64,000 nt of DNA from Burkholderiaceae bacterium (lineage in GTDB: Bacteria; Pseudomonadota; Gammaproteobacteria; Burkholderiales; Burkholderiaceae_B), in assembly GCA_004322135.1 (NCBI GenBank), contig SCSG01000004.1, positions 124,001-188,000 of the forward strand. Direction: 5' to 3'. A program made the translations under genes and the position numbers. Positions 1-64,000 of the stretch are shown here, piece after piece. The notes beneath the pieces were generated by a model. The model saw only the letters and a program-made list of their open reading frames with translations. It was not told where the DNA came from and searched no databases. Positions within the stretch are counted from its first letter, which is position 1. Each line of letters begins with the position of its first letter.

Positions 1-1
1 A

Positions 2-535
2 ATGTTCGGGGAGCACGATATCTCTAAAAACGGCCAGTTTTTTGACGACGGAACAGTCCGTGTGACGGCCGTCGAGAACACCCATTATCACTTCGGGCCG
101 GGCTCTGCCGCAGCCAAGGCGGGCGACAAATCCTACTCATATAGATTCGATACGCCGGGCGGCCCTATCGTTTTCACAGGAGACACTGGGCCGAGCAGCG
201 GCGTTGCAGCGCTGGTAAAAGGGGCCGACGTGCTGGTTAGCGAGGTTATCAGCCCAAAGGAAGTAAAAACTTACATCGCCAATTATGGAATCAGTGAAGC
301 AGATGCCAAAAAACTGGCCGCCCATATGCAGGCAGGTCATCTGACACCGGAAGACATTGGCAGGATGGCACAAGACGGCGGTGTCAAAACTGTTGTCCTG
401 ACTCACGTCGTCCCTCCGCAACAGCAATACACGAATGCAGCAGAGTTCACGGCCGGCGTAAAAAAATATTTTTCTGGCGACGTCATCCTTGGGCAAGACG
501 AGATGGAATACGACGTCTACGCAAAGCAGCATTAG
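2..535 (+). CDS. MBL-fold metallohydrolase, 3' part only
   Basis: This is the C-terminal part of a metallo-beta-lactamase-fold hydrolase cut by the left window edge. The visible 177 residues hold a late metal-ligand motif of the fold ('FTGDTG', near residue 58) and a final histidine in 'LTHVVPP' near residue 134. The canonical N-terminal HxHxDH motif is missing, so the in-frame ATG at base 2 is probably internal. The substrate cannot be told; homologues include lactonases, phosphodiesterases and thioesterase-like enzymes. Its stop overlaps the convergent livM stop by four bases, so it is not part of that operon. Confidence 0.7.
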   Translation: MFGEHDISKNGQFFDDGTVRVTAVENTHYHFGPGSAAAKAGDKSYSYRFDTPGGPIVFTGDTGPSSGVAALVKGADVLVSEVISPKEVKTYIANYGISEADAKKLAAHMQAGHLTPEDIGRMAQDGGVKTVVLTHVVPPQQQYTNAAEFTAGVKKYFSGDVILGQDEMEYDVYAKQH

Positions 536-1515
536 TCCCGATTCGGGCGCCGGAACGACCTGACATAAGCGCCAAGCTCGCCCACGATGCCGCGCCGGAA
601 CGCCATGACGCAGATCATGAAGATAAGGCCGATTACGATCGAGACGGATTCGCCCAGAACCTGAAACTCCTGAATGCCGGTCGCCATCGCAAGAAAGTGG
701 CCAAACGTGCCCACCTGGTTCTCCAGGACAACAACGATGACGGCACCCACCACCGGCCCGGTAAAGGTGCCAACGCCACCGATCAGCGTCATGAGTATGA
801 CCAGGCCCGATAGCTGCCAGGTGGCGTCGGAAAGCGTGGCAGAGCCAAACACCACGGCTTTGGTCGCGCCCGCCAGGCCCGACAACGCGGCCGACAGTAC
901 AAAACACAAGAGCTTGAACCGGTCTACTTCATACCCAAGTGAAATGGCGCGCGGCTCGTTCTCGCGAATGGCTTTCAACGTCTGGCCGAACGGCGATTTG
1001 ATGGTACGCCAGCACACGGCAAAGCCGAACAGGAAGATCACCAGCACCACGTAATACAGATTGATATCGTGGCCAAGATCCAGCCCCAGCAAACTGCCAC
1101 GTGGAATACGCTGCAACCCATCCTCGCCATGGGTAAAGGGCGCTTGCAGGAAGTAGAAATACACCATCTGAGCCAGGGCCAGTGTAATCATGGCAAAGTA
1201 GATGCCACTGCGCCGGATCGCCAGTGCGCCCATGATCAGGCCCATGACGGTGGCCACCAATGTGCCGAACAGTATCCCCAACGCAGTTGGAAACCCCCAT
1301 ACGGCCATTGCGTGTCCCGCCGCGTAGCCAGCCCCGCCTAAAAATGCGGCATGGCCAAACGACAATAAGCCGGTATACCCCAACAACAGGTTGAACGCAC
1401 ACGCAAACAGCGCGAAGCACATCACGTTCATGACGAAAATCGGGTAAACGCCCAGTGCAGGAAGAAGTGCAATAACGATTACTGCCAGCAGGCAGGCCAT
1501 TACTTGTCGCTTCAT
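532..1515 (-). CDS. livM: Branched-chain amino acid-type ABC transporter permease LivM
   Basis: Inner-membrane permease of a HAAT-family (Liv-type) importer. The 327-residue protein is mostly hydrophobic helices and carries the LivM-type stretches 'LLLGYTGLLSFGHAAF' near the N terminus and 'LIGGVGTFTGPVVGAV' near the C terminus; its length fits the family. Its start overlaps the livH stop by four bases (ATGA), showing translational coupling. It is the last gene of the operon livG-livF-binding protein-livH-livM. Such systems in this kind of organism often import aromatic acids or amides rather than branched-chain amino acids, so the substrate is open. Confidence 0.88.
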   Translation of the reverse strand: MKRQVMACLLAVIVIALLPALGVYPIFVMNVMCFALFACAFNLLLGYTGLLSFGHAAFLGGAGYAAGHAMAVWGFPTALGILFGTLVATVMGLIMGALAIRRSGIYFAMITLALAQMVYFYFLQAPFTHGEDGLQRIPRGSLLGLDLGHDINLYYVVLVIFLFGFAVCWRTIKSPFGQTLKAIRENEPRAISLGYEVDRFKLLCFVLSAALSGLAGATKAVVFGSATLSDATWQLSGLVILMTLIGGVGTFTGPVVGAVIVVVLENQVGTFGHFLAMATGIQEFQVLGESVSIVIGLIFMICVMAFRRGIVGELGAYVRSFRRPNRD

Positions 1516-2399
1516 TTCTCTTTCCCAAACAGGCCGGCGGGGCGCAACAGCAAAACAACGACCATAATGGCGAACACGGCAACATTGGACGCTTCCGGCC
1601 AGAACACCTTGGTGAAGCCTTCAATAACGCCAAGTGCCAGGCCCGTGACGATTGAGCCCGCAATCGAACCCAACCCGCCGATCACGACCACAGCAAAAAC
1701 CACGATGATCAGGTTCGAACCCATCAGTGGAGAAACCTGCAGCACTGGTGCCGCCAATACACCGGCAAATCCGGCAAGCCCTATGCCGAATCCGAAAGTC
1801 AGTGTCACCACCAGCGGAACGTTGAGTCCGAACGCTTCAACGAGCTTCGGATTCTCGATGCCGGCGCGAAGTATGGCGCCCAGGCGTGTCTTCTCGATAA
1901 CGAGCCACGTTGCCACGCACACGACGATGGACGCGACGACGACCCAGCCGCGGTAAACAGGCAGGTACATGAAACCCAGATTGACTCCGCCCTGCAATAA
2001 CGCGGGGGTGGGATAGGCTCGCCCCGATACGCCGTATATCATCCGGAACACACCCTCAAGAACCAGCGTCAACCCAAACGTGAGCAGCAGCCCATACAGG
2101 CTGTCGAGCTTGTACAGATGCCTCAACAGCAAGCGCTCGATGAGTATGCCAAACAGGCCAACAACAATAGGCGCGACAACCAGCATGACCCAGTAATTCA
2201 GACCCAGGTACTGCAGGCCCATCCAGGCCACGAACGCCCCCAGCATGTACAGGGCGCCATGCGCGAAATTGATGACGTTAAGCAGACCAAATATGACGGC
2301 AAGGCCCAGCGAAAGCACTGCATAAAACGAGCCGTTTACCAGACCCAGCAGCAACTGTCCCAAAAATGCCTGGATAGGTATGCCGAATAGTGCGGTCAT
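1512..2399 (-). CDS. livH: Branched-chain amino acid-type ABC transporter permease LivH
   Basis: Second permease of the first Liv-type importer; it would pair with LivM to form the membrane channel. The 295 residues begin with a hydrophobic helix and contain 'NVINFAHGALYMLGAF', typical of LivH, and 'VIGGLGSIAGSIVTGL' near the C terminus. Length is normal. It lies downstream of the periplasmic binding protein gene with an 87-base gap and overlaps livM by four bases. No specificity can be read from the permease itself. Confidence 0.9.
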   Translation of the reverse strand: MTALFGIPIQAFLGQLLLGLVNGSFYAVLSLGLAVIFGLLNVINFAHGALYMLGAFVAWMGLQYLGLNYWVMLVVAPIVVGLFGILIERLLLRHLYKLDSLYGLLLTFGLTLVLEGVFRMIYGVSGRAYPTPALLQGGVNLGFMYLPVYRGWVVVASIVVCVATWLVIEKTRLGAILRAGIENPKLVEAFGLNVPLVVTLTFGFGIGLAGFAGVLAAPVLQVSPLMGSNLIIVVFAVVVIGGLGSIAGSIVTGLALGVIEGFTKVFWPEASNVAVFAIMVVVLLLRPAGLFGKEK

Positions 2400-2486
2400 A
2401 GGTAGGAAAATCCGTGACGAAGCGTGGAGGAATTCCGGGTAGCGAGCAGCCTGAACACAGGGGAACAGGCCGCTTGCTCACCTTCC

Positions 2487-3698
2487 CTATTTTTTGACGA
2501 AAGGACACGTGGATTCAGCCAGCGAGCCGTACACCTCGTCGCCCGGCAGCGTTTGCACCACGTTGTAGTAATCCCACGGCTTCTTGGATTCTGCAGGGGT
2601 TTTAACCTGCATCAGGTACATGTTGTGAACCATCAGGCCATCTTCGCGCACATAACCGCCCTGCGTGAACATGTCGTTGATCTTGTTCGATTTCATCCAC
2701 TTCATCAGTGTATCGCCGTCGTCAGTGCCAGTTGCCTTGACGCCCTTCAGATAGAAGGAAACGGCCGAATAGTCACCGGCCTGCACGAAGGACGGCATGC
2801 GTTTTTCCTGGTCGAAAAAGCGCTGAGCCCACTTGCGCGACGCGTCACTCTGATTCCAATACCAGGCGCTCGTCAGGTACATGCCTTGCGTGGCTTTCAG
2901 CCCCAGCGCATGAATGTCGTTGATAAACACCAGCAAGCCAGCCAGCTTCATGGTTTTGGTCAGCCCGAATTCGTCGGCCGCCTTGACGGAATTGCTGAAA
3001 TCGGTACCGGCATTGGCAAGGCCCAGAATTTGGGCCTTCGAGGATTGCGCCTGAAGAATGAACGACGAAAAATCGGAGGTATTCAGCGGCACCTTCACAT
3101 CACCCAGGACTTTTCCGCCATCTTTCCTGACAACATCGGCGGTATCTTTTTCAAGCGAATGTCCAAATGCGTAGTCGGCGGTCAGGAAGAACCAGGTCTT
3201 ACCGCCGGCCTTCACGACAGCCGACCCCGTGCCACGCGCCAGGGCCACCGTGTTATAGGCGTAGTGAACGGTGTAGGGCGTGCACTGCGAATTGGTGAGC
3301 GAGGAAGAACCCGGGCCCACCGCAATAAAAGGCTTCTTCTTCTCTTTGGCGACAGCTGCCATGGCCAGCGCGGTAGCCGAGTTGGTGCCCCCCACAAGCA
3401 TGTCCAAGTGTTGCTCATCGAACCACGCGCGTGCCCGCGACGACGCGACATCAGCCTTGTTCTGATGGTCGGCCACCAGCAATTCGATCTTCTTGCCATC
3501 AATTTCACCACCGGCGTCGGCAATCGCCATGCGAATGGCATCGGCACCCGCCTTGCCGTCCAGGTCTGAGTAGACGCTTGACATGTCGGTGATGAACCCT
3601 ATGCGGATCACGTTGTCTGACATCTCCGCGGCCTGGCTCGGCCCGGTAAGGCCCAGACCCGCCAGCGCCATAGCGGCAGTTAGTGTAAGCAGTTTCAT
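2487..3698 (-). CDS. Periplasmic substrate-binding protein of Liv-type ABC importer
   Basis: Type I periplasmic binding protein (Peripla_BP_6/LivJ-like) that would deliver ligand to LivHM. It has a clear Sec signal peptide ('LTAAMALAGLGLTGPSQAAE', processing after about residue 23) followed by the family start 'VIRIGFITDMSSVYSDLDG'. The 403-residue length is usual. Motifs such as 'LVGGTNSATALAM' and 'YAFGHSLEKDTADVV' match the ligand-binding lobes. It lies between livF and livH, so it belongs to this transporter. Related proteins are often annotated as aromatic- or amide-binding; the ligand is not deducible. Confidence 0.88.
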   Translation of the reverse strand: MKLLTLTAAMALAGLGLTGPSQAAEMSDNVIRIGFITDMSSVYSDLDGKAGADAIRMAIADAGGEIDGKKIELLVADHQNKADVASSRARAWFDEQHLDMLVGGTNSATALAMAAVAKEKKKPFIAVGPGSSSLTNSQCTPYTVHYAYNTVALARGTGSAVVKAGGKTWFFLTADYAFGHSLEKDTADVVRKDGGKVLGDVKVPLNTSDFSSFILQAQSSKAQILGLANAGTDFSNSVKAADEFGLTKTMKLAGLLVFINDIHALGLKATQGMYLTSAWYWNQSDASRKWAQRFFDQEKRMPSFVQAGDYSAVSFYLKGVKATGTDDGDTLMKWMKSNKINDMFTQGGYVREDGLMVHNMYLMQVKTPAESKKPWDYYNVVQTLPGDEVYGSLAESTCPFVKK

Positions 3699-3748
3699 AA
3701 GGCTCCTCGATGTGGTGAAGAAATTCGTTTTTCTGGTAACGACATCAA

Positions 3749-4465
3749 CTAGACGCCAAGCAGCGCGCCAAGTCTCTCTTGCTTGAATGATAGTTCAGCC
3801 GAACCAAATTGCTCGACAACCTGGCCGTGTTCCACAACGTAGAATCGGTCGGCCAGCGGTGCGGCGAAGTGAAAATTCTGTTCGACCATCATGATGGTGT
3901 AATTCTTTTCCTTCAGGGTCGTAATCATGCGGGCCAGCGCCTGCACAATAACCGGAGCCAGGCCTTCGGAAATTTCGTCCAGCAACAACAGGCTGGCGCC
4001 AGTGCGCAGGACACGCGCGACCGCCAGCATCTGTTGTTCGCCGCCCGACAAGCGCGTGCCGGGCGAGTGCTTGCGTTCTTCGAGATTGGGGAACATGTGG
4101 TAGATTTCCGCCAAGGACATCCCCACGCCTGCGCTCGTGCCCACCGACGGAGGCAGCAAAAGGTTTTCCTCACAGGACAGTCCGGTGAAAATTCCACGCT
4201 CTTCGGGGCAATAACCAATGCCGATACGGGCAATCCTGTAGGTCGGCAAGTCAATGGTTTCAGTACCCCGAATACGCACCGACCCCTTGCGCGCGCCCGT
4301 CAATCCCAGCATGGCCCGCAGCGTCGTCGTACGCCCCGATCCATTGCGGCCCAGAAGTGTGATGACTTCGCCCTGTTCTACGCGCAGGTTGATTCCGTGC
4401 AGGACGTGCGACTCGCCATACCACGCATGCAGGTCAGAGATTTCCACGACTGGAGTGCCCGTCAT
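3749..4465 (-). CDS. livF: Liv-type ABC transporter ATPase LivF with Walker A Lys replaced by Arg
   Basis: Cytoplasmic ATP-binding subunit, 238 residues, normal LivF size. The signature 'LSGGEQQML' (about 139-147) and Walker B 'LLLLDE' (about 159-164) are intact. The Walker A motif at residues 39-46 reads GRNGSGRT: the invariant phosphate-binding lysine is arginine (codon CGT on the minus strand). In ABC ATPases such a change normally abolishes or strongly lowers hydrolysis. The gene overlaps livG by four bases (ATGA) and is followed by the binding protein. The LivG partner keeps a normal Walker A, so the importer may work with one degenerate site, or this may be a mutation or sequencing error. 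Confidence 0.87.
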   Translation of the reverse strand: MTGTPVVEISDLHAWYGESHVLHGINLRVEQGEVITLLGRNGSGRTTTLRAMLGLTGARKGSVRIRGTETIDLPTYRIARIGIGYCPEERGIFTGLSCEENLLLPPSVGTSAGVGMSLAEIYHMFPNLEERKHSPGTRLSGGEQQMLAVARVLRTGASLLLLDEISEGLAPVIVQALARMITTLKEKNYTIMMVEQNFHFAAPLADRFYVVEHGQVVEQFGSAELSFKQERLGALLGV

Positions 4466-5235
4466 CCGACCGATCCTGCAAGTTTGCCAGCCTTCGTGCC
4501 CATATAGGCTTCCATGACGGCCGGATCGCCCGAGACCTGTTGATAATTGCCTTCGGCCAGCACGGCACCGCGTGCAAGCACGGTAATTTTATCGGCGATG
4601 GATGAAACCACTTTCATATTGTGTTCGACCATCAGCACAGTGCGGCCCGCGCTTACCTTTTTTATGAGTTGAGTCACCCTGTCGACATCTTCATGGCCCA
4701 TTCCTTGGGTAGGTTCGTCAAGCAGCATGAGCTCGGGCTCCATGGCCAGGGTCGTCGCGATTTCAAGCGCCCGCTTGCGCCCGTAAGGAAGATTGACGGT
4801 GTATTCGCCGGCGAAGCCGGCAAGATCAACCTGCTCGAGCAAGTTCATTGCGGCGGCGTTCAGGCGGTCAAGGCATTTGTCGCTGCGCCAGAAATGCAGC
4901 GACAGGCCAGTGCGCCGCTGCAAGCCAATTCGCACATTTTCCAGCAGCGTAAGTTGTGGGAAAACGGCAGAAATCTGGAACGAACGAATGATGCCACGAC
5001 GGGCAATCTGTGCTGGCTTGTCGTGAGTGATGTCAGTACCCGAAAAAAGAATCTTCCCTGAAGTCGGGGTAAGAAATTTGGTCAGCAGATTAAAGAAGGT
5101 TGTCTTGCCGGCGCCATTGGGCCCAATGAGTGCGTGAATGCTGCCCCGTTCGACTCGCAGGTTGACGTCACTGACGGCGGCAAACCCATGGAATTCTTTA
5201 TTCAGATTTTGGGTTTCAAGAATATATTCGCTCAT
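4462..5235 (-). CDS. livG: Liv-type ABC transporter ATPase LivG
   Basis: ATP-binding subunit that would dimerise with LivF. The 257 residues hold Walker A 'GPNGAGKTT' (about 38-46), the LivG-type signature 'LPYGRKRALEIA' and Walker B 'LMLLDEPTQGM', followed by the H-loop 'MVEHNMKVV'. It is the first gene of the minus-strand operon; its ATG lies about 80 bases from an inverted repeat AGTATGCG-N12-CGCATACT that is a plausible operator. Downstream order is livF, binding protein, livH, livM. Confidence 0.92.
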   Translation of the reverse strand: MSEYILETQNLNKEFHGFAAVSDVNLRVERGSIHALIGPNGAGKTTFFNLLTKFLTPTSGKILFSGTDITHDKPAQIARRGIIRSFQISAVFPQLTLLENVRIGLQRRTGLSLHFWRSDKCLDRLNAAAMNLLEQVDLAGFAGEYTVNLPYGRKRALEIATTLAMEPELMLLDEPTQGMGHEDVDRVTQLIKKVSAGRTVLMVEHNMKVVSSIADKITVLARGAVLAEGNYQQVSGDPAVMEAYMGTKAGKLAGSVG

Positions 5236-5311
5236 GCCGGCTGAGAGGACTTAGATGACTTTTAAGGCGTGCCAACCCGCGGCGCCGCGATGTTTGAACA
5301 TGGACGATTGA

Positions 5312-5339
5312 AGTATGCGCGTTTACAACAACGCATACT
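5312..5339. promoter_or_regulatory. Inverted repeat upstream of livG operon
   Basis: A perfect 8-bp inverted repeat, AGTATGCG and CGCATACT, separated by 12 bases, sits 77-104 bases upstream of the livG start in the 175-base gap between livG and the lysR stop. The 12-base spacing and position fit an operator for a dimeric regulator such as the adjacent LysR protein. Nothing in the sequence proves which protein binds. Confidence 0.45.
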
Positions 5340-5410
5340 ATGCGGGTTTGTCATAAGTTACCTGGCGTTCCAGCCTCCTGACATGCCTTGAAGCCGGTGC
5401 CGGCAGCAAC

Positions 5411-6355
5411 TCAGTTGGCGGCTTGACTAAAGCCCCGCGGACCCGTTGCAAATACCCGCTGCATCGCCCGCGGCAGGCGACCCCTCAGCCACCGCGATGC
5501 GGCATCGTCGTGGTAGCGTTCGTGCCAGAACTGCTCGATGAGAAGCTTCGGCAACCGGATCGGGACAGGGAATATGCGTATCGGCGCCACGGGGAGCATC
5601 AGCTCCGCAAGCGGTCGCGGAACCGTGGCGATCATGTTGCTTGTCGCGACAATAGTTGGAAGCGAAAGAAAATGCGACACACGCACACCAATAGAGTCGA
5701 GCAACCCCATCCGCTGAAGCGCTGACTCGACGGCATGATGCCCCGTTCCCTGGGCTTGTGCCATGGCGTGGCGCTCGCGGGTGAAATCCTGAAGCGTCAC
5801 ACGGTCGTGGATCCGGGCGTGAGATGCGCTGACAATGCAAGCGTACTCGCTGCGAAAGAGTGGCTTGCGCAGCAGGCTGGCTCGCAAGGCGGGACTAAAG
5901 CCAATGGCAACATCTGCGGCCCCATCCCGCAACGCGCTCACAATGGATTCCGTCGGTAGCTGAATTGCACGAAAGGCCACGGCTGGAGCCTCGTGCTGGC
6001 ACAGGTCGACAATGCGCGGAAGAATAATCGCCTCGGCGATGTCTGTCATCACAATGGTGAATTCGCGACGGCTCGACGATGGATCGAATTCGCCACGGAC
6101 GTCGAGCCCCTGCTCAAGCAACGCCAGCGCCTGACTGATGCGACGTGCAATGGTTTCTGCCAGCGGTGTGGGCATGACTCCGCCGGGGCAACGAACGAAA
6201 ATCCGATCGCCGAAATGCTCGCGCAACTCACGCAACGCATGGCTGACAGTGGGCTGAGATACACCCAGATCCTCCGCCGCACGCGAGACGTTGCGGCGTT
6301 CCCAGATGGCGCGAAAAACGCGAAGGCGATTCAGATCCAGAGTGTGTTTATTCAT
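5411..6355 (-). CDS. LysR-family transcriptional regulator
   Basis: Transcriptional regulator of about 314 residues with an N-terminal winged helix-turn-helix ('NVSRAAEDLGVSQPTVSHAL') and a C-terminal LysR substrate-binding domain. The longer track ORF starts inside the divergent hydrolase gene; the ATG at 6355 gives the standard LysR N terminus 'MNKHTLDLNRLRVF' and leaves an 88-base divergent promoter, so I chose it. The gene is divergent from the dienelactone-hydrolase-like gene and lies upstream of the livGF operon on the same strand. It probably controls one or both, with an aromatic intermediate as a plausible inducer (inference). Confidence 0.88.
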   Translation of the reverse strand: MNKHTLDLNRLRVFRAIWERRNVSRAAEDLGVSQPTVSHALRELREHFGDRIFVRCPGGVMPTPLAETIARRISQALALLEQGLDVRGEFDPSSSRREFTIVMTDIAEAIILPRIVDLCQHEAPAVAFRAIQLPTESIVSALRDGAADVAIGFSPALRASLLRKPLFRSEYACIVSASHARIHDRVTLQDFTRERHAMAQAQGTGHHAVESALQRMGLLDSIGVRVSHFLSLPTIVATSNMIATVPRPLAELMLPVAPIRIFPVPIRLPKLLIEQFWHERYHDDAASRWLRGRLPRAMQRVFATGPRGFSQAAN

Positions 6356-6361
6356 TCTGCG

Positions 6362-6382
6362 AATAGTATAGACTAAACTATT
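6362..6382. promoter_or_regulatory. LysR-type dyad in divergent promoter
   Basis: AATAGT-N9-ACTATT, a 6-bp-arm inverted repeat, lies a few bases upstream of the lysR start codon and about 60 bases before the divergent hydrolase. Interrupted dyads in divergent promoters are the usual LysR autoregulatory arrangement. Assignment to this LysR protein is inference. Confidence 0.45.
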
Positions 6383-6443
6383 TGCATTGCACCGATGTGG
6401 GCCGAACGCGATACTGTCTCCAGACACATTCGGAGATCCACGC

Positions 6444-7190
6444 ATGGCCTTCTCGTCGCTACACCAACAAATCCTTCAGCAGAACAATGCTTCGGAAAAA
6501 TTTTCCGTTTACGCGCGTCAGCCCGATCACGGCACCGCAACCCACGCAGTCGTCCTGCTCCCCGCCATTGCAGGTGTGAACGAATACATTGCGGGCCGCG
6601 CCGAGCAGCTTGGCCGCGCAGGCTACCTGGTTGCCGTCATCGACTATTTCAGCCGAGCACAAGCCAAACCGGATCTATCGACACCCGAGCGTATCAACGC
6701 GGCCGTGGCTGACATCGACGATCGTCGTGTTCTGACCGATATCTCGCACACACTCAACTGGCTCGGCGAACTCGGAATTGACCGCGCGCATATCGGCATC
6801 CTTGGTCTTTGCATCGGCGGCAGCTTTGCAGTGCTTGCGGCCAGCAGCGCGGACAGCCCTGCCTGTGCCATCACGTACTACGGCCAGCTACGCAACCTCC
6901 ACCCGTCACCGTCGAAACCGCGCGATCCCATCGACGTGGCGGCAGAGCTGAAAGTGCCCCTGCTGGGCCACTTCGGTGACATGGATCGCCTTATCAGTAC
7001 CCAGGACATCGCCAACTTCTCGACGCAATTGCGCTCGACCCAGCGGCACCACGAGATCTATACCTATTCCGGTGCCCCCCATGCCTTCGACGAATGGTTC
7101 CGGCCCGCCATCTTTCGCCCCATCGCTTCCTCTGAAGCGTGGAACCGAAGCCTGGCCTTTCTTGACTGGCATCTGCGCGCGCGCAGATGA
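6444..7190 (+). CDS. Dienelactone hydrolase family protein
   Basis: Alpha/beta hydrolase of the dienelactone hydrolase (carboxymethylenebutenolidase) family, 248 residues from the ATG at 6444, which has a GGAGA ribosome site nearby; the longer track start lies in the divergent promoter. The nucleophile motif is 'GLCIGGS', with cysteine as nucleophile as in true dienelactone hydrolases, and the histidine lies in 'SGAPHAFDEW' near residue 214. Family members hydrolyse lactones from ring-cleavage products. It is divergent from lysR and followed after 42 bases by a gentisate-dioxygenase-like cupin, which suggests an aromatic side pathway. Confidence 0.82.
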   Translation: MAFSSLHQQILQQNNASEKFSVYARQPDHGTATHAVVLLPAIAGVNEYIAGRAEQLGRAGYLVAVIDYFSRAQAKPDLSTPERINAAVADIDDRRVLTDISHTLNWLGELGIDRAHIGILGLCIGGSFAVLAASSADSPACAITYYGQLRNLHPSPSKPRDPIDVAAELKVPLLGHFGDMDRLISTQDIANFSTQLRSTQRHHEIYTYSGAPHAFDEWFRPAIFRPIASSEAWNRSLAFLDWHLRARR

Positions 7191-7232
7191 TTCTGACGCA
7201 CCTCTTTATCACCCCAAAAGGAGATATGTTCC

Positions 7233-7811
7233 ATGGACACACATACCAAAGCTGAAGACGCCGCCCCCGAAGTCACTTCCGTCGTTGACCGGACCGAATG
7301 GGCCAAATTCATGACGGACGACGAGTACTACCCTTTCCTCGTCAAGAACAACCTGCGCCCGGCCATATGGCGCTGGGAAGACCTTCAGCCTCGCCTGGAG
7401 GAAGTGCTGCACGACCCGCTACGGCGCGCGGACCGTCGATTCATCGCACTGGTCAACAGCGATACAGGCGAAGCGGGAGGCGTGTTCCCGGCGATCTTTC
7501 TGGGCATCCAGATCTTCCAGCCCGGTGAACACATCGTCGCCCATCGGCACAACTCGTACGCGCTCTATCACATCATCCAGGGCGAGGGCTACTCAGTACT
7601 TGACGGACAGCGCTTCGACTGGAAGCGAGGCGACACCTTCGGATGCCCGCCAATGGCCAGCCACGAGCATATCAACACCGGCAGTGAGCCCGCGATCCAG
7701 TATGTAATCCAGGACATGCCCGCGCGCGCGATGGAGCGCAACCTGATCTGGGAAGAACCGATCGGCCGCACCTTCCACATGGTCGAAGGCAAGATGCCCC
7801 AACAGGATTAA
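7233..7811 (+). CDS. Single-cupin protein, gentisate 1,2-dioxygenase-like
   Basis: A 192-residue cupin. The metal-binding core is visible as 'HRHNSYALYHIIQGEG' (about residues 99-114) and a later histidine in 'MASHEHINTG'. The sequence style resembles the N-terminal half of gentisate 1,2-dioxygenases, but those have two cupin domains and about 350 residues, so this is about half-size. The start has a strong AAAGGAG site. It follows the dienelactone-hydrolase-like gene and is probably cotranscribed. It could be a ring-cleavage dioxygenase for a small aromatic acid or a non-catalytic cupin; I would not assign a substrate. Confidence 0.72.
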   Translation: MDTHTKAEDAAPEVTSVVDRTEWAKFMTDDEYYPFLVKNNLRPAIWRWEDLQPRLEEVLHDPLRRADRRFIALVNSDTGEAGGVFPAIFLGIQIFQPGEHIVAHRHNSYALYHIIQGEGYSVLDGQRFDWKRGDTFGCPPMASHEHINTGSEPAIQYVIQDMPARAMERNLIWEEPIGRTFHMVEGKMPQQD

Positions 7812-7971
7812 GTAAACCTCCCTCGTCCAAACGCCATCCAACCGCTGTCCGCTTCCCTTCGCCTGTTGTGGGCAACTTCTCAACGCGCGGCCTACCTGTT
7901 CATGCGCTCGCATAAGCAAGCAGGCCACACTCGAACAACGCACGTTACCCGCTTACGCCGACAACGGCACC

Positions 7972-8286
7972 GTGAATCAAACCGGTACGCATGATCTGGC
8001 CAACATCAGCCAGCTGTCCGGAACCTACCAACACGCCAGTGCAACCCAGTCAGGCAGCTTTGACACGGCGTACGTCACGCAGGCCAGCACTGCAGTTAAT
8101 TACACGGCAAGCGTCGGCCGCGAACTGGGTATTTCAGCAGCCACGACCAAGGTACACACCCAGACACTCTACCAGCGCCTGGGAGTACACAGCAGCAATG
8201 CGGCGCTGCACGCCGCCTTTGCAAATGGCGCAACACTGGGCTGGTACAGATTGGATGCGATGGACGGCGAAGGGAAACAACACTGA
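7972..8286 (+). pseudogene. Gene fossil: curlin-type repeats fused to LuxR-type HTH end
   Basis: A 104-residue ORF opened by GTG. Residues 1-50 have spaced Q/G/A/N-rich repeats ('NQTGTHDLANISQLSG', 'ATQSGSFDTAYVTQAS') like the Curlin_rpt units of CsgA/CsgB amyloid subunits. From about residue 51 it turns without a break into a LuxR/GerE helix-turn-helix C terminus ('LGISAATTKVHTQTLYQRLG'). No known family joins these, there is no signal peptide, and the reading frame is open upstream without a convincing start. I read it as the deletion scar of a curli locus in which a curlin gene was fused to a csgD-like regulator. Expression is doubtful. Confidence 0.55.
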
Positions 8287-8312
8287 GCCAAACCGTGGAA
8301 GGCGAGGCTCAG
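8283..8312. terminator. Weak convergent hairpin
   Basis: CTGAGCC and GGCTCAG form a 7-bp inverted repeat with a 16-base loop between the fossil ORF and the convergent MFS gene, overlapping the stops of both. There is no T-run, so it is at best a weak terminator. Confidence 0.3.
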
Positions 8313-9847
8313 GCCGGCGCCGTGCCGCTTGCCAGGATATGGCGGGGAACAAGCAGCACCACCAACAAGGTAAGCACCGCGGCCACCACCATGCCGGCGT
8401 AGACATAGTGCGTGGAAACGTCAAAGGCAAGCTGCAGATAATGCTGAATCTCGGGACCCATCGTATTCGCCTGCAACGCGCCCATGACGTCATCGACATT
8501 CGGCAATTTTCCCGCCAGGGCGACGGGCGCGCGGTCCAGTTCACCACGCATGGACGCATTGAAGAGCGCCCCGACGATGGCTGCCCCCAGGCTTTGGCCC
8601 AGATAGCGTGACCACATGTTCGCGCTGGTGACAACACCACGCTGGTTCCACGGCACAATCGACTGTACGCCGACCAACAGCGGCGTGGACAACATCCCGA
8701 AGCCGGCTCCAAGCAACGTCTGATCCAGGACGACCAGCCACCAAGGCGGCGAGTGGGGCATCAGGGTAAAGCCCAGCACCGTGACAAGAATCAACACCCC
8801 GCCCAGAAGCGCTGTATCACGAAACCCAATGCGCAAATACAAGTTGCCCGATATGGAAGACGCCACCGTCCAGCCTATGCTCAGCGTGGCGAGCAACAGG
8901 CCCGCGCTGATGGCGCCCAACCCCAGGACCGACTGGGCAAAGACGGGCAGATAGGTGCTGGGGGCCATCATGACAAGACCCATTCCAACCGCCCCCAGGT
9001 TCGCCCCGACCAGTACCCGGCGACGCCACACCCAGCCCGGCATGATGGGATCTGCGGCGGTGCGCTCGCGAATGATTGTTGCTCCCAGCAGCACAAGCGC
9101 CAGAACAAACGTAACCAGGCTGGGCAGTGACAGCCAATCCCAAGCATTCCCACCCTGCAACAGGCCAAACACCACGGCTCCACCTGCCAGCATCATCAGG
9201 CCGGCGCCAGCATAGTCGATGGAGTGGCGCCGCTTGTGAGTTTCTTCGTGCAGGAACCGGACAAGTAGCGCCATGGCGGCCAGGCCAATAGGCACGTTGA
9301 TCAGAAAAATCCAGCGCCAAGTCGCATATTCGGCGAACGCGCCGCCCACCGTGGGCCCGACGATGGCGGCAATTCCCCAGACGCTGGAGAGCCAGCCCTG
9401 TACGCGCGCACGTTCGCGTGTGGAATAGAGGTCGCCCGCGAGGGTATTGACCGTGGCCATGATGGAGCCAGCACCCAGACCCTGCACTCCCCGGAATACG
9501 ATCAGCGGGACCATGCCCCACGCCAGGGCGCAGGCCGCCGAGCCCACCAGGAACAGCGAGGCGCCACCGACCAGCACAGGCTTGCGGCCATACAGGTCGG
9601 CCAGCTTGCCGTAGATGGGTATCGTGACGGTCTGCGACAGCAGGTAAATGGAAAACAGCCAGGTGAACTCGTCGAACCCGCCCAGGTCGCCCACGATCTG
9701 GGGAATCGCGGTAGCCACGATGGTAATATCCATGGCCGCGAGCGCCATGGCCAGCATCAGCGCGGCCAGGATCCACCCTCGATGAGGCATGTTCCGGACT
9801 TCAGGTTCCGGATTCGGGGAGTCGGTCAAGGAGTGCTGTCCGGTCAT
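8309..9847 (-). CDS. MFS multidrug efflux transporter, DHA2 (EmrB/QacA) family
   Basis: Inner-membrane proton-driven exporter of 512 residues with the 14-helix DHA2 layout. The first helix carries 'MAAMDITIVATAIPQI'-type residues, characteristic motif D1 of drug:H+ antiporters, and 'GKLADLYGRKPVL' is the loop 2-3 motif A; 'WRWIFLINVPIGL' is typical of EmrB/QacA. It lies downstream of paaK on the same strand with a gap of 124 bases. It may protect against aromatic acids or toxic intermediates, but the family is broad. Confidence 0.88.
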   Translation of the reverse strand: MTGQHSLTDSPNPEPEVRNMPHRGWILAALMLAMALAAMDITIVATAIPQIVGDLGGFDEFTWLFSIYLLSQTVTIPIYGKLADLYGRKPVLVGGASLFLVGSAACALAWGMVPLIVFRGVQGLGAGSIMATVNTLAGDLYSTRERARVQGWLSSVWGIAAIVGPTVGGAFAEYATWRWIFLINVPIGLAAMALLVRFLHEETHKRRHSIDYAGAGLMMLAGGAVVFGLLQGGNAWDWLSLPSLVTFVLALVLLGATIIRERTAADPIMPGWVWRRRVLVGANLGAVGMGLVMMAPSTYLPVFAQSVLGLGAISAGLLLATLSIGWTVASSISGNLYLRIGFRDTALLGGVLILVTVLGFTLMPHSPPWWLVVLDQTLLGAGFGMLSTPLLVGVQSIVPWNQRGVVTSANMWSRYLGQSLGAAIVGALFNASMRGELDRAPVALAGKLPNVDDVMGALQANTMGPEIQHYLQLAFDVSTHYVYAGMVVAAVLTLLVVLLVPRHILASGTAPA

Positions 9848-9971
9848 GGTTCTGTCGATTTCTATAGGATGCTATTTTAGCCCACATAGAAAGAAACCTT
9901 ACTTGCCCGAAGGCCGTGACCAACCCGGCGCACACCACACGCAAGCCGACCCGCGGCCAGCACTGAATCAG

Positions 9972-11297
9972 CTAACTCTGCTTGGGACGTTCGTCGAACA
10001 CTCGACGCGCCTTGCCGGTCTGGATGCGAGGCAAGGTGCCATATTTAAGAACCGTGACATGCGTGGAAATGCCGACATTATTCTTCACACGGCGCTGCAG
10101 GGTTGCCGCGACCTCGCTCACTTTGTCCGCCGATAAAGTATCCGAGAATTCATGCTGCAGTTCACACTTGATCTCGACGCTGTCCAGATGGCCTTCGCGC
10201 GAAAGCAGGATCTGGTAATTGCTGCCCAGTTGGGCGTCACGCAGGATTTGCTCTTCGATTTGAGTGGGAAAAACATTTACGCCGCGCACGATCAGCATAT
10301 CGTCGGAGCGACCGGTAATGCGGCTCATGCGGCGAAAGCTGCGGGCGGTGGGCGGCAACAGGCGCGCAAGGTCACGCGTGCGGTAGCGAATGACAGGCTG
10401 GGCTTCCTTGGTCAGCGACGTGAAGACCAGCTCGCCCTGTTCGCCGTCAGGCAGGGACTCGCCGGTTTCGGGGTCGATGATTTCGGGGTAGAAATGATCC
10501 TCCCAGACAACCGGGCCGTCCTTGGACTCGATGCATTCCGAGGCCACACCCGGGCCGATGACTTCGGACAGGCCGTAGATATCCAGCGCGTCCAGCCCCA
10601 GCTTGCGCTCGATCTCGGAACGCATGCCTTCGCCCCATGGCTCCGCGCCAAAAATGCCGACCTTCAGTGAAATGTCTTCAGGTGCAATCCCCAGGTCCTC
10701 GAACCCTTCGGCTATGACCAGCGAGTAGGACGGGGTAACCATGATGATGTCGGGACGCAGGTCCCTGATCATCTGAATCTGTTTTTCTGTCTGGCCCCCC
10801 GACATGGGGATGACCATGCACCCGGCGCGCTCTGCACCATAGTGGGCGCCCAGACCGCCCGTGAACAAGCCATAGCCGTAAGCCACATGACAGATGTCGC
10901 CCGGCCTGCCCCCCGCCGCGCGGATGGATCGCGCCGCCAAATCGGACCAGACGTCAATGTCGTGAAGCGTGTAGCCAACCACTATCGGCTTGCCAGTCGT
11001 GCCCGATGTGGCGTGCACGCGCGCAACTTTGGACTGTGGCACGGCAAGCATCCCGAAAGGATAGTTGTCGCGCAGATCTGACTTGGTGGTGAACGGGAAT
11101 TTGACAATATCGTCCATGGTCTTGAGATCGTCGGGGTGCACACCCTTCTTGTCGAACGCTTTCTTGTAGTGAGGGACGTTTTCGTAAGCGTGCTTGAGCG
11201 TACCTTTCAGACGCTTGATCTGCAGCGCGGTGATTTCATCGCGGCTCGCGAGCTCTATGGGTTCCAGTTCTCCGGGACTGGGCTTCTTTACTGGCAT
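9972..11297 (-). CDS. paaK: Phenylacetate--CoA ligase PaaK
   Basis: ATP-dependent ligase that converts phenylacetate to phenylacetyl-CoA, the entry step of the aerobic hybrid phenylacetate pathway. The 441 residues match PaaK length. Visible motifs are the AMP-binding 'HATSGTTGKPIVVGYT' (about 94-109), 'YGLSEVIGPGVASEC' and 'YRTRDLARLLPP', with the C-terminal lid 'ITGRSDDMLIVRGVNVFP'. It follows paaN-paaG-paaI on the minus strand; the distance to paaI is 23 bases. Benzoate- or other aryl-CoA ligases of the same family are possible alternatives, but the neighbours favour phenylacetate or a substituted analogue. Confidence 0.9.
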   Translation of the reverse strand: MPVKKPSPGELEPIELASRDEITALQIKRLKGTLKHAYENVPHYKKAFDKKGVHPDDLKTMDDIVKFPFTTKSDLRDNYPFGMLAVPQSKVARVHATSGTTGKPIVVGYTLHDIDVWSDLAARSIRAAGGRPGDICHVAYGYGLFTGGLGAHYGAERAGCMVIPMSGGQTEKQIQMIRDLRPDIIMVTPSYSLVIAEGFEDLGIAPEDISLKVGIFGAEPWGEGMRSEIERKLGLDALDIYGLSEVIGPGVASECIESKDGPVVWEDHFYPEIIDPETGESLPDGEQGELVFTSLTKEAQPVIRYRTRDLARLLPPTARSFRRMSRITGRSDDMLIVRGVNVFPTQIEEQILRDAQLGSNYQILLSREGHLDSVEIKCELQHEFSDTLSADKVSEVAATLQRRVKNNVGISTHVTVLKYGTLPRIQTGKARRVFDERPKQS

Positions 11298-11324
11298 GAT
11301 TGGTGTCTCCTGAAAATCACTCTT

Positions 11325-11801
11325 TCATTTTTGCGCCGCATCGCCTGCATCGTGCAGACTTTCTATGACGGTGCCCTTGATACGATGGGATTTGCCGCGG
11401 AACAGGGCGACGGCCTCGCGCGTTGCGGCCAGACGCACAGTGATGTCGTAAACACCCGTCTTTCCGGATAGGGTCTGCTCGACCGCATGCGCCTCGAGCA
11501 CGTCGCCTTCGTGGGCGGGTACGAGAAAATCGATCTGGCAGGCCGACGCCACGGCGTTGTGGTTGTAGCTGTTGCAGGCATAGGCGAACGTCGTGTCGGC
11601 AAGCAGGAAGATCATGCCGCCGTGGCAGATACGGTGCCCATTGAGCATGTCCGGGCGCACCGTCATGGTAAGCGTGGCCTGGCCCGGAGCGATCTCGGTA
11701 ATCTGTATGCCCAGGGCATGCGCCGCGCTGTCGCGGCTGAACATTGCCCGGGCGGTTGATTCGGCCAGTGTGAGGGCCTCGGCGGAAGCGGCCTGATTCA
11801 T
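11325..11801 (-). CDS. paaI: Hotdog-fold acyl-CoA thioesterase PaaI
   Basis: Hotdog thioesterase of 158 residues that hydrolyses stalled or dead-end aryl-CoA intermediates and so rescues CoA in the paa pathway. The diagnostic stretch 'LNGHRICHGGMIFLLADTTFA' style (here split around residues 53-75) includes the HGG motif and catalytic Asp. The track ORF begins upstream without coding character; the ATG at 11801 gives the expected PaaI length. It lies between paaG and paaK. Confidence 0.88.
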   Translation of the reverse strand: MNQAASAEALTLAESTARAMFSRDSAAHALGIQITEIAPGQATLTMTVRPDMLNGHRICHGGMIFLLADTTFAYACNSYNHNAVASACQIDFLVPAHEGDVLEAHAVEQTLSGKTGVYDITVRLAATREAVALFRGKSHRIKGTVIESLHDAGDAAQK

Positions 11802-11951
11802 AGCGTGACTCCTGTGTGCAGGCAAACCATGCGACGGAACGTCGCAATACGCGTGGCACCCCCCGGCAAGGGCTGGATGAACGAACAGGCTGCATGACGA
11901 GCACCCGACACCACGATGACCATTGGACAATACGGTAAAGCAACCATGGAT

Positions 11952-12746
11952 CTATTCCCCGGTGAAACGAGCTGCACGTTTTTCGGCGAAGGCCGCGAGG
12001 CCCTCGGCATAATCCGGACTCCAGCCCAACTCGCGCATGAAGCCCGCCTCCATCGAGAGTTGCTGCTCGAGTGTGTGCGACCGGGCGGCATGCATCGCCT
12101 GACGTGTACGCACCAACGCCTTGGTCGGCCCGGCGGCAAGCGTGCGCGCAGTCTGATCAACCAGGCCTTGAAACTCTGCGTCATCGACACACTTCCAGAT
12201 GAGTCCCCAATCAGCGGCAACCTGCGCCGGAAGCTTTTCAGCCAGCAGAGCAAGGCCCATCGCGCGTGCCATTCCGATACGTTGCGGCAAAAGCCACGTG
12301 CCACCGGTGTCGGGAATAAGGCCTATCTTGCTGAAGGCCTGAAGGAACGAGGCAGAACGACTGGCGATGACAAGATCGCAAGCGAGCGCTATTGAGGCAC
12401 CGGCCCCTGCCGCGATGCCATTGACGGCAGCAACCGTGGGAACACGCAGGTTCTCGAGCTGTAACACCAGCGGCTTGTAGAAGCGTTCAACCGTGTCGCC
12501 GAGATCGGGCTTTTGCCTGGACTGATCGGGCGCGGAAAAATCGCCAAGATCCTGACCGGCGCAAAAACCTCGTCCTGCGCCGGTAAGCACCAGCACGCGC
12601 ACAACCGGATCGCCCTGTATGGCATTCAGCGCCTGCCGGAGTTCGCCGTGCATGGCTTCGTTGAAGCTGTTGAGCTTGTCAGGACGATTCAGGGTAATTC
12701 GGGCAACCCCATCGTCTACGCCGAAAGAAATATGTTGGAATGTCAT
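11952..12746 (-). CDS. paaG: Enoyl-CoA hydratase/isomerase family protein PaaG
   Basis: Crotonase-fold enzyme of 264 residues. PaaG isomerises the ring-1,2-epoxide of phenylacetyl-CoA to the oxepin. The oxyanion-hole segments are 'GRGFCAGQDLGDF' (about 57-69) and 'GIAAGAGASIALACDL' (about 108-123), and 'PDTGGTWLLPQRIG' is the usual PaaG-like active-site region with Asp. It lies 21 bases downstream of paaN. Retention of a PaaG argues that the pathway makes a ring epoxide of an aryl-CoA even though paaABCDE is not in the window. PaaF-type hydratases are similar, so PaaG rather than PaaF rests on the GFCAGQDL and PDTGGT motifs. Confidence 0.85.
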   Translation of the reverse strand: MTFQHISFGVDDGVARITLNRPDKLNSFNEAMHGELRQALNAIQGDPVVRVLVLTGAGRGFCAGQDLGDFSAPDQSRQKPDLGDTVERFYKPLVLQLENLRVPTVAAVNGIAAGAGASIALACDLVIASRSASFLQAFSKIGLIPDTGGTWLLPQRIGMARAMGLALLAEKLPAQVAADWGLIWKCVDDAEFQGLVDQTARTLAAGPTKALVRTRQAMHAARSHTLEQQLSMEAGFMRELGWSPDYAEGLAAFAEKRAARFTGE

Positions 12747-12767
12747 GGATCGGGCGCCTGTAATCGT

Positions 12768-14441
12768 TCAAGCCGACGGGTGCGCACGACGCTGAACGAC
12801 GCGGAAGCGATTGGCCACAAAGGCCGAGTCGGCATAAGACGCATTGGCGGCAGGGTTACCGCCCGTGCCATGAAAGTCGGAAAACGCCGCCGACTGATTG
12901 ACGAACACCCCGCCGGTAAGATTTATGGACAACGCCACCTGCACACGCCAGGTGGCCTGCGTCATGGCATCCAGCACGGCGGTATCGGTGCTGTAAATTC
13001 CGGCAGTCAGCGCGCCTTGTGTACGGACGATGCGCTCGGCCAGCGCAATGGCTGCCGTTGTATCGGCCACCTTGATGAGAAAGCTGATGGGGCCGAATTG
13101 CTCGTGCATGTAATGCGATTCGTCGGCCGCCGGGCACGAGACCAGCACGGGTGTGCGCACCCGTGCCTTCGGAAAATCGGGGTTCGTGAGCGACTGCGGC
13201 GCCAGCACGACTTGCCCCATTGCTCCGGCACCAGCCTGTTCGATGCGCCGCAGCGTATTGTCTGACTGAATGGCGCCCAGCACGGCATGAGCAACCTCGG
13301 GTTTCGCAAGAAAGCGGGTTATCGCCGAGGCCAGATCACTACCCACCTGCTCGAAGGACTTATCGCCTTCATCAGTGTGGATCCCGCTGGCGGGAATGAG
13401 AATGGCCTGGGACGTGGTGCACATTTGCCCGGAATAAAGGGAAAGCGTAAAGGCAAGGTTGCGCAGCATGGCCTGATACGCGTCGGTGGAATCGATTACG
13501 ATGGGATTGACCCCGGCCAGCTCGGCATAAACCTGGGCCTGCCGGCAGTTGTCGATGAGCCAACGACCAAAGTGGGTGCTGCCCGTGTAGTCGATGGAGC
13601 GCACATCGGGATGCGCCACCAGCGCCTGCGTGGCCTCGTGGCTGGCTGGCACGCACAGTGCAACAAGATCGGGATTGAGCCCATTTTCGGTCAGTACCTG
13701 CCGGATCGTGCGCACTGTGATCGCGGCGGGCAGCACTACGCTGCTGTGCGGCTTCAGAATTACCGGATTGCCGGTAGCCAGCGCGGCGAACAGCCCCGGG
13801 TAGGAATTCCAGGTGGGGAACGTTGCGCACCCCACCACGACACCCACGCCACGCCCGACCACCTGAAAGTGCTTTTCCATGACCAGCGCCGGATGCTTGC
13901 CTTGCGGCTTCTCCCATAGGCTCCGTTCGGGAATGAACGACATTTCGCGGTAAGCGTAGGCCACGGCCTCGAGCCCCCGTTCCTGAGCATGCGGGCCGCC
14001 TGCCTGGAAAGCCATCATCCAGCCCTGTCCGCTTGTCATCATGACAGCATGGGCCATCTCGAAGCTTTGCTTGTTCAGCCGGTCAAGGATTTCAAGGCAG
14101 ATGCCTGTACGGCCATCCACGCCGACGGCTTGCCACGCGGGCATTGCCGCCTGTGCGGCGGCGACAAGGGCCGGAACATCGCACGCGGGGTACTGCACGT
14201 TCAGCTCGATGCCGTAGGGCGAGGTCTCGGTGCCGCGCCAGCCCGTCTGCCCGGCCTGATGCAATTCAAAATGATTGCCAAGGTGCGCCTCGAATGCGCG
14301 CTTGCCGTCTTCAGCAGCCGTCTCGCCATACGCTTTGGGGCTGGGCATTTCACTGTACGCGGACCAGTACCCGCGGGTCTTGATGGTGCGCAGCGCACCA
14401 TCAAGTGTGGAGCGGTGCTTGTCCAGCAAAGGGTGCGGCAT
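12768..14441 (-). CDS. paaN: Phenylacetate degradation protein PaaN (aldehyde dehydrogenase-like)
   Basis: A 557-residue member of the PaaN type of aldehyde dehydrogenases, not the 680-residue PaaZ fusion with a MaoC hydratase. The ALDH core is recognisable: 'NPVILKPHSSVVLPA', 'DYTGSTHFGRWL', 'ELAGVNPIVIDS' and the catalytic cysteine in 'SLYSGQMCTTSQA'. The family is linked to the oxepin-CoA opening or aldehyde oxidation step. I chose the ATG at 14441 because a perfect GGAGG lies five bases upstream. It is first in the minus-strand paaNGIK operon and divergent from the oxygenase gene across a 376-base AT-rich promoter. Confidence 0.87.
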   Translation of the reverse strand: MPHPLLDKHRSTLDGALRTIKTRGYWSAYSEMPSPKAYGETAAEDGKRAFEAHLGNHFELHQAGQTGWRGTETSPYGIELNVQYPACDVPALVAAAQAAMPAWQAVGVDGRTGICLEILDRLNKQSFEMAHAVMMTSGQGWMMAFQAGGPHAQERGLEAVAYAYREMSFIPERSLWEKPQGKHPALVMEKHFQVVGRGVGVVVGCATFPTWNSYPGLFAALATGNPVILKPHSSVVLPAAITVRTIRQVLTENGLNPDLVALCVPASHEATQALVAHPDVRSIDYTGSTHFGRWLIDNCRQAQVYAELAGVNPIVIDSTDAYQAMLRNLAFTLSLYSGQMCTTSQAILIPASGIHTDEGDKSFEQVGSDLASAITRFLAKPEVAHAVLGAIQSDNTLRRIEQAGAGAMGQVVLAPQSLTNPDFPKARVRTPVLVSCPAADESHYMHEQFGPISFLIKVADTTAAIALAERIVRTQGALTAGIYSTDTAVLDAMTQATWRVQVALSINLTGGVFVNQSAAFSDFHGTGGNPAANASYADSAFVANRFRVVQRRAHPSA

Positions 14442-14817
14442 GGTGTCCTCCGGCATGAATGGTGGCAGCTTCGAACAGCATGATCGACATGCGAGTTCAT
14501 CGTCACATTACGTATTAATAATTATCTTGTCAATAACATGTATCGTTTATCTGAATAAAAATTCCTGGCCGGGGCCGATTCCTGCACCGCACAAAAATAA
14601 ATAAAAATCGATATATAACAATGCATTAAATATAAGTTTCAGACAAAATAAAACATTGATTTTCGTACTCGGCAAAGTGAATTCCATTTTTTTCGTCGGA
14701 TATGATACAAATAACTTGACATAAATCATATTCTCGTAACATGATAGCCACATCATCAACCGCATCACGATCCCCGCCGCCTTCCATGCGGCTTCGACCC
14801 CCTCTACGGGAGGAGTT
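14442..14817. promoter_or_regulatory. Divergent paa promoter region with ATATGAT-N18-ATCATAT dyad
   Basis: The 376-base gap between divergent paaN and the oxygenase gene is strikingly AT-rich against its surroundings. It contains a consensus -35 box TTGACA (14716-14721) with a candidate -10 CATGAT 18 bases on, pointing to the oxygenase. A perfect 7-bp inverted repeat ATATGAT (14700-14706) / ATCATAT (14725-14731) brackets this -35 box, well placed for a repressor such as the downstream PaaX. A TATAA-like stretch near 14515-14560 may serve paaN. Regulator assignment is inference. No coding capacity is evident. Confidence 0.55.
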
Positions 14818-15843
14818 ATGGCCAACAAAGAACGTTTCTCGGACAAAATGGAGTTCCCGCCCGAAATCGCACAACCCAATATTTACCCACTGTCCTGGCA
14901 CGTCAAGACACGCAAGCTGCAAGAAGTGTGGGAAGCGTCATTGCGCGAATACTGGCAACCGGAAAAACTGCCCTGGGACACGCTGGATGTAGACAGCTAT
15001 TCCTGGGAAGAACGCGAGTCCATCGCCTATTGGTGGACGCTGCTGTCGGTGTTCGACGCTTCAGCGCCTCCCGTCTTTGCGGCAGCCCTGATCAAGACCT
15101 ACGAAATCCACGAAGAAGACCCTGTACGCAAATGTTTCTTTTCCGTGACCAGCGACGAACAGAACCACGAAATCATGTGTGGCATGTCGATCACCAAGCT
15201 GCTCGGCCACCCCGATCCGCTTACGTACGAGCCCAAGACCGACATAGGCCGCCGCCTGCAAAAAAATGCAAAATGGCTGTATTTCAACGGCTCGCGCTAC
15301 TGGAATGGCTACAAGCAGGCCGTGCCCAAGTACGACCTGGCCGTACTGTTCAGCTCATTCCTCATGGGCGAAATCGCGTCGGCCACGATTTTCAAGCAAA
15401 TGCACGACAATGCGCGCGAGCCGCTTTTCAAGGAAGCATTCAAGAACATCGGCCGCGACGAAGGACGCCACATGGCAATCTGCATGGCAGTCATGGAGCG
15501 CGACTATCCTGGCCTAAGCGACGAACACCGATCCACCGTCACCAAGCAGATACGCGCAGGGTACCTGTTCCTGTCGGGGGTACTGTTCGAGCCGCCCATG
15601 GAATTTTGGGATCTGCCCCAAGACTTCATTGCCAACCAGCGTGAAGGTGAAGAAATCGCCCGCAATGCCGGCTTTGGCATACCAACCTATGACGCAAAGC
15701 GTGAAAACTGGCGCAATGCCATCATCAACCTCAAGGGAGTGCTGGATCACTATAATATTCCGTTCCCTGCAATTCCCGAGGTGGACATTACAGGCGAAGA
15801 AGTCTCGGACGTCAGCATGCAGGACATCATCCCTGTCTTCTGA
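14818..15843 (+). CDS. Ferritin-like di-iron oxygenase of unknown type in paa locus
   Basis: A 341-residue ferritin-fold protein. It has two EXXH motifs, 'EQNH' (114-117) and 'EGRH' (215-218), plus Glu185 in 'LMGEIASA' and a possible first ligand Asp80. The spacings E114-E185-E215 (71 and 30) resemble bacterial multicomponent and AurF-type di-iron oxygenases rather than ferritin. It does not resemble PaaA or BoxB as I know them. The next gene encodes a matching 2Fe-2S/FAD/NAD reductase, and paaX follows; paaNGIK is divergent. I infer an oxygenase acting on an aryl-CoA or aryl acid in this pathway, perhaps in place of PaaABCDE. The start has a strong GGAGG just upstream ('gggaggagtt'). Confidence 0.75.
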   Translation: MANKERFSDKMEFPPEIAQPNIYPLSWHVKTRKLQEVWEASLREYWQPEKLPWDTLDVDSYSWEERESIAYWWTLLSVFDASAPPVFAAALIKTYEIHEEDPVRKCFFSVTSDEQNHEIMCGMSITKLLGHPDPLTYEPKTDIGRRLQKNAKWLYFNGSRYWNGYKQAVPKYDLAVLFSSFLMGEIASATIFKQMHDNAREPLFKEAFKNIGRDEGRHMAICMAVMERDYPGLSDEHRSTVTKQIRAGYLFLSGVLFEPPMEFWDLPQDFIANQREGEEIARNAGFGIPTYDAKRENWRNAIINLKGVLDHYNIPFPAIPEVDITGEEVSDVSMQDIIPVF

Positions 15844-15970
15844 TGACAAGGTTCGCGGCCAGCATCAAGGTGGTGCGGCGTTGACGACCGGACCCGTCGC
15901 TCATTGCGGCGGGGTCCCGACGGCAATGCCAACCCCTCACAACACCGCAGCAGAATTTCTGGAACAGGAT

Positions 15971-17011
15971 ATGGCCCGCGTAGTAATTCAGCCCTCAGGC
16001 AAGACAGTCGAATGCCAGGGCAGCGACACCGTACTGATGGCCCTGGAAAAGGCCGGGTACGCGCTGCCCAACAATTGCCGGGCGGGTGCCTGTGGTGAAT
16101 GCAAGGTCAAGGTCCTTTCTGGCGAATACGACCAGGGCATGGTGCTGGACATGGCACTCAGCCCCGAAGAACGGCGCGAGGGTTTCGGACTCATGTGCAT
16201 GGCCAAACCCACTTCCGAAGAAATGGTCATCGAATGGGGCACGGCCGATGCGCGCCCCAAACTCTTTCCGCCGCGCGAAGGTGCACTCTTCGTGGTGGTG
16301 GACCGTCGCGAACTGGCACAATCCCGCATTATCGAGCTAAGCCTGCGACCGGTCGGCAAGCCCATCCGGTACTGGCCTGGCCAGTATGTCACGCTGGGCG
16401 ATATGCGCGCCGACATCCCGTTGCGGGCCTACTCCATTTCCAACGCACCGCGCCCCGACGGCGAACTGGTACTTCAAATCGCGCGGGCCGAGGGTGGCGT
16501 AACCAGCAACTGGGTTTACGAACACGTGCAGTGCGGCGACAGCATCAAGATCAATGGCGCGTACGGAACCTTCATTGGCGACCCCTCCGCGGAAACTCCC
16601 GTCCTGTGTCTGGCAGCGGGTACGGGTCTCGCGCCAATACTGGATCTTGCCGAAGCGGCCTTGCGCAGAGGGTATAAAAAGCATGTTGACCTTCTGGTCT
16701 CCGCGCGTACCCTGGACGACGTCTACAGTGTAGGCATGATGGCCTGGTGGCGTGCAAAACACCGCAACTTCGACTACAAAATCACGCTGACGCGCGAAGA
16801 GCGCGAGGGCTACCTGCATGGCCGCGTCAACACGCTGCTGCCCACGCTTTATCCCGACTTATCCAAACACAGCGTCTTCATCGCAGGCAGCACGGCATTC
16901 GTGGACGACTGCGTCGCCGTGGCCAAGTCCCTGGGGGCCCAGGATGAACTGATCCACAAGGAAGGGTTCTTCGCGCAGCAGATGGGCAGAACCGAAGGCC
17001 ACCAAATCTGA
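15971..17011 (+). CDS. 2Fe-2S/FAD/NAD oxidoreductase, electron donor of the di-iron oxygenase
   Basis: A reductase of about 346 residues with a plant-type 2Fe-2S domain first, then FAD- and NAD-binding domains. The cluster motif is 'NCRAGACGECKVKV' with a fourth Cys in 'GLMCMA'; the FAD motif is 'LRAYSISNAP' and the nucleotide motif 'LAAGTGLAPILDL'. This domain order is that of DmpP/MmoC/BenC-type reductases and is the reverse of PaaE, in which the 2Fe-2S domain is C-terminal. The gene lies 127 bases after the oxygenase gene. I chose the ATG at 15971, where the 2Fe-2S domain begins; an in-frame ATG at 15926 is the alternative. Confidence 0.85.
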   Translation: MARVVIQPSGKTVECQGSDTVLMALEKAGYALPNNCRAGACGECKVKVLSGEYDQGMVLDMALSPEERREGFGLMCMAKPTSEEMVIEWGTADARPKLFPPREGALFVVVDRRELAQSRIIELSLRPVGKPIRYWPGQYVTLGDMRADIPLRAYSISNAPRPDGELVLQIARAEGGVTSNWVYEHVQCGDSIKINGAYGTFIGDPSAETPVLCLAAGTGLAPILDLAEAALRRGYKKHVDLLVSARTLDDVYSVGMMAWWRAKHRNFDYKITLTREEREGYLHGRVNTLLPTLYPDLSKHSVFIAGSTAFVDDCVAVAKSLGAQDELIHKEGFFAQQMGRTEGHQI

Positions 17012-17043
17012 ACACCGGAGGCGGCCTGGCGGCGGCACACACT

Positions 17044-17994
17044 TTGATCCAATCCATCCACAGCCGACTTGAATCGTTTCGCCAGCAAGGGCGCGCTCCC
17101 GCCGGTTCGCTGATCGTGACGGTGTTTGGTGACAGCGTGCTGCCACGCGGTGGACGAATCTGGCTGGGCAGTCTCATCCGCCTGCTCAAACCCCTGGAGC
17201 TGAACGAACGGCTGGTGCGCACCTCCGTGTTTCGCCTGGCCAAGAATCAGTGGCTGCAGGCCGAAGCCCACGGACGGCGAGCCGATTATGTGCTGACGCA
17301 TTCGGGGCGGTTGCGTTTTGAAGAAGCGTCACGCCACATCTATGCATCCAGGATACCCGTCTGGGATCACCGCTGGCGCCTCATTCTTATAGTTGGCGAG
17401 CTCAGTACACGAGAACGCGAACGCCTGCGCCAGGCACTGGCCTGGCAAGGCTTCGGCATCCTGAATGGCGATTGCTTCGTGCACCCCTCGACCGATCTGG
17501 TGGCGGCCTTCGACGCCCTCGTGGCCGACGGGCTGTCAAGCCTGCTTGGCAGACTGATGCCGCTGGTTGCCGCCGATTCACGCTCGGCCCTGTCAGCGAC
17601 CGATGTAGATCTGGTTGGACGAGCGTGGAATCTGGACAAGCTGGCGCAGGCCTACAGCGCCTTTGTCGCGGATTATCTGCCCATCCTGGCGGAACTGCGC
17701 CGAGACCATTCAGCCAGGATCGATGCAGAGGAAGCGTTCCTGCTGCGTATCCTGCTGATTCACGACTACCGCCGCCTGCTGCTTCGCGACCCCGAGCTGC
17801 CCGACGTGCTCTTGCCGCCTGACTGGCCCGGCCAGACAGCACGGATGGTGTGCTGCGAACTGTACCGGCGCCTTTTCGAGCCTTCCGAGGCCCACCTTGA
17901 CAAGACCATGCACTTGGCTGACGGTACGGTGCCGCCCCGTCAAATTATGGCGGACGAGCGCTTCCCGGCGAATGATCTTTTGCCGGTAGCCTGA
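17044..17994 (+). CDS. paaX: PaaX-family transcriptional repressor
   Basis: A 316-residue PaaX-type regulator, the phenylacetyl-CoA-responsive repressor of paa genes. The N-terminal helix-turn-helix region includes 'GSLIVTVFGDSVLPRGG' and 'NERLVRTSVFRLAKNQW', both typical of PaaX, and the C-terminal PaaX_C segment has 'LRILLIHDYRRLLLRDPELP'. It begins with TTG, 32 bases after the reductase gene, and is likely cotranscribed, giving autoregulated control of the locus. Confidence 0.9.
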   Translation: MIQSIHSRLESFRQQGRAPAGSLIVTVFGDSVLPRGGRIWLGSLIRLLKPLELNERLVRTSVFRLAKNQWLQAEAHGRRADYVLTHSGRLRFEEASRHIYASRIPVWDHRWRLILIVGELSTRERERLRQALAWQGFGILNGDCFVHPSTDLVAAFDALVADGLSSLLGRLMPLVAADSRSALSATDVDLVGRAWNLDKLAQAYSAFVADYLPILAELRRDHSARIDAEEAFLLRILLIHDYRRLLLRDPELPDVLLPPDWPGQTARMVCCELYRRLFEPSEAHLDKTMHLADGTVPPRQIMADERFPANDLLPVA

Positions 17995-18023
17995 AGCTCA
18001 GGCCGACTCAGGCAGCGCAACCG

Positions 18024-18377
18024 TCAACTACCCGATTTGGCATGCACATGGTTCATCGTATCCAGGGCAAGGGCGGAATGCGCGTACGCACCACCCGCCC
18101 GCATTTCGGCCGCCACCCAGATGGCTTCCATGATTTCCTTGTCGGTTGCTCCGGCATGCAGTGCTGCCTCGGTATGGCCACGGATACAATACGGGCACTG
18201 CGTAACGTGGGCCACTGCAACCGCAATAAGTTGCTTCGTCTTTTTGGGCAGTGCACCTTCGGCAAACACGCTTGCGCTGAAGGCCTTGAAAGCCGTCAGC
18301 GTGTCGGGCGCCAATTCAGCACGCTGCTTTGCAAGTTCTTTGGTGGCGGCGGGGTACATCGATTGATCCACAATCAT
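18024..18377 (-). CDS. Carboxymuconolactone decarboxylase/AhpD-family protein
   Basis: A 117-residue all-helical protein of the CMD family. The CxxC pair with downstream His ('CPYCIRGHTEAAL', about residues 58-70) marks the AhpD-like, redox-active branch rather than true gamma-carboxymuconolactone decarboxylase. It probably acts as a small peroxidatic or disulfide-exchange protein in the cytoplasm. It is convergent with paaX (29 bases apart) and followed upstream by an exported cupin on the same strand; no operon logic is obvious. Confidence 0.82.
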   Translation of the reverse strand: MIVDQSMYPAATKELAKQRAELAPDTLTAFKAFSASVFAEGALPKKTKQLIAVAVAHVTQCPYCIRGHTEAALHAGATDKEIMEAIWVAAEMRAGGAYAHSALALDTMNHVHAKSGS

Positions 18378-18460
18378 TCTCCTAAATTCAAATTTAAGAA
18401 GACATCACACTGCCTATCATAGACCTTGGTTGCGTTGCCAAAGGCATTGCCCTTGAAGGG

Positions 18461-18919
18461 CTAATGCTCGGACAACGGCATGCCTTTGGTTCCCGCATAA
18501 AAAACAATCAGCACCACAGGCTGGTCGCCCGTCATGCCCCGATGCAATTCACCCACCATCTCGGGTAGCACCTGCCCCGCCACCAGGGTCTTGCGCTTGC
18601 CATCCGCTTTTTTCTCGACAGTGATTTCGCCGGACAAAACATATGCCGCGTTGGGCATGGGATGCGTATGCCAGGGCAACGCCGAATGCGGGGGAATCGT
18701 GATCTTCAGGATCGTCAGTTCGGGCGGACCGGACGGATACGCCACATACGGTACGGCGTCCCATGACGCATCACTGCGCAGCAGTGTCTCGACCTTGACG
18801 GCAGGCTGAGCCGAAGCCGACCCTGTCGCCGCCATTTCTTTCGCGTGAATTGGCCCGGCCAGCAGCACCAGGGTCAGCCCGAACAGCAACAGCCACCTTC
18901 CTCTATCACTGCATTGCAT
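18461..18919 (-). CDS. Exported cupin-domain protein
   Basis: A 152-residue cupin with an N-terminal signal peptide ('WLLLFGLTLVLLAGPIHAKE', cleavage after about residue 26). The cupin core shows 'LPWHTHPMPNAAYVLSGEIT', with two His, and 'ELHRGMTGD' for the last His, so metal binding is likely. I chose the ATG at 18919 because AAGGAG lies at the right distance and the signal peptide starts there; the longer track ORF has no support. Function is unknown; periplasmic cupins of this sort are common in the group. Confidence 0.75.
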   Translation of the reverse strand: MQCSDRGRWLLLFGLTLVLLAGPIHAKEMAATGSASAQPAVKVETLLRSDASWDAVPYVAYPSGPPELTILKITIPPHSALPWHTHPMPNAAYVLSGEITVEKKADGKRKTLVAGQVLPEMVGELHRGMTGDQPVVLIVFYAGTKGMPLSEH

Positions 18920-19632
18920 AAACGCTCCTTCGAGAATTCCGAAACGGCGACGGCACGCAATGCTTTCTCGACATGACGTCGCAAAACCATGTCCGAGGTT
19001 CACCATCGCGGCCTCGTGCACCTGCCGCGCATCGCGGTAACTGGTTGTAAAAACGCCACGGCCGGCCTGCCCAATGATAATTTTTTGACGAAAAAACATC
19101 GGGATAGCCGAAATACTTCAACAAAATACCTTAATACCTTAATATAGGGCAACACATAAAAGACGTCGATCACATGGTGACGGAAGATCTGGTGAATCCA
19201 TGGTGCAACGAACGCCCGCTGGCACTAGCCTCACGGGCCGCATGTGGGCTTCCCGCAAGCCATTGGCCATCACACAGCCCAGACACGCTCACAGCCGCAA
19301 AACCTCAAGCGTATTGGCTCCGGCAAAGCGGCAGAAACACGATGCCACTCAGCACCAATCCCTCTTATCCGAACCATGCCTTTTCACAAGGTAATTTAGG
19401 CATAAAGGGTTTGGTCCTATTCCATTTTTCCAAAAGTTACTTTATGCTTCAAGCAATATGTCCTGAGCTGTCGGCATTGCTCGCGCGCCTCCAACGCAGA
19501 GGTCCGAGTCCGGCGTTCCGACAACACTGATAAGTTCAAAAAGCAGCACATTGGGGTTTTAAGGTTCAGCGTTTCGAAAAAAACCATGAACCAAGAATTG
19601 AACCAAAGCAATTCAACAAATGGAGGAGTTCA
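18920..19632. other. 713-base intergenic region
   Basis: A divergent gap between the exported cupin and the NCS1 permease. It is AT-richer than the genes and contains a tandem TACCTTAA repeat (19127-19142) followed by AATATAGG. The ORFs predicted in it (for example 19174-19530) lack ribosome sites and recognisable protein features. The permease has a clean GGAGG upstream of its ATG. I see no riboswitch or RNA gene that I can name. Confidence 0.4.
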
Positions 19633-21048
19633 ATGTCAGACGCAAGCACTGTCACCAACCGCATGGACGACCATGCGCTCGAGGCAATTCCTGACGACCA
19701 GCGGCAAAGCTGGCTACAAATAACCTGGGGCACGGCTGGCATCGTTACCACCCTCATCCAGCTATTCATCGGGGCGCTGGTCACCTTCGTCGCCGGCATA
19801 AAAATCGGCATCATGGCCGGCATTCTGGTTACCATTTGCGGTGCACTCCTTGGCTGGGGCGCGGGGCACATCGCCTACCGCACCGGCTTGTCCAGCAGCT
19901 TCACATCGCGCGCACACGGCTTTGGCGTACGCGGCTCAGCAGTCCTTGCGCTAGTCTTCGGGTTCATGATCATCGGCTTCCTGGCCGTTGAAAATGCCTT
20001 GCTCTACAAAGGGTTCCTCTTTTACCTCGGCCTGCCCGACACCGTAGGTTCCCGCATCATCATTTACGGCATCCTTACCATCGCGTGGATTCTGCTTACC
20101 GCATACGGCTTCAACCTGGTGGCCAAGGTTTCATCCATCGCACTCATCGGCTTCCTGCTGGTTCTGCTTTACATGATCATCGACGTCATTGCCACGTCGG
20201 GGCAATCGTGGTCCAGCGTATTGTCATTCGGCGCGCAGTTACCGCCCGAAGCACTTAAAAGCATGGGGGCAGACACCGACGCGGGCAAATTCGCCTTCGC
20301 GGTCAATGTGCTTATTGGTTCGGCAGGGGCACTTGCCCTGGTCGACGCGGACCTGGGCCGCTATGCGCGCAAATCCAGCGACATCGGGATAGCGGCACTG
20401 CTGGGCAACGTTGCCATGGATATCGTCATGCTTGCCGTCGGCGGTATGGTCATGTACGCAGGCATGGGCCAAATCGTCGAGTATCACGTCACAGTCGGAC
20501 ACCTTACCCACGAGGCAGCACAAGCCTTGGCACTGCAAAGCCCCGACAGCATCGCGGCGGCATTCATCATCTTCGGTGGAATCATCGGAACCATCCTCAT
20601 GATTTTCGCGCAGTCCAAAGCACAGGTGCTCAACACCTACAGCGCTTCGCTCTCGCTCACCAGCCTGTTCGATGCCCTGTTCAGCTGGCGCCCGGGCCGT
20701 CTGCTGTTCGTCATCCTGGCCAACCTCATCGCGTGCGTCATGCTGGTTGGCTCCATCCTCGACTGGTTCAACTCGTTCCTGACAGTTCTGGGTGTCTTGA
20801 CCACCTGCTTCGCCGGCATCATGATCGCCGACTACTTCATCGTCAAACGCATCCAGCGTTCACGCGGCGAAACCGACCTTGATGTGCCAAACATCAACTG
20901 GGCCGGCATCATCACCCTGATAGTCGCCTTCGTGCTGGCACACTACGTGCTTAACACGTACATCTCCATCGAGTTCTTCACCTCGCTGCCAATCTGCATT
21001 ATCCTGTACCCGATACTGCGGTTCGCCACCATGAAGAAAGCCGCCTAG
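19633..21048 (+). CDS. NCS1-family nucleobase:cation symporter (cytosine/purine/allantoin permease type)
   Basis: A 471-residue inner-membrane permease with about 12 helices and the NCS1 landmarks 'WLQITWGTAGIVTTL' in the first helix, 'SRAHGFGVRGSAVLALVFGF' after helix 2, and 'VDADLGRYARKSSDIG' mid-protein. The family takes up cytosine, purines, allantoin, hydantoins, thiamine precursors or related N-heterocycles with H+ or Na+. The substrate is not set by the sequence. A rho-independent terminator follows. Hydantoin-like transport would be attractive given hyuAB a few kb on, but the gene is not in that operon. Confidence 0.88.
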   Translation: MSDASTVTNRMDDHALEAIPDDQRQSWLQITWGTAGIVTTLIQLFIGALVTFVAGIKIGIMAGILVTICGALLGWGAGHIAYRTGLSSSFTSRAHGFGVRGSAVLALVFGFMIIGFLAVENALLYKGFLFYLGLPDTVGSRIIIYGILTIAWILLTAYGFNLVAKVSSIALIGFLLVLLYMIIDVIATSGQSWSSVLSFGAQLPPEALKSMGADTDAGKFAFAVNVLIGSAGALALVDADLGRYARKSSDIGIAALLGNVAMDIVMLAVGGMVMYAGMGQIVEYHVTVGHLTHEAAQALALQSPDSIAAAFIIFGGIIGTILMIFAQSKAQVLNTYSASLSLTSLFDALFSWRPGRLLFVILANLIACVMLVGSILDWFNSFLTVLGVLTTCFAGIMIADYFIVKRIQRSRGETDLDVPNINWAGIITLIVAFVLAHYVLNTYISIEFFTSLPICIILYPILRFATMKKAA

Positions 21049-21090
21049 CAAATCAGGCATAGATCCGTGGCTCCGCCAGGAGCCCACACG

Positions 21091-21132
21091 AACCAGACTC
21101 AGGCCTCACCGGCGTGCGTCTGGTTTTTTTTT
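21091..21132 (+). terminator. Rho-independent terminator after NCS1 permease
   Basis: AACCAGAC and GTCTGGTT pair as an 8-bp stem with an interior that can fold further, followed by a run of T. It lies 43 bases after the permease stop. Confidence 0.75.
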
Positions 21133-21278
21133 CGACACGGCAAAGCGCAGGCGCCACGCCAAACAGCCTGTGCTGGATCGAATCCACACGGTAACTTGAC
21201 GCTTGACGAGCCGGTTCATATCATCAGGTAACCAAGTCCGCAGCACTGCGGCCAGAATAAAACTAGTGAGGTATTTAA

Positions 21279-22070
21279 ATGGATGCCATTCCATCCTGGC
21301 TGGCCAGCGGCCACGATGACACGCCTCTGATCCTGCTGCACGGTCTGGGCCTGACGGCCGAAACCTGGCTTCCACAACTGCATCACTTTGGCCGTACACG
21401 CCAGACGATAGCCTGGACGCAACCAGGCTTTGCCCCATCGCCAGCACCGACAACACTGTCATGGGAAGGCCTTGCCGGTTCCCTGGCTTCCATGTTGAAC
21501 ACGCTGAACATCGACAAGGCGCACATCCTGGGCCACTCCATGGGTGGCATGGTCGCGCAAGAGTTCTACCACCGCTATCCACAACGCGTGAAAAGCCTCA
21601 TCCTGTATTCCACCAGCAGCGCGTTCGGCAGCTCGGACCCTCAGTGGAAAGAGGACTTCGTGCGTGATCGCAAAAAGGACGTCGAGCCATTCGCCAACTT
21701 CACCGAAGCAGCTCCTGCATTGCTAAGTGCCTTCATAGGGCCGGGGATTACGCCCACCATGCGTCAGTTCGCCAACATTGCTTCGCGCGATGTGTCGATA
21801 GCAGGCTACCTGGAAACGATGGAGCTGCTTGTCACCTTCAACCGCAAGGCCGAGCTCGGCACCATAGCTGTGCCAACACTGCTGCTGGCGGGTGAACACG
21901 ACACGCAAGCGCCGCCAAGAGGGATGAAGCGCATGGTCGAGCAAATACCTGGCGCACAATACGTTGAATTCGCTGGTGTGCAGCACATGGCCAACCTTGA
22001 AGCCACCGCCATGTTCAATCAGGTAGTGGAAGATTTCCTGTCGTCGCTGCCCGACCGCGCAGACCGGTAG
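21279..22070 (+). CDS. Alpha/beta-fold hydrolase
   Basis: A 263-residue alpha/beta hydrolase. The oxyanion segment 'LLHGLGLTAETW' (about 19-30), nucleophile elbow 'GHSMGGMVAQ' (Ser near 89), acid in 'LLLAGEHDTQAPP' and histidine in 'GVQHMANLE' give a complete triad. The sequence style fits esterases or carbon-carbon hydrolases such as 3-oxoadipate enol-lactonase (PcaD-like), but the substrate is not fixed. It is convergent with the following binding-protein gene. Confidence 0.82.
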   Translation: MDAIPSWLASGHDDTPLILLHGLGLTAETWLPQLHHFGRTRQTIAWTQPGFAPSPAPTTLSWEGLAGSLASMLNTLNIDKAHILGHSMGGMVAQEFYHRYPQRVKSLILYSTSSAFGSSDPQWKEDFVRDRKKDVEPFANFTEAAPALLSAFIGPGITPTMRQFANIASRDVSIAGYLETMELLVTFNRKAELGTIAVPTLLLAGEHDTQAPPRGMKRMVEQIPGAQYVEFAGVQHMANLEATAMFNQVVEDFLSSLPDRADR

Positions 22071-22101
22071 GCCGCCTCACGGTCGATGTGTCTGGCTTGA
22101 A

Positions 22102-23247
22102 TCAGTCTGACAGAAGCACCCACTTGCCATTCTTGACTTGCACGAGAACGCGCGCATTGGTCCTGGCGCCATAATGATCAGTGGGTGACATCGTGTAAGT
22201 AGCTTCGGTGCCGTTCAACCCTTCGATCCCTTCAATGCCATCTCGCAGCGCCGCACGAAACTCGGGCGTTCCAGGTTTGGCCTTCTTCAGTGCCTTCTGG
22301 GCCGCAGTCTCGACCATCAGATACGCGTCATGTGCGTAGCCCGCGAACGGATTGGCGCTACCTGCGCCATACTTGGCATCGTAGCTCTTGGTGAATTCCG
22401 CACCCAACTCCTTCAGCGGATTGGAAGCCGGCAACTGACTGTTGACGACCAGCGGACCGGTGGGAGCGATCACGCCGTCGACGCTTGCCCCGCCCACGCG
22501 CAGAAAGTCCTGATTGACCGAGCCATGGTTATCGTATTGCAGACCGGTGTAGCCAAGATGGGTAAGCGCAATATGAGGCAACGCGGCAGGGGTGCTGAAT
22601 CCTCCGCTCAGCACCGCATCAGGCTTCTCTTTCATGATGCGCACCACCTGCGCGGTCACCGACGTGTCCGAACGCGCATACCGCTCGTCGGAAAGCGTAC
22701 GTATCCCTGAAGCGTCGCAAGCCTGCTTGAACGCCTGCCAGACCGCGTCTCCCCAGGCATCCGCGAACCCAATGTACGAAGCGGTCTTGACGCCGCGCTT
22801 CTTCATGTCGGCCACCACCCCATCTATCATGAGCGGGATGGACTGAGGGATGACGAAGATCCAGTGCTCGTCGCCTTTCGGTATTCTGACCGGCGCCAGG
22901 ACGAGTAGCGGCACCTTGGAGCTGTTCGCGAAGCCGGCAACCGCCAGCGTCTGCGGCGTGCTGGTGGGCCCGATAATCGCATCCACGTGTTCGCTGGTAA
23001 CGAGCTTGTGCGTATCCGTCACCGCGGTGGTCGGGTCCGACGCATCATCCAGAACGATGAAGCGGACGGGCTCATTCCCTATTTTTCGCGGCTTGAGAAG
23101 AAGCGCATTTTTATATGGGATACCCAGCGAGGCGCCCGGCCCGGTCAACGAGAGCACAGCGCCAATAACAATTTCCGCGTGAGCAGCTGACACGCTTAAG
23201 GCAAACCCTACCAAAGCCAATGACAACGAGACTAAACGCACATTCAT
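22102..23247 (-). CDS. Periplasmic substrate-binding protein (Liv-type), lone
   Basis: Type I periplasmic binding protein, 381 residues from the ATG at 23247, which has GGAAG upstream and starts a clear signal peptide ('LVSLSLALVGFALSVSAAHAE'). The mature start 'IVIGAVLSLTGPGASLGIP' and 'AIIGPTSTPQTLAVAGFAN' are Peripla_BP_6 hallmarks. No permease or ATPase genes adjoin it, although a full Liv system with its own binding protein lies 5 kb downstream, so this may be an alternative ligand receptor for that transporter. It is divergent from iclR. Confidence 0.87.
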   Translation of the reverse strand: MNVRLVSLSLALVGFALSVSAAHAEIVIGAVLSLTGPGASLGIPYKNALLLKPRKIGNEPVRFIVLDDASDPTTAVTDTHKLVTSEHVDAIIGPTSTPQTLAVAGFANSSKVPLLVLAPVRIPKGDEHWIFVIPQSIPLMIDGVVADMKKRGVKTASYIGFADAWGDAVWQAFKQACDASGIRTLSDERYARSDTSVTAQVVRIMKEKPDAVLSGGFSTPAALPHIALTHLGYTGLQYDNHGSVNQDFLRVGGASVDGVIAPTGPLVVNSQLPASNPLKELGAEFTKSYDAKYGAGSANPFAGYAHDAYLMVETAAQKALKKAKPGTPEFRAALRDGIEGIEGLNGTEATYTMSPTDHYGARTNARVLVQVKNGKWVLLSD

Positions 23248-23721
23248 GACGCTTCCTTCGATGTAGAAGTTGGGAAAGCTTGGACACGAACTCAGAACCA
23301 CGTATTGCACGCCTGAAGCGCCTCGTCGATTGTAAACCCGCTTTAGTATGGTCCGAAGAATTTTTTCGGCGGCTTACGATTCTCTTCCGCTCGAAAGACT
23401 CCAAGACAAACACCCATCAATCAATCGCAGCAACATTAAAAATATCCTCGCGACTCCCGCTGTAACTGCGTGACTGCGCGTGCCAGGCAACTGGCGGCAC
23501 TCTCGCACAGCACACATGAGTCAAGGCCCGGCCGGCGCGCTCCCGAATCGACTAGGGATAACCCGTAAGATGCGAGAGCTCGCCACCCCATCAATGACTA
23601 CCAGTAGTTGTCTTTCACTGAAATTCGCGTAATACGCAGGATCCAATCTATTGACCGGTGTAATCGGCACGAGTAGCATATATGAAACGGCATTTCATTC
23701 AATGAAACAATAAGCGGTAGG
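23248..23721. promoter_or_regulatory. Divergent region with IclR-type operator
   Basis: This 474-base gap lies between the lone binding protein and iclR. At 23682-23707, just before the iclR start, are three phased half-sites: ATGAAA-N5-TTTCAT-N3-ATGAAA. Two overlapping palindromes of this kind, at that position, suit an autoregulating IclR dimer of dimers. The rest holds no convincing gene; the small ORFs in it have no ribosome sites or protein features. Confidence 0.5.
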
Positions 23722-24564
23722 ATGATAAAGACCAACCTCAACCCTTCGCCTAAGCAACTGCCCACCGACATCGCTACCATACGCAAAAACAAACATGCGT
23801 CGGCCGCGACGGAAACCGTGGACCTTTCGCTGTCGTTATTGCAATACCTCGTCGACAACAGCCAACCCGTTGGCGTTACCGACCTCGCAAAGGCCTTCGA
23901 AGCTTCCAAGGCAACCGTGTACAGACACCTTCAAGCGCTTGTCAAACACGGCTTCGCACAGCAAAACGAAGCCACAAACCGCTACGAACCAGGCATCAAA
24001 CTATTGCAACTTGGAGAAGCCCTGCGAGAGCGCTTCACCATTCTGGCGCGCGCCCGCAACGAGATGGCATTGCTTCGCGAAGCGACAGATCAGGCAGTGT
24101 CTCTATCAACTTTCGTCAACGACGAAGTGATCATCCTGGAACTCCTGCAGGGACGAACAATGGTTGAATTCGGCGTCAAGGCGGGGACAAAAATGGACTT
24201 CCATGCCACCGCGCACGGCCGCATAGCACTGGCGTTTGGCCCGCCCCGACTGCTCGAAACGCTGGACGCCAAGCCACTCAAGAAGTGGACGCCTAAAACC
24301 ATCACTAGCCCGCTAACGCTAAAGAAGGAAGTGACCGCGATCCGAAAGCGAGGATGGGCGACCGCAGCCAACGGCATCGTATGGGGGGTCAATGGCCTGG
24401 CCGCACCGATCTTCGACCACCGCAACAAATACGTCGGTGCCGTAGCCATAATTGGATCAATACATTTAATAACCGCCAAGCCACCAGCTCGGCTCATACA
24501 CCTGGTTACGGACACTGCAAACCGAGTATCCCGCGCATTGGGAAACCCGGACCCACATAGCTAA
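23722..24564 (+). CDS. IclR-family transcriptional regulator
   Basis: A 280-residue IclR regulator. The winged helix-turn-helix is at about 40-95 ('VGVTDLAKAFEASKATVYRHLQALV') and the C-terminal effector domain includes 'HATAHGRIALAF' and 'NGLAAPIFDHRNKYVGAVAIIG'. It is separated by only 10 bases from hyuA and so probably heads the operon and controls it. The candidate operator lies 15-40 bases before its ATG. The effector is presumably the substrate or product of HyuAB. Confidence 0.9.
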   Translation: MIKTNLNPSPKQLPTDIATIRKNKHASAATETVDLSLSLLQYLVDNSQPVGVTDLAKAFEASKATVYRHLQALVKHGFAQQNEATNRYEPGIKLLQLGEALRERFTILARARNEMALLREATDQAVSLSTFVNDEVIILELLQGRTMVEFGVKAGTKMDFHATAHGRIALAFGPPRLLETLDAKPLKKWTPKTITSPLTLKKEVTAIRKRGWATAANGIVWGVNGLAAPIFDHRNKYVGAVAIIGSIHLITAKPPARLIHLVTDTANRVSRALGNPDPHS

Positions 24565-24574
24565 GGAGACAAGG

Positions 24575-26647
24575 TTGGCTTATTCACTAGCCGTAGATAT
24601 TGGCGGCACCTTCACTGATATCGTATTGCGTAGCCCCGATGGTCAGCTCACCGTAGACAAAACGCTAACCACGCCCGGAAATCTGCTGGAAGGTTTTTTC
24701 AACGGGGTCAACTCCGTGCTGAGCAAAGCACAACTCACGCCAAGCAGCGTAGACGGCACGATCGTCCACGCAACCACCGTCGTGACGAATGCACTCATTG
24801 AGCGTAAAGGCCCCAAAACAGCCATGCTGGTAACGGAAGGGTTTCGCGACATTCTGGCCATACGCGACGAGCACCGCTACGACATGTACGACCCACAAAT
24901 CGAATTTCAGCCACCATTGGTGCCACGCGAGCTGACATTCGGAATCGGCGAACGGACCCATGCAGACGGAACCGTCGCACGCGACCCTGCACAGGACGAG
25001 GTGCAAAAATGCATCGAACAGTTGCGGCAACTCGACGTGAAAGCCGTCGCTATATGTTTCCTTAATAGTTACGTCAACCCGAAGAACGAGCGCATCGTGG
25101 GAGACATGCTGCACGCTGCGATGCCGGATCTGTTTATTTCACTATCGTCCGAGATCGCACCACAAGTTCGCGAATACCCCAGGGCTTCCACGACGGCGAT
25201 AAACGCATTCACCATGCCGATATCGCAGCCGTATTTACGCGCATTGGCTAAACGGCTCAAGAGCGAAAGCTACCCCAACGAGCCGCTCATCATGCTGTCT
25301 TCCGGAGGCATCATCGGCGTCGAAGTCGCAGGCCGCAATCCAGTACGCATGATCGAAAGCGGGCCGGCGGCTGGTGCACTGGCCGCAAGCCACTACGCAG
25401 AGGTGCTGGGGTTGAAACGCCTCATGTCATTCGATATGGGTGGAACCACGGCCAAAGCGTGCCTCATCGACAATTTCAAACCGCTAATTGCCGGCCTGTT
25501 CGAAGTTGATCGCCGATACCGCTTCAAAGAGGGCAGCGGCATGCCAATCACGATCCCATCGATAGACATGATCGAAATCGGCGCCGGTGGCGGCAGCCTT
25601 GCCTACGTAGATGACCTTAAGCTGCTGAAAGTCGGCCCACGAAGTGCCGGCGCAAACCCCGGCCCGGCATGCTACGGCCAAGGGGGCAAAGAGGCGGCCG
25701 TCACCGATGCCGACCTGTTACTGGGGTTGCTGGATGCCGACAACTTCCTCGGGGGCGAAATGAAGCTGGACTACGCCGCCAGCGAACGCGCCATTACAGA
25801 ACTCGGACGACAACTGGGAACGGACGCTCGCACTACCGCACGTGGCATTTACCAAATTGTCGCGGAGGCCATGGCAGGGGCCACACGCGCCCATGCCACA
25901 GACCGTGGCATCGATTATCGCGGCTTGTCTCTGCTTGCATTTGGTGGTGCCGGGCCAGTCCACGCCTGCGAAGTCGGGGCGTTACTCCAAAGTGAGTCTG
26001 TCATCTTTCCGCCGCAGGCCAGCGTGCTGTCGGCATTTGGAACTCTGGTCACGCCGGTCCGCCTCGATCTGGTACGCGGTGCACTGGGTATGCTCCAGGA
26101 CACCGATTGGAACAAGGTAGATCGCCTGTACAACGAAATGGAGAAAGAAGCCACGAGTGCGTTGTCCGCGGCGGGGTGCAACGCACAAGACATCACGCTT
26201 ATCTTCGGTGCTGACATTCGCTATTTCGGCCAGCAGAATGAAGTCAGCGTCACGCTCAAGGATGACCCACGCCTCTTACACGAAGCCGCTCAAATCGAAA
26301 AAGCGTTCGACGATGCATACCAGGCGCAATACGGTTTCAACCCAAGACACGTGCCAGTCGAAGTGGTCAGCTGGCGTCTTACGGCACGGGGCCCGCTCAT
26401 ACCATTCCACGCCGCGATCAACCTGCCAACAACGGAAGGCGCGCCCAAGAAGAAACGTTTGGTCCATCTTTGGGGCAATGATCGCACAGTCCCCGTCTAC
26501 GACCGTCAGGCGCTAGCCAACGGCCAAAAGATAGCTGGCCCAGCCATTATCGAAGAACGCGAGACAACAATCGTCATCCACCCGGACTGGACGGCACACG
26601 TCGACAGATTCGGATGCATCGTCGCGAAACTAAAGGATCAAGCATGA
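24575..26647 (+). CDS. hyuA: Hydantoinase/oxoprolinase family protein HyuA (ATP-dependent amidohydrolase alpha subunit)
   Basis: A 690-residue HyuA-type subunit, which phosphorylates a lactam or amide so that HyuB-HyuA can open it. Visible motifs are the actin-like phosphate loop 'DIGGTFTDIV' (about 8-17), 'HATTVVTNALIERKGPKTAM', 'FDMGGTTAKACLID' and 'IGAGGGSLAYVD'. The start is TTG with AAGGAG six bases before it. It overlaps hyuB by ATGA. Family members include N-methylhydantoinase, 5-oxoprolinase, caprolactamase and acetone/acetophenone carboxylase subunits; no third (gamma) subunit is present, which disfavours acetone carboxylase. The true substrate is unknown. Confidence 0.9.
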   Translation: MAYSLAVDIGGTFTDIVLRSPDGQLTVDKTLTTPGNLLEGFFNGVNSVLSKAQLTPSSVDGTIVHATTVVTNALIERKGPKTAMLVTEGFRDILAIRDEHRYDMYDPQIEFQPPLVPRELTFGIGERTHADGTVARDPAQDEVQKCIEQLRQLDVKAVAICFLNSYVNPKNERIVGDMLHAAMPDLFISLSSEIAPQVREYPRASTTAINAFTMPISQPYLRALAKRLKSESYPNEPLIMLSSGGIIGVEVAGRNPVRMIESGPAAGALAASHYAEVLGLKRLMSFDMGGTTAKACLIDNFKPLIAGLFEVDRRYRFKEGSGMPITIPSIDMIEIGAGGGSLAYVDDLKLLKVGPRSAGANPGPACYGQGGKEAAVTDADLLLGLLDADNFLGGEMKLDYAASERAITELGRQLGTDARTTARGIYQIVAEAMAGATRAHATDRGIDYRGLSLLAFGGAGPVHACEVGALLQSESVIFPPQASVLSAFGTLVTPVRLDLVRGALGMLQDTDWNKVDRLYNEMEKEATSALSAAGCNAQDITLIFGADIRYFGQQNEVSVTLKDDPRLLHEAAQIEKAFDDAYQAQYGFNPRHVPVEVVSWRLTARGPLIPFHAAINLPTTEGAPKKKRLVHLWGNDRTVPVYDRQALANGQKIAGPAIIEERETTIVIHPDWTAHVDRFGCIVAKLKDQA

Positions 26648-28191
26648 ACGGAATTGAGCTCGAGATACTTTGGTCGAATCTCATCAGCATCGTAAGCGAG
26701 CAGGCCAAGAGCCTGCAACGTATTGCGTTTAGCCCAATCGTACGGGAAGCGGGTGATCTGGCCAGCGCCCTGTTCGACGCGCGCGGACGCATGGTTGCAC
26801 AGGCAAACACAGGCACGCCAGGCCACATAAACTCACTGGCAGCCGCAGGCGGGTATTTACACACCCGTTTCAAGGATCAGCTTGAAGAGGGCGACGTAAT
26901 CATCACGAACGATCCGTGGATATCCGCCGGCCACTTCTTCGACATCACCTTGTTGCAGCCAATAATGAACAAGGGAAGGCTTATTGGATACATAGGCTCC
27001 ACCATCCACCACACCGACATCGGAGGATACGGCATTGGTGCCGGCGCTCGAGACGTCCACGAAGAAGGCTTATGGATACCCCCGCTGAAATTCTTCGCAG
27101 CGGGCGTACCGGACAAAGCCATACACGACATTATTCGCAGCAACGTTCGTACTCCAGATCACGTCTTCGGCGATCTCGCCGCACAGGTTGCCAGCGGGAA
27201 ATCCGGCGGCGAACAACTACTCTCTATGTGCAACCGATACGGGCTAAACGACATCGAGCAACTCTCTGACGAAATCATCCGGCGCTCAGAAGAATCAACT
27301 CGAGCCGAAATTCGTAAGCTGCCAGCGGGGACCTATCTTGGGGAAAGCGAATTTGACGTCCCGGGTGGCGAAGTCATTACGCTTAAAGCGGCCGTCACCA
27401 TCGATAACGTCAAGGGAGAGGTTCTTATTGACTTCGCCGGCAGCTCCGGGGCTAGTGCCTCTGGCATCAATGTCGTAATGAACTACACGCACGCCTACTC
27501 GACGTTCGCCATCCGCAGCTGCCTGAACCCAGACCTGCCCAACAACCACGGCAGTCTGGCGCCTATTCTGGTAACTGCCCCCAAAGGGTCCATCGTCAAC
27601 TGCGTATACCCTTCACCCGTCAATGCGAGGCACGTGGTGGGCATGTACGTGCCCATGCCAATACTGAAAGCACTGCATCATGTCATCCCTGATCGAGTGC
27701 TTGCCGAAGGCGCGGGTGCTGTCTGGACCATGCAAATTCAGGGAAAACGAGGCGATGGCCTCCCGTTTACCTCTTCAATGTTCAACTACTCCGGAGGCAT
27801 GGGCGCGCGGAAAACAAAGCCCGGCCCCGACGCGACTTGTTACCCGACGGGCGTCGGTGCAGTACCCGTTGAAATCCTCGAAGCAGCGATTCCCATTATT
27901 TTCGAAGAGAAAGAATTGCGTATCGGTTCAGGAGGAAAAGGCCGGCAACGAGGCGGGGACGGACAGATCATCAAGTTTCGCATCCAGACGCCATACCCGT
28001 GGCTCCTGAATGCCGTACCCAGCCGACTGACCAAAGGCCCGGAAGGTCTGGACGGAGGAGAGCCTGGCGCAGCCGGCCACTTTACGGTGAACGGCAAACC
28101 CATTTCAGAGGCCCGAAAAATCTCATTGCAGCCAAACGACGTAGTAGTACTTGAAACCCCAGGTGGTGGAGGTTTTGGAAAAGCAATCTGA
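26644..28191 (+). CDS. hyuB: Hydantoinase B/oxoprolinase family protein HyuB
   Basis: A 515-residue HyuB-type subunit that carries the hydrolytic or carboxylating half of the complex with HyuA. Typical segments are 'SPIVREAGDLASALFDARG' near the N terminus, 'GHINSLAAAGGYLH', 'NDPWISAGHFFDITLLQPI' and the C-terminal 'VLETPGGGGFG'. The ATG at 26644 overlaps the hyuA stop (ATGA), so the track start upstream is rejected. The ABC binding protein follows after 26 bases, which ties import and hydrolysis of one substrate together. Confidence 0.9.
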   Translation: MNGIELEILWSNLISIVSEQAKSLQRIAFSPIVREAGDLASALFDARGRMVAQANTGTPGHINSLAAAGGYLHTRFKDQLEEGDVIITNDPWISAGHFFDITLLQPIMNKGRLIGYIGSTIHHTDIGGYGIGAGARDVHEEGLWIPPLKFFAAGVPDKAIHDIIRSNVRTPDHVFGDLAAQVASGKSGGEQLLSMCNRYGLNDIEQLSDEIIRRSEESTRAEIRKLPAGTYLGESEFDVPGGEVITLKAAVTIDNVKGEVLIDFAGSSGASASGINVVMNYTHAYSTFAIRSCLNPDLPNNHGSLAPILVTAPKGSIVNCVYPSPVNARHVVGMYVPMPILKALHHVIPDRVLAEGAGAVWTMQIQGKRGDGLPFTSSMFNYSGGMGARKTKPGPDATCYPTGVGAVPVEILEAAIPIIFEEKELRIGSGGKGRQRGGDGQIIKFRIQTPYPWLLNAVPSRLTKGPEGLDGGEPGAAGHFTVNGKPISEARKISLQPNDVVVLETPGGGGFGKAI

Positions 28192-28217
28192 ATGTCGCAC
28201 AACCCAAGGAGACAACA

Positions 28218-29366
28218 ATGATTCACAAGAAACTTAGAAAGTTGACAGGTGGCATGATCGGTGCCGCGTTCCTGGTCGCACTGGCCGCACCGGTATCGGC
28301 ACAGACATATAAAATTGGAGATTCAGCCGGCCTGACGGGGTATGCCGCGACCGTGGATCGGGCGTGGAGCGATGGCGTAAAGCTTGCGGCAGACGTAATC
28401 AACGCCAAAGGTGGAATCAACGGCCGCAAGTTGGAAGTCATCGTTGAAGACAATCATTCTCAACCCCAGGACGCCGTCGTCGTCTACCGCAAAATGATAG
28501 TCAGCGACAAAGTCGATGCATTCGCTTCGGGGTGTGTGTCTGCGGGCACGTTCGCGGCCGCAAGCTCGGTGGCACGGGCGAAGATTCCGATGGTCCTGTG
28601 CTCCATCTTGCCGCCAAAACCAAACGAGATAAAGTGGGCGTTCACAACGCTTCCGCTTCCCAGATTCGAAGTGGAAAAGCGCCTCGAATATTTGCAGCAA
28701 CACACGAAGATAAAAAAAATCGGCATATTGCACGACCCCTCACCCTACGCGAATCTGCAGAAAACAGCCGCGCTGAACGAAGCGGAAAAATATGGCCTGC
28801 AGGTCGTGGATGTCGAACAATATCAGACCAGCGATCCGGATCTATCAGTACAAATCGGAAAAATGAACGCAGCGGGCGCTGGAGCCATCCTGAAAATCGG
28901 CCTTGGCGGAACCACGATGACCGCCGCAAAAAACATCAAGCAACTCGGACTTCCAACCCTGCTCATGGCAAGCCTGGAAGATCTGAAGGTGTTCAAGCCC
29001 GTGGCTGAAGTACTTGGCAACCAGTTCTTTTTCGTCGCGTCACCCTCTCAGGTCGTAGATGCGTTGCCTAGTGGTCCGCTGAAAACCGCTATTAATGATT
29101 TCCTCACACCATGGCGCGCAAAATACGGGGATCGTGACCCGAACTGGGCCGGCCGTGGCTGGGATGCGGTTCTTCTGCTCAAGGAAGCCGTCCAGAAAGC
29201 CCACTCGTTTGATGGTCCCAAAGTACGAGACGCCCTGGAAACCATTTCTGGCTTCCAGGGAACATCCGGCGTTTATGATTTCTCGCCGACCGACCATCAC
29301 GGCATCACCAAGAACCCGCTCTTCCTGGGCGAGATCATCGACGGCAAAGTCAAAATCGTGCAATGA
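28218..29366 (+). CDS. Periplasmic substrate-binding protein of the hyu-linked Liv transporter
   Basis: A 382-residue Peripla_BP_6 protein with a signal peptide ('GAAFLVALAAPVSAQTY', cleavage after about residue 28) and the family start 'YKIGDSAGLTGYAATVDR'. 'VDAFASGCVSAGTFAAAS' replaces the usual GP-S-S-G/A loop of amino-acid receptors, which hints at a different ligand. The gene overlaps livF (ATGA), so binding protein, ATPases and permeases are one transcription unit with hyuAB. Confidence 0.88.
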   Translation: MIHKKLRKLTGGMIGAAFLVALAAPVSAQTYKIGDSAGLTGYAATVDRAWSDGVKLAADVINAKGGINGRKLEVIVEDNHSQPQDAVVVYRKMIVSDKVDAFASGCVSAGTFAAASSVARAKIPMVLCSILPPKPNEIKWAFTTLPLPRFEVEKRLEYLQQHTKIKKIGILHDPSPYANLQKTAALNEAEKYGLQVVDVEQYQTSDPDLSVQIGKMNAAGAGAILKIGLGGTTMTAAKNIKQLGLPTLLMASLEDLKVFKPVAEVLGNQFFFVASPSQVVDALPSGPLKTAINDFLTPWRAKYGDRDPNWAGRGWDAVLLLKEAVQKAHSFDGPKVRDALETISGFQGTSGVYDFSPTDHHGITKNPLFLGEIIDGKVKIVQ

Positions 29367-30094
29367 AAGAGCCCACCACCCTGCCTGGCCTGGAGGCAAC
29401 TCAATTGACCGCGCGGTATGGCCCACTTGAGGCATTGCACGCAACCGATCTGCACGTTTCCACGGGCGAGCTGGTTGCGATTCTGGGCCCCAATGGCGCG
29501 GGCAAATCGACCTTGTTGCGGCGAATCATGGGTCTGGTTCAGGGTGAAGGCACCGTTAGTTTCAACGGAGAACCATTACCAGGATCCGACCCACGCCGCT
29601 GCACCATGAGGGGGGTCATCCTTGTGCCGGAAGGCCGCGGAATATTCGGACCTATGACCGTCCACGAGAATCTCGATCTTGGCGCGTACCTCGCAGGCGG
29701 CAATAAAGAGGAAATCAACAACCGGCTTGATCGCGTCTTCAACCTCTTCCCGCGACTCAAGGACAGGCGTAAACAACTGGGGGGGTCTCTTTCCGGCGGC
29801 GAGCAACAAATGCTGGCGATTGGGCGCGGACTAATGGCTGCGCCCAAACTGCTTCTGCTGGACGAACCCTCTCTTGGCCTGGCCCCTCGCCTGGCTGAGG
29901 AAATACTGGCCACACTGGGTACCTTGAACCAATCCGGCCTAAGCGTCCTGCTGGTTGAGCAAAAGGCGCCGTTGGCGCTAAAGCTCGCCAAACGTGCATA
30001 CCTCTTGTCGGTTGGCCGGGTAGTGGCTGAAGTCACGCCCGACCAAATTCAGTCTCCACGTGATCTCGCGAGGTACTATCTTGCGACCGCTTAA
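29363..30094 (+). CDS. livF: Liv-type ABC transporter ATPase LivF (hyu-linked)
   Basis: A 243-residue ATPase with normal Walker A 'GPNGAGKST' (about 39-47), signature 'LSGGEQQML' and Walker B 'LLLLDEPSLGL'. Unlike the LivF of the first operon, its Walker A lysine is present. It overlaps the binding protein gene by four bases and livM by about 14 bases. Confidence 0.9.
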   Translation: MKEPTTLPGLEATQLTARYGPLEALHATDLHVSTGELVAILGPNGAGKSTLLRRIMGLVQGEGTVSFNGEPLPGSDPRRCTMRGVILVPEGRGIFGPMTVHENLDLGAYLAGGNKEEINNRLDRVFNLFPRLKDRRKQLGGSLSGGEQQMLAIGRGLMAAPKLLLLDEPSLGLAPRLAEEILATLGTLNQSGLSVLLVEQKAPLALKLAKRAYLLSVGRVVAEVTPDQIQSPRDLARYYLATA

Positions 30095-31031
30095 CAACGC
30101 CTGGGCCACGCATCGCGTGGTGGCACTATTCCTCGCTGTGATGTTCATCTTCGCGCTGGTGACTGGCGGCTATATTCTCACGGTGTTAAGTTTTGCGGCA
30201 ATTTACGCGATTTTTACCATCGGGCTTAATTTCTTTATGGGCTACGCGGGCCAGGTCACATTCGGCCAAAACGCGTTTGCAGCGATAAGCGGCTACACCT
30301 CGGCGGTGCTCACCGCAACATACGGCTGGGAGCCGATCCTTGCGCTACCTGTCGGGATAATTGGCGCGGTCGTGATTGCCTGTCTGGTCGGGTACCCGGT
30401 TCTCAGGCTGCGAGGCCACTATCTGGCAATGGCAACGTTGGCCCTGGGCCTGATCGCGCACGAAGTCGCCGTCGAATGGGGCTCTGTCACACAAGGCTAC
30501 ATGGGCATTTCAGGCATACCTCCCATAGGCGTTGGAAGCTTTGAACTCGTCACTCCGCGCACCGTACTAATATTCCTGTGCGTCGTGCTGGCTGTTGCCC
30601 TGTGGGTTGCATACCGCCTGAAGGAATCACGCTTTGGCAATGCCCTGGCCGCCATCGCGGGCAGTGAAGACGCTGCCAGGGCGCTCGGGATCAACGTACC
30701 TCGCTATAAACTGGCGGCCTTTGTCATTGCAGCCGTGTATGCGGCAATCGCAGGCTCACTAATCGTCCACTTCGTCGGATTCGTCAGCCCCGAAGTATTT
30801 GGGCTGAGCATGGTGATCAGCGGCTTCATGATGCTTTACGTCGGCGGCATAGGGTCCATATTCGGACCGCTATTTGGCGCACTCATAGTCGGTCTGTTGC
30901 CTGAAATCTTCCGCGGCTTCAAGGGCTATCAGGATCTCTCGTACGGCGTGGCTCTGATCCTTATTCTGATTTTTGCTCCGAAGGGCATCGCATCCGTCGG
31001 TCGCCTGATTTCAAGAAGGCAGCGAAATTGA
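30081..31031 (+). CDS. livM: Liv-type ABC transporter permease LivM (hyu-linked)
   Basis: A permease of about 316 residues with the LivM signature 'GLNFFMGYAGQVTFGQNAF' and 'YVGGIGSIFGPLFGALIVG'. The track places a GTG at 30060; I prefer TTG at 30081, which has GAGG eight bases upstream and overlaps the livF end by 14 bases. The gene ends in TTGA, which is also the livG start. It forms the importer pore with LivH. Confidence 0.87.
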   Translation: MRPLNNAWATHRVVALFLAVMFIFALVTGGYILTVLSFAAIYAIFTIGLNFFMGYAGQVTFGQNAFAAISGYTSAVLTATYGWEPILALPVGIIGAVVIACLVGYPVLRLRGHYLAMATLALGLIAHEVAVEWGSVTQGYMGISGIPPIGVGSFELVTPRTVLIFLCVVLAVALWVAYRLKESRFGNALAAIAGSEDAARALGINVPRYKLAAFVIAAVYAAIAGSLIVHFVGFVSPEVFGLSMVISGFMMLYVGGIGSIFGPLFGALIVGLLPEIFRGFKGYQDLSYGVALILILIFAPKGIASVGRLISRRQRN

Positions 31032-31795
31032 AGATACTGGAACTCGTAAACGCCACGAAGGTATTTGGCGGACTGACCGCCGTGGATAACGTCAGCTTCT
31101 CGATCGAGGCAGGAGAAGTCAGCGCCATCATCGGGCCAAATGGGGCTGGCAAAACAACACTTTTCAATTTGATATCCGGATTCTTGCCGCCAACTACGGG
31201 TGAAGTGCTTTTCAACGGTGAGGCCACCACAGGCTTGCCGACAGACAAGGTGGCTGCGAGGGGCCTGGCCCGCACGTTCCAGCTGGTCCAGCTTTTCCCC
31301 GATCTGACTGTTCACGCGAACGTCCGCGTAGGCGCTCACCTTCGAAGCTCGGGCGGCATCTGGTCGGCACTGATACGAAACCGCCAGTCACGGCAGCAAA
31401 CAATACAAGTCAACCAAAAAGCAAGCCAATTACTCGAGTTCGTGGGCCTTCAAGGCTGTGCCGACCTGGGTGCTACCGAACTCACCTACGGCCAGCAGCG
31501 CCTGCTTGAAGTGGCCAGGGCGCTGGCTAGCGAACCCAAATTGCTCTTGCTCGACGAGCCCGCAGCGGGCCTGAACACGCAGGAGACTAGCCACTTGGCC
31601 GACGTCATCGGTCAGATCGTGAAGCAAGGAACAAGTGTGCTGATTATCGAACACGACATGAACCTGGTCATGAAGATCGCCCGCAAGATAATCGTCCTGG
31701 ACTTCGGCAAGGTCATCGCCCAAGGCACTCCGCTCGAAGTACAAAAGGATCCCCAGGTTCTAGACGCCTACCTGGGAGGTGTCGACTATGCCTGA
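31028..31795 (+). CDS. livG: Liv-type ABC transporter ATPase LivG (hyu-linked)
   Basis: A 255-residue ATPase starting with TTG inside the TTGA overlap with livM. Walker A 'GPNGAGKTT' (about 36-44), the LivG-type signature 'LTYGQQRLLEVARAL' and Walker B 'LLLLDEPAAGL' are intact, with the H-loop 'IIEHDMNLVM'. It overlaps livH by eight bases (ATGCCTGA). Confidence 0.9.
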   Translation: MKILELVNATKVFGGLTAVDNVSFSIEAGEVSAIIGPNGAGKTTLFNLISGFLPPTTGEVLFNGEATTGLPTDKVAARGLARTFQLVQLFPDLTVHANVRVGAHLRSSGGIWSALIRNRQSRQQTIQVNQKASQLLEFVGLQGCADLGATELTYGQQRLLEVARALASEPKLLLLDEPAAGLNTQETSHLADVIGQIVKQGTSVLIIEHDMNLVMKIARKIIVLDFGKVIAQGTPLEVQKDPQVLDAYLGGVDYA

Positions 31796-32666
31796 TCTCA
31801 TTTTCCTTACCCAAACCATCGTTTCGGGCATTGGAATCGGTTGCGTCTTCGGACTGATCGGCATCGGTTACTGCGTCATCTACAACGCCAGTGGCATTGT
31901 CAACTTCGCGCAAGGCGCGTTTGTCATGCTGGGCGGCATGGTCACCTACGTTCTCAGTACGCGCGTGGGGCTCTCTTTATTGGTTTCAGCCATTATCGCT
32001 ACTGCCTCGGTGGCCGTTGTGGGTGTCGTCATAGAACGGCTGGTTGTACGTCCGCTATGGCGCCGAAACGCAACCGCCTTCGTAATGATTCTGGCGACTC
32101 TTGCTGCCCAGACCGTAATCGAACAGACAACACTGCTCACTATCGACGATCAGCCAAAAACCTTACCTAATTTTATAAACCTGCCACCACTCATGATTGG
32201 AAAGGTGGCCATAAACTACCAACTGATAGCGATTGCTGGTGCGTCCATCTTGCTAGTGGCGTTGCTGGCGCTGTTCTTTGCGCGTACCCGCGTCGGACGC
32301 GCCATGCGTGCCTGCTCCATTAATCGGGAAGCCGCAGCGCTGCAGGGTATCCCAGTGTCAAGAATGCTGGGCTACGCATTCGCCCTGTCGGCAGGGCTAG
32401 GCGCAATCGCTGGCGTACTGATCACGCCAACACAATATACGGCATTCGACGTAGGTGTGCCCTTTGCAATCAGTGGTTTCATTGCAGCCATCGTCGGGGG
32501 TTTCGGCAAGCCCGGAGGCGCATTTATCGGAGGCATCCTTCTTGGACTCGCACAATCGCTTGCCATCATGTTTTTCGGATCTGGCCTCAAGAACATCGCT
32601 GCACTTTCTATCATGCTTATCTTCATCACCATAAGGCCCACGGGCCTATTCGGGAAAAAAGAATGA
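31788..32666 (+). CDS. livH: Liv-type ABC transporter permease LivH (hyu-linked)
   Basis: A 292-residue permease with 'NASGIVNFAQGAFVMLGGM' near residue 31 and 'IVGGFGKPGGAFIGGIL' near the C terminus, both LivH type. The ATG at 31788 follows GGGAGGT and overlaps the livG stop; the track GTG three codons earlier is less likely. It ends in TGA that overlaps an in-frame ATG of the next ORF. This completes a five-gene importer in the hyu operon. Confidence 0.89.
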   Translation: MPDLIFLTQTIVSGIGIGCVFGLIGIGYCVIYNASGIVNFAQGAFVMLGGMVTYVLSTRVGLSLLVSAIIATASVAVVGVVIERLVVRPLWRRNATAFVMILATLAAQTVIEQTTLLTIDDQPKTLPNFINLPPLMIGKVAINYQLIAIAGASILLVALLALFFARTRVGRAMRACSINREAAALQGIPVSRMLGYAFALSAGLGAIAGVLITPTQYTAFDVGVPFAISGFIAAIVGGFGKPGGAFIGGILLGLAQSLAIMFFGSGLKNIAALSIMLIFITIRPTGLFGKKE

Positions 32667-32680
32667 GCCAAGGAGATCTT

Positions 32681-33016
32681 GTGAACATACACCAAGTTGA
32701 CTGGAACGCAATCCCATGGACCCCCGTACGTGAGGGGGTAGAGCGCAAGTCGTTCGCAGGTGACGGCGCCACACTGGCGCTGCATCGCCTGGCTCCGGGA
32801 CACGAACCCAAGCCGCATCAGCACCCCAACGAGCAGATTGTCTATATTCTGGAGGGGCAAATCCGATTCCATATCGACGGCGAATCAATCGTTCTGGGTG
32901 CCGGACAACTGCTGGTCGTGCCTGCCAACACGATGCACTGGGGCGAAGTCGTCGGCGATGTACCCGTGCTGAACCTCGACATATTCACACCCAAACGCCC
33001 GGAATACGGCGGGTAG
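32681..33016 (+). CDS. Small cupin protein of the hyu operon
   Basis: A single-domain cupin of 111 residues from the GTG at 32681, which has AAGGAG five bases upstream; an ATG at 32663 overlapping the livH stop is the other option. The metal site is 'EPKPHQHPNEQIVYILEGQI' (about residues 42-61) with the last His in 'NTMHWGEVV'. It could be an isomerase, a dioxygenase or a sensor. Its place between the transporter and the aldolase suggests it acts on the HyuAB product. Confidence 0.78.
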   Translation: MNIHQVDWNAIPWTPVREGVERKSFAGDGATLALHRLAPGHEPKPHQHPNEQIVYILEGQIRFHIDGESIVLGAGQLLVVPANTMHWGEVVGDVPVLNLDIFTPKRPEYGG

Positions 33017-33029
33017 CACGAGAAAAGAC

Positions 33030-33806
33030 ATGGCCGAACACCTATCGTTGCGACGACGTATCCAGGAACGGGAACGCGTAATAGGCACCTTTCTGAAAAC
33101 GTCCTCGTACCAGACCGTTGAAATTCTCGGCACGACGGGAATTGATTTTATCGTCATCGACTCTGAACATGCATGCTTCAGTCGCCACGACATCGACACG
33201 TGCATGTTGGCGGCCCGCGCCTCAAATCTGCCTGCCTTGGTGCGGGTCTCGAGCAGCGCTGAAACCCCCATCCGGGAAGCCCTGGACGTTGGCGCAACGG
33301 GCATCATGGCGCCGCACGCGAAGAGTGCACAGGTAACAAAAGACATTGTCGCCGCCACACGATACCGCAACGGCATACGCGGTTTCTCAAACTCACCGCG
33401 CGCTGGCGGCTATGGAACCATCGGCATGGCGCAACACATTGCCCAATCCGACGAAAACACCATTGTCATCTGCCAAATCGAAGATCGAGACGCTATCGAA
33501 GACATCGACGCAGTCGCTTCAGTCCTGGAAGTAGACTGCCTCTTCATAGGCCGTGCAGACCTTGCCTTGTCGTACGGCGCGTCGTCCGTAACCGACTCCA
33601 ACGTCGAAAACGCAATCGTCCGAATATGCGCAGCCTGTGAAAAAGCAAAAAAGCCGATTGGAATTTTCCTTGCTGACACTGCGCAGGTCGACCACTACAT
33701 GAAGCTTGGGATCACGTTGTTCGTCATCGGGTCAGACCAATCGCTGCTACGTAACAGCACGATAAACATGGGACGGGCGTTCAAACAAATGAACTCAAAA
33801 ACCTAG
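33030..33806 (+). CDS. HpcH/HpaI-family aldolase (class II 2-oxo acid aldolase)
   Basis: A 258-residue TIM-barrel aldolase of the HpcH/HpaI family, which cleaves 4-hydroxy-2-oxo acids to pyruvate plus an aldehyde using a divalent metal. The catalytic His is in 'VIDSEHACF' (about 41-49), the substrate-binding Arg in 'ALVRVSSS', and metal ligands are in 'ICQIEDRDA' and the family 'GxxDL' site, here 'FIGRADLALSYG'. It is 14 bases after the cupin and is the last gene of the operon. Citrate lyase beta-like or garL-like activities are alternatives. Confidence 0.85.
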   Translation: MAEHLSLRRRIQERERVIGTFLKTSSYQTVEILGTTGIDFIVIDSEHACFSRHDIDTCMLAARASNLPALVRVSSSAETPIREALDVGATGIMAPHAKSAQVTKDIVAATRYRNGIRGFSNSPRAGGYGTIGMAQHIAQSDENTIVICQIEDRDAIEDIDAVASVLEVDCLFIGRADLALSYGASSVTDSNVENAIVRICAACEKAKKPIGIFLADTAQVDHYMKLGITLFVIGSDQSLLRNSTINMGRAFKQMNSKT

Positions 33807-33832
33807 CCTGACGCTGTGACAACACTTGCTAT

Positions 33833-35041
33833 CTAAATCGCTTTCGCCAGCCTTGTGGCGATGACAATGCCCACCGCTGCACACGTCCCTGTTGCCACCC
33901 AGGTCCATTGCCAGCCACCCGTTAGCGTAGCTATCCACGCCACGATAGGCGGCCCGACAAATTGACCGAAGGCCGAGCATTGCTGCATCCAGCCGACTGA
34001 CGTCGACGTAGTGCGTACGGAAGGGGCAAAGCGGATACACAGCAGAAATAGTGTTGTGGGTATCAGGCCGCCCACGGCGGAAAACAGAAACACTGCAATG
34101 AATTTGACTGTTGCCGACACATCCAAGGCAAAAGCGACGAATGCACCTGCTGCCATAAAGGCAAAACCCGTGTACAGCAAAGTGCGCACTGGCACGCGTC
34201 GATGCAAAAAGTACCCCGCCCCAAGATTGCCTATGGCATTTGCTCCACCTACGATGGCAGTCATAACCCCTGCCGTGGTGCCCGAAATGCCACCAGCGAC
34301 ATATATGGACGGCAAAAAGCCGATCACCGCCGTCCACTGCCCTGAATACACGCCGAAGCAAAGTGCAATAAGCCAGACCTTACGCGATGCCAATGTAGTT
34401 TTCACCATCGCCCAGCTGGTGTCTTCGTGTTTGTTTTCCTGTGGCACAGCAGCCTGCAGGGCATCGGGGGGTACCCAAACCGCGACCGCCACCAACATCA
34501 CGAATGTCAGCCCCGCCATCAGCAACCACAAAGCCTGCCAATCCTCCATGCTCAGCACCCATGAGCCAAACAGCAGAATAATGACCGTTCCGATAGGCAT
34601 GTAACTGCCCCACACCCCAAGTACGCGGGTCAAATATGCTGGAGCGACCAAACGCCTGACCAAGCCTGGAGCCGGCATAGTCACCATGAGAACGCCGCAG
34701 CCTTCTATAGCGCGGAACAAGAACAGCGCGACCCTGGAGTCAAGAATCGTGCCCAATGCCGACGCAACGCCAAGTAACGACAAGCCCATCAACACGCAGC
34801 GTCGTAAACCGATTTTTTCAGCAAACAGACCCACCAGCAAACCCAGCAGCATCCCGGCCATTTGAACCAAAGACAGCAAAAATCCAGAGTCCACCAAACT
34901 CAGGCCAACTTCTCTCTGCAGCTCCGGCAAGGCGGGAGGAAGCTTCCATATATGCATGGCCGCACATATACCTGCCAGCACAACCAGATAAGCGGCACGA
35001 TTGCCCTTGGCGCCTTCAGGCCGGTTCACGGGACCCTGCAT
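33833..35041 (-). CDS. MFS transporter
   Basis: A 402-residue major facilitator protein with 12 predicted helices, near full symmetry and a short N terminus. Motif A is degenerate ('GLFAEKIGLRRCVLMG', about 71-86). It is convergent with the aldolase gene and so outside the hyu operon, although it could export or import the same compounds. Substrate unknown; cyanate-like or organic-acid MFS carriers have similar size. Confidence 0.8.
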   Translation of the reverse strand: MQGPVNRPEGAKGNRAAYLVVLAGICAAMHIWKLPPALPELQREVGLSLVDSGFLLSLVQMAGMLLGLLVGLFAEKIGLRRCVLMGLSLLGVASALGTILDSRVALFLFRAIEGCGVLMVTMPAPGLVRRLVAPAYLTRVLGVWGSYMPIGTVIILLFGSWVLSMEDWQALWLLMAGLTFVMLVAVAVWVPPDALQAAVPQENKHEDTSWAMVKTTLASRKVWLIALCFGVYSGQWTAVIGFLPSIYVAGGISGTTAGVMTAIVGGANAIGNLGAGYFLHRRVPVRTLLYTGFAFMAAGAFVAFALDVSATVKFIAVFLFSAVGGLIPTTLFLLCIRFAPSVRTTSTSVGWMQQCSAFGQFVGPPIVAWIATLTGGWQWTWVATGTCAAVGIVIATRLAKAI

Positions 35042-35227
35042 ACGATCTTCTTCATGTTCTTACTGTCGGCACAACTGCCGCGCTACCCATAAGTGCTTAT
35101 TAAATCACGAGAGGCCGCACTACCCGGTACCCAGGAACGGCCAAGGTCATGCGAACAGCCCGCACAAGCGCGATATTGTGGCACACTGTCATACAGCACA
35201 CGCCTACTCTGAACAAAAATCATAACC

Positions 35228-36466
35228 ATGTCGTCCAGCCAGCAAGACAACACGTCAGTATCTTCTTCACCTGCTTCCGCCCCCGCCACATCCTCCATAG
35301 TCGCCCTGGTGCTGGCCCTTGTCCTGGTCGCATGCAACTTGCGCCCCGCGTTGCTCAGCCTTGGACCAGTATTGGACTCCGTTCAGGACAGCCTGCACCT
35401 TAACGCATCGGCCAGCGGATTTCTCATTATGCTGCCCATTTTGTGTTTCAGCGCGTTTGCACCGCTTGTGCCAAGCTTGTTGCGCCGCTGGCCGGCCGAG
35501 CAGCTCATCCTGCTATGCCTGATAATCCTGGCATTTGGCATTGGGCTGCGCAGCCTGTTCGGCATAACAGGCATGTTCGCCGGCACGTTGTTCATCGGCG
35601 CAAGCATCAGCATTGTCATGGTGCTGCTGCCCAGCATCATCAAACACCGCTTCCCCACTCAGGCAGGCATGATGATGGGCGTGTACTCCACCGCATTGTG
35701 CCTGGGAGCGGCCATTGCGGCTGGCAGCACGGTGCCTATTCAGGGCATCCCAGGCAGCAACTGGCAATGGGCGCTGGCCGTTTGGCTGGTTCCGGCATTG
35801 ATTGCGGCCGCAGTCTGGCGCCCTTATGTACCGTCTGGCCAGGATCGGCAGATACGCGCACGCACATCACCGCCACGTCTGCGCGCCAACCGCCTGGCCT
35901 GGCAAGTCACACTGTTCATGGGCACCCAGTCGGCCGTGGCTTACTGCGTTTTTGGCTGGCTGCCTCTCATCCTCATCGATCGCGGAATGACGCGGGTCGC
36001 TGCGGGCCTGGCCCTTTCTGTGGTCATGGTGCTCCAGATCGTAGGCTCTCTGGCCGGCCCCTGGTTTGCGACTCACGGGAAAGACCAGCGTGCATCCATC
36101 GCCGTCCTGCTGGCGGGGATGCTGGTAGGCGTGCTCGGCGCAATCTATGCACCACTGAACCAAATATGGCTGTGGACCACCATCCTGGGGATTGGCATGG
36201 GAGGCACATTCAGCGTGGCACTGGCCTTACTGGTTCTGCGCTCGCCCAATTCTCAGGTGGCGGCGGCACTGTCCGGCATGGCACAGGGCGTGGGTTACGT
36301 CGTCTCTGCCACAGGCCCTTTCGTCGTGGGGCTGCTGCACCAGCTAACCGGAAACTGGCACGCTGTTGCCGTTTTCATCAGCGTAATGCTGGTGATCAGC
36401 TGGTACTTCGGAATGGGCGCAGGGCGATCGGTCTACATCGAGGTTGAAGCACGCCCCGCATCCTGA
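35228..36466 (+). CDS. MFS transporter, CynX/NimT type
   Basis: A 412-residue 12-helix MFS protein. 'LVACNLRPALLSLGPVLDSVQ' in helix 1 is characteristic of the CynX/NimT (cyanate/2-nitroimidazole) branch, and 'GSLAGPWFATHGKDQRA' lies in the mid-loop. It is divergent from the previous MFS gene and convergent with the FAD oxidoreductase (7-base gap). CynX names are historical; substrates are mostly unproven. Confidence 0.82.
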   Translation: MSSSQQDNTSVSSSPASAPATSSIVALVLALVLVACNLRPALLSLGPVLDSVQDSLHLNASASGFLIMLPILCFSAFAPLVPSLLRRWPAEQLILLCLIILAFGIGLRSLFGITGMFAGTLFIGASISIVMVLLPSIIKHRFPTQAGMMMGVYSTALCLGAAIAAGSTVPIQGIPGSNWQWALAVWLVPALIAAAVWRPYVPSGQDRQIRARTSPPRLRANRLAWQVTLFMGTQSAVAYCVFGWLPLILIDRGMTRVAAGLALSVVMVLQIVGSLAGPWFATHGKDQRASIAVLLAGMLVGVLGAIYAPLNQIWLWTTILGIGMGGTFSVALALLVLRSPNSQVAAALSGMAQGVGYVVSATGPFVVGLLHQLTGNWHAVAVFISVMLVISWYFGMGAGRSVYIEVEARPAS

Positions 36467-36473
36467 GGGCAGC

Positions 36474-37697
36474 CTAAGCCACGCTGCTCAGCACCTCTTT
36501 AAGCGGCACTGCTGGGTTCATGGCCCTTTCCAGAGGAATCCCCGCACCCGCCACAATGAGCTTGCGAGCGGCTATATGGTCGGCGGTAGAGTTGATGGAT
36601 TCGACCGCCGTCAGCACATCACCATCAAAATACAGCACTGAAAATTTATCCTGCGCGGGATCGCCGCGCACGACACGCTTGTGCTCCTGTCCCGGTACAC
36701 CGGCAATCTGAATGCGCACCGTTCCCTGGTCAGACCAGAACCACGGCAGAGCGGTATAGGGCTCAGGCTTTCCAAGTACCGTCCGTGCCGCGCAACGCGC
36801 CTGGTCATTGGCATTCTGCACGGATTCAAGCCGAATGCGATACCCCAGCGTGGACGACGGGAAAGCCGTGCAGTCACCAATTGCCAGGACTGAGGGGTCG
36901 CTTGTGCGCATGAACTCGTCCACGACAATGCCGTTGGCACACTCCAGCCCCGCCTCACGCGCCAAAGCGTCATTTGGCACCGCGCCTATCCCCACCACAA
37001 TCACATCCACGGGAAGCCGCTGCGAACCCACCCAGACGCCGTCGACGATACCGTTCGACGCATCAATGCGATCGACAACCGTCTGCAGACGAATATCCAC
37101 GCCCGTAGTACGGTGCTTGTTCAGCAAATAGGCCGACACTTCCGGCGACGATGAGCGCCCAAGCAGCCTCGGTGCCGCCTCAAGCAGGGTCACGGCCTTG
37201 CCAAGCTGCACCGACGTGGCCGCCAGTTCCAGACCGATGAACCCGCCACCTATGATCAGAACGTTTTGGGCCACCTGCATCTGCTCGCGCAGCCGCACGG
37301 CGTCATCCAGAGTGCGCAAGGTAAACACATTGGCATAATCACCTGTGAGCAACGGCAAAGTGCGCGCGTGCGTACCCGTAGCCAGCACCAGCATGTCGTA
37401 TGTAATGCTCTCGCCCGAATCAAGCTCGACGTTCTTGCCTTGCAGGTTGAGACGCTTAACCGTGCTGGACAGGCGCAGCGTGGCATGGTTGTCGGAATAA
37501 AAGCTGGCCGCGCGCAACAGCGCCGGCCCCGGTGACGGGTCTTTCAGATAAGTCTTCGACAAGGGCGGGCGCTGATAGGGCAAATGCGGCTCGCTCCCTA
37601 CAAGCACAAGCTGAACATCTTCTTTGGAATCGATCATGCTGGCGCAAAATTGCGCACCAGCAGCCCCGCCCCCCACCACCACAATTTTTTTCGTCAC
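36474..37697 (-). CDS. NAD(P)H:ferredoxin reductase, BphA4/HcaD-like FAD protein
   Basis: A 407-residue flavoprotein with FAD motif 'VVVGGGAAGAQFCAS' at the N terminus, second dinucleotide fold 'VLIIGGGFIGLELAATS' (about 146-162), 'LAIGDCTAF' for the flavin, and a C-terminal reductase_C domain ('LPWFWSDQGTVRIQIAG'). This is the ferredoxin-reductase architecture of Rieske dioxygenase systems. No oxygenase or Rieske ferredoxin gene is adjacent; it could serve an oxygenase elsewhere. Confidence 0.86.
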   Translation of the reverse strand: MTKKIVVVGGGAAGAQFCASMIDSKEDVQLVLVGSEPHLPYQRPPLSKTYLKDPSPGPALLRAASFYSDNHATLRLSSTVKRLNLQGKNVELDSGESITYDMLVLATGTHARTLPLLTGDYANVFTLRTLDDAVRLREQMQVAQNVLIIGGGFIGLELAATSVQLGKAVTLLEAAPRLLGRSSSPEVSAYLLNKHRTTGVDIRLQTVVDRIDASNGIVDGVWVGSQRLPVDVIVVGIGAVPNDALAREAGLECANGIVVDEFMRTSDPSVLAIGDCTAFPSSTLGYRIRLESVQNANDQARCAARTVLGKPEPYTALPWFWSDQGTVRIQIAGVPGQEHKRVVRGDPAQDKFSVLYFDGDVLTAVESINSTADHIAARKLIVAGAGIPLERAMNPAVPLKEVLSSVA

Positions 37698-38273
37698 GGC
37701 GCTCTCTCTTCTTTGTCATCATGCTGCATCGCATGCAGCTGATATCACTATCACAGGCGGGTACACGCTCCGTATCCGGCAGCGATGCCCCAAGTGGAAT
37801 TGCCTTCAATCCTCGCCGACAACACGTTCGCGCACAAAGGCAGATGTTGCCGCCTCGACGTTGGGCAGATTGGTATGCAGCTTACGCGGCAATTTGATCA
37901 GAAATCGGCAATCTCGAAACACAAATACCGCGCCATTTTACTGCCGCGTTCCAGCCTTGCGCCGTAAGGCACGATTGACACCGCCCTTGAACAATCTTCC
38001 GTTATATGCAAGCGACCCGGAAAACAACACAAGAAGTTGGTGCGCCCACTGGCTAAAACGCCAATCAAATAACTTTTTGATACGAATTTAGCGGCGGCGG
38101 GCTGGACGTGAGACAGCGCCCCACCCTATCATCACTACTACTGCACAGCCTTAGCCCACGCACGAGAACAGCGGCGCCAGTTGCCACAACGTTCTATTAT
38201 CAGCGGCCACACACCGCATGATCCTCGCCCAGGGCAGGAAGCAACTCAACTTTAAAAATAAAAGGAGCGAGCC
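37698..38273. other. 576-base intergenic region
   Basis: This gap lies between the divergent ferredoxin reductase and GlsB-like genes. The three ORFs the track places here have no ribosome sites or family features. Near 38060-38100 is an AT-rich patch that may hold the glsB promoter, and AAAGGAG precedes its ATG. I see no RNA gene. Confidence 0.35.
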
Positions 38274-38522
38274 ATGGGTATTGTTGTCATGATCATCGTA
38301 GGGTTCATCGTGGGCCTCATCGCACGGGCCATAATGCCCGGGGAACAAAAGCTCGGCTTCATCCTGACAGTCATTCTGGGCATTGTCGGCTCGCTGCTGG
38401 CAGGCTATCTGGGTTCTGCAGTGGGGCTGTATGCGCCCGGGCAAGGCGCGGGGTGGATAGGCTCCATCGTGGGAGCAATCATCGTTTTGTTCGTCTGGGG
38501 CCTTATTACGCATAAAAAATAG
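38274..38522 (+). CDS. GlsB/YeaQ/YmgE-family small membrane protein
   Basis: An 82-residue protein with three hydrophobic helices and conserved glycines and the family patterns 'IVGLIARAIMPG' and 'GSLLAGYLG', ending in 'GLITHKK'. YeaQ/YmgE/GlsB (transglycosylase-associated) proteins are small inner-membrane stress proteins of unknown mechanism. AAAGGAG six bases before the ATG supports the start. It stands alone between two minus-strand genes. Confidence 0.85.
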   Translation: MGIVVMIIVGFIVGLIARAIMPGEQKLGFILTVILGIVGSLLAGYLGSAVGLYAPGQGAGWIGSIVGAIIVLFVWGLITHKK

Positions 38523-38652
38523 TCGCATGCGCAGTTGGCGGGACGCGGCGAGCAACAACCGCAGCCACGTCGCATCAGGATGCGCGAGCACACAGCAACA
38601 CCTGTCGGGGCGTCATGCTTTCACGGGCCAGCGCAACAACCACCGGATTACG

Positions 38653-38670
38653 CTAGCCTCGCGAGGCTAG
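38653..38670. terminator. Perfect 18-base palindrome at CoA-transferase stop
   Basis: CTAGCCTCGCGAGGCTAG is a perfect palindrome overlapping the stop codon of the CoA-transferase gene. As RNA it would need to open central pairs for a loop and there is no T-run. It may be a weak terminator for the cluster or a protein-binding site. Confidence 0.35.
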
Positions 38671-39884
38671 ATTGCCTTGGCCTTGTGAAGCGCGGCGACC
38701 GCTGCGTCATCCAGCCCCAGTTCCTTCAACACCGCTTCAGTGTCTTGCCCCAACGCAGGCGGCGCAACGTTGTAGGTAATCGGCGTGCCCGATAGCCTCA
38801 TGGGACTTGCCACCAGGTCGACGTCTCCGTAGCCTTCCGACGGCACTGTCACACGCATGCCGCGCGATTGAACCTGCGGGTCGGCGAACACACGATCAAT
38901 GGTGTTGATGGGCCCACAAGGAAACCCATGGTCGTCGGCCAAACGACACCACTGATCGACGGTCTTGAGTGCAACCCGTTCGCGCAGCAAGGGCACCAGC
39001 ACCTCGCGATGCTGTACGCGCAGGGCGTTGCTGCCAAAGCGCTCGTCCTGCGCCAGGCCTTCGCAGCCTGCTGCATGGCAAAACGCTTCGAACTGCGTAT
39101 TGTTCCCTATGGCCAGCATCACATACCCATCAGCGCACGCAAATGGTTGATACGGCACAATGGACGGATGTGCGCTGCCCATCCGCTTTGGAACCATGCC
39201 GCCCAGCACGTAGTTGCTGGCCTGATTGGCAAGGGCGGCCACCTGAACGTCAAGCAGGGCAATATCAATGTGCTGCCCCTTGCCGGACTGCGTACGATGA
39301 TAAAGTGCCGCCAGGATGGCCGACGTCGCATACAGCCCGGTCAGAATGTCCACCACGGCAACACCCACTTTCTGCGGCCCGCCGCCGGGCGTGCCATCGG
39401 GTTCGCCCGTAATGCTCATGAGTCCGCCCATGGCCTGAACCAACGCATCATAGCCAGGACGCTCGGCGTAAGGCCCGGTCTGGCCGAAGCCGGTAATCGA
39501 GCAATACACGAGCTTCGGGTTGATCTTCGATAACGACTCGTAGTCGAGCCCGTATTTCCTGAGCCCACCCACCTTATAGTTTTCAACCAGAATGTCGGCC
39601 TTGCGTGCCAGTTCAAGCAGCACGGCACGGCCCTGCTCGACGGTGAAGTCCAGCGTTATCGACCGCTTGCCCCGGTTGCAGCAAAAAAAATACGCCGCAT
39701 CCTTGCCGGGAGCATTCGCCGCGTCAACGAACGGCGGACCCCAACTGCGTGTGTCGTCTCCGTGCCCGGGACGTTCAACCTTGATCACGTCAGCCCCCAG
39801 ATCAGCCAGATTCTGGGTTGACCAGGGCCCGGCCAGAACACGCGACAAATCGAGTACGGTCACGCCCTGCAACGCTGCTGCCAT
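38667..39884 (-). CDS. Family III (CaiB/BaiF) CoA-transferase
   Basis: A 405-residue CoA-transferase of the Frc/CaiB/BaiF family, which moves CoA between acids through a catalytic Asp ester. The N terminus 'VLDLSRVLAGPWSTQNLADLGADVIKVE' is diagnostic and the Asp lies in 'GVAVVDILTGLYA' (about 176). It is 15 bases after the enamidase gene at the end of the minus-strand cluster. In that context glutarate (or another dicarboxylate) activation, as by succinyl-CoA:glutarate CoA-transferase of the same family, is a sensible guess. Confidence 0.87.
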   Translation of the reverse strand: MAAALQGVTVLDLSRVLAGPWSTQNLADLGADVIKVERPGHGDDTRSWGPPFVDAANAPGKDAAYFFCCNRGKRSITLDFTVEQGRAVLLELARKADILVENYKVGGLRKYGLDYESLSKINPKLVYCSITGFGQTGPYAERPGYDALVQAMGGLMSITGEPDGTPGGGPQKVGVAVVDILTGLYATSAILAALYHRTQSGKGQHIDIALLDVQVAALANQASNYVLGGMVPKRMGSAHPSIVPYQPFACADGYVMLAIGNNTQFEAFCHAAGCEGLAQDERFGSNALRVQHREVLVPLLRERVALKTVDQWCRLADDHGFPCGPINTIDRVFADPQVQSRGMRVTVPSEGYGDVDLVASPMRLSGTPITYNVAPPALGQDTEAVLKELGLDDAAVAALHKAKAI

Positions 39885-39899
39885 GCCTATGTCTCCAGG

Positions 39900-41093
39900 C
39901 TAGTGTTCGATGACCGGTATTTCAGTGGCAGGCGGAGTGTTGCGGCTGCGCTGGCAACGCACAATGCCGTCGATCATGACCATTCCAACTCCTGGAATAT
40001 CGCCAAGCTGCACGCTTTCCAGCAAGTTCGCTCCGGCCGTCTGCTGAGCGCGGTCCATGAACACGAAGTCGGCGCTGCGGCCCACCTCGATGAGCCCGCA
40101 ATCATCCAGGTTGCGCACACGCGCCGTATTGCCTGTGGCAAAACAGAAGGCCTTCTCGGCGGGCACATCGGCCAGACTGGAGAGCAACGTTATCATGCGC
40201 AGAATACCCAGGGGCTGCACGCCCGAACCTGCAGGCCCATCGGTGCCAAGTATGACGCGATGCAGGCACTGGAGCTCGGTGGCATGGCGCGCCGTAAGGA
40301 TGGCGATGCGCTCGTTGCCATTATGCACAAGTTCAATGCCACGTTTGGAGCGCTCGCACAACTCGCACACTTGCTTGTAGGGCAGCGACGTGTGGCCGCC
40401 GTTTATATGGCCAATGATATCGGCGTCGGCTTCCAGCACCACATCCTTATCGATGAGTCCCGACCCTGGTATGGAAGGACCGCCTGTGTGAATAGTGCTC
40501 TGGATACCGTATTTGCGCGCCCAGGCCACCATCTGTCCCGCCTCGGCGCCAGCCTTCACACTACCCAGGCCAACCTCGCCCAGCAGCTTTACTCCTGCAT
40601 CGGCAAGCTCTTTGAAGTCGGACTCGACCATGCCTTTTTCAAGAACCGGCGCGCCCGCGTGCACTTTGACGCCAGCCGGATGAAAATTGCTGAACGCGCG
40701 CTGCGCCGTGATGGCCAGAGCCTTGAGCCCCAGAATATCTTTGGGCCGGCCGGGGAAATGCACTTCACCCGCTGAAATCATGGTGGTCACGCCGCCGTTC
40801 AGCGACGACTCGATCCAGTTAAGCTGATTCTGGCGCGGGGTCCAGTCACCCGCAACCGGATGGACGTGCGAATCGATGAGCCCCGGTGCTACCGCCGTAC
40901 TGCGGCAATCTATCACTGTCTTCGCTTCGGCCGTATCACAATCCTTATACCGCCCCACAGCCGTGATGATTCCGTCATTCACGACTATCGTGTCAGCATC
41001 CAGAATGGGCGCATCAAGATCGCCCGAAAGCATCAGCCCGATATTCTTGATGACAACCTTGCCGGACTTGGTTCCCTGTATAGCAACAACCAT
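39900..41093 (-). CDS. ena: Enamidase (6-oxo-1,4,5,6-tetrahydronicotinate amidohydrolase)
   Basis: A 397-residue amidohydrolase resembling, nearly end to end, the enamidase of the Eubacterium barkeri nicotinate pathway as I recall it. Shared stretches include 'NGGVTTMISAGEVHFPGRPKD', 'PAGVKVHAGAPVLEKGM', 'GEVGLGSVK', 'GPSIPGSG', 'GHINGGHTS' and the ending 'RCQRSRNTPPAT'. The metal motif is 'GLIDSHVHP' (HxH) with a later Asp in 'LGTDGPAGSG'. The enzyme hydrolyses the ring of 6-oxo-tetrahydronicotinate to 2-formylglutarate and ammonia. It sits in a minus-strand cluster with a 6-hydroxynicotinate-reductase-like gene, which makes that very substrate. Confidence 0.83.
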   Translation of the reverse strand: MVVAIQGTKSGKVVIKNIGLMLSGDLDAPILDADTIVVNDGIITAVGRYKDCDTAEAKTVIDCRSTAVAPGLIDSHVHPVAGDWTPRQNQLNWIESSLNGGVTTMISAGEVHFPGRPKDILGLKALAITAQRAFSNFHPAGVKVHAGAPVLEKGMVESDFKELADAGVKLLGEVGLGSVKAGAEAGQMVAWARKYGIQSTIHTGGPSIPGSGLIDKDVVLEADADIIGHINGGHTSLPYKQVCELCERSKRGIELVHNGNERIAILTARHATELQCLHRVILGTDGPAGSGVQPLGILRMITLLSSLADVPAEKAFCFATGNTARVRNLDDCGLIEVGRSADFVFMDRAQQTAGANLLESVQLGDIPGVGMVMIDGIVRCQRSRNTPPATEIPVIEH

Positions 41094-41116
41094 TGCAATC
41101 TCCTTTTCAAGGCGGC

Positions 41117-41701
41117 TTAGCGCAAGCCGTCTTCACCCTTGATTTCGTTCTTCTGCAAGCCACCCACACGTGCCAGAGGACGCCCGGAATCGGTTACCGC
41201 CACCGCCACGACAATTTCATTGGCGCGCGGAGCGTCGGCAACACGCGCCTCGATGGCGTCAAAATGGCTACGCACAAACGCCGCGTCTTTGTGCCCCAAT
41301 GGAACATCCAGCGCAGTGCCGATGCCGCCCATTTTTTTGGCTGAGGGCACAAGCGCCTTGCCTTTTTCGACCGACTTGCGCAGCGGCGCGCCAAGCTTTG
41401 GATGAAGAACCGCCGCCGCATGTTCGAGCTCACCGGCTTCGCCCACAATGGCGCCCTTGCCGTAGCTTTCGGCCTGGCCGGGCTGGATGCCAAGCGCCTG
41501 CACGCACTTGTCACCCAATAGCCCACCCAACTCTTCACCGATGAGAGTGAGTTCGTCCAGATTCTCGACATATTTGCCGGCAAACGGGTTTTCAATGACA
41601 GCGATGGCCACTGCCTTGCGTGTCGGCGGGTTTACTTCTTTATGCATCTCGATGCGGGTTTCGTCGACCAATACAATAAGTTTGCGTATTTTTGCTTTCA
41701 T
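41117..41701 (-). CDS. DUF1185 'amino acid synthesis' family protein, copy 2
   Basis: A 194-residue protein of the DUF1185 (AA_synth) family, function unproven. It shares 'SYGKGAIVGEAGELEHAA' and 'ENPFAGKY' with the preceding gene and is plainly a paralogue, but the two differ widely elsewhere. It shows no signal or membrane segments and no obvious cofactor motif. It lies between copy 1 and the enamidase gene, so a role in the same catabolic route (for example on 2-formylglutarate) is likely by context. Confidence 0.8.
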   Translation of the reverse strand: MKAKIRKLIVLVDETRIEMHKEVNPPTRKAVAIAVIENPFAGKYVENLDELTLIGEELGGLLGDKCVQALGIQPGQAESYGKGAIVGEAGELEHAAAVLHPKLGAPLRKSVEKGKALVPSAKKMGGIGTALDVPLGHKDAAFVRSHFDAIEARVADAPRANEIVVAVAVTDSGRPLARVGGLQKNEIKGEDGLR

Positions 41702-41752
41702 GCTTTATCTCCTGTTCTATTCAAGTTCATGTGTGCCCGGCCAGGCAGGACA

Positions 41753-42388
41753 CTAGCGCTGGCCATCAAATTTGCTGATCTGCGATGCCTTGAGCCCACC
41801 CACGCGTTCATGAATGCGCGCTCCGGTGGACATCGCCAAAATGAAAACAATCTCGTCGGCCGCGGGTGCACCCGGCACGTAGACCTCGATTGCATCGAAG
41901 TGGCTGCGCACGTAGCTGGCCGTGATGTGTATCAACGGCACATCCAGCCTGGTGCCTGGAGCCCCCACCTTTTTGGTCGAGGGCACCATGGACAGCGCAC
42001 GGCCCTGGCCTTCGTGCGCCTGCTTGGTGCTGTCACGACCACCTGTCCAGCCCAGTACTTCGCGCATGGCGTAGCCGCCAGGCACATGCCATAGGGCCCC
42101 ATGCTCGAGCTCACCGGCTCCGCCCACAATGGCACCCTTGCCGTAGCTCTGAATGTCGTCGGCGGAAACCCGCATGGCCGCAATCAGCCGGTGGGCCATA
42201 TCCAGACCCACATCCTTCAGTTCGTCCATCATGGGGAGGATGTTCGGCTCATAGTGGCCCGCGTACGGATTCTTGAGCACGGCTGCAACCGCGCCACGGA
42301 CAAGCGGCTTGTCGCTGACCGGGCCAAACTCGTGATAAATCGTCTCCGCCTGCGTAAGCACGCTGCGCACTTCAATCAATTCAGACAT
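41753..42388 (-). CDS. DUF1185 'amino acid synthesis' family protein, copy 1
   Basis: A 211-residue DUF1185 protein and paralogue of the next gene. Shared motifs are 'KNPYAGHY', 'SYGKGAIVGGAGELEHGA' and 'VPSTKKVGAPGTRLDVPL'. The second copy is diverged, suggesting a heteromer or two successive steps rather than recent duplication. Cytoplasmic; the biochemical role is unknown to me. It lies between the UPF0280 gene and copy 2 in the cluster. Confidence 0.8.
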   Translation of the reverse strand: MSELIEVRSVLTQAETIYHEFGPVSDKPLVRGAVAAVLKNPYAGHYEPNILPMMDELKDVGLDMAHRLIAAMRVSADDIQSYGKGAIVGGAGELEHGALWHVPGGYAMREVLGWTGGRDSTKQAHEGQGRALSMVPSTKKVGAPGTRLDVPLIHITASYVRSHFDAIEVYVPGAPAADEIVFILAMSTGARIHERVGGLKASQISKFDGQR

Positions 42389-42427
42389 AAATTCACACTC
42401 CTGATTTTTCGATATTCGGCGATCGCA

Positions 42428-43354
42428 TTACGTACCGCGCAAGAACCGGCCGCTTAACGCTTCGAGTCCAACAACTTCCATTTGCCCGCGCAAGACGAGC
42501 ACGGCACCATGAATAAGTCCCCGCTGCAACACAGTAGCAGCCTTCGCCGCGCCTTTGTTCAACGCAGCGCTCACCTCATCGCGCGGCAATTCCCCCACAT
42601 CGACAGTGACCGGCAAATCGCCCAGATCACTGTCATCTTTAAGGCTGGAAGCCGGTGCCCGCCGCACCGCCGGATGATTGCTGGCGACTGCATTGGCGAT
42701 AATCGTAGCGGCTGCATCAGCTGCCGCCGCGTCAGCCGCCAACACCGTTACGCTATCGGCGATGCCCAAGCTGAAGCTGCGCCCGCGCCAGCCGCTGGTA
42801 GCCACACCACGCACGGGTAAGCGGGCATCAATGACAAAGTCGCCATCCAGAGACACAGGCGAACCATCGAACCGCGCAAGATCTGAATACAGTCCCACGT
42901 GGTATGACTGTCCGGTATTCAAATGTAGCGCAATGTCTCCGCCGTTATTGATGTAGGCACGATCGACACCAGCTTCGTTACGAAAAAAACCAATGAGTTC
43001 GTCGGCAACGGAACCCGCCACCGCCGCCATGGGCGTGATGAACGGCTCGCGATACGGCCAGCACGCCTCGTACATGCGACGTGCCACGCTGCCTCGCAAC
43101 GGATTCGCGCCACGCACCGGCCGGCGCAGCAGCGCCAGCTCGGAAACAAGTTCGGGAAGGATCTCGGCAAAGCGCAGCCAGGCACGCTCGATGGCCCGAC
43201 CACACGCAACGGCGTTGCCTGTCGTGTCGATGATCAGGTCGATAGGGCCATACTGGAAATGCCAGCGGCCATCGTCCAACAAATGCCGCTGGGCACCCGT
43301 GGGATAAATCATGGGCGCCACTGGCGCCACCGCAGAAGCCGTTTCCACGGCCAA
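42428..43354 (-). CDS. UPF0280 (ApbE-superfamily) protein
   Basis: A 308-residue member of UPF0280, a family placed in the ApbE superfamily. Visible family features are 'RPVRGANPLRGSVARRMYEA', 'MAAVAGSVADELIGFF', 'YINNGGDIALHLN' and 'RGVATSGWRGRSFSLGIAD'. ApbE itself transfers FMN covalently to Thr/Ser of flavoproteins and has the comparable 'GGdi' motif. It abuts the Fe-S reductase gene with no intergenic base, so a role in maturing or flavinylating that reductase is a good hypothesis; direct evidence is lacking. Confidence 0.83.
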   Translation of the reverse strand: MAVETASAVAPVAPMIYPTGAQRHLLDDGRWHFQYGPIDLIIDTTGNAVACGRAIERAWLRFAEILPELVSELALLRRPVRGANPLRGSVARRMYEACWPYREPFITPMAAVAGSVADELIGFFRNEAGVDRAYINNGGDIALHLNTGQSYHVGLYSDLARFDGSPVSLDGDFVIDARLPVRGVATSGWRGRSFSLGIADSVTVLAADAAAADAAATIIANAVASNHPAVRRAPASSLKDDSDLGDLPVTVDVGELPRDEVSAALNKGAAKAATVLQRGLIHGAVLVLRGQMEVVGLEALSGRFLRGT

Positions 43355-44998
43355 TCAGGCCAGCATCGGTTTGCTGGCTGTAGGCCAGGGGTTGGCCGGA
43401 TCGTACCAGTCAATGATTCGGTGACGCTCTTTGGCAAGGATATCTTCGATAGTACGCACGTGGTCCATATGACCGCCCAGGCGTTCGTAGTCGGCCCGCG
43501 TCATGCTGAACTCGATAGGTGCAACAAGGGCCGGTGTCGGCACGTAACCGAACGAGACATCGGGCATGCGCATGACATCGACCATGAGAGTGATGCCGCC
43601 CCCCGCCCATATGTAGGCCGGTGCTCCGCCGCACGTTACATTAGTCAACGACTGCTTGATGGAATTGGTCAGCCAGATGGGGTTTTCGGTAACGCCCGCG
43701 CGCAGTGAGCCGCCCGCTCCGCCCAGGAACATGACGCTGCACAGGGAAGGTTCGCAGTTTTCGCCAATCCGCTCGACCACCTTGTGCAGGACGGCGGGCA
43801 TTTCCTTGCGCTGCGGCTTCAACTCTTCATCCAGTTCGTAGTACTCGGCGTGTTCACCCGTGGTCGAAGTTACCAGCAAACGCAGCCCCGGATGCGAGAC
43901 GGCCGGATCAAACCCGTCGATGATGGACAGCGGATCGGCAATATCGGTGCCGCCCCAGCCATTGCCCGGGTTAGCCACTTGAAAATACCGGCCAGGTGTC
44001 GAGCGCCGCCCCTTCATCTTGATGCCCGACGGCGGCATGCCAAGGCAGCGCCCAGCCTGGTGTTCGGTGAGCACACCGGTTATGTGGTCATCGACCACAA
44101 CAACTTCGTCTGCATGGCCGAACCACTGTTTGGCGAATATACCTATCGTTGCCGAGCCACAGCCCACACGCATGCGCTGTTCTTCCTTGCCATCGACAAT
44201 AGGCGCCTTCCCCGCCTGCACCACGAGCTGCGCACCGCCATCGATGGAAAGCTCGACGGCCTCTTTATTGCCCAGGGCCAACATCATGCTGCATGTGACG
44301 CGCCCTTCTTTCTTGCTACCACCAGTAAGGTGGTGAACGCCGCCCAACGACAGCATCTGCGAGCCGTACTCTGCGGTTGTGACGTGGCCAACGATCTCGC
44401 CATTGTGGCGAATATTGGATTGTTCCGGCCCCAGATAACGATCGGTATCGATCTTGACCTTGAAACTGCAGTAACTGAATATGCCCTCGGTCACGACAGT
44501 TACCATATCGACGCCCCGAACCTGAGAGGCCACGATGAACGGCGCCGGCTTGTAATCGGGATAGGTAGTGCCCGATGCGATGCCACTTACGAACATGCTG
44601 CTGTCGTCCGCGCCTGCAGACACATTGCCGCCCGCCACGTCGGCAACTGATGCCAGCTCACCGGCAGCGTGGCCTGCAGCGTCGTCTGCCGTGCTGTTGG
44701 ATGCCAGGCCTGGTGCCGCCGCACCGGCAACGGCCGGGCGAACACCAGGGTGGCGCATGACCACTACCGGATCGATACGTGTCAGCACGCCACCCACATT
44801 GCCCCAGCGGTCGCAGGCACCCGTGCGCCCTTCGCTGATCTGGCACAAGACCGGACAGGCGTTGCATTCGACTTTGTTGCTGGCCATCTTGACGCTGCGC
44901 GGCGGCGATTTTTCAAGCACGGTAGGGCCAGGTGTCGTCGCTTCCAGTGCATCAATATTTTCCATGCTGTGGTCCACCTTTGTGTGCTCCGTCATCAT
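43355..44998 (-). CDS. hnr: 6-hydroxynicotinate reductase-like iron-sulfur (flavo)protein
   Basis: A 547-residue protein of the type annotated as 6-hydroxynicotinate reductase. The N terminus has a cysteine set C45-x2-C48-x3-C52-x9-C62 ('ECNACPVLCQISEGRTGAC') for an Fe-S cluster. Residues about 89-134 are an Ala/Gly/Ser/Asp-rich insert that looks like a linker. 'LRAGVTENPIWLT' (Thr437) loosely recalls covalent-flavin acceptor sites. The enzyme would reduce 6-hydroxynicotinate with ferredoxin to 6-oxo-1,4,5,6-tetrahydronicotinate, the substrate of the enamidase four genes downstream. It heads the minus-strand operon behind a TGTAGT-N4-ACTACA dyad. Confidence 0.7.
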   Translation of the reverse strand: MMTEHTKVDHSMENIDALEATTPGPTVLEKSPPRSVKMASNKVECNACPVLCQISEGRTGACDRWGNVGGVLTRIDPVVVMRHPGVRPAVAGAAAPGLASNSTADDAAGHAAGELASVADVAGGNVSAGADDSSMFVSGIASGTTYPDYKPAPFIVASQVRGVDMVTVVTEGIFSYCSFKVKIDTDRYLGPEQSNIRHNGEIVGHVTTAEYGSQMLSLGGVHHLTGGSKKEGRVTCSMMLALGNKEAVELSIDGGAQLVVQAGKAPIVDGKEEQRMRVGCGSATIGIFAKQWFGHADEVVVVDDHITGVLTEHQAGRCLGMPPSGIKMKGRRSTPGRYFQVANPGNGWGGTDIADPLSIIDGFDPAVSHPGLRLLVTSTTGEHAEYYELDEELKPQRKEMPAVLHKVVERIGENCEPSLCSVMFLGGAGGSLRAGVTENPIWLTNSIKQSLTNVTCGGAPAYIWAGGGITLMVDVMRMPDVSFGYVPTPALVAPIEFSMTRADYERLGGHMDHVRTIEDILAKERHRIIDWYDPANPWPTASKPMLA

Positions 44999-45115
44999 GC
45001 CGTCTGCTCCTTGATTCTTGTCCGGCGTTCAACCCTTGAACCACTTGGGCAAGAGGCCTGCGTATTGGCTGCGTGCCAGGCTTCTTGCCGCGCCCGGTAT
45101 AGCGCCTGTTTAAAT

Positions 45116-45131
45116 TGTAGTAGCCACTACA
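45116..45131. promoter_or_regulatory. TGTAGT-N4-ACTACA operator before hnr operon
   Basis: TGTAGTAGCCACTACA is a 6-bp-arm palindrome 118-133 bases upstream of the hnr start. It overlaps a second dyad, CACTA-N4-TAGTG (45125-45138). The same half-sites recur upstream of the cluster's ferredoxin and tetR genes at 46069-46107, which supports a common regulator. Confidence 0.6.
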
Positions 45132-45271
45132 TTTAGTGGTGATATTAGCGTAAAAACGGTCAATCGGCAAGGGTTTTCGGCTTGTTCCGCACTGCGCCCG
45201 GGGTACCTTTTCCGCTCCCGCTGCAATGAAATATGAGGCCGGAAGCCACCTGCTCCGTGCGCGAATAACCG

Positions 45272-46018
45272 TCAGTCTCCTGGCAAACGCATGACGGAGC
45301 GTATCGTTACATCGGTGATAAAGGCGCGCCAATGATCCAGCTCACCCTCGCCCCTGAGATCGGAGTTGAGAAAAACGCTCAAGGTATAGCGGTTGGACAG
45401 GTAAAAGTAACCCAGTGCCGCAATCTGGATATACAGGTCGCGCGCAGCCATGCTGTCGCGAAACAGGCCTTTGGCCACGCCCGAGCGCAGCACCTGGTCG
45501 AGAATTCCGACCGCGGGCGAAGACAGCTGGCTGGCCCGGGAAGACATTTTTATATGCTTGCCCTTGAGCAGATTTTCGCTGTTGAGCAAAGGTATGAACT
45601 CTGGATGGTCCAGGTAGTACTGCCAGACAAAGCGCACGATTGTGGTCAGAGCCGCAACCGGATCATCAAGGTCAATATGAATGCCAGCTTCGGCCTCATT
45701 CATCTTCTGATAAGTGGCTTCAAGAACCTCGACGAACAGCTGAGCCTTGCTGCCGAAGTAGTAATAGATCATGCGGTCGTGGGTGCCCGACAGGCTTGAA
45801 ATGCTTTCGATCTTGCCGTCTGTGAACCCATTGCGCGAAAACACCCGCGTTGCCGCGCGTAAAATGGCTTCACGGGTTTTATGGGCGCGCATTTGAGCGC
45901 CACTACGAGTGGTCTTCTGCGCAGCTGACTTGCGCGCGACTTTCGCAGCCGCCTTCTTCGCGGCCGGCACCGCCGCCTTCGCAGATGCCAGCCCGGCATT
46001 TTTCGAACGCGCAACCAT
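45272..46018 (-). CDS. TetR-family regulator with Ala/Lys-rich N-terminal extension
   Basis: A TetR regulator of about 248 residues from ATG at 46018 (or 263 from the first track start). The helix-turn-helix is 'RVFSRNGFTDGKIESISSLSGTHDRMIYYYFGSK', a standard TetR_N domain. Before it lie about 40 residues rich in Ala and Lys ('AAVPAAKKAAAKVARKSAAQ'), like histone-H1 tails, which is uncommon for TetR proteins and could strengthen DNA binding. Neither start has a clear ribosome site. It lies between the hnr operon and the divergent ferredoxin-aldehyde dehydrogenase unit, and is the natural repressor of both. Confidence 0.87.
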   Translation of the reverse strand: MVARSKNAGLASAKAAVPAAKKAAAKVARKSAAQKTTRSGAQMRAHKTREAILRAATRVFSRNGFTDGKIESISSLSGTHDRMIYYYFGSKAQLFVEVLEATYQKMNEAEAGIHIDLDDPVAALTTIVRFVWQYYLDHPEFIPLLNSENLLKGKHIKMSSRASQLSSPAVGILDQVLRSGVAKGLFRDSMAARDLYIQIAALGYFYLSNRYTLSVFLNSDLRGEGELDHWRAFITDVTIRSVMRLPGD

Positions 46019-46068
46019 AAGTCGTTGAACCGGTGATGGAAATGGCCCTGATTCTTGCATCAAAAATA

Positions 46069-46107
46069 AATGTAGTCAATACTGAATAATGTGGTGTTTA
46101 CTACATT
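46069..46107. promoter_or_regulatory. AATGTAGT...ACTACATT dyad before tetR and ferredoxin genes
   Basis: Half-sites AATGTAGT (46069-46076) and ACTACATT (46100-46107) form a perfect 8-bp inverted repeat with a 23-base spacer in the tetR/ferredoxin divergent promoter. The half-sites equal those upstream of the hnr operon, where the spacer is 4. The wider spacing could mean two separate half-operators. Confidence 0.55.
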
Positions 46108-46140
46108 AATCTATTCGTCTACCATGCGCATATCCCGCAG

Positions 46141-46160
46141 GGAGGCGCTGTGTCGCCTCC
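46141..46160. promoter_or_regulatory. Hairpin in ferredoxin leader
   Basis: GGAGGCG-CTGTGT-CGCCTCC forms a perfect 7-bp stem with a 6-base loop, 27 bases before the ferredoxin ATG and just before its AAGGAG ribosome site. It may stabilise the message or modulate translation. There is no T-run. Confidence 0.4.
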
Positions 46161-46186
46161 CTATGCCTTGCTGTCAAGGAGCCAAA

Positions 46187-46510
46187 ATGACTCACGTAGT
46201 AACCCAAGCCTGTATCCAATGCCGATATACCGACTGTGTCACCGTCTGCCCCGTCGACTGCTTTCACGCTGGTCCCAACTTTCTGGTAATTGACCCTGAA
46301 GAGTGCATCGACTGCGCCGTGTGCGTGGCTGAATGTCCCGTCAACGCCATCTACGCGGAAGAAGATCTGCCCGACGACCAGCAGGCCTTTGTGGCACTGA
46401 ACGCCGAACTGTCGCAACAATGGAAAGTGCTGACCGAGAACATTGGGGAGCTTCCCACCGCGGAAGAATGGAAAGGCAAAAGCGATAAACTTTCTTTGCT
46501 GGAACGCTGA
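46187..46510 (+). CDS. Seven-iron-type ferredoxin (3Fe-4S/4Fe-4S)
   Basis: A 107-residue FdxA-type ferredoxin. The first cluster site is 'CIQCRYTDCVTVCPVDCF' with the second Cys arrangement of 3Fe-4S/4Fe-4S ferredoxins, and the second is 'CIDCAVCVAECPVNAI'. The ATG at 46187 has AAGGAG five bases upstream; the longer track start is rejected. It is divergent from tetR and upstream of the aldehyde dehydrogenase. It is the obvious electron donor for the ferredoxin-dependent 6-hydroxynicotinate-reductase-like enzyme of the cluster. Confidence 0.88.
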   Translation: MTHVVTQACIQCRYTDCVTVCPVDCFHAGPNFLVIDPEECIDCAVCVAECPVNAIYAEEDLPDDQQAFVALNAELSQQWKVLTENIGELPTAEEWKGKSDKLSLLER

Positions 46511-46603
46511 CGCGCCAACGCGCCGGACTCTGTCAATAAAACACGCGCTGCGCGCGTCGCTGACTGCACCGCGCATACCCAGGCATCACTAAGGATAGCC
46601 ACC

Positions 46604-48034
46604 ATGCATAACAACTGGATTGCCGGCGAATGGGCCGGCTCCCACAACACCCAGAACAACCTCAACCCCTCCGAGCTGAGCGACATCGTGGGTGAGTACG
46701 TACGCGCATCAGAATCCGATGTCGACGCCGCCATCACAGCGGCGGAATCAGCCTGGCCATCATGGTCGCTAAGTACCCCACAACAACGCTTCGACGCACT
46801 GGACATGATCGGCACCGAGATCCTGGCACGCAAGAACGAGCTGGGCGAACTGCTGGCGCGTGAAGAAGGGAAAACGCTTCCGGAAGCCATCGGTGAAGCC
46901 GCACGGGCCGGCCAGATATTCAAGTTCTTTGCTGGCGAAGCACTACGCATCAGGGGCGACATCCAGGCTTCAACACGCCCTGGAATCCAGGTAGAGGTTA
47001 CGCGCGAACCGGTTGGCATCGTCGGCATCATTACACCGTGGAATTTCCCGATTGCCATTCCGGCCTGGAAAATAGCTCCCGCACTGGCCTATGGCAACTG
47101 CGTTGTCTTCAAGCCGGCCGACCTTGTTCCGGGATCGGCCTGGGCCCTGTCCGAAATCATCAGCCGCAGCGGGCTACCGGCGGGCGTATTCAATCTTGTC
47201 ATGGGCCGCGGTTCGGTCGTCGGTGCCGCGCTCATCACCGACCCCCGTGTCCCGGCCATCAGCTTCACCGGTTCCGTTGAGACGGGCCGGCACATTCTGC
47301 GTCAGACCGCGCCGCTGCAAAAGAAGACGCAACTGGAAATGGGCGGCAAGAACCCGCTGGTCATCCTGAACGATGCCGACATGGAAACCGCACTGAACTG
47401 CGCGGTACAAGGTGCCTTCTACTCCACCGGCCAACGCTGCACGGCAAGCAGCAGAATCATCGTCGAACGCGGCATCTACGACCGGTTTACGCAGGCTCTG
47501 GCCGAGCGTGCGCAAGCGCTGCGCGTGGGACACGCTCTTGAACCCAACACACAGATCGGGCCGGTGTGTGATGAAACCCAGCTGCGACAAAACCTGGACT
47601 ACATCGACATTGGCAAGAACGAGGGCGCCCGCCTGCTTTGCGGCGGCGAAAGGCTGCAACAGCCGGCCAACGGATGCTACTTCAGCCCGGCCGTCTTTGC
47701 CGACGCCACCAACGACATGCGTATCTCGCGGGAAGAAATCTTCGGACCCGTTGCCAGCGTCATCCGCGCCGACAACTACGAGCACGCCCTGAGCCTTGCC
47801 AACGACACCGAATTCGGCCTGAGCTCAGGCATCTGTACCCAGTCGCTAAAGTACGCGACCCACTTCAAGCGCGCCAGCCACAGTGGACTGGTCATGGTCA
47901 ACGTAGCCACTGCCGGTGTCGACTACCACGTGCCCTTCGGCGGGCGCAAAGGATCCAGCTTCGGCCCGCGCGAGCAGGGAAGCTATGCGAAGGAGTTTTT
48001 CACGATCGTGAAGACCGCCTACACACTGGCCTGA
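46604..48034 (+). CDS. NAD(P)-dependent aldehyde dehydrogenase, semialdehyde type
   Basis: A 476-residue ALDH. Visible motifs are '[18 protein letters not shown]' and '[12 protein letters not shown]' of the cofactor site, '[11 protein letters not shown]', the general-base Glu in '[11 protein letters not shown]' and the catalytic Cys in '[12 protein letters not shown]'. The sequence resembles succinate/glutarate semialdehyde and 2,5-dioxovalerate dehydrogenases. It follows the ferredoxin by 93 bases and faces the hnr operon. If 2-formylglutarate loses CO2, this enzyme could oxidise the resulting glutarate semialdehyde, which the CoA-transferase could then activate (inference). Confidence 0.86.
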
Positions 48035-48398
48035 TCCGGCGCTTTTGCATCGTGCAGGCCCCCGGCGGCAAGCAGGCAAGGCCCCGCGCCAAACCGCATG
48101 GGCCGGCGCCCGCCAAAGCCCGAACGCCTTTCTCGGCGCATGCATGTTGGTGGCGCACCGCAAAACGCATAACTACGCTACAATGGCAAGTTGTGCGCTA
48201 AGCCAATTAGCGCACGATGCACATGCAAAACTGCGGCATAACCGCGGCATAAGTACGGTGGCGCGTCACAGCACACCACAAAGCATAGCCGCACGTTCGC
48301 CCCGGTTTACCGCGGGCTGCCAACGTTTCTTACTTTTTCTTCGTCTGCCTAGATTGGTGTCTCTCGACTCGAGCGATGGGCTGTCGCTGGAGTTTTTT
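48035..48398. other. 364-base intergenic region with GTGCGCTAA hairpin
   Basis: This region is the leader of rhlE. At 48193-48215 is a perfect 9-bp inverted repeat, GTGCGCTAA-GCCAA-TTAGCGCAC, a strong hairpin without a T-run. A direct repeat GCGGCATAA occurs twice near 48232-48250. The track ORF runs through it without coding character. It may hold a cold- or autoregulated 5' leader, as seen for other DEAD-box helicase genes, but no known element is recognisable. Confidence 0.45.
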
Positions 48399-49775
48399 TT
48401 GAATACCCAAATATCCTTCGCCTCTCTTGAGTTGGCCGAACCCCTTTTGCGTGCCGTTTCCGAAGCCGGCTACACCACGCCCACTCCTATTCAGGCACAA
48501 GCCATACCGCAAGTGCTCAAGGGCGGCGACCTGCTGGCCGCCGCACAGACCGGCACCGGCAAGACGGCCGGCTTTGCCCTACCCATCCTGCACCGTCTGC
48601 TGACAAACCCTGCCCAGGCGCGCAAGCCCGGCTGCCCGCGTTGCCTCATCCTTACGCCAACGCGCGAACTGGCGGCCCAGATCGAAGAATCTGTGCATAC
48701 CTTCAGCAAACACACCTCCATACGTTCCATGGTGATGTTTGGTGGTGTCAACATAAACCCGCAAATCAGCGCACTGCGCAAGCCGCTGGATATTCTTGTG
48801 GCTACGCCGGGGCGCCTTCTGGACCACTCGCAGCAAAAAACGGTGGACCTGTCGGGAGTTGAAGTCCTGGTGCTTGATGAAGCCGACCGGATGCTGGACA
48901 TGGGCTTCATTCGCGACATACGCCGAATACTGGCCCTGCTGCCCAAACGCCGGCAGAACCTGCTGTTCTCGGCCACATTTTCCGACGAAATCCGGGCGCT
49001 ATCCAAAACCGTGCTGAACAATGCCGTCGAAATCTCGGTGACACCAAGAAACACGGCATCCGAATTGATCCAGCAAAGTGTCGTCATGACAGAGCAGGCG
49101 CACAAGCGTGACCTCCTGAGCTACATCATCCGCGAAAGCGGCTGGCACCAGGTATTAGTCTTCACGCGCACCAAACACGGCGCCAATCGGCTGGCCGAAA
49201 AACTCGTCAAGGACGGTCTGGCGGCTGCGGCCATTCACGGTAATAAAAGCCAGGCGGCGCGCACTCGGGCACTGGCCGGCTTCAAGGATGGCAAGGTTGC
49301 GGTGCTGGTTGCCACCGACATCGCCGCGCGCGGCATCGACATCGACCAACTCCCCAACGTCATCAACTTCGAGTTGCCCAACGTCCCCGAAGACTACGTC
49401 CACCGCATCGGCCGCACGGGCCGGGCCGGCGTGCAGGGATCGGCGCTTTCACTGGTGGATCGCAGCGAAATAAAGTTCCTGAACGCCATCGAAAAGCTCA
49501 TCAGAAAGCCCATTGACCGCACCGTCATCAAGGGCTGGACGCCGTCCATGGTTCAACCCGACTCGAACCGCGACGAGCGGCCTGCACGGACATTCGGCCG
49601 GCCGGGCTCCGGATCTGGTCGACCCGACGCAGCACGGCGCAACACCGGCCGTGCCAACGGTGCCCGCCCTGGCGCTGGCCAGGCCGGCCGCAATGGCCGC
49701 GCGCAGTCAGCCGGCCAGAGGAATGGCGCTGGCAGCCACGCCAATGCCCATCGGTCCGGCGCTACCCACTCCTGA
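48399..49775 (+). CDS. rhlE: DEAD-box ATP-dependent RNA helicase RhlE
   Basis: An RNA helicase of about 458 residues for ribosome assembly and RNA decay. All core motifs are visible: Q motif '[14 protein letters not shown]', motif I '[11 protein letters not shown]', 'PTRELAAQI', '[13 protein letters not shown]', 'SATFS' and '[10 protein letters not shown]'. The C-terminal tail is Arg/Gly/Asn-rich, typical of RhlE. I chose TTG at 48399: GGAG lies six bases before and it gives the conserved N terminus '[16 protein letters not shown]'. The upstream 118 codons of the track ORF have no family match. Confidence 0.88.
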
Positions 49776-49807
49776 TCATCTCTTGCAATACCTGCCAGAC
49801 ACCTGCC

Positions 49808-51415
<1,608 letters not shown>

Positions 51416-51729
51416 GTCGCGCCAACGGACAGGCCTGGCCACGAACCGGGCCTGGGCAAAGGGTCTCCCGACCGGACAACGCCCTCGCCGCGGAGTGTTG
51501 CCCAATTACGATGGAACTACGCGCCAAATGGCTGTTGCCGCCAGCCCACACCGTGCGAAAACTCCCTCCTGGTGCTCTGTATCGCTCGCTTACGATCTAA
51601 CAAATACTTACACGATTCAAGGCAAGCCAAGGCTTTATACTAGGGCACACTGAACATGGTTTTGCGACTGCGTGTCGCAGCACAAGCCTGTCCGCCAAAT
51701 CCCTAGACCCGAGATCACTAAGGATACGA
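51416..51729. other. 314-base intergenic region
   Basis: This gap lies between prfC and the exported small protein gene. A TATACT box (51636-51641) is a candidate -10, but I find no good -35. A GC-rich stretch after prfC contains CAGGCC/GGCCTG repeats that might terminate weakly. No gene or RNA element is recognisable. Confidence 0.35.
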
Positions 51730-52386
51730 ATGTCCTGGCGTTCCATCTTCGCAGTACTCATCGTTGCGATCGCAGCCTCCGCCTGGGGCGGCTTGCGCTT
51801 GGGCAACTGGCTCGTGGCCCACGGGCCTGCCGTTGTCACCGCCACGCCCGAACTCATGCCTGAAGCGCCTGCAGTTCCGGTCCTGGACGCAAACGGCAAG
51901 CCTGTCACCCCACAAGCACCACAACCTCTGGACGACGGCGGCCTGGGCGTCCCCAAGGCGCCGGCGGAAGTCGCCTGGCAAATCCCGCCGACATCCCTCG
52001 ACGCTACCAAATCCAACCAGGTCATCGCCGTGGCCACTACGCCCATCACAATGGTCGAGGCCCAGCATATCGCGGCCAATGGCGGCCAGCGGCCTCTTGT
52101 CGGCATCGGCGATGCCAGTAATTTAATGGTCGCCTCGCGCGGCAACACGCCCATACAGCCTATCGACGCCCCCAGCGTCGCGCCTGCCCCTACTCCTGCC
52201 AGCGCCAGCTCGAACAGCCAGAATGGCCTGAAGGCCTGGCAGGCGAATCTGCGTCAGGACCTCCAGGTCTGCAGCGCCGAAAGCTTCTTCGACCGACCCA
52301 GTTGCGCCTGGGCGGCACGTAATAAATACTGCACGCCCAATAACGCCTGGGGCACCATCAAAGACTGCCCCGATAAAAACTTTTAG
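51730..52386 (+). CDS. Hypothetical membrane-anchored Pro/Ala-rich protein with C-terminal Cys domain
   Basis: I do not recognise the family. The 218 residues start with one hydrophobic segment ('FAVLIVAIAASAWGGLRLG') that is a signal anchor or uncleaved signal peptide. A Pro/Ala/Thr-rich middle of about 130 residues is likely disordered and periplasmic. The last 40 residues hold four cysteines ('LQVCSAESFFDRPSCAWAARNKYCTP' ... 'DCPDKNF'), suggesting two disulfides. The layout suggests an envelope protein whose folded C-terminal knob is held away from the membrane. Neighbours are housekeeping genes and give no hint. Confidence 0.7.
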   Translation: MSWRSIFAVLIVAIAASAWGGLRLGNWLVAHGPAVVTATPELMPEAPAVPVLDANGKPVTPQAPQPLDDGGLGVPKAPAEVAWQIPPTSLDATKSNQVIAVATTPITMVEAQHIAANGGQRPLVGIGDASNLMVASRGNTPIQPIDAPSVAPAPTPASASSNSQNGLKAWQANLRQDLQVCSAESFFDRPSCAWAARNKYCTPNNAWGTIKDCPDKNF

Positions 52387-52410
52387 CGGCCTACAAAGCC
52401 TGCAGGCCGC
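52386..52410. terminator. Hairpin after Cys-domain protein gene
   Basis: GCGGCCT-N11-AGGCCGC forms a 7-bp GC-rich stem right after the stop codon. It lacks a T-run, so termination would be rho-dependent or weak. Confidence 0.35.
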
Positions 52411-52513
52411 ATGGTAAGACCAGGTGCCGAGATTAAGGGCTCGAATTAGCCAAAAAAGGTGACACCGCACGCCGCCACGGCAACCGTTGCTGCGCGTACG
52501 GTAAAGGGAAAAA

Positions 52514-52984
52514 CTACTCGTCCATCTGGCTTTGCAGGTAGTTCTGCAAGCCCACCTTCTCAACAAGCTCGATATTGGTTTCAAGCCAGTCAATATGCTC
52601 TTCGGTGTCGTCCAGAATGAGCTGGAACAGATCGCGCGAAACATAGTCGTGCACCGACTCGCAATAGGCCATGCCTTCCTTGACCGTAGTCTGGGCACCG
52701 CTTTCAAGCTTCAGGTCACACGACAGGATTTCAGGTACCGACTCGCCGATCAGCAGCTTGTGCAGGTCCTGCAGATTAGGCAGCCCGTCCAGCATGAAGA
52801 TCCGTTCGATGAGCCGATCGGCATGTTTCATCTCGCCCATGGATTCATCACGTTCGTGCTTGCCCAGCTTCTTGAAGCCCCAATGATCCAGCATGCGGGC
52901 ATGCAGAAAATACTGATTGATTGCTGTGAGTTCGTTTTTAAGCTGTGCATTCAGAAATTGAATTACTTTTTTATCGCCTTTCAT
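52514..52984 (-). CDS. bfr: Bacterioferritin
   Basis: A 156-residue bacterioferritin that oxidises and stores iron in a 24-mer with heme. The ferroxidase ligands are visible as Glu18 ('[12 protein letters not shown]'), Glu51 and His54 ('GEMKHADR') and Glu127/His130 ('[10 protein letters not shown]'); Met52 is the heme ligand. The length is that of the family. It lies downstream of bfd on the same strand across a 442-base gap. Confidence 0.95.
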
Positions 52985-53426
52985 GGCCGTGCTCCCAAGT
53001 CTTGAAGGCTGACACCATGCCAGCCGAAAAACGCAGAGTCAGCAGCAAAGCCGTGCCCCTTTTGCGGGCGTGGCGTGACCTGCCTGTATTCCCTCTGACG
53101 TGCTTTTTCGTGACTACTAGCCTACCACGACATAATTGCAATTCACACCGCGCAAAGCGCTTGAAGCCGTGCGTCTTGCGCAACTCAATGCTTTAGAAAG
53201 CACTAATAGAAATGAGATTACTTATCGAAACAGCTACACTCGAAATGCCGTAAAGCGCGAGTGCTGCGCCAGCGCATGTGGCTGAAACCAGCCCACAAGG
53301 CACGGAATTGGCATGCAGTCTGGCCAACAACCTGGGACGAAACCCAGATTATGAGGATATGATCTTTATTGTAATTATTTATGACAAAAGGGACGGAACC
53401 GCGCGGCCCAGCGAAACCAGCCCATA
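52985..53426. other. 442-base region between bfr and bfd
   Basis: This region holds the bfr ribosome site (GGGAG) and an AT-rich patch near 53200-53240 and another near 53350-53390 that may carry a bfr promoter. The plus-strand ORF 53278-53658 is antisense to bfd and lacks features. I see no terminator with a T-run and no RNA gene. Confidence 0.35.
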
Positions 53427-53693
53427 TCAGGCGCGCCGTACGACTTCCTCGACCATCGGAGCTACGACCGTAGCGTCATTGGCGGCTTCGACAACCACGG
53501 TGCCAAGCCCGGCAGCCGGTGCGTGCGCACCGAGCCGACCCGAAGGGAGATATTCGGCCGCAGTGGCCGCGCAACGACCACAACACGTCGCGACCCCAAG
53601 CTGCTCTCGGAGGTCGGACATTGTGAGCGCACCACCCGCTACTGCGGATTGGACCTGACGCTCGTTGATTGCATTGCAGATACAAATGAACAT
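53427..53693 (-). CDS. bfd: Bacterioferritin-associated ferredoxin-like 2Fe-2S protein
   Basis: An 88-residue Bfd-type protein that reduces stored ferric iron in bacterioferritin. The [2Fe-2S] cysteines are in 'FICICNAINERQV' (C-x-C) and 'VATCCGRCAATA' (C-x2-C), with the helix-turn-helix between. The C-terminal 45 residues, Ala/Val-rich, extend beyond the usual 64-residue E. coli Bfd. The ATG at 53693 is next to a Fur-like site, and bfr lies downstream. Confidence 0.88.
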   Translation of the reverse strand: MFICICNAINERQVQSAVAGGALTMSDLREQLGVATCCGRCAATAAEYLPSGRLGAHAPAAGLGTVVVEAANDATVVAPMVEEVVRRA

Positions 53694-53706
53694 GAGAATA
53701 ATTATC
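53694..53706 (-). promoter_or_regulatory. Fur-like box at bfd start
   Basis: GAGAATAATTATC on the plus strand matches the core GATAATNATTATC with one mismatch and directly abuts the bfd start codon. Fur repression of bfd is well known in other bacteria, so iron control is likely. Confidence 0.55.
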
Positions 53707-53839
53707 ATCTTGAGCGCAAAAAAAATCAACTACTATTCATTGCTGTTAACCCCTAATTTGTATCTCGCCGCAAAAGCGCCACACTTGCAGTGACCGGTGG
53801 CAAAGTCGCCGCCGCAGGCTACAAGGCGAACCGTAAAAA

Positions 53840-55348
53840 TCACGACTCCAGCCGGGCGCGAGCCTTGCGCCGGGTCGCCGCCTCAATTCCCGCCGCTTCC
53901 CGATACTTGGCAACGGTACGTCTGGCAATCGTAATCCCCTGATCGGCCAGGCACGCCGCCAGCCGGCTATCCGATAATGGCTTGTCCGCCCGCTCCTGCG
54001 CCACCAGCTTCCGAATCATGCTGCGCACTGCAGTGGCGGACGTCGAAGTGCCGCTCTCGGTATTGAGCGCCACGCCAAAGAAGCTTTTCATCTCCACGAC
54101 GCCCCAGGGCGTCTGCAAATACTTCTGATGCGTCGCACGCGACACCGTGGACTCGTGCAAGCCCAGTTCCTGCGCCACATCCCGCAACAACAGCGGACGC
54201 ATCGCCTGCGGACCGTGCTCGAAAAACGCCTGTTGGTGTTCCACCAGTACTTGCGCGACGCGCAGTATGGTTTCAAAGCGCTGGGCGACGCTTCTTAGCA
54301 GCCCATGGGCGCTTTGCAGCAACTGGCCATACATATTTGGGGCCGGTCCCTCGTGCACGGGCGCCACACTACCAGCTGCGGGCACGTCATGGGGTTCCGG
54401 AAACCGGCCTGCCACCCTGTCGCCGTCCCGATCAGGCGCTTCACGGCCCTGCATCAGCCACGTTTCATACTGAGTGTTGACGCGCAGGCGCGGCACGATG
54501 CTTGCGTTCAGGCGCGCGACCCAGCGTTTGCCCACCCGCCGCGCAATGACTTCAGGCACGACGTAATCCGCCTGCGAGCCCGCCCAGCCTCGACCAGGCT
54601 TGGGATCGAGACCAAGCAGCAGGGTACGCGTGGCCCGCAGTTGCTCATCGGAGCACGACAATACCCGCCTCAGTTGAACCAGATTTCCACCCGCCAGCAA
54701 ATCCAGATGATGACTCACGAGCTCACACGCACATGCCAGAACTTCGGCCTTTGCCGATTCGTCGTTGACGCCCACCACCCCGCCTTCCAGCGCCTGCAAT
54801 TGCAACAACAGGCACTCGCGCAAAGAGGTGGCGCCAACTCCGGGCGGATCGAATGACTGCAGCAGGCGCAGCGCGGCATGTAGTTCCTCCGGCTCCACCT
54901 CCAGTTGTGACGGCAAACAGGCGTGAATCTCGTCCAGGGGCGTGGCAAGGTACCCATTCTCGTCCAGTTCGCCAATCAGAAGCTCCACCAGCGCGCCATC
55001 GCGTTCCGAGGCGCGCGTCAGCCGCAACTGCCGGAGCAGATGCTGAGCCAGGGAATCGGACTGACTGACTTCGGGTAAGGCCGGGTACTCGCCGTCGGCC
55101 ACCCGCGTGCGGGTGGCCGTTGCCAACACAGGCAGGTCATCCCTGTCCATCGCTTCCGGTTCCATCGGCAACGCTTCAGTGTCATACTCGTCATCGCGCT
55201 CAAGCAATGGGTTATCCTGCAATGCCTGCGCCACTTCCGCCTCAAGATCCTGCGCCGAAAGCCGCAGGAATCGGATTGATTGCCGCAGCTGCGGGGTTAG
55301 CGCCAATTGCTGGCTCTGACGCAAATCTAGGGACTGACGCGATAGCAT
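53840..55348 (-). CDS. rpoN: RNA polymerase sigma-54 factor RpoN
   Basis: Sigma-54, about 502 residues. Region I is 'LDLRQSQQLALTPQLRQSIRFL' with Gln-rich activator-binding sequence, the core-binding domain follows, and the RpoN box is 'ARRTVAKYRE' near the C terminus. The stretch around residues 320-350 ('REAPDRDGDRVAGRFPEPHD') is Pro/charge-rich and poorly matched to the family. The ATG at 55348 gives the normal N terminus; 55366 is possible but overlaps the divergent gene. The usual lptB-rpoN-hpf-ptsN context is absent, so this may be a second or relocated rpoN. Confidence 0.92.
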   Translation of the reverse strand: MLSRQSLDLRQSQQLALTPQLRQSIRFLRLSAQDLEAEVAQALQDNPLLERDDEYDTEALPMEPEAMDRDDLPVLATATRTRVADGEYPALPEVSQSDSLAQHLLRQLRLTRASERDGALVELLIGELDENGYLATPLDEIHACLPSQLEVEPEELHAALRLLQSFDPPGVGATSLRECLLLQLQALEGGVVGVNDESAKAEVLACACELVSHHLDLLAGGNLVQLRRVLSCSDEQLRATRTLLLGLDPKPGRGWAGSQADYVVPEVIARRVGKRWVARLNASIVPRLRVNTQYETWLMQGREAPDRDGDRVAGRFPEPHDVPAAGSVAPVHEGPAPNMYGQLLQSAHGLLRSVAQRFETILRVAQVLVEHQQAFFEHGPQAMRPLLLRDVAQELGLHESTVSRATHQKYLQTPWGVVEMKSFFGVALNTESGTSTSATAVRSMIRKLVAQERADKPLSDSRLAACLADQGITIARRTVAKYREAAGIEAATRRKARARLES

Positions 55349-55364
55349 AGGTAAAATAACCGGC

Positions 55365-55901
55365 ATGAATACAACTACACAAAAGCAGCCCACCCGTCAG
55401 GACGACGCTATTTTGCGCAACGTACTGCTAAGGCTTACGGCGGCACAAAAAATTCTTTGCACTGTCGTGGTCGCCGTTGTCGTCCTGATCTGGTATGACC
55501 TTTTAAACCGGCTCATCGCCTTTGGCCACGGCATGGACTACACGGGCCTGCACGCGCTGGGTGCGCAAATTGTCGAATTCCTGAAGCGCTACAACCCATT
55601 TTTCTGGTGGGCCGTTGTGGTGCTCTGCACCCTGATTATTGCCTATTTCCTGCATGGGTTCATTCAAAGCACCCGGCGCTGGGCCCAGAACAAGCTAGTC
55701 AGCGCCGAAACCGTAGCCGAGCTTGTAGAGCAGCTTTCCACGCCCGCGCGGCAGGTGCTCAATTGGGCCTGGCAAGATCGTCGCAACCCCATAACCGTTG
55801 GCGATTTACAACGCGCACATCACGAACTGCGGATGGGGCGATTCGGCAAAATCGAACTGTCGGCCCGACAGGCCCAGCTTCTGGACGACAAGACCCCATA
55901 A
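55365..55901 (+). CDS. Hypothetical two-helix membrane protein
   Basis: I do not recognise the family. The 178 residues contain two hydrophobic helices ('ILCTVVVAVVVLIWYDLL' at about 31-48 and 'FFWWAVVVLCTLIIAYFL' at about 78-95) with a short amphipathic link, and a soluble, basic C-terminal half ('NPITVGDLQRAHHELRMGRFGKIEL'). Its start lies 16 bases from the rpoN start in the opposite direction, so the promoters overlap and expression could be linked. It is followed by the leu leader region. Confidence 0.72.
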   Translation: MNTTTQKQPTRQDDAILRNVLLRLTAAQKILCTVVVAVVVLIWYDLLNRLIAFGHGMDYTGLHALGAQIVEFLKRYNPFFWWAVVVLCTLIIAYFLHGFIQSTRRWAQNKLVSAETVAELVEQLSTPARQVLNWAWQDRRNPITVGDLQRAHHELRMGRFGKIELSARQAQLLDDKTP

Positions 55902-56230
55902 CATAGTGCCCTTGTGCGCTTGTCAAATGGCGCAAAATGTGGTTGACTATGAAGCATGAACCCCGCAGATTCTTCCTTCGCAAGCATCGTCGACCGCCAC
56001 GCGGCCGGTTCTGTTGCGGGTACTCTTCTTTCGCGCCGCCCCCTGGCGCTGTCGCTACTGCTACTGACCGGTTGCCGAACCTAGCGTTCTGTGGCAGTTC
56101 GGCAGCCTGTATACGCCACCACGAGTCCTTTATTGCCTTAGGCTCCTCACCCGTGATCCGGGCGCTGCAACAGCCCACTGAGCAATAAAATATAAAATAA
56201 CGTAAAAGTTCTGCAAAATAGGTGCATCAC
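55902..56230. promoter_or_regulatory. leuA leader region
   Basis: This 329-base region before leuA holds a short leucine-rich ORF (55956-56084). Downstream is GC-rich sequence with weak pairing such as GGGC/GCCC near 56159-56176, then an AT-rich run 'AATAAAATATAAAATAA' before the ribosome site. The arrangement suggests attenuation, but I cannot draw a convincing terminator with a T-run. The longer ORF 55937-56188 overlaps it in another frame and has no features. Confidence 0.45.
55956..56084 (+). CDS. Leucine-rich leader peptide ORF before leuA
   Basis: A 42-codon ORF too short for the track. Its last third reads 'RRPLALSLLLLTGCRT' with Leu codons clustered (CTG, CTG, CTA, CTG, CTA, CTG) shortly before TAG. 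Leader peptides with runs of the cognate amino acid control amino-acid operons by attenuation, and leuA starts 147 bases further on. The alternative is a truncated lipoprotein signal, since LTGC also looks like a lipobox. The ribosome site is weak. Confidence 0.45.
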   Translation: MNPADSSFASIVDRHAAGSVAGTLLSRRPLALSLLLLTGCRT

Positions 56231-57922
56231 ATGCTCTCCAATCCATCCGACAAATATCGCCCATTTGTGCCGTTCGCGCATGACTTCGCCGAACGCACCT
56301 GGCCCAGCAAGCGGATTACCCATCCGCCTATCTGGATGAGCACCGACCTGCGCGACGGCAACCAGTCGCTTATTGAGCCCATGAGCGTCGAGCGCAAGCT
56401 TCGCCTGTTCAAGCAACTGGTCAAAATCGGTTTCAAGGAAATCGAAGTCGGCTTTCCCTCCGCCTCGCAAACCGATTTCGATTTCGTGCGCAAGCTGATC
56501 GACGACAAGCTCATTCCCGACGACACGGCCATCATCGTGCTGACACAATCGCGTGAAGAGCTTATCCAGCGCACCGTTGAGGCGGCCGCTGGCGCAAGCA
56601 AGGCCATCGTGCACATGTATAACGCCTGCGCGCCGGCATTTCGCAAGATCGTCTTCAATATGAGCAAGGACGAGATCATCGAACTTGCCATAAGTGGTAC
56701 CCGGCTCATCAAAAAATACACAGGCCAGCATCCTGAAACAAACTGGCGCTATGAGTACTCGCCAGAAGTCTTCAGCACGACCGAGCCCGAATTCGCGCTG
56801 CAGGTGTGCAACGCGGTAACGCAAGCGTGGCAGCCCACCGTCGATTCCAGGATCATCTTCAACCTGCCCGCCACCATCGAAGCCACTACGCCGAACACGT
56901 ATGCGGATCAGATCGAGTGGATGCAGAACCGCCTCGAACATCGCGACCGCGTCGTTGTCAGCATCCACCCTCACAATGACCGTGGCACGGCCGTTGCCAC
57001 GGCCGAGCTCGCGCTCATGGCCGGGGCCGATCGAGTCGAAGGCTGCCTGTTCGGCAATGGTGAGCGCACCGGCAATGTCGACCTTGTCACGCTGGCGCTC
57101 AACCTGTATACGCAGGGCATCCATCCCGGGCTCGACTTTTCCGACATAGACGAAGTACGGCGCTGTGTCGAATATTGCAACCAACTGCCGGTACATCCCC
57201 GTCACCCCTACGCAGGCGACTTGGTCTTCACCGCATTTTCGGGTTCGCATCAGGACGCCATTAAAAAGGGCTTTGCGCAGCAAAAGACGGATGCCTTGTG
57301 GGAGGTGCCTTACCTGCCCATCGATCCAGCCGACCTGGGCCGCAGCTACGATGCCGTCATCCGCGTCAACAGCCAGTCCGGCAAGGGCGGTGTCTCGTAT
57401 CTGCTCGAGCACGAGCATGGTCTGATCCTGCCGCGACGCCTGCAGATCGAATTTAGCCGCGCCATTCAGCGCGTCACTGACGAAACCGGCTCCGAAGTTA
57501 CTGCCGATGCGGTCTATGCGCTGTTCAGCAAGGAGTATCTCGGCCTCGAAAAGCCCTGGAAATTGGTGCGTCACCGTATTTCGGGCGACCCCAAGGCCAA
57601 GACAGGGCGGCAGTTCGCCATTGAAGTCGAACTGGAACGCGACGGCGTGAAGCACAACCTCACCGGCCGGGGCGATGGCGCCATAGCGGCGTTCGTCGAC
57701 GCCCTGAATTTGGGCGTGCGCATCATGGACTATCACGAGCACGCCATCGGTACCGGCACGGATACACGCGCCGCATGCTACGTAGAGCTGCGTGTGGGTG
57801 AATCCAGTTCAGGATTCGGCGTGGGCACACATGTTGACATCGTCACTGCCTCGTTCCTTGCCATACTCAGTGCGGTCAACAGGCACTATCTGACCAAGGG
57901 CGCCGAAGTCCTGGCTGCCTGA
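56231..57922 (+). CDS. leuA: 2-isopropylmalate synthase (type 2 LeuA)
   Basis: A 563-residue enzyme that condenses acetyl-CoA with 2-oxoisovalerate, the first step of leucine synthesis. The catalytic TIM barrel shows '[15 protein letters not shown]' (metal-binding Asp/catalytic Arg), '[14 protein letters not shown]' and the metal ligands '[11 protein letters not shown]'. The C-terminal LeuA dimer domain ('[14 protein letters not shown]') for leucine feedback is present. Length and N-terminal extension are those of the type-2 form. ATG at 56231 is preferred over the in-frame GTG nine bases upstream. Confidence 0.95.
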
Positions 57923-57947
57923 GCCTGCGCTGAACCATCGCATCCGC

Positions 57948-57975
57948 AGCGCGCCTTTCGGGGCGCGCTTTTTTT
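57948..57975 (+). terminator. Rho-independent terminator after leuA
   Basis: AGCGCGCC-TTTCGG-GGCGCGCT is an 8-bp GC-rich stem followed by seven T, 26 bases after the leuA stop. Confidence 0.92.
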
Positions 57976-58080
57976 GGGCGACCGACCTTGTAGCCGGAAC
58001 CCGAAACGCGCACAATCAAATCACTGCGTGGCTGCTGCCACCTTCATCCTCAAAAATACCCTTCACCCTTGCGAAAACTT

Positions 58081-59679
58081 ATGGTCACAACACCGTTGCC
58101 ACACCATGCCTTTGCCCGCGCCGCGCTGCTCGCGGCAGCCGCCCTCGCATCATGCCAGGCTGCGGCTCAGCCCACGCCGAACCCATCTGCGCCGCCAGAA
58201 CAATATTCAGCGGTTCCCGTACCCGCAGGACAGATCGACAAAGCGGTAGCCAGTCTGGACAAACTTGCCGACGACACCATGCACGAAAGCGGCATGCCCG
58301 GCATGGCCATTGCCGTGGTCGAAGGCGACAAGACGGTGTACGCCAAAGGCTTCGGAGTGCGCGAAGAAGGCAAACCAGCCAAGGTCGATGCCGACACCGT
58401 ATTCCAGCTGGCGTCTGTCTCGAAGCCTGTAGGCGCCACGGTCATCGCGCAACAAGTCGGCAAGAAAGTCATTGACTGGGACACGCCCGTCGTCAAGTAC
58501 TTGCCGTGGTTCGCACTGTCAGACCCCTGGGTTACCCAGCACGTCACTATCGGAGATCTTTATGCGCACCGTTCGGGCCTGCCCGACCACATTGGCGACA
58601 GCCTTGAAGCCTTTGGTTTCAGCACAAGGCAAATCCTTGAACGCCTGCGTTTCGTTCCACTTGCGCCGTTCCGGGTCACGTACGATTACACGAACTTTGG
58701 CATAACTGCCGCCGCTCACGCCGCGGCGGCCGCCGCCGGCAAAGACTGGAACGACCTGTCGCAAGAAGCCATCTACGGGCCCCTGGACATGACGTCCACC
58801 AGTTCGCGCTACAGCGACTTCATGCGCCGCGCCGACCGCGCCAGCAGCCATGTAAAAACGGCGCACGGCTACAAAGCGCTGTACACCATGCAGCCCGATG
58901 CGCAGACTCCAGCGGGGGGCGTCAGCTCATCGGTCAACGACATGGCTAAATGGATGAGCATGGTGCTTGGCAATGGCAAGTATCAGGGAAAGCAGATCGT
59001 CTCCAGCCAGGCGCTCTCAACCGCCTTCACACCCAAGATATCGACGGGGACGCCCAACTCGATGGCCGCGCGCGCAAGCTTTTACGGGTACGGGATCGGC
59101 GTCTCTGATCAGCCCTCGGGCCGCGTCCAGCTTTCGCACTCGGGCGCCTTCGAAACCGGAGCGGCCACCACTGTTCTGATGATTCCATCGCTGAAAGTGG
59201 GTATCGTCATACTCAGCAACGCCGTCCCCACAGGGGCCGTCGAGGCGCTAAGCATGGAGTTCGCCGACCTGGTGCAATACGGTCACATCACACGCGACTG
59301 GCGGACCGCCTATTCAAAAGCCATGGTCAACATACTCGCCCCCTCTGGCTCGCTGGCGGGGCAGGCCGCCCCTGCCCACCCACAGCCAGCACTGAAGCTG
59401 GACGCCTACGCAGGCACTTACGGCAACGAATATTTCGGCCTCGTGCAAATTGCCGCGAACAACAAGGGCAAGCTGACACTGACCGTCGGCCCATCAAAAA
59501 CAACCTTTACGTTGACGCACTGGGACGGCAACCGATACGTATTCCCGATTGGCCCGCCGCTGGCGTCCGAAGGCTCGCGTTCAGCCGTGGATTTCGGCGT
59601 TGACGAAGCGGGCCTGGTCCAGACCATGCAGGTTGAATTCTTCAACACCGATGGGATGGGCCGGTTCACAAGGCGCTGA
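58081..59679 (+). CDS. Exported serine hydrolase, class C beta-lactamase/AmpH-like family
   Basis: A periplasmic serine hydrolase of about 532 residues. The signal peptide is 'AALLAAAALASCQAAAQ'. The catalytic SxxK is 'QLASVSKPVGA' (about residue 120) and the YxN motif 'YDYTNFGIT'; the third motif is likely 'LSHSGAFETG' (HSG). A C-terminal beta-rich domain of about 130 residues (from about 400) follows. Family members are beta-lactamases, D-aminopeptidases and esterases; penicillin hydrolysis is not implied. I chose ATG at 58081 over TTG four codons earlier. Confidence 0.88.
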   Translation: MVTTPLPHHAFARAALLAAAALASCQAAAQPTPNPSAPPEQYSAVPVPAGQIDKAVASLDKLADDTMHESGMPGMAIAVVEGDKTVYAKGFGVREEGKPAKVDADTVFQLASVSKPVGATVIAQQVGKKVIDWDTPVVKYLPWFALSDPWVTQHVTIGDLYAHRSGLPDHIGDSLEAFGFSTRQILERLRFVPLAPFRVTYDYTNFGITAAAHAAAAAAGKDWNDLSQEAIYGPLDMTSTSSRYSDFMRRADRASSHVKTAHGYKALYTMQPDAQTPAGGVSSSVNDMAKWMSMVLGNGKYQGKQIVSSQALSTAFTPKISTGTPNSMAARASFYGYGIGVSDQPSGRVQLSHSGAFETGAATTVLMIPSLKVGIVILSNAVPTGAVEALSMEFADLVQYGHITRDWRTAYSKAMVNILAPSGSLAGQAAPAHPQPALKLDAYAGTYGNEYFGLVQIAANNKGKLTLTVGPSKTTFTLTHWDGNRYVFPIGPPLASEGSRSAVDFGVDEAGLVQTMQVEFFNTDGMGRFTRR

Positions 59680-59757
59680 ACATCACGCTGCAAAAGCGCC
59701 CAACTCGCGCCGCTTCAAGGTAGCCGCATCAACCCCCGCGCGTTGACGCACAAAAAA

Positions 59758-59795
59758 GCCACCCGCTGCAACAATGCTGCAGCGGGTGGCTTTTT
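59758..59795. terminator. Bidirectional rho-independent terminator
   Basis: GCCACCCGCTGCA-N7-TGCAGCGGGTGGC is a perfect 13-bp stem flanked by six A on one side and five T on the other. It lies between the convergent serine hydrolase and DUF1840 genes and can stop transcription both ways. Confidence 0.93.
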
Positions 59796-59813
59796 CTTGG
59801 CGATGCGCGCTGT

Positions 59814-60158
59814 CTACCAGAGCGGAGCGGGCTCCCAGGTGACATCCGCCCGGTGCTCAAGTGAAACCTTCAGCATGGCCAACAATGGAAAGGCTCGCTG
59901 ACGAAAGCTGACTGGCTGGAAGATGGGATGCTCCAGAGCGTCATCCTGATTTGTGCATTCCTTGGGCTCTTGCGCCTGCTTGAATGAAATGGCACGCTCG
60001 ATTCCGTCTATGGCGTCGGGAAGATCGGCGTGAGTAATAACGCCACGTTCAGGGAGCGTATCGGTAAATGGCTTGCCTGCAGCCCTGAGGAGTGGCAGCG
60101 CGTGCTGTGAAAACATAAGAACTTCAGCAGCCGGCTTGGAGTGAAAGACGATAAGCAT
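59814..60158 (-). CDS. DUF1840 family protein
   Basis: A 114-residue conserved betaproteobacterial protein of unknown function. The start 'MLIVFHSKPAAEVLMFSQHALPLLRAAGK' and end 'FPLLAMLKVSLEHRADVTWEPA' are those of DUF1840. No signal peptide or membrane segment is present, so it should be cytoplasmic. It is convergent with the serine hydrolase and divergent from the RHS gene. Confidence 0.85.
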   Translation of the reverse strand: MLIVFHSKPAAEVLMFSQHALPLLRAAGKPFTDTLPERGVITHADLPDAIDGIERAISFKQAQEPKECTNQDDALEHPIFQPVSFRQRAFPLLAMLKVSLEHRADVTWEPAPLW

Positions 60159-60255
60159 AGTCGGTTTCCCTCAATGGACTCATTTATACACTACACCAAC
60201 ATTTATCATCTGCCAAGCGCACTATACGAGTTTTCCCGCTTATGCAGAGAACGGC

Positions 60256-63200
60256 ATGTCTAAAGCTTTTCCAGCCATTCAGGGTGCTGTAATCAGCCTC
60301 GCGCTGGCAACCCTGATACTCCCCTGCGCCTCCCTGGCGGAATCCACGTGCGGGCCATCAACCCTCGGCGCACCGTGTGCCGTTGGCGGCATCGCCACGC
60401 AAGCGGGCACCGAACCGGAACTCAACCTTGGCGCAGGTAATCCCGTTCATGTGATCACCGGAAACAAGTATCAAAACGAGGTCGACCTGCCACCTTCACT
60501 ACGAGCCCCACTGCTCGAGGTTTCACGCCACTACAACTCACTTGATCACCGGCAGTCCGTGCTGGGTCAGGGCTGGGCGCTGGGCTATGACACGCGCGTG
60601 CACGTAATCGGCAACCGCTGGCAAATCGTCCAGGCCGACGGCAGCCGCATCATGTTTTCCGGGCTCAACGAATCTTCGCGTACAAACCGCCATGGCACCC
60701 TGACGCGCCGGGGCGCGCTATGGTTCTGGGTTTGGCCGGATAAACGGCAACTTACGTTCGACAGCCAGGGAAGGCTGATACGCCTGATTCGTGGCCCCGA
60801 TCCTGCAACGGCAATCTCCCTGCGGCGGCACCGCGAGCCCGGGCCGATGCAAGGCGCCTTGCACAGCATCATCGACGACAACGGTCACGGCCTTTTCTTC
60901 GAGTACTTCATGCAGCATGGGCAAGCGTACTTGCGCCACGTCACCACGCCTGCCGGCACCTTCCGGTATCACTACGAGTTCGCGACGGGGCTGGCGGACC
61001 CATCCACCGTCAGCAGCAACCTGCGCCTGCGCGCCATTACCCGCCCCGATGGCATGCAGCGCCATTATCTGTACGAAGCACCGCTACAGGCCGGCAATCC
61101 GTTCCACCTGACTGGAATAGAAATCGTCCCGGCGGACCAGAAACGTAGCCGGCGCATCAGCACATGGGCGTACGATGCACAGGGGCGTGCAGTTCTATCC
61201 GTCGAAGGCAATCCGGACTCTGGGCGAAACGAAATTCACATCGACTACGTCCGCACCCCTGACACAAAGCAGGAAGGGCTGACCGTTGTACGCACGGGCC
61301 ACGATCAGGCCACGCGATTCCGCACCGCACTGCAAGGCGGACGCCACGTCCTGCTCGAGGTCAGCGGGATGCCCTGCCCGGGTTGCGCCGCCCCCGGCAG
61401 CCGGGCAAGGTACGACACGCACGGCAGGCTCGTCCAGATCAACGGCATGACCATTCGCCGCCACAACTCGGGGCACGTCCGCCAACTGGTGCCCATTGCG
61501 CCCGGCTGGCCCGGTCTGGCGCTCGATTACAACCAGGACGGCCTGCGCACGTCGTGGCGTTCGCAATCAAGCGGCACCGAAAGAACCGTGCACGGCAGCC
61601 GCCGCCAGGTACTGCGCCGCCTGTTTGCCAATGGCGACCGCTGGGACTACTCGTACGACGCCCGTGGGCGACTGACGGCGGTCAACGCGGCCAAGAGCGA
61701 CGACAGACAGGAAACCCGGCTGTCATGGCAAGAGGGCAATCTGGTGCGCATCGAGCATGCCAACGAAACCGAGACACGCCGGTACGACAAACACAAACGT
61801 GTCGTCGAGCGCGCGCTGGTGCGCAACGTGGGCGATTCGAAAAAACGTTATACGGAACGCTTCGACTACGACGCACTGAACCGCCTCGTCACCCACCACC
61901 TGCCCGAAGGCGGCACACTAAGCTATCAATGGGGTGAAGCGCAACGGCTTCTGGGAATTGTGTGGCACGACGCCGGCGGTCAGCGCCGCGTCGTCATCCA
62001 AAGCCAGCCTTCGGAGCCCGGGTACCGCTATGGAAACGGGCTGCAGCTGACCACCGTGCTGGACCGTGGCGAGGCTCGTCAGCTGGCGCTACGCAGCGGG
62101 CAAGGTCAGCTTTTGTGGCTGCAACGGCAAGGCTATGACGACCACGGCCGCGTCCACCACGAAACCCACCACACGGCACAGCATGCCGAGACCTGGCGCT
62201 ATGCCTACGATGACTCGTCGCGCCTTATTGGCGCAGAAAATTTCGTACGGAAAGATTCAATACCCCACGAGCTTCACCTTGACGTCAACCAAGACATCGC
62301 CGCAAACGCCGGCACACCCGACGCCGCGACAACCACGCACTGGTATGCCTGGAACAGCGACGGCTCACTGGCCGCACGGCGCACCGGCACCACCACGCAT
62401 AAGCCCGACATTCACTATGACGAAAGCGGATTACCCACCCGCGCAGGCGCCCGTACACTGCACTACGGCCCCGCGCGCCGACTCACTTCGGTAAGGGAAA
62501 AAGGCGAACTCCTTGCCACTTACCGATACAATGCTTTCGGACATCGCATCGGCAAGCGCACCGCCACTCATGCCACCGACTACTTCTATGTCAACAACAA
62601 ACGCGTAGCCGAATCCGACTACCCCCCAAAAGCCGCATCGACGGCCCGTATCACACGCAGGTACATCTACGCCCACCATGTGCTGGTAGGGATTCTGGAC
62701 TACACGGACGAAACGCCTCAGGGCGCACTTTACGCCGTGCATGCGGACCTCCTTGGCACACCGCGCCTGCTTACCGACGACAAGGGGACCATACGCTGGT
62801 TTGCCCGATACAGCCCAACCGGGCAGGCCGAGCAGCTGGCAGGCGACATGTCGCTCGCAGCCCGACTGCCGGGGCAATTCGTCGATGCCGAAACTGGCTG
62901 GCACGACAACCTGCTGCGCACGTACCTGCCTGAATCCGGTCATTACCTGGAACCCGATCCGCTGGGGCCCACGCCAAACAGCCAGGCCAGAGGTTACGCC
63001 GCCCAGAAGCCGCGCCAATACGTCGATCCGCTGGGCCTGCTGCTGTTTGCCTTCGACGGAACACGCAACAACCCCGAAACCCAAACCAACGTCTGGAAAA
63101 TGAGCCAACGCTATCTGGACGGCCCGGTGTTCTACCACGCCGGGCCCGGCAATGCGTATCGTGCCGACTGGGACAGCATAACGGCCTACAGTGCGTCAAA

Positions 63201-64000
63201 CATACTCGACACACAATGGTTGCGTTTGCTTGATGCGCTCGGCCAGCCGCCTTCAGAGCCGGGCGAAACCGTGCCCATCGACATCATTGGCTTTTCACGC
63301 GGAGCAGCGCTGGCACGCCATTTTGGCAATCTCGTCAACAGCCATATCGCCAACGGCCAGTTCTCGTACCAGGATGAACGGCGCGGTCTGGTCACAGCAT
63401 GCGTGGACCTGCGCTTCATGGGCCTGTTCGACACGGTTGCACAGTTCGGGCTGGGCGGCATCCGCAATGCCGACTATGACCTGAGCATTGCACCGGCTTG
63501 GGGTTGGGTGGCACACGCCGTGGCGCTACAGGAATATCGCCGGTACTTTCCGCTAAGCTCGCTGGAAGGTAGTGCCAGCCTTAACATGGTCGAAGCCCCA
63601 TTCATAGGCGCGCATGCCGACATCGGTGGAGGCGTCAGCCGCACACAGGCCAATGCGGGCGCCACGGACGAGCAGGGCGACCTCTCTGACGTGGCGCTGA
63701 ACTGGATGCTCTGGCAAGCCCGTTCCATAGCACTGCGCTTTGACGAGGGCCCGCCAGAACAAAGCGAAATCACTCACCCCATCGTCCATGACCAGCGCAG
63801 TACCGCAACACGTCCACAAGGCGGCGACCGCCCCGTCGATTCCGCTGATGGCAACACGCTGAATCGCTACCAGGAAGAGCACCCGCGCCTTGGCCGCACA
63901 GCCAGGCAGCAGACCGAAAAGCTGATTGACCGCTACGAGGGCTGGCTGACTGACACAGCCAATGAAGTAGGCACGGTCGACATGTCGGGCTACGCGCTAT
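60256..64000 (+). CDS. Secreted RHS-repeat protein with C-terminal DUF2235 (Tle1-like) lipase domain, 3' end outside window
   Basis: An open frame of at least 1248 codons without a stop, missing from the track because it leaves the window. It starts with a Sec signal peptide ('GAVISLALATLILPCASLAEST'). An RHS/YD-repeat body follows: 'VSRHYNSLDHRQSVLGQGW', 'YDARGRLTAV', 'YDALNRLVTH', 'YDDHGRVHHE'. The core ends with 'GHYLEPDPLG' ... 'QYVDPLGLL' near residue 925. Directly after it comes a DUF2235 hydrolase domain: 'FAFDGTRNNPETQTNVWK', nucleophile 'IIGFSRGAALARHFG' (Ser near 1011), 'FMGLFDTVAQFG' and 'FIGAHADIGGG'. This is the shape of a polymorphic toxin whose payload is a phospholipase. A signal peptide in place of a PAAR domain argues for Sec export rather than a type VI spike. 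Confidence 0.85.
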   Translation, partial: MSKAFPAIQGAVISLALATLILPCASLAESTCGPSTLGAPCAVGGIATQAGTEPELNLGAGNPVHVITGNKYQNEVDLPPSLRAPLLEVSRHYNSLDHRQSVLGQGWALGYDTRVHVIGNRWQIVQADGSRIMFSGLNESSRTNRHGTLTRRGALWFWVWPDKRQLTFDSQGRLIRLIRGPDPATAISLRRHREPGPMQGALHSIIDDNGHGLFFEYFMQHGQAYLRHVTTPAGTFRYHYEFATGLADPSTVSSNLRLRAITRPDGMQRHYLYEAPLQAGNPFHLTGIEIVPADQKRSRRISTWAYDAQGRAVLSVEGNPDSGRNEIHIDYVRTPDTKQEGLTVVRTGHDQATRFRTALQGGRHVLLEVSGMPCPGCAAPGSRARYDTHGRLVQINGMTIRRHNSGHVRQLVPIAPGWPGLALDYNQDGLRTSWRSQSSGTERTVHGSRRQVLRRLFANGDRWDYSYDARGRLTAVNAAKSDDRQETRLSWQEGNLVRIEHANETETRRYDKHKRVVERALVRNVGDSKKRYTERFDYDALNRLVTHHLPEGGTLSYQWGEAQRLLGIVWHDAGGQRRVVIQSQPSEPGYRYGNGLQLTTVLDRGEARQLALRSGQGQLLWLQRQGYDDHGRVHHETHHTAQHAETWRYAYDDSSRLIGAENFVRKDSIPHELHLDVNQDIAANAGTPDAATTTHWYAWNSDGSLAARRTGTTTHKPDIHYDESGLPTRAGARTLHYGPARRLTSVREKGELLATYRYNAFGHRIGKRTATHATDYFYVNNKRVAESDYPPKAASTARITRRYIYAHHVLVGILDYTDETPQGALYAVHADLLGTPRLLTDDKGTIRWFARYSPTGQAEQLAGDMSLAARLPGQFVDAETGWHDNLLRTYLPESGHYLEPDPLGPTPNSQARGYAAQKPRQYVDPLGLLLFAFDGTRNNPETQTNVWKMSQRYLDGPVFYHAGPGNAYRADWDSITAYSASNILDTQWLRLLDALGQPPSEPGETVPIDIIGFSRGAALARHFGNLVNSHIANGQFSYQDERRGLVTACVDLRFMGLFDTVAQFGLGGIRNADYDLSIAPAWGWVAHAVALQEYRRYFPLSSLEGSASLNMVEAPFIGAHADIGGGVSRTQANAGATDEQGDLSDVALNWMLWQARSIALRFDEGPPEQSEITHPIVHDQRSTATRPQGGDRPVDSADGNTLNRYQEEHPRLGRTARQQTEKLIDRYEGWLTDTANEVGTVDMSGYAL

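Follow-up and report, generated by a model that had tools for sequence, protein, structure and literature searches.

We propose, with a probability of roughly 0.77, that two adjacent genes in a phenylacetate (paa) locus of a Burkholderiaceae bacterium, here called OXY and RED, encode a two-component phenylacetyl-CoA ring oxygenase (epoxidase) that would feed PaaG and is unrelated to the PaaABCDE oxygenase. The evidence in hand comprises gene content, conservation, the ligand motif, the modeled fold class, the operator sequence and the presence/absence pattern, from which we infer the activity. Most likely, the pair evolved independently and is an alternative to, and often coexists with, PaaABCDE, with phenylacetyl-CoA as the presumed substrate and its epoxide as the presumed product. 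OXY is currently annotated as “hypothetical protein”, and the literature yielded no activity, substrate or growth phenotype for OXY-RED and nothing usable on an alternative phenylacetyl-CoA oxygenase or on phenylacetate growth of species without PaaB (the atypical oxygenase of PMC9416434 was rejected as a precedent, because PaaA and PaaB are annotated in the genome concerned).

Organization of the locus

The window (the whole stretch of DNA analyzed, 64,000 nucleotides) carries paaK, paaI, paaG and paaN on the minus strand, and OXY, RED and paaX run divergently on the plus strand:

8309 to 9847, minus strand: MFS transporter, DHA2/EmrB-like (model score below cut-off), 3' of paaK
9972 to 11297, minus strand: PaaK, phenylacetate-CoA ligase (TIGR02155, 705 bits, cut-off 646)
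11325 to 11930, minus strand: PaaI, thioesterase (TIGR02286, 160 bits, cut-off 119)
11952 to 12746, minus strand: PaaG, 1,2-epoxyphenylacetyl-CoA isomerase (TIGR02280, 372 bits, cut-off 345)
12768 to 14456, minus strand: PaaN, aldehyde dehydrogenase, ring-opening step (TIGR02288, 871 bits, cut-off 579)
14703 to 14741, plus strand: predicted PaaX-type operator, TGATAC-N27-GTAACA (repeat search, comparison with the E. coli site)
14818 to 15843, plus strand: OXY, predicted 341-residue di-iron oxygenase, R2/R2lox/AurF-like ferritin superfamily (open reading frame, profiles, alignment, model)
15971 to 17011, plus strand: RED, NAD(P)H reductase of the BenC/MmoC type (open reading frame, Pfam/NCBIfam domains, adjacency to OXY)
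17044 to 17994, plus strand: PaaX, phenylacetyl-CoA-responsive repressor (TIGR02277, 275.8 bits, cut-off 264.6)

The five paa genes named in the original prediction (paaN, paaG, paaI, paaK and paaX) each exceeded the cut-off of their equivalog model, and, as it had also stated, neither a small effector protein nor a second hydroxylase subunit is encoded between OXY and PaaX. The domain order given there for the reductase (2Fe-2S, FAD, NAD) was recovered with Pfam as Fer2, FAD_binding_6 and NAD_binding_1. The closest NCBIfam model to RED is BenC (145 bits), with MmoC at 115 bits, both scores being far under cut-off, and its score on the BoxA model was 19.9 bits against a cut-off of 459. Translation of RED likely starts at the ATG at 15971 and not at the upstream TTG of the longest open reading frame, and the true start of PaaI is probably internal to the called frame. 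The tie of the MFS transporter to the phenylacetate pathway is uncertain. Elsewhere in the window, at 26614-28191, there is a protein with weak similarity to a caprolactamase beta subunit (NF050157, 166 bits, cut-off 1000).

Predicted metal site and fold of OXY

OXY has two ExxH motifs (E114xxH117 and E215xxH218) together with E185 and D80, the set that the original prediction had read as the ligands of a ferritin-fold protein. All six residues are invariant in an alignment of 46 orthologues and in a 10-member set with identities down to 49%. In the AlphaFold2 model (pLDDT 81.6, pTM 0.85), which has an R2/ferritin-like fold, D80, E114/H117, E185 and E215/H218 are each on a different long helix. 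This is the arrangement of the ferritin-like di-iron proteins, a group recognized by two ExxH motifs and two more carboxylates distributed over the four helices of a bundle. Distant homologues (~22% identity) have Glu in place of Asp80, and a phmmer alignment puts Asp80 opposite an Asp of R2F that we take to be a metal-binding residue.

By fold, OXY seems to lie closest to the ribonucleotide reductase (RNR) R2 side of the superfamily. The best Foldseek matches of the model against the PDB were RNR R2F and R2lox (probability 1.0, TM-scores only 0.3-0.57, no E-value below 0.001), and a profile search of the PDB returned weak matches only, R2lox among them. The sole Pfam match at E 0.001 was AurF (PF11583; 1e-5, 25.3 bits, under its cut-off of 29.6), so that no Pfam family was found above cut-off, nor was any NCBIfam model matched. 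OXY did not match PF05138 (PaaA_PaaC), and hhalign gave no significant match to E. coli PaaA (probability 0.5%) or to NrdF. Judged from the model, OXY would be a di-iron protein nearest by fold to RNR R2/R2lox, not to PaaA or BoxB.

Distribution of the OXY-RED pair

With each species represented by a single genome, a scan recovered 151 OXY relatives, and synteny was analyzed in the best 80 of these (80-89% identity), which come from Castellaniella, Dechloromonas, Azonexus, Zoogloea, Achromobacter, Paraburkholderia, Marinospirillum, Insolitispirillum and others. RED adjoins OXY in 79 of the 80, and the genes near OXY in these best 80 of 151 include PaaG (59), PaaN (57), PaaK (50), PaaH (50), PaaJ (46) and PaaX (43), several of the loci being too short to show every gene; three close relatives (L036, L039, L040) have PaaH and PaaJ within the OXY cluster. 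The pair is widespread and conserved, mostly inside paa clusters, in many denitrifying and related Proteobacteria.

A sister clade at ~50% identity (L121, a plasmid of Variovorax sp. RA8, and L124) has OXY-RED in a different aryl-CoA locus. Its neighbors on the Variovorax plasmids are a PaaK-like ligase, an enoyl-CoA hydratase, a MaoC-type hydratase, a thiolase and a branched-chain ABC transporter, and in L121 an indolepyruvate ferredoxin oxidoreductase gene is nearby. The sister-clade loci showed no paa genes and no strict PaaX-type site. This clade points to a family of aryl-CoA oxygenases that is broader than the paa-linked pair.

A predicted PaaX-type operator upstream of OXY

The promoter region of OXY carries an inverted repeat, TGATACAAATAACTTGACATAAATCATATTCTCGTAACA, at 14703-14741, which departs from the relatives' strict consensus at one position; it overlaps a -35-like TTGACA at 14716, a promoter match that is no better than chance. 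The motif was derived by a palindrome search of the same OXY upstream regions. Of 80 sequences, 46 have its strict form, (C/T)GATAC-N25-30-GTATC(A/G), within 450 bp 5' of OXY, whereas none of 1600 shuffles has it. If each half-site may deviate at one base, the repeat is found in 74 of 80, a form that is common by chance elsewhere and had no shuffle control, and therefore the strict count carries the operator argument. Within the loci, 74 of the 84 strict sites precede OXY or paa genes, with a spacing of 26-28 bases.

The E. coli PaaX site is TGATTC(N27)GAATCA, and the effector of PaaX is phenylacetyl-CoA (PMC9493321). The E. coli site, whose geometry equals that of the OXY repeat, was recovered 5' of E. 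coli paaA. In Achromobacter, OXY-RED is on another contig than paaABCDE and both promoters carry a PaaX-type site, the one in the paaX-paaA region with one mismatch. The OXY promoter carries a predicted PaaX operator, through which PaaX may repress the pair, and an operator of this type implies control by phenylacetyl-CoA.

Occurrence in relation to PaaABCDE

PaaB was absent from 20 of the 50 OXY-carrier genomes checked. In all 20, OXY lies beside PaaG, with PaaN (19) or PaaZ (1), and PF05138 found no protein at all in 19 and a BoxB-size match in one, with control scores of 261-327 bits in three PaaB-bearing genomes. In G118, a genome assembled as a single contig and 99% complete, OXY and PaaN occur without PaaB, and PF05138 gives nothing beyond a match of BoxB size. 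PaaABCDE coexists with OXY in the other 30 of 50, sometimes side by side, and is close beside OXY in only 6 of the 80 loci.

We surveyed 269 genomes of the source organism's family. OXY was present in all 7 near-complete genomes with PaaN but not PaaB and in 5 of 131 genomes with both (Fisher 4.9e-9, a P value that overstates independence, since the seven represent three genera). A sixth genome with both, bearing a 53% sister-clade homologue, was left out of the OXY count, and two genomes with PaaN but neither PaaB nor OXY (57% and 77% complete) were set aside as incomplete. In a second survey, of another family (270 genomes around Dechloromonas denitrificans), there was no association when no score threshold was put on PaaN (OXY in 23 of 47 without PaaB vs 25 of 56 with PaaB, P = 0.70); at PaaN E <= 1e-255, a threshold set post hoc, the counts were 21 of 26 vs 25 of 55 (P = 0.004). 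Both surveys count genomes without correction for kinship.

The five remaining genomes of the second set, with a high-scoring PaaN and neither PaaB nor OXY, each have a PaaA-like protein of 259-268 residues in the paa cluster, so that every high-scoring paaN without paaB in this set is accompanied by another di-iron protein, a pattern recognized after the fact. A flavodoxin gene is divergent to the PaaA-like gene in four of the five (for the fifth, a simple gene caller settled on another frame there). The lone PaaA-like protein with flavodoxin is possibly a third kind of phenylacetyl-CoA oxygenase. In these loci (L128-L132; genomes G326, G355, G346, G556 and G569) the flavodoxin is located between the PaaA-like protein and paaN; the single PaaA-like protein at L128:10611-11390 scores 86 bits on PF05138, and L130 has a strict PaaX-type site in its PaaA-like/flavodoxin region.

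The frequent coexistence means that OXY-RED is not always a replacement: the original statement that the pair stands in place of PaaABCDE agrees with the surveys for genomes without PaaB but fails as a general rule. It is also what speaks for a competing explanation, in which OXY-RED oxidizes a related compound (for instance an arylacetyl-CoA, hydroxylated or otherwise modified, or a phenylacetate precursor) and shares the paa genes as a pathway partner, not as the epoxidase; PaaABCDE being present in 30 carriers and beside OXY in six loci fits such a partner, and the sister clade, whose neighbors include a different aryl-CoA ligase as well as hydratases and a thiolase, indicates that substrates can differ. 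However, the 20 carriers without PaaB keep PaaG and PaaN or PaaZ by OXY, and without ring epoxidation these enzymes would have no substrate, which, together with the control by phenylacetyl-CoA that the operator implies, makes this explanation rather unlikely.

Other candidate oxygenases in the source genome

The source assembly is a draft of 49 contigs, 95.7% complete. A profile search found no PaaB (PF06243), and a PF05138 search of the contigs found no canonical PaaA or PaaC, in keeping with the claim that the five-subunit epoxidase is missing. The only PF05138 proteins are BoxB (a 479-residue open frame on contig C45) and two distant PaaA-like proteins on contig C32. A search for paaF and boxAB, which had been proposed as a check, gave a PaaF candidate on contig C9 (47% to E. 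coli PaaF) and, on C45, a box operon that encodes a CoA ligase as well as BoxA, BoxB and BoxC; this operon serves benzoyl-CoA and leaves the finding of a missing PaaABCDE unrefuted. No oxepin-CoA hydrolase was found in the source genome above the cut-off of its model.

The two PaaA-like proteins (L004:3926-18587; 250-255 residues, 80% identical to each other, 60-72 bits to PF05138) are accompanied by a 2Fe-2S/FAD/NAD reductase, a CoA ligase, and thiolase-like and MaoC-like genes, and are predicted to form another aryl- or acyl-CoA oxygenase cluster. Since this cluster combines two PF05138 proteins with a reductase and a CoA ligase, and BoxB is present as well, one of them might oxidize phenylacetyl-CoA, with OXY-RED as an accessory. 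We consider this very improbable: the C32 genes are away from the paa genes, proteins of their type were found in no other PaaB-less carrier searched (most of which lack any PF05138 match), and BoxB is encoded in the separate box operon on C45. That PaaABCDE exists and was simply missed in the 49-contig draft, so that nothing was replaced, is hardly credible, as the same absence recurs in 20 of the 50 carriers and in the one-contig genome G118.

A further gene of the PaaG family exceeding the TIGR02280 cut-off lies on contig C12 (97286-98050), beside acpS and uvrC. A second paa cluster on this contig was considered and rejected, the gene being in a conserved housekeeping neighborhood. TIGR02280 over-calls PaaG in this family, and because its cut-off is also exceeded by a housekeeping paralogue, PaaG was rejected as a pathway marker, and its retention, from which ring attack had been argued, is a weak argument. 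Stronger arguments than PaaG alone come from the survey of gene content and from the PaaX-type operator that OXY shares with paa genes.

Proposed role and comparison with known systems

In the proposed scheme PaaK would make phenylacetyl-CoA, and electrons would pass from NAD(P)H to FAD and the 2Fe-2S cluster of RED and on to the di-iron site of OXY. O2 would be activated there and one oxygen atom placed onto the ring, giving the 1,2-epoxide, which PaaG would convert to oxepin-CoA for PaaN and a hydrolase. PaaX would repress OXY-RED by binding the inverted repeat over the promoter. The surveys agree with the earlier idea of a single-polypeptide alternative; ring attack is the step that we infer, and frequent coexistence with PaaABCDE qualifies the idea. 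Where both systems coexist, OXY-RED probably serves as an alternative under different conditions; low O2 would be one speculative example.

We lean towards the broader view that OXY and its relatives are new, independently evolved single-polypeptide aryl-CoA ring epoxidases from the R2/AurF branch, not the PaaA/BoxB branch, with one clade for phenylacetyl-CoA and a sister clade for another aryl-CoA. If true, the R2/AurF di-iron scaffold reached ring epoxidation independently, and, with the lone PaaA-like protein and flavodoxin, there would be three clearly different solutions to one step. As a simple two-protein system attacking the aromatic ring of a CoA thioester, the pair would also be more tractable for study and application than a multi-subunit complex. 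PaaA and PaaC have been put forward (PMC13186573) as markers by which phenylacetate degradation can be recognized in genomes; such a marker would then miss Castellaniella and certain species of Dechloromonas, Azonexus, Brachymonas and Insolitispirillum.

OXY-RED resembles PaaABCDE in its niche beside paaN, paaG, paaI, paaK and paaX, in an operator of the same kind, and in combining a di-iron oxygenase (predicted for OXY) with an FAD/2Fe-2S NAD(P)H reductase. It differs in that a single gene, without detectable sequence kinship to PaaA, stands against paaA, paaB, paaC and paaD, and in that the 2Fe-2S domain is first in RED but last in the PaaABCDE reductase. With BoxAB it shares the two-component plan with a single-polypeptide di-iron oxygenase acting on an aryl-CoA (predicted for OXY); however, BoxB is a weak PF05138 member whereas OXY has no match, and the source genome has its own BoxAB. 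AurF, RNR R2 and R2lox are the closest by the weak AurF profile match and by Foldseek, but OXY differs from them in having a reductase as its partner and in lying in paa or aryl-CoA loci, and its scanned relatives (set A3) are all near or under the AurF Pfam cut-off. AurF presumably carries an extra ligand His four residues before the last ExxH glutamate; OXY has I211 at this position. The soluble di-iron monooxygenases (MMO, phenol/toluene hydroxylases) share the domain order of their reductase with RED, but the OXY locus has no gene for a beta or gamma subunit or an effector, and OXY has no Pfam match to the hydroxylases.
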